A DNA stretch of 12,222 bases, from positions 6,958 to 19,179 of the forward strand of contig DHYP01000007.1 of the NCBI GenBank assembly GCA_002414145.1, given 5' to 3'. The translations under genes and the position numbers were made by a program. The DNA is from Methylophilaceae bacterium UBA5127. GTDB lineage: Bacteria > Pseudomonadota > Gammaproteobacteria > Burkholderiales > Methylophilaceae. Position 1 is the stretch's first letter, and the number at the start of each line of letters is the position of its first letter. This document shows, one piece after another, positions 1 to 12,222 of this stretch. The notes under the pieces were generated by a model. That model was not told the origin of the DNA. It made no database searches and worked only from the letters and a program-made list of their open reading frames with translations.

Positions 1-735
1 ATTGTAGGTAATACCTATGCCACCGCCTACATCAATATGCGAGATGTGAATCCCCTTGGTCTCTAACGTATCGACTAATCCTAGTACCTTATCTAAAGCA
101 TCTAAAAATGGAGAAAGCTCAGTAATTTGTGAGCCTATATGGCAATCCACACCATGTATCGCAATATTGGTCATGGCAGCTGCTTGCTCATATAAACTAA
201 TAGCATCTTCAAACGCCACGCCAAATTTATTATTTTTCAACCCTGTGGAAATATAAGGATGCGTTTTGGCATCAACATTCGGATTCACGCGTAAAGAAAC
301 AGGTGCTACTTTGCCCATCTCACCTGCTACTTCATTTAAGCGTACTAATTCATTGGCGGATTCTACGTTAAAACACAAAATACCTGCACTCAAGGCAGCA
401 CGCATTTCCTCACGCGTTTTGCCAACGCCAGAAAATACGACCTTTTGTGGATCGCCTCCTGCGGCTAGAACACGTGCCAATTCTCCGCCTGACACAATAT
501 CAAATCCAGCACCTAGTTGCGCAAAAAGACTCAAAATGGCCAGATTTGGATTGGCTTTGACGGCAAAACATACCAAGTGGTTGCTGCCTTCCAGCCCTGC
601 TTTAAAACTGTTATAAGCATGCATCAAAGCAGCTTTAGAATAAACATAGCAAGGGGTTTGATAAGTATTGGCAATATGCGTTAAAGAAATATCTTCGGCA
701 AATAGACTGCCATTTTTTAAGGTAAAAGCGTTCAC
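1..735 (-). CDS. lysA: Diaminopimelate decarboxylase, N-terminal 245 residues (3' end outside window)
   Basis: LysA is the PLP-dependent enzyme that decarboxylates meso-diaminopimelate to L-lysine, the last step of lysine synthesis in the cytoplasm. The visible part is most of the alanine-racemase-like TIM barrel. The PLP-lysine motif CFAVKANPN lies at about positions 551-580, the FDIVSGGEL segment follows it, the HIGSQ motif is near 130-145, and the glycine-rich HIDVGGGIG phosphate-binding loop is near 10-40. The reading frame runs off the left edge after GITYN. I chose the GTG at 733-735, which gives VNAFTLKNGSLFAED: there is an in-frame TGA three codons upstream and no ATG before well-conserved sequence. 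No convincing Shine-Dalgarno is visible, so expression may depend on coupling to lptM, whose stop is 26 bases upstream. Family assignment is firm; the exact start is likely but not proven. Confidence 0.97.
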   Translation of the reverse strand, partial: MNAFTLKNGSLFAEDISLTHIANTYQTPCYVYSKAALMHAYNSFKAGLEGSNHLVCFAVKANPNLAILSLFAQLGAGFDIVSGGELARVLAAGGDPQKVVFSGVGKTREEMRAALSAGILCFNVESANELVRLNEVAGEMGKVAPVSLRVNPNVDAKTHPYISTGLKNNKFGVAFEDAISLYEQAAAMTNIAIHGVDCHIGSQITELSPFLDALDKVLGLVDTLETKGIHISHIDVGGGIGITYN

Positions 736-761
736 AGTGTATCAGTCACATTCGTTTAATA

Positions 762-890
762 TTAGTTTTTCTGCGGTGTTTCCTGTGGGTAACGTTGCTC
801 AGGAATATACAAAGGCCCTTTGGTACCGCAGGCAGAAAGCGTTATTAAAACGAGCATAACGCAAGTGATTTTTAAATAAAAGTGACGCAT
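762..890 (-). CDS. lptM: Small outer-membrane lipoprotein LptM (YifL family)
   Basis: A 42-residue lipoprotein. The N terminus (MRHFYLKITCVMLVLITL) is a lipoprotein signal peptide ending in the lipobox LSAC, with the lipidated cysteine at residue 21. It is followed directly by the family signature CGTKGPLYIP and a short polar tail ending QKN. In E. coli, LptM (formerly YifL) associates with the LPS translocon LptD-LptE and helps its oxidative maturation; the same role is inferred here from the motif. It lies immediately upstream of lysA on the same strand, the arrangement seen in many beta- and gammaproteobacteria, where the frataxin gene cyaY often sits divergently. No cyaY is present in this window. 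The gene is too short for many gene callers. No strong ribosome binding site is visible upstream of the ATG. Confidence 0.92.
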   Translation of the reverse strand: MRHFYLKITCVMLVLITLSACGTKGPLYIPEQRYPQETPQKN

Positions 891-919
891 GTTTGGGTGT
901 ACTTTTAGATAGTTAACAG

Positions 920-1072
920 ATGCAGGATTCTATCATTAATGCAGAAAATACGTTTGTAATTCAATCAACATCACCGCTTATTCCCCTTAATTTACCGATT
1001 GTCGGAAGAGACTGGACATTGCATCCTGATCTTTGGCATGCTTCAATCAAGCAAAAAGGGGATGGAAAATGA
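920..1072 (+). CDS. Doubtful 50-residue ORF overlapping the start of the pilin operon
   Basis: An ATG-started ORF of 50 codons (begins [12 protein letters not shown], ends KQKGDGK) whose TGA overlaps the ATG of the following pilin gene as ATGA. That overlap would allow translational coupling. I recognise no family. It has no signal peptide, no membrane segment and no cysteine, and it contains a moderately hydrophobic [10 protein letters not shown] stretch followed by a Trp/His-containing segment. Against it: no Shine-Dalgarno is evident before its ATG, it occupies the only intergenic region where both divergent promoters should lie, and a minus-strand -10 candidate sits inside it. It could be a true leader gene, a decayed gene, or chance. 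I list it mainly so that the stretch is described; the other reading is that 891-1068 is simply the divergent promoter region. Confidence 0.25.
927..932 (-). promoter_or_regulatory. Possible -10 element for lptM-lysA
   Basis: On the minus strand the sequence TAGAAT lies 37 bases before the lptM ATG, a good match to the sigma-70 -10 hexamer. The hexamer 17 bases further upstream (AAACGT) is a poor -35, so the assignment is tentative. This is the only promoter-like sequence I could find for the leftward pair. It lies inside the doubtful plus-strand ORF at 920-1072. Confidence 0.35.
1056..1062 (+). promoter_or_regulatory. Ribosome binding site fixing the pilin start
   Basis: AAGGGGA lies six bases before the ATG at 1069-1071 and is a good Shine-Dalgarno. 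It selects this ATG over the in-frame TTG at 1033, which would add 12 residues ([12 protein letters not shown]) to a prepilin leader that is already a normal 10 residues. Confidence 0.8.
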
Positions 1073-1494
1073 ATGTGCGAAAAATAAATCAGAAGGGGTT
1101 TACGCTTCTTGAGCTAATGATAGTCGTAGCGATTGTTGGCATTTTGGCATCAATTGCGATTCCAGCATACCAAGACTATGTGAAAAAGGGCAAGGCGGCA
1201 GAGGCCCCCGGAGCGTTAGCAGATCTACGCGTAAAGATGGAACAATGTTTTCAGGATAATCGCGATTACACCGCATGTGCTGCTTTTTGTGCGCCTACTT
1301 CAGGCGCAGTAAATTTTGCCTATAAGTGTACTGATCAAACAGCAACTACATATAAAATTGAAGCGACTGGTGACTCTGCAAAAGGCATGTCTGGTTTTTC
1401 ATATACTGTCGATCAGGATAATGCCAAGACGTCCTCATATGATGGTGGCACTACAGTTAACTGCTGGGTAACTTCTAAAAGCGGTTCGTGCTGA
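1069..1494 (+). CDS. pilE: Type IV pilin, PilE-type (minor pilin)
   Basis: A 141-residue prepilin. The positively charged leader [10 protein letters not shown] is cleaved by the prepilin peptidase after Gly10; the mature protein starts [10 protein letters not shown] with Glu at mature position 5, followed by the hydrophobic N-terminal helix and the conserved AIPAYQDYV turn. The globular domain has six cysteines (residues 60, 70, 74, 87, 132, 141), three closely spaced and the last at the extreme C terminus, consistent with disulfide-stapled loops including a C-terminal D-region. It heads the operon in front of fimT, pilV, pilW, pilX and pilY1, so it is more likely the PilE minor pilin that joins the core minor pilins to the major pilin than the major subunit itself. 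The major-pilin alternative cannot be excluded from sequence. Its TGA overlaps the fimT ATG by one base. Confidence 0.9.
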
Positions 1495-2063
1495 TGTTAT
1501 CGCTTAATCGCAAATTATCAGGTTTTACGCTGGTAGAGCTACTGATTGTACTAACAATATTTAGTGTATTAGCAGCTTTTGCTTTACCCAGCTATAGACA
1601 AATGATAGAGAATAATAAGATTAGATCTGCTGCTGAGTCTATACATAATGGCATTCAAATAGCGCGTGCAGAAGCTGTTAAACGTAATGTGCCAGTACAG
1701 TTTGATTTGCGCGGTACGCATTCTGCTTGGACAGTGTGTGTGAGTCCAGCAGTTGCTGGGGCATGCCCTAATCCAGATGATGCTGTTGCAACTGTTCAAA
1801 GTCGTAGCTTGGGCGAAGGTTCATCTTCCGATGTGAGTGTGGTGATTAGCGACGCCTCGCCGCTCGTGTTTAATAGTCTAGGCGTATTGACAAGTCCAGT
1901 TCCCACAGCAGCCAATGGTTTAGTTAGCCTTGATATAGATAACGCTGCATTATCTTCTTCGGATAGTCGTAATTTACGCGTAGTGATAGGGGCTGGCGGC
2001 AGTGTCAAAATGTGCGACCCAGCGCTGAATAGTGGCGGCACCGATCCGCGCAAATGTCCTTAA
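1494..2063 (+). CDS. fimT: Minor pilin / pseudopilin FimT-FimU (GspH family)
   Basis: A 189-residue prepilin with leader [10 protein letters not shown], cleavage before FTLVELLIVL, and Glu5 present. After the N-terminal helix comes the FimT/GspH signature IHNGIQIARAEAVKRN (about 50-65) and a GspH-type beta domain, with four cysteines at 82, 91, 174 and 188 in two likely pairs, the second near the C terminus (KMCDP...KCP). FimU/FimT is a core minor pilin of the type IVa priming complex in the inner membrane and at the pilus tip; FimT homologues in some species also bind DNA during transformation. I use the ATG at 1494, which overlaps the upstream TGA. A GTG at 1488 is in frame but would only add two residues. 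No own Shine-Dalgarno is seen, which suggests coupling to the pilin gene. Confidence 0.9.
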   Translation: MLSLNRKLSGFTLVELLIVLTIFSVLAAFALPSYRQMIENNKIRSAAESIHNGIQIARAEAVKRNVPVQFDLRGTHSAWTVCVSPAVAGACPNPDDAVATVQSRSLGEGSSSDVSVVISDASPLVFNSLGVLTSPVPTAANGLVSLDIDNAALSSSDSRNLRVVIGAGGSVKMCDPALNSGGTDPRKCP

Positions 2064-2085
2064 GATTGCATATTAGGAAAAAGAG

Positions 2086-2472
2086 ATGAATCGCTATCCT
2101 CCAACTTTACATAAATCGCAAAAAGGTGCATTTTTGCTAGAGGCATTAATTGCGGTCTTAATATTCTCATTGGGCATTCTTGCTTTGGCTGGTTTGCAGG
2201 CTGTGATGATAAAAAATACAGACGATGCAAAGTATCGTGCAGAAGCTACGTTTATCGCGCAACAAAAGTTAGGTGAAATTTGGACTAATGCACAAAATCT
2301 CGGTAGCTTAGCTGACTATGTGGTTGATGAGCCTGTCGAGCAATTGCCCAGTGGTAATCGAGTGGTGGCTGTTTCGCCAGAGAGTGTTGTGACAGTCACA
2401 GTTTCATGGAAATTACCAGGTGGAGATTCCCACACCTATTCTACAAATGCTAGGGTTGAGGGGATCTATTAA
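2086..2472 (+). CDS. pilV: Type IV pilus minor pilin PilV
   Basis: A 128-residue prepilin with a 14-residue leader ending SQKG and mature start AFLLEALIAVLIFSLG, keeping Glu5. The N-terminal helix is followed by the PilV-typical QKLGEIW segment (about 60-66), an LPSGNRVV motif (88-94) and a VTVTVSWKLPG strand (102-112). No cysteines are present. It is slightly shorter than many PilV proteins but appears complete. PilV is a core minor pilin that with FimU, PilW, PilX and PilY1 primes pilus assembly. A Shine-Dalgarno AGGA lies at 2075-2078, seven bases before the ATG. The gap from fimT is 22 bases, and the TAA overlaps the pilW ATG (TAATG). Confidence 0.92.
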   Translation: MNRYPPTLHKSQKGAFLLEALIAVLIFSLGILALAGLQAVMIKNTDDAKYRAEATFIAQQKLGEIWTNAQNLGSLADYVVDEPVEQLPSGNRVVAVSPESVVTVTVSWKLPGGDSHTYSTNARVEGIY

Positions 2473-3554
2473 TGATGCATAGATATAAAAATGCTTTGAT
2501 GAGCCAACGGGGTTTTAGTTTAGTTGAGCTAATGGTGGGATTGGTGATTGGTTTGTTAGCAACGCTAGTCATTGTGCAGGTTTTTTCCACTTTTGAAGAG
2601 CGTAAACGTACCACATCAGGAAACTCAGATGCGCAAACCAATGGCAGTATTGCGTTGATGAGTATTCAGCGCAGTATACAGATGGCGGGCTATGGTTTGC
2701 CTCTCCCTATGGCTGACAAAGATAATAGTTCATTGAAATGTGCAGCGTTTGCTGATTATGATCCAGATAACAATCCTGCTACTGATAATAGTATCAATTT
2801 ATCTCCCTTGGTGATTCTGGATGGCGCAGCGAATGCTAGTGATAGGATTACTGTTCGTTATAGTACAACAGCGATGGGGGCCGTGCCTACGTCAATAGTG
2901 AACGCTGCAAATGCTACGGCACCGATAGGCTTAGTGCTTTCAAATAACATTGGTTGTAAAGATAATGATATAGCGTTAATTATGAATGGAACCGTATGCA
3001 GGATGACAACAGTGGCGGATGCTAATGGTAATCCTAATACAGATCAAAACCTCAGATTAATTGGTACTACACCTGTTGGTAATCCTCTGATTAATGCTGC
3101 CAAATTAGCTTGTATGGGTAATTGGCAAAACTATACCTATCAAGTAGTAAATAATGAATTGAGATTGAATGGTCAGCCTATTATTTCTGAAGTAGTGAAT
3201 TTGCAGGCACAGTATGGCATTTCACCTTCTGCGGATAGTAACCAAGTCAATCAATGGGTGAATGCAGATGGTGCATGGGCAGCACCTAGTGTTGCTGACC
3301 GTAATCGTATCAAAGCAATCCGGGTTGCAATCGTGGTACGCAATGGTTTGTTAGAGAAAGCCGATGTCAGCACGGCCTGCAGTTCAATCACAGCAGCTAA
3401 CCCAACGGGTGTATGTGCGTGGGATGGCTCAGTATATGGTGATGCCCCTACAATCGATTTAACAGGTATTGCTAATTGGAAAAAATATCGTTATCGGGTT
3501 TTTGAAACCATTATCCCATTACGCAATATGCTTTGGTCTAAGGATGCAGTCTGA
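2472..3554 (+). CDS. pilW: Type IV pilus minor pilin PilW
   Basis: A 360-residue prepilin with leader ending SQRG (Gly14), mature start FSLVELMVGLVIGLLA, and Glu5 present. The following segment TTSGNSDAQTNGSIA...RSIQMAGYG (about 47-75) is characteristic of PilW, whose large beta-rich domain accounts for its length. Cysteines are scattered through the ectodomain and could form disulfides. PilW links PilX/PilY1 to the remaining minor pilins in the priming complex. GAGGGG at 2458-2463 favours the first of two tandem ATGs (2472 and 2475). The TGA overlaps the pilX ATG by one base. Confidence 0.93.
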   Translation: MMHRYKNALMSQRGFSLVELMVGLVIGLLATLVIVQVFSTFEERKRTTSGNSDAQTNGSIALMSIQRSIQMAGYGLPLPMADKDNSSLKCAAFADYDPDNNPATDNSINLSPLVILDGAANASDRITVRYSTTAMGAVPTSIVNAANATAPIGLVLSNNIGCKDNDIALIMNGTVCRMTTVADANGNPNTDQNLRLIGTTPVGNPLINAAKLACMGNWQNYTYQVVNNELRLNGQPIISEVVNLQAQYGISPSADSNQVNQWVNADGAWAAPSVADRNRIKAIRVAIVVRNGLLEKADVSTACSSITAANPTGVCAWDGSVYGDAPTIDLTGIANWKKYRYRVFETIIPLRNMLWSKDAV

Positions 3555-4171
3555 TGAACAATCCATATACAAGCTCATATAAACAACATGGTGTAGTGCT
3601 TTTTATTGCACTTGTTGCACTGGTCGTCATGTCTTTAGCCGCCGTGGCTTTGATTCGCTCAGTCGATACCAATACGATTATTGCGGGAAATTTATCAATG
3701 AAGCAATCAGCCGTTGTGTCATCAGATAGGGGTGCAGAAACAGCGATTGGCTGGATAAAAGCTACTGCAGTAGCAAATTTGAATGCATTAAACGCTGACA
3801 ATGTTGCCAATGGATATTTTGCAACCTTTAAGACGCTGGATTTAGACAATCGTGCAATATTAACCAATGTAGCAACTTGGAATGCCAATAGTGCGTTGGC
3901 GGCAGGCACGGGTATTTCAGCGGGTGTGGAAGATGATACGCGTAATGAGATACGTTACATCGTTCAGCGTATGTGTTTGGATCCTGTAGCACCTACCAAG
4001 GAAAAATGTCAATTTGGTTCTACTGAGGTTGGATCCGGAAGTAGAGGTGTAAAAGATGCTACTGAGGCAGGTGCGCTCATTCATGGAGCAGAAAGCCCAA
4101 TTTATCGAATAACTGTTAGGGTTGTTGGTCCTAAAAACACCGTTAGTTACACACAAACCTATGTATATTAG
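3554..4171 (+). CDS. pilX: Type IV pilus minor pilin PilX
   Basis: A 205-residue protein with leader ending KQHG (Gly13) and hydrophobic start VVLFIALVALVVMSLAAVAL, followed by IRSVDTNTIIAGNLSMKQ, matching the PilX N-terminal family. It lacks the Glu at mature position 5 (Ile instead), which is expected for this tip-proximal subunit and resembles GspK of type II secretion. Two cysteines (MCLDP and KCQFG) may pair in the ectodomain. The C terminus (PIYRITVRVVG...QTYVY) is a beta strand typical of the family. PilX is inferred to cap the minor pilin complex and contact PilY1, encoded nine bases downstream. Confidence 0.92.
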   Translation: MNNPYTSSYKQHGVVLFIALVALVVMSLAAVALIRSVDTNTIIAGNLSMKQSAVVSSDRGAETAIGWIKATAVANLNALNADNVANGYFATFKTLDLDNRAILTNVATWNANSALAAGTGISAGVEDDTRNEIRYIVQRMCLDPVAPTKEKCQFGSTEVGSGSRGVKDATEAGALIHGAESPIYRITVRVVGPKNTVSYTQTYVY

Positions 4172-4174
4172 GAG
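4170..4174 (+). promoter_or_regulatory. Ribosome binding site of pilY1 overlapping the pilX stop
   Basis: AGGAG lies six bases before the pilY1 ATG and shares two bases with the TAG of pilX. PilY1 therefore has its own strong initiation signal while remaining tied to upstream translation. Confidence 0.75.
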
Positions 4175-4180
4175 TCATTC

Positions 4181-7100
4181 ATGAAACACAGTCACAATAA
4201 TTATGTAAGGCTAATGGGTTATATGTCGGGGCTGTTTTTGCTATTGAGCATAGCATTACCATTTTCAGCACAGGCTACCCCCTTAGATTTGGCGACAGTT
4301 CCTTTAGCAAATAGCCCTACTATTACGATTCGAGCTAATTTACTGTTTATATTCGATGACTCTGGTAGTATGGCAGACGACTCTATGCCAGATGTGAGTA
4401 ACTCTACTACACCTTATCTGTTTAGAAATGCCAGTTACAATACTATTTACTACAATCCAGCTGTGCGTTATTTACCTCCAGCTTACTTTACTGCATCTGG
4501 AATAAATACCACCACGTATCCAAGCCAAACAGGGGATGCCACTGCTAGTGGCGCGAGTTCAGCAGCCAAGCCAAACTGGAAGGTTGTAAAAAAGGATGCA
4601 TATGGTAAGGTTGCTACTGGCACAACTGATTTAACAGCGGACGCATTTTATTTCACCACAATCCCTGGTGAGTTTTGTAAAAATGCGGATCTAAAAGTCT
4701 GTAATGCACAGACTGCGGCAAATGCTACCTATCCTTTCCCCGCCCCAGTACGGTGGTGTACTACTACTGGCAATGCTACTGCCGCCGTCCCAGCTGCTAA
4801 CACTTGCCAGGCCAGCAATTTTGGATCATTTACAAATTTACGTATCCCAGGTCCACGTGTTGCAACGGTTGCTTTTACTAATGGTGGCGGAACAAACCGT
4901 AAAGTTTCTGGTATTACCATCAGTGGTTCACAAATTATGTCTGGCACTACTGCGACTAATACAAACAGTTCAACTACCATGGCGCAAGAAACCGTCACCA
5001 TGATTAATAACTGTACCTTTAGTCAAGTGGGGAGTTGTACTGTAGCTGGTTATAGCGCAACCTCTTCAGGGGGTACGGTTACGATCTATGCGCCCGCTGG
5101 GTCAACCACTACTGTCACGCCAGCTGCAACTACTTCACCTACGGGTTATGTTTCTAGCACATCAGCATTTGCAAAGATCAATCCTAATGTACCTGGTCAA
5201 ACAGTTTTTACGGCAATCAATAACTCGGCAGCAACATATGGATACCCAGGTACGGCCAGTAAAGTTGTGGCTACACGTTCAGATTGTGCAGGCAGTACTT
5301 GTACCTACACAGAGGAAATGACTAATTACGCAAACTGGTATACTTACTATCGTACGCGTGCACAGATGATGAAAACAGCGACGAGTCTTGCCTTTAAAGA
5401 TATCGGCGATGATTTTAAAGTAGGGTTTATGACAACATCCGGAGCATCAGGTCGTGCAAGCAATTTTGCTAGTTTTACCACTGCCAACAAAGCGCAATGG
5501 TATACAAAATTATTTAGCACAGTATCAGATACCTACACCCCATTACGTGGAGCTTTGTCAACAGCTGGGCTCATATATGCAAGTAAAACAAACCTTAATG
5601 GTGTATTTACTGACCCGATTGAATATGAATGCCAGCAAAACTTTACTTTATTGACTACAGATGGCTTTTGGAATACTCAGATTGAAACACCACGTACTCA
5701 AACAGCACCAGCAAATGTACCCGCAACCTATGGACCATTCAATCTTACGGGTGGCAATGTCGGTAATATGGATAGCTTAGCAAAAGAAACACCATTAGGG
5801 ATGCGTGAAGGTACGCCCGCTGTATCAGATACGTTAGCGGACGTGGCTAAGTATTATCGCGATACTGACTTGCGTACAGCAGCATTAGGCAATTGTAATG
5901 GTGCTTTAGGCTCTAACGTCTGTGAAACTCCCGTAACGAGCGGAAGTCCTCTTAACGAAAAGCAGACCATGGTGACCATGACCATGGGCTTAGGCGCGGA
6001 TGGCACGCTTGCCTATATCCCACATTACGATACTGTGCCTGGGGATTATTTGGATATTAAGGCAGGAACCAAAAGCTGGTCTAATCCAATTGCCAATGGT
6101 GGCGCTGAGCGTATTGATGATTTGTGGCATGCAGCTGTGAATGGTGCGGGTACTTATTTCAGTGCTAAAAGCCCTACGGACGTTGTGAATCAACTTAAAG
6201 AAGCCATTGCTTCGATTAAGGTAAAAGTGGGTACGGGTGCGGCGGCGGCAACCAGTACACTTAACCCTGTGACGGGAGATAATTATGCCTATGTTGCCAG
6301 CTATACCTCAGGATATTGGATAGGCAATCTAGAAAGACGCACAGTGAATACCACATCTGGTGAAGTGAGTAAGTCTGCTACACATTGTGTTGAAGATGTA
6401 GTACCTACTGCTGGTTGCGCCTCGCCCGCTAGTATTGTGGCGGATGGTTCAGGGGGCTATAACTGCGTGACACCTAACGTGACAACTGCATCTGCTTGTG
6501 TTGGAACGTTAGAGGGTACAGACTGTAAAGTGCCTGTCAGTGTGAGTTGTACAGGTACGTTAAAAACTAAGGTTTCTGCGTTTACTGATACTAGAACAAT
6601 ATTGATAAATGCAGGTGGTAGTTTACAGAGCTTTAGTTCTGCAAGTCTGACTTCAGCACAAAAAGTGTACTTGGATAAGCCGTGGTTGGCAGCCAATTTG
6701 ACACAATGGCCGTCACTCACGACTAACCAACAAAACAATGCGACGGTAGATAATCTAGTGAGTTATTTGCGTGGACAAACTGGTTATGATATGGCTTCAT
6801 CAGTTGCCGACAATCGGGTTTTCCGTAAGCGTCAGGCTACCTTAGGAGATTTGATTAACTCAAAACCTGCTTTTATTGGTAAGCCAGTCTTTAACTACAC
6901 TGACCCAGGCTACGATGCATATAAAACAGCCCAAGTAGGTCGTGCCAAAACAGTCTATGTGGGCTCTAACGATGGTATGTTGCATGCATTTGATGCGGAT
7001 ACAATGGTAGAACGTTGGGCCTATATACCAAGCATGGTCATCCCTAATTTATGGAAATTGGCAGATAGCAACTATAGTGCTAAACATTCATATTATGCCG

Positions 7101-8329
7101 ATGGTGATATTGTGATTTCTGATATTTGTTACTCTGGCTGCAATAGCACGGGTGCAACTTGGAAAACCATTCTGGTCGCAGGTTTGAATGGAGGTGGTCG
7201 CGGATACTATGCGTTAGATATTACAAATCCAACTTCTCCATCATTGCTTTGGGAGTTTGATGCAAAAAACTCTGGTTCAAAAGCTGATCAAAACTTAGGT
7301 TATACCTATGGTAACCCCGTTGTCACCAAGCGAAATATCGATGATAGGTGGGTCGTATTATTTACTTCTGGTTACAATAATGTTCCAGATAATGATAGTT
7401 TTTATTCTTTAACTACCACCAAATTTAAACCAAATAATCCGGCCATGTACACAAATGGTGATGGTAGAGGCTATCTGTACGTAGTGGATGCTGTAACAGG
7501 TGATAAGTTAGCAGCTATTTCTACTACAGAGTCTACAACGCCTAGTGGTTTAGCTAAAATTAAAGCTTACGCCGAGGATGCCGAGAAAAATAATGCCACA
7601 ACGCATGTTTATGGTGGCGATTTACTTGGAAATTTATGGCGCTTCAATATTGATGACAATACTGTGCTTAAATTTGCTAAGTTACAAGCGAATGGTATTG
7701 CGCAACCGATTACTACATCGCCTGAGTTGGGACTTGTTGATAATAAAAAAGTGATTATTGCAGGTACTGGGAAATATTTGGAAGTTGCTGATCTGACCAA
7801 TTCGGATCAACAAACGTTATATGCAATTAAAGATGATAGTGCAACTGCAACTTTAAATAACCCTCGCGCTACGTTGGTTCAGCAGACTATTGTGCCAGAT
7901 GGTGCAGATACGCGTAAGAGCGGAACTAATAATGGGGTGAACTTTACTACTGGTAATGGGTGGTATGTGGATTTCCCAGATCCGCGCGAACGTCAGAATA
8001 TCTCATCACGCTTAGTTTTAGGCACTTTGCTTCTGCCCACGACTGTACCTACCTCTACAGCTTGTCAGCCAGCTGGATATGGTTGGTTTAACTATCTTGA
8101 TTATAGAACTGGTTTGGCAGTAAAAACCACGCCATCATCTAACGTTGTTTCGCAACGTACAACTGCACCAAGCGTGGGTTTTAATGTGGTCTATATTGAT
8201 GGAAAACCAAAGGTTTCTAATGTAGTCGCTGATAATCCTAACCCAGTATTGTTACCAGATATTCCATTTGCAGGATCTGGTACTGGATTCCAAGTGAAAC
8301 GATCAATTTGGCGAGAAATTACTGAGTAG
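4181..8329 (+). CDS. pilY1: Type IV pilus tip adhesin/assembly protein PilY1 (PilC family)
   Basis: A 1382-residue exported protein. A Sec signal peptide (hydrophobic GLFLLLSIALPFSA, cleavage after SAQA at about residue 32) is followed by a von Willebrand factor A domain whose metal-ion site is visible as DDSGSM (D59, S61, S63), T453 in TPLRGAL and D494 in TTDGFWN. Between the first and second parts of this site is a long Ser/Thr/Ala-rich insertion. Residues about 880-1380 form the Neisseria PilC-type beta-propeller: ATLGDLINSKP, YVGSNDGMLHAFDADT (about 925-940), the NGGGRGYYALDI strand and YGGDLLGNLWRFN (from about 1144). The C terminus KRSIWREITE is family-typical. PilY1 is known as the tip-located adhesin, mechanosensor and Ca2+-dependent regulator of pilus retraction. 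It needs the five upstream minor pilins for assembly. It is longer than the P. aeruginosa protein, mainly through the vWA insertion. A terminator follows 12 bases after the stop. Confidence 0.95.
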   Translation: MKHSHNNYVRLMGYMSGLFLLLSIALPFSAQATPLDLATVPLANSPTITIRANLLFIFDDSGSMADDSMPDVSNSTTPYLFRNASYNTIYYNPAVRYLPPAYFTASGINTTTYPSQTGDATASGASSAAKPNWKVVKKDAYGKVATGTTDLTADAFYFTTIPGEFCKNADLKVCNAQTAANATYPFPAPVRWCTTTGNATAAVPAANTCQASNFGSFTNLRIPGPRVATVAFTNGGGTNRKVSGITISGSQIMSGTTATNTNSSTTMAQETVTMINNCTFSQVGSCTVAGYSATSSGGTVTIYAPAGSTTTVTPAATTSPTGYVSSTSAFAKINPNVPGQTVFTAINNSAATYGYPGTASKVVATRSDCAGSTCTYTEEMTNYANWYTYYRTRAQMMKTATSLAFKDIGDDFKVGFMTTSGASGRASNFASFTTANKAQWYTKLFSTVSDTYTPLRGALSTAGLIYASKTNLNGVFTDPIEYECQQNFTLLTTDGFWNTQIETPRTQTAPANVPATYGPFNLTGGNVGNMDSLAKETPLGMREGTPAVSDTLADVAKYYRDTDLRTAALGNCNGALGSNVCETPVTSGSPLNEKQTMVTMTMGLGADGTLAYIPHYDTVPGDYLDIKAGTKSWSNPIANGGAERIDDLWHAAVNGAGTYFSAKSPTDVVNQLKEAIASIKVKVGTGAAAATSTLNPVTGDNYAYVASYTSGYWIGNLERRTVNTTSGEVSKSATHCVEDVVPTAGCASPASIVADGSGGYNCVTPNVTTASACVGTLEGTDCKVPVSVSCTGTLKTKVSAFTDTRTILINAGGSLQSFSSASLTSAQKVYLDKPWLAANLTQWPSLTTNQQNNATVDNLVSYLRGQTGYDMASSVADNRVFRKRQATLGDLINSKPAFIGKPVFNYTDPGYDAYKTAQVGRAKTVYVGSNDGMLHAFDADTMVERWAYIPSMVIPNLWKLADSNYSAKHSYYADGDIVISDICYSGCNSTGATWKTILVAGLNGGGRGYYALDITNPTSPSLLWEFDAKNSGSKADQNLGYTYGNPVVTKRNIDDRWVVLFTSGYNNVPDNDSFYSLTTTKFKPNNPAMYTNGDGRGYLYVVDAVTGDKLAAISTTESTTPSGLAKIKAYAEDAEKNNATTHVYGGDLLGNLWRFNIDDNTVLKFAKLQANGIAQPITTSPELGLVDNKKVIIAGTGKYLEVADLTNSDQQTLYAIKDDSATATLNNPRATLVQQTIVPDGADTRKSGTNNGVNFTTGNGWYVDFPDPRERQNISSRLVLGTLLLPTTVPTSTACQPAGYGWFNYLDYRTGLAVKTTPSSNVVSQRTTAPSVGFNVVYIDGKPKVSNVVADNPNPVLLPDIPFAGSGTGFQVKRSIWREITE

Positions 8330-8341
8330 AGTTGACTATTT

Positions 8342-8367
8342 AAAGAGCGGGATTTCCCGCTCTTTTT
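8342..8367. terminator. Rho-independent terminator shared by the convergent operons
   Basis: AAAGAGCGGG (8342-8351) and CCCGCTCTTT (8356-8365) form a perfect 10-bp stem with an ATTT loop, followed by a T-rich run on the plus strand. It lies 12 bases after the pilY1 stop and 9 bases after the stop of the convergent gene. On the minus strand the stem ends in TTT then AAATAG, a weaker U-tract, so it is probably strong for the pil operon and partial for the gsh operon. Confidence 0.92.
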
Positions 8368-8376
8368 ATTTAGTGG

Positions 8377-8883
8377 TTAATCTTTGTTGAGTAGTCTAGA
8401 CGTAATTAATCCGTTCACAAAACCAAAAAACAAAGCAGCCAACGCAAAAATTGGGATAAAGTACGCCATACTCGCATGCGGGATTAGCCACAGTCTGACG
8501 ATAATGAGTTGTCCCGCAATATGTGCTAAGGCAGCTAGTATACTTAAGCTAATCGCGCTAAAGTATTTTTGAGGTAGCTTGTTGGCAAAGCTTAATATGA
8601 TTAAGCTCAGACAGGCTCCGCCGAGACTCAAGAGAAAGCTGGGTGACAGGAATTGTCCTAATAGCAAGCTGCTGGCGAACACACGCAGTAAGCTTACCCA
8701 TGCTGCCGTTTTAATACCATAACGATAGAGTACATATAAGGTCACAATGTTAGCAATACCAGGTTTAACCCCTGGTAGTGGCGATGGGAATGCAGATTCA
8801 ACTAGATGCAGACCAATGGCAAAAGCCGTGAGCTTGGCGATTTTATGATCTTCTTCAGTGGTTTGGATGGTGATTTGCTTCAT
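8377..8883 (-). CDS. Gx transporter family membrane protein (PF07456, EetB-like)
   Basis: A 168-residue integral membrane protein. After a polar N terminus there are about five hydrophobic segments, beginning near residue 18. The family motif ESAFPSPLPGVKPGIANIV spans 29-47, RVFASSLLLGQFLSP is at 67-81, SLGGACLS at 86-93, and an HIAGQ motif at 121-125. The family is often annotated 'heptaprenyl diphosphate synthase component I', but no prenyltransferase aspartate-rich motif is present, and I would not assign that enzyme activity. The ATG directly abuts the TAA of the preceding NusG-domain gene, so the two are surely co-translated. The same pair next to an ApbE gene occurs in the flavin-based extracellular electron transfer loci of Firmicutes (eetA, eetB), where their exact biochemistry is unresolved. 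A role as a membrane partner in an extracytoplasmic redox system is inference. Confidence 0.85.
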   Translation of the reverse strand: MKQITIQTTEEDHKIAKLTAFAIGLHLVESAFPSPLPGVKPGIANIVTLYVLYRYGIKTAAWVSLLRVFASSLLLGQFLSPSFLLSLGGACLSLIILSFANKLPQKYFSAISLSILAALAHIAGQLIIVRLWLIPHASMAYFIPIFALAALFFGFVNGLITSRLLNKD

Positions 8884-9282
8884 TTAATAGTTCAGAGTGT
8901 CAAATTGTGTTTTTTCGCCAATCAATTCCAGACTAATTTGATTAGGTAAGCATATGGCAGCCTGCCCAGCATGGTGAAGCCAACCCTGATGTACGCAGTA
9001 TTGGTTGTTGCAAGGCGATTGCTTAAAGCGTACTTTGCCTTGCTGAATTTCAATGAGGGTTGTGCCCACCTTTCCCTGAATCGTCAACGCTTTATTTTGT
9101 TTTAGACTGTATTCACCATAGACTTGATTGCCAAGACGAATGCGCAACCTAGTCGCGTCTTCGCTAACCCAGAGTGATTTGAATAGCCAGATAATGAGGA
9201 GCATGCTGACAACAATGATGATCCAGTCACCCAGAAGTGGTTTAGGAAAGTGATTGAAGGATTTGAAGGTGTGTTTTAGCAT
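8884..9282 (-). CDS. Membrane-anchored NusG domain II protein (EetA-like)
   Basis: A 132-residue protein with a cytoplasmic N terminus, one transmembrane helix (DWIIIVVSMLLIIWLF, about 19-34) and an extracytoplasmic NusG-domain-II fold. The signature is KQSPCNNQYCVHQG (88-100) followed by AAICLPNQISLEL (108-120), giving three conserved cysteines at 91, 96 and 111. This C-x4-C...C-LPN pattern identifies the family; it has nothing to do with transcription factor NusG beyond the fold name. The cysteines suggest a redox or metal/cofactor role outside the membrane, but this is inference. The gene starts inside apbE, overlapping its last 41 bases. There is no alternative ATG, GTG or TTG before the membrane helix, so the overlap is probably real. 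Its stop touches the start of the Gx-family gene. Confidence 0.88.
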   Translation of the reverse strand: MLKHTFKSFNHFPKPLLGDWIIIVVSMLLIIWLFKSLWVSEDATRLRIRLGNQVYGEYSLKQNKALTIQGKVGTTLIEIQQGKVRFKQSPCNNQYCVHQGWLHHAGQAAICLPNQISLELIGEKTQFDTLNY

Positions 9283-10288
9283 CTGGCTCTAGCCATTCTA
9301 TGCGTTTTAACATAGAGGGGGTAATGAGTATATCGCCATTCTCTTGAATAATCATGACATCTTTTACGTTCATGCGTTTAATGGCTTCTTGCTTTTTATT
9401 GGGTTCGCTAATGAAAATGGGTTTAGAGGTGACATCAGAAAGTACGCCAGCATTGGCTTGCGGCGGGATGAGTACAGTAACCGATTGCGTGCCTTGTGCG
9501 GGTATGCCTGTACGTGGATCGATAATATGACAGTATCGTTTACCATCCAGCATAAAGTATCGTTGATAATCGCCAGAAGTACCAATGGCCCAACCACTTT
9601 CCAGATTGAGTGCCGCAATGGCATTAGGTTTGCGTGGATGTTGTATACCTACGCGCCATGGGTGTTCGCCATGCTTGCCAAGCGCAATCACATTGCCGCC
9701 GATGTTGATGAGTGCATTTTTAACGCCTTGATTTTTTAGCATGGTCATGCCTACATCCAAAGCGTAGCCCTTTGCATAACCGCCTAAATCCAGCTGCACA
9801 TGACGGTTTTTGCTGGTGATATGATTGTCTTCTATGATTAAATCAGTCATTTGTGGGTTGGCTTTGACTAACGTAGCAATCTTTTTTGTATCTATACTTA
9901 AGGCATGAAACTCATCATTTTGAAAGCCCCATGTTTGGATTAACTCTCCTATGGCTGGGTTAAATAAGCCGCCAGATTGCACGGAATATTGAGTGGACTG
10001 TTTTAGCATGTCTGCAATGTCTGGTGCAACGCGGGCGCTATTGCCTTGCGCTATCTGATGATTGATGCCATTGAGTTCACTGGGCTTCCAGGCATGCAGG
10101 CGATTATGCAGATTTTGAAACTCACGCAAGATGGTGGCGGTGATGTTTTGTCCTTCTGCATCGGTTTCACCATAGGTGCTGATGTCGACCAGCGTGCCGA
10201 AAACATAGCTTTGATTATGGTAAAGCGGCTCTTTGAGGCTACAGCTGAGTAAGCTGATGCAGCAAATGCAGGCAAAAAAATAACGCAT
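9242..10288 (-). CDS. apbE: FAD:protein FMN transferase, lipoprotein (ApbE family)
   Basis: A 348-residue enzyme that transfers FMN from FAD to Ser/Thr of extracytoplasmic proteins (known for RnfG, NqrC and FMN-binding-domain proteins). The N terminus MRYFFACICCISLLSC is a lipoprotein signal with lipidated Cys16, placing it in the periplasm on a membrane. Family motifs in order: FGTLVDISTYG (30-40), LGGYAKGYALD (168-178), NIGGN (195-199), IGTSGDYQRYF (235-245), HIIDPRTG (254-261) and SDVTSKPIF (284-292). The last motif usually reads like ADALATALF; here the Asp (285) is kept, but the position four residues later, normally a Thr thought to help bind Mg2+, is Lys289. The gene starts six bases after the gshB stop and overlaps the next gene by 41 bases. 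No FMN-binding-domain substrate is encoded in the window. Confidence 0.95.
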   Translation of the reverse strand: MRYFFACICCISLLSCSLKEPLYHNQSYVFGTLVDISTYGETDAEGQNITATILREFQNLHNRLHAWKPSELNGINHQIAQGNSARVAPDIADMLKQSTQYSVQSGGLFNPAIGELIQTWGFQNDEFHALSIDTKKIATLVKANPQMTDLIIEDNHITSKNRHVQLDLGGYAKGYALDVGMTMLKNQGVKNALINIGGNVIALGKHGEHPWRVGIQHPRKPNAIAALNLESGWAIGTSGDYQRYFMLDGKRYCHIIDPRTGIPAQGTQSVTVLIPPQANAGVLSDVTSKPIFISEPNKKQEAIKRMNVKDVMIIQENGDILITPSMLKRIEWLEPDAKTHLQILQSLS

Positions 10289-10294
10289 ACAGGA

Positions 10295-11230
10295 TTAGTG
10301 GGTCGCCTCTAAAGCATCCATGAGTACTTGTGCTGGATTGCATGAGGTTTGCGCTGCAATTTCTACCATGCCAGTGGGGCTGGTCACATTCACTTCAGTG
10401 AGGTAGTCACCAATCACATCTAGACCCACCAAGAACAAGCCTTCTGCTTTGAGTGCTGTGCCTACGGTGTCGGCAATTTCTAAGTCGCGCTCTGTGAGTA
10501 CTTGCGCTAGCCCTTTACCTCCTGCGGCAAGATTTCCTCTTGTTTCACCTGCTTTTGGGATACGGGCAAGCGCATAAGGCAATGGCTTGCCGTTGATGAT
10601 AATGATCCGTTTGTCACCATGTGCGATAGCAGGCAAGTAGCGCTGCGCCATCACAGTTTGTTGCTCTAGTTTGGTAATCGTTTCCAAAATGGCACCAATG
10701 TTAGGGTCGTGTTGCGTCAGCCTGAATACTCCACTACCGCCCATACCGTCCAATGGTTTAACAATGATGTCCTCTTGTTCGGCTAAAAATTCACGAATGA
10801 GCGCATTGTTCGCTGTCACAATAAAGTAAGGAGCTAATTGAGGAAATTTTGCTACAGACAGTTTCTCGTTCCAATTTCTGATGGCAACTGGATTGTTAAT
10901 GATGCGTCCGCCCTGCGTTTGCGCGAGCTCTAGTAGATAGGTGCTATAAAGATATTCGTTATCAAAAGGAGGATCCTTACGCATAAAAATAGCTTCAAAG
11001 TCTTGAGGGAGATGCTGTTGCTTGGGCTGTACTGAATACCAAGCTTCCTCCGTTGAAAAACAGAAACTCTGTGCATCAACATAAACAACCCCTTGCTTTA
11101 ATCTTAAGTCATGCTGCTCACATACAAACAATTGATGCCCGCGTGCCTGCGCCTCACGCATGATGGCCAAGCTAGTGTCCTTGTAGGCTTTCAGGTGTGT
11201 GAGCGGGTCTAAAATAAAGAGCAGTTTCAT
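10295..11230 (-). CDS. gshB: Glutathione synthetase
   Basis: A 311-residue ATP-grasp ligase that joins gamma-glutamylcysteine and glycine to make glutathione in the cytoplasm. It shows the full proteobacterial GshB pattern: MKLLFILDPL at the start, MRKDPPFDNEY (83-93), NNPVAIRNWNEKL (112-124), the glycine-rich ATP loop KPLDGMGGSGVFR (158-170), GDKRI (205-209), GETRGNLAAGG (228-238) and the metal-binding TEVNVTSPTG (278-287). Length is normal for the family. An open frame extends upstream to 11428, but it runs through gshA and adds non-homologous sequence; the ATG at 11228-11230 puts the conserved N terminus at residue 1 and lies 19 bases after the gshA stop. The Shine-Dalgarno is weak, consistent with coupling. 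It is the second gene of the leftward operon. Confidence 0.97.
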   Translation of the reverse strand: MKLLFILDPLTHLKAYKDTSLAIMREAQARGHQLFVCEQHDLRLKQGVVYVDAQSFCFSTEEAWYSVQPKQQHLPQDFEAIFMRKDPPFDNEYLYSTYLLELAQTQGGRIINNPVAIRNWNEKLSVAKFPQLAPYFIVTANNALIREFLAEQEDIIVKPLDGMGGSGVFRLTQHDPNIGAILETITKLEQQTVMAQRYLPAIAHGDKRIIIINGKPLPYALARIPKAGETRGNLAAGGKGLAQVLTERDLEIADTVGTALKAEGLFLVGLDVIGDYLTEVNVTSPTGMVEIAAQTSCNPAQVLMDALEATH

Positions 11231-11249
11231 TGATTTTAGCTGGTTTAGT

Positions 11250-12222
11250 TTATGGTTTATTGAGTGGATCGTTTTCTTGCAACTCAATTGCTGCGGCAAG
11301 TAGTGCCAGACGTGCGACAACACCATAGGCGTAGAATCTGTTTGGTGGCGCATCAGGTGCGCCCGCACAGTCTGGTAAAGTGCAAGGCTTCTCAAAAGCC
11401 AGCGGCACAAAATGCATGCCTGGCGCATTCAGGTTTTCATCAGCGGCACGACCTGTGTGTACACGATAAAAACCACCAATCACAAAATGATCCATCATAT
11501 AAACTACAGGCTCAGCGACGGCATCGTTAATGCTTTCAAAGGTATATACACCCTCTTGAATGATGACCTCTGAGACTTGCAGTCCTTCTTTGACGACAGA
11601 CATTTTGTTGCGTGTTTTACGATTCAGATCACGTACATCGTCAGGAGATTTCACTGTCATGATGCCCATACCATAAGTGCCAGCATCCGCCTTAACGATG
11701 ACAAAAGGTTCTTGTGTAATGCCGTATTGAGCATACTTTATTTGTATCTTTGCGAGCAGTTGCGCTACTTTTTCTGCCAGACAATCTTCCCCTGTACGGG
11801 CATGGAAATCAATTTCACCACATGTATCAAAATAGGGGTTAAGCAACCAGTCATCTATTTCTAAAAGTTGTGAAAATTCATCAACTACATGGTTATAGGC
11901 AGCAAAATGCTGGGATTTACGTCGAGTTGACCAGCCTGCATGCAGTGGGGGAATGAGATTCTGCTCTAAGTTTTTTAGAATGTCAGGTATGCCAGCGGAT
12001 AAGTCGTTATTAAGTAAAATTGCGCGACTATCAAAGGCTGGATACGTTACACCCTCTAATTCCGATGCTTTGAGCTGCACCCGATTTTTTTCACGTACAA
12101 CGGGTTCTAAAATAAGGTGATGGCCATCATGAGTTTCTAATCGGGTAATGCTGGTAATTTCTGGAGAAATACTGCCGATACGCACATCTAGACCAGCCGC
12201 TTTCAGTATGTTACATAGCTCA
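11250..12222 (-). CDS. gshA: Glutamate-cysteine ligase, GshA proteobacterial type (PF08886), 5' end outside window
   Basis: This enzyme catalyses the first, rate-limiting step of glutathione synthesis, ATP-dependent joining of glutamate to cysteine. About 323 C-terminal codons are visible. The frame stays open to the right edge (ELCNILKAAGLDVRIGS), so the GTG near 12185 is internal and not the start. The sequence resembles the GshA family typified by acidithiobacilli and betaproteobacteria rather than the E. coli GshA fold. Recognisable segments are RKSQHFAAYNHVVDEF (about 11872-11919), the glycine-rich FVIVKADAGTYGMGIM (about 11660-11708), YMMDHFVIGGFYRVHTG (about 11450-11500) and the C terminus ENDPLNKP. 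It is directly followed by gshB, giving a complete two-step glutathione pathway in one operon. Confidence 0.93.
   Translation of the reverse strand, partial: ELCNILKAAGLDVRIGSISPEITSITRLETHDGHHLILEPVVREKNRVQLKASELEGVTYPAFDSRAILLNNDLSAGIPDILKNLEQNLIPPLHAGWSTRRKSQHFAAYNHVVDEFSQLLEIDDWLLNPYFDTCGEIDFHARTGEDCLAEKVAQLLAKIQIKYAQYGITQEPFVIVKADAGTYGMGIMTVKSPDDVRDLNRKTRNKMSVVKEGLQVSEVIIQEGVYTFESINDAVAEPVVYMMDHFVIGGFYRVHTGRAADENLNAPGMHFVPLAFEKPCTLPDCAGAPDAPPNRFYAYGVVARLALLAAAIELQENDPLNKP

What the first reader, a model, noticed from the sequence alone, without database searches (positions are those of the whole stretch)
8377..10288. ApbE / NusG-domain-II / Gx membrane cassette: a candidate uncharacterised extracytoplasmic flavin or thiol redox system
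Three tightly packed genes encode a lipoprotein FMN transferase, a single-pass protein with a three-cysteine NusG-II domain facing the periplasm, and a five-helix PF07456 membrane protein. The order is 6 bases after gshB, then a 41-base overlap, then zero spacing, so they are expressed together. The same trio, as I recall, accompanies Firmicutes extracellular electron transfer loci (eetA, eetB, fmnB), where EetA/EetB biochemistry is unresolved. Finding it as a compact unit in a Gram-negative, without an FMN-binding-domain substrate, RNF/NQR genes or NDH-2 in view, suggests a stand-alone system whose electron donor and acceptor are unknown. Family identity is read from the sequence; the function is inference.
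Basis: partly seen in the sequence, partly recalled or inferred. Interest (0 to 1): 0.75.

Follow-up and report, generated by a model that had tools for sequence, protein, structure and literature searches.

The report
FAD-delivery genes serving Rnf flavoproteins
The three genes look less like a new electron-transfer chain than like the cell's kit for exporting the cofactor FAD and fixing it onto periplasmic proteins, and a likely missing partner, an unusual transporter subunit, lies elsewhere in the genome.

Summary
The trio is real and correctly placed: a lipoprotein-type ApbE, a NusG-II (EetA-like) protein and a PF07456 (EetB-like) membrane protein, in a block conserved behind gshB in Methylophilaceae. 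The reading as a stand-alone redox system is not supported. The genome has an rnf operon and two FMN_bind proteins. EetB of Listeria is published as the substrate subunit of an ECF-type FAD exporter that feeds ApbE, and the window's EetB models as an S-component closest to the flavin-binding RibU. In 150 genomes of the order, all 48 with PF07456 have strong RnfC, and 101 of the 102 without it do not. I read the trio as FAD export plus flavinylation, mainly for Rnf.

New here: an unlinked ECF-T-like protein between fimV and truA tracks EetB in a second, nearly separate sample of 276 genomes (75 of 79 with EetB; 4 of 197 without). Among Rnf-positive genomes it follows EetB, not Rnf. It folds like EcfT, but the betaproteobacterial forms have a short linker where ATPases dock, and no clear ECF ATPase was found. 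A split-locus Gram-negative FAD exporter is likely; whether it needs ATP is open.

The parts
9242..10288 (-). apbE: FAD:protein FMN transferase, lipoprotein-type (348 aa)
   Evidence: PF02424 E 3.6e-71 over cut-off; sequence
10241..10243 (-). codon of the probable lipobox Cys16 of ApbE (LLSC)
   Evidence: read from the translation, codon checked; lipobox rule recalled, no predictor run
8884..9282 (-). eetA-like: one N-terminal hydrophobic segment (read by eye) plus NusG domain II (132 aa)
   Evidence: PF07009 E 5.4e-28; 29 of 29 EetB loci L012-L040 carry an EetA
8950..9012 (-). stretch holding the three Cys codons of EetA (residues 91, 96, 111); 96 and 111 invariant in 14 of 14 rows, 91 in 2 of 14
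   Evidence: codons checked
8377..8883 (-). eetB-like: PF07456 six-helix membrane protein, S-component fold (168 aa)
8824..8838 (-). codons 16-20 of eetB: A-x-x-x-A in helix 1, the motif by which ECF-S subunits dock on the T subunit
   Evidence: strict A/A in 43 of 44 rows of A5, position checked; meaning of the motif from PMC11109136 and PMC3246461 passages
8342..8365 (.). terminator-like hairpin between convergent pilY1 and eetB; the scan reports it on + only, use on - is my reading
   Evidence: 10-pair stem with T tail; 3 hits in the region against 4.3 in shuffles, so weak as statistics

Best explanation
The trio is a flavin-delivery and flavinylation module, not an electron-transfer chain. 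EetB binds cytosolic FAD and moves it to the periplasmic face. It most likely does so docked on an unlinked ECF-T-like membrane protein encoded between fimV and truA (contig C20 of this genome). The lipoprotein ApbE splits that FAD and attaches FMN to periplasmic or membrane proteins, chiefly RnfG and RnfD. EetA is an accessory of EetB with an extracytoplasmic NusG-II domain; its two invariant Cys may form a disulfide or a binding site (guess). Shown here: gene identity, conserved order, folds, and co-occurrence of EetB with Rnf (order) and with the ECF-T-like protein (order and class). Inferred: FAD as cargo, outward direction, docking, and Rnf as main client.
Confidence: 0.72

Rival explanations
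1. Stand-alone extracytoplasmic flavin or thiol redox system: EetA Cys and a flavinylated partner pass electrons across the membrane.
For: Cys96 and Cys111 of EetA are invariant in 14 of 14 rows; the task of EetA is unresolved.
Against: No FMN_bind match in the trio; FMN_bind proteins lie elsewhere in the genome; EetB folds as a substrate carrier; the pair occurs without apbE in the fetched stretch in 28 of 80 loci.
Confidence: 0.08
2. EetB works as a solitary S-component, as BtuM and some BioY do, and the ECF-T-like protein is a coincidental co-resident.
For: Solitary S-components are known, BtuM of T. denitrificans among them (PMC6072759 passages); the ECF-T-like gene is unlinked, found in the same fetched stretch as eetB in only 1 of 80 loci (L179).
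Against: 75 of 79 against 4 of 197 co-occurrence, and presence or absence together inside single families; conserved A-x-x-x-A.
Confidence: 0.12
3. The complex is an ordinary ATP-driven ECF transporter: the T-like protein couples to a shared ABC ATPase, perhaps through altered contacts. (This overlaps with the best explanation, which leaves the energy source open.)
For: Phenotypes in Listeria point to EcfA/EcfA' in FAD export; gammaproteobacterial T-like proteins keep a longer cytoplasmic linker; of 14 other PF02361 proteins in the same sample only 6 show a strict ARG/ARS and 2 show two, so lack of the strict motif proves little; ATPases beside canonical EcfT here score only 213.5-221.9 bits.
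Against: No row of 56 has two strict ARG/ARS and one has one; linker of 37-49 residues in 54 of 56 rows; 10 of 48 EetB genomes have no hit to the ECF ATPase model at E<=1e-45.
Confidence: 0.45
4. PF07456 acts in prenyl diphosphate synthesis, as the Pfam name suggests.
For: Pfam and some source names.
Against: S-component fold, apbE neighbour and Rnf co-occurrence; FAD binding of Listeria EetB.
Confidence: 0.02

Closest known systems
EetB-FmnA-EcfA-EcfA' FAD exporter with FmnB (ApbE) of Listeria monocytogenes (PMC9973259)
   Same: PF07456 S-component, eetA neighbour, ApbE-type enzyme, a T-type membrane subunit
   Different: Gram-negative; T-like gene unlinked at fimV-truA, with a short linker; no clear ECF ATPase; client apparently Rnf, no FMN_bind gene beside the trio
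Clostridial rnf clusters with eetB (PMC9973259 section 11: 572 Clostridia genomes)
   Same: EetB goes with Rnf
   Different: There by gene neighbourhood; here by genome-wide co-occurrence, with rnf on another contig
Solitary S-components BtuM and BioY (PMC6072759, PMC11109136 passages)
   Same: S-component in a Gram-negative without a recognised full ECF module
   Different: Those are importers reported to work without a module; here a T-like protein tracks the S-component, and export is inferred
Flavin exporter of some Gram-negatives mentioned in PMC9973259 discussion (Bfe and YeeO are recalled names)
   Same: flavin to the periplasm
   Different: that paper sets it apart as not tied to apbE; that it is another protein family is recalled

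Membership tests
ApbE FMN transferases (PF02424) | Pfam model over cut-off | tested here: met
   240 bits against 25.6, profile 1-258 of 266
ApbE FMN transferases (PF02424) | FMN transfer to client proteins | not testable with these tools
   needs biochemistry
EetB / ECF-S substrate subunits | PF07456 over cut-off | tested here: met
   141 bits against 30, full profile
EetB / ECF-S substrate subunits | six-helix S-component fold | tested here: met
EetB / ECF-S substrate subunits | A-x-x-x-A in helix 1 | tested here: met
   43 of 44 rows strict, window included
EetB / ECF-S substrate subunits | FAD binding and outward transport | not testable with these tools
   known to me for Listeria EetB only
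ECF-T subunits (PF02361), for the unlinked partner | T-subunit fold and family profile | tested here: met
ECF-T subunits (PF02361), for the unlinked partner | two Ala-Arg-Gly/Ser signatures that contact the ATPases | tested here: inconclusive
   two strict copies in 0 of 56 rows, one in 1 of 56, none in 12 of 12 rows of A1 and 16 of 16 gammaproteobacterial rows; but the control, 14 other PF02361 proteins of the sample, has one or more in 6 and two in 2. Called T-like for this reason
Complete ECF transporter | dedicated ECF ATPases | tested here: inconclusive
   0 of 150 genomes over the TIGR04520 cut-off of 315 bits, but ATPases beside canonical EcfT (G108, G128) also fall below it; own best 172.6 bits; only 15 candidates scored per genome; other ECF ATPase models not run
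Firmicutes EET locus | FMN_bind client beside eetA/eetB/apbE | tested here: not met
   the two FMN_bind hits of the own genome lie on C52 (rnf) and C30, none on C53
Firmicutes EET locus | Ndh2 and demethylmenaquinone genes | not tested
   not searched genome-wide

The most novel reading that the evidence does not exclude
Many Gammaproteobacteria (GTDB class, which holds the former Betaproteobacteria) use a two-membrane-protein FAD exporter, EetB plus a T-like subunit encoded at fimV-truA, that has lost ATPase coupling and runs on another force or by equilibration and trapping through ApbE. It would be an ECF-derived transporter without ABC ATPases, evolved to supply Rnf.
Probability: 0.25. Interest if true: 0.8.

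Novelty: new variant of a known kind. Interest (0 to 1): 0.6.

Why it matters
How FAD reaches the periplasm for covalent flavinylation is, as far as I know, poorly understood in Gram-negatives. If right, Rnf maturation in a large set of Gammaproteobacteria depends on EetB and on a partner that some sources name only EcfT or CbiQ. It turns an 'uncharacterised redox cassette' into a testable transport hypothesis, and it offers a natural test of whether an ECF pair can work without its usual ATPases.

Tried and rejected
Stand-alone redox cassette: dropped after the genome search found rnf and two FMN_bind proteins. Genome without a T subunit: dropped when one PF02361 hit appeared. Idea that the ~200-aa gene after eetB elsewhere is a T subunit: in the loci printed it is UbiX-like or another protein (names recalled). 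PF02361 alone as co-occurrence test: weak (21 of 48 with PF07456, 18 of 102 without), as it mixes canonical T subunits and misses diverged ones; a family profile replaced it. Sequence search of EetB against PDB: no hits, so the fold was used. ECF ATPase test: inconclusive. Lack of Ala-Arg-Gly as proof of lost ATPase coupling: I first held it as a failed defining feature; the control (ordinary PF02361 proteins often lack it too) made it inconclusive, and I lowered the novel case from 0.3 to 0.25 and raised the ATP-driven rival from 0.4 to 0.45.

Thresholds: E<1e-15 for RnfC_N was set after seeing the lists. The tool's own tallies at E<=0.001 are 61 of 150 and 189 of 276; hits between (down to 2.5e-14 in the class set) were counted as negative. 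For A1 the same cut dropped G063 and G090; in the class table no T-like or EetB hit was dropped, so weak G348, G090, G232 and G172 are in the counts. A1 seeds came from the same 150 genomes (12 PF02361 hits with fimV, truA or trpF beside them, one from an EetB-negative genome). The class test used another alignment (A4, 56 of the 120 listed database proteins), and its listing shares only G000, G048 and G090 with the order sample; 177 class genomes without a match were not listed. The Fisher values ignore kinship and are not quoted.

Full report
WHAT IS THERE. On the minus strand, behind gshB, lie apbE (9242-10288), an eetA-like gene (8884-9282) and a PF07456 eetB-like gene (8377-8883). All three Pfam matches are far over cut-off. 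Spacing is 6 bases, a 41-base overlap and none. A terminator-like hairpin (8342-8365) separates eetB from convergent pilY1. The closest named relatives are Methylotenera and other Methylophilaceae. Of the 80 loci kept from a capped scan, 49 carry apbE with eetB, 47 of these with gshB; 28 carry rapZ instead, 25 of these with ubiX; none carries both apbE and rapZ; 3 carry neither; eetA was found in 78. Some of these stretches are short, so absence of a neighbour is weak evidence. The eetA-eetB pair looks like the constant unit and apbE a frequent companion.

CLIENTS. The genome (2.42 Mb, 82.7% complete) has two FMN_bind proteins at E<=0.001. One lies in an rnf operon: RnfA, RnfC and RnfD have Pfam matches, the others are read by order and sequence, with some masked letters, RnfG among them. 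The other FMN_bind gene lies beside a second apbE on contig C30. RnfD reads VTSATP and the RnfG stretch reads AGAT, both FMN-site-like (the motif rule is recalled). No apbE was seen in the rnf stretch. RnfD and RnfG carry covalent FMN attached by ApbE (PMC12052999 passages).

CO-OCCURRENCE WITH RNF. Among 150 genomes of the order PF07456 is in 48 and strong RnfC_N (E<1e-15) in 49; the only mismatch is G039, with Rnf and no EetB. In the class (276 genomes) the link is looser: 69 of 79 EetB genomes have strong RnfC, and 87 of 156 strong-RnfC genomes lack EetB. E. coli, a control genome, rings for RnfC_N but not for PF07456.

THE MISSING PARTNER. The genome holds one PF02361 hit at E<=0.001, 207 residues, between fimV and truA. 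With eleven further hits of that gene neighbourhood it gave an alignment. Its profile at E<1e-15 is in 48 of 150 genomes: 47 of the 48 with PF07456, plus G035. A second alignment from 56 database proteins was run on the class sample: 79 of 276 genomes, 75 shared with the 79 EetB genomes, in 44 families. Within the 156 strong-Rnf genomes it is in 67 of 69 with EetB and 3 of 87 without, so it follows EetB and not Rnf. Of the four T-like-only genomes two are weak hits (G090, G232), and two (G376, G422) have EetB-positive members of the same genus. Of the four EetB-only genomes one is a weak hit (G348). In the order sample some families hold both states. In f1, f5, f26 and f37 the three are present or absent together (G000/G146 against G024/G071/G113; G004/G053/G131 against G096; G026/G147 against G072/G114; G081 against G037/G120; G072, G037 and G120 have sub-threshold RnfC_N hits). 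In f31, G031 has all three, G117 none, and G075 has EetB and Rnf without a T-like hit. In f39, G083 has all three and G039 Rnf alone (unlisted is read as absent). fimV was found in 57 and truA in 45 of 60 loci of T-like hits, the own locus counted twice. In one contig (L179) eetA-eetB-ubiX and truA-T-like-fimV lie about 1 kb apart.

NOVELTY. EetB as FAD exporter is known. In the listings of seven searches (searches list 20 of 35 and 20 of 33 papers) I saw no paper linking EetB to a fimV-truA T-like protein or to Rnf in Betaproteobacteria. For PMC8238504 and PMC11334425 I ran only term searches, without hits. The supplement of PMC9973259 was not readable here and may list such genomes; non-open papers are not covered. 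Some sources call the T-like proteins EcfT or CbiQ family. I rate it a new variant of a known kind.

LIMITS. No biochemistry. Samples are not corrected for phylogeny. The genome is incomplete and partly masked. EetA's task remains a guess.

Noticed in passing
L006:6831-9574 (own genome C30): Second flavinylation cluster: DUF6662 protein, FMN_bind protein with SGAT, a second apbE, and a small protein without Pfam hit that looks like a membrane protein.
   Followed up: partly
L011:7250-7873: T-like gene between fimV and truA; became central to the report.
   Followed up: yes
L179:1891-5653: Only locus of the 80 fetched where eetA-eetB-ubiX and truA-T-like-fimV lie together.
   Followed up: partly
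L077 (G035): T-like gene present at fimV-truA in a genome without PF07456 or RnfC_N hit: a remnant, or another partner.
   Followed up: no
window 8887-8904: EetA ends in a conserved Y/F-D-S/T-L/I-x-Y tail (14 of 14 rows; FDTLNY here), a possible contact site.
   Followed up: no
L144-L179: In 28 rapZ-linked loci the eetA-eetB pair follows rapZ, in 25 with ubiX, a flavin prenyltransferase (function recalled), nearby.
   Followed up: partly
L041-L056: Ordinary PF02361 proteins of the order sample often lack a strict Ala-Arg-Gly; three (L046, L049, L050) show IKG and LKG instead.
   Followed up: no
window 1033-8329: Pilin-like genes with type IV prepilin N-termini followed by a PilY1-like gene (read, names by recall).
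   Followed up: no
window 10295-11428: gshB ORF as listed starts early; the glutathione synthase match begins at residue 67, so the true start is probably downstream.
   Followed up: no
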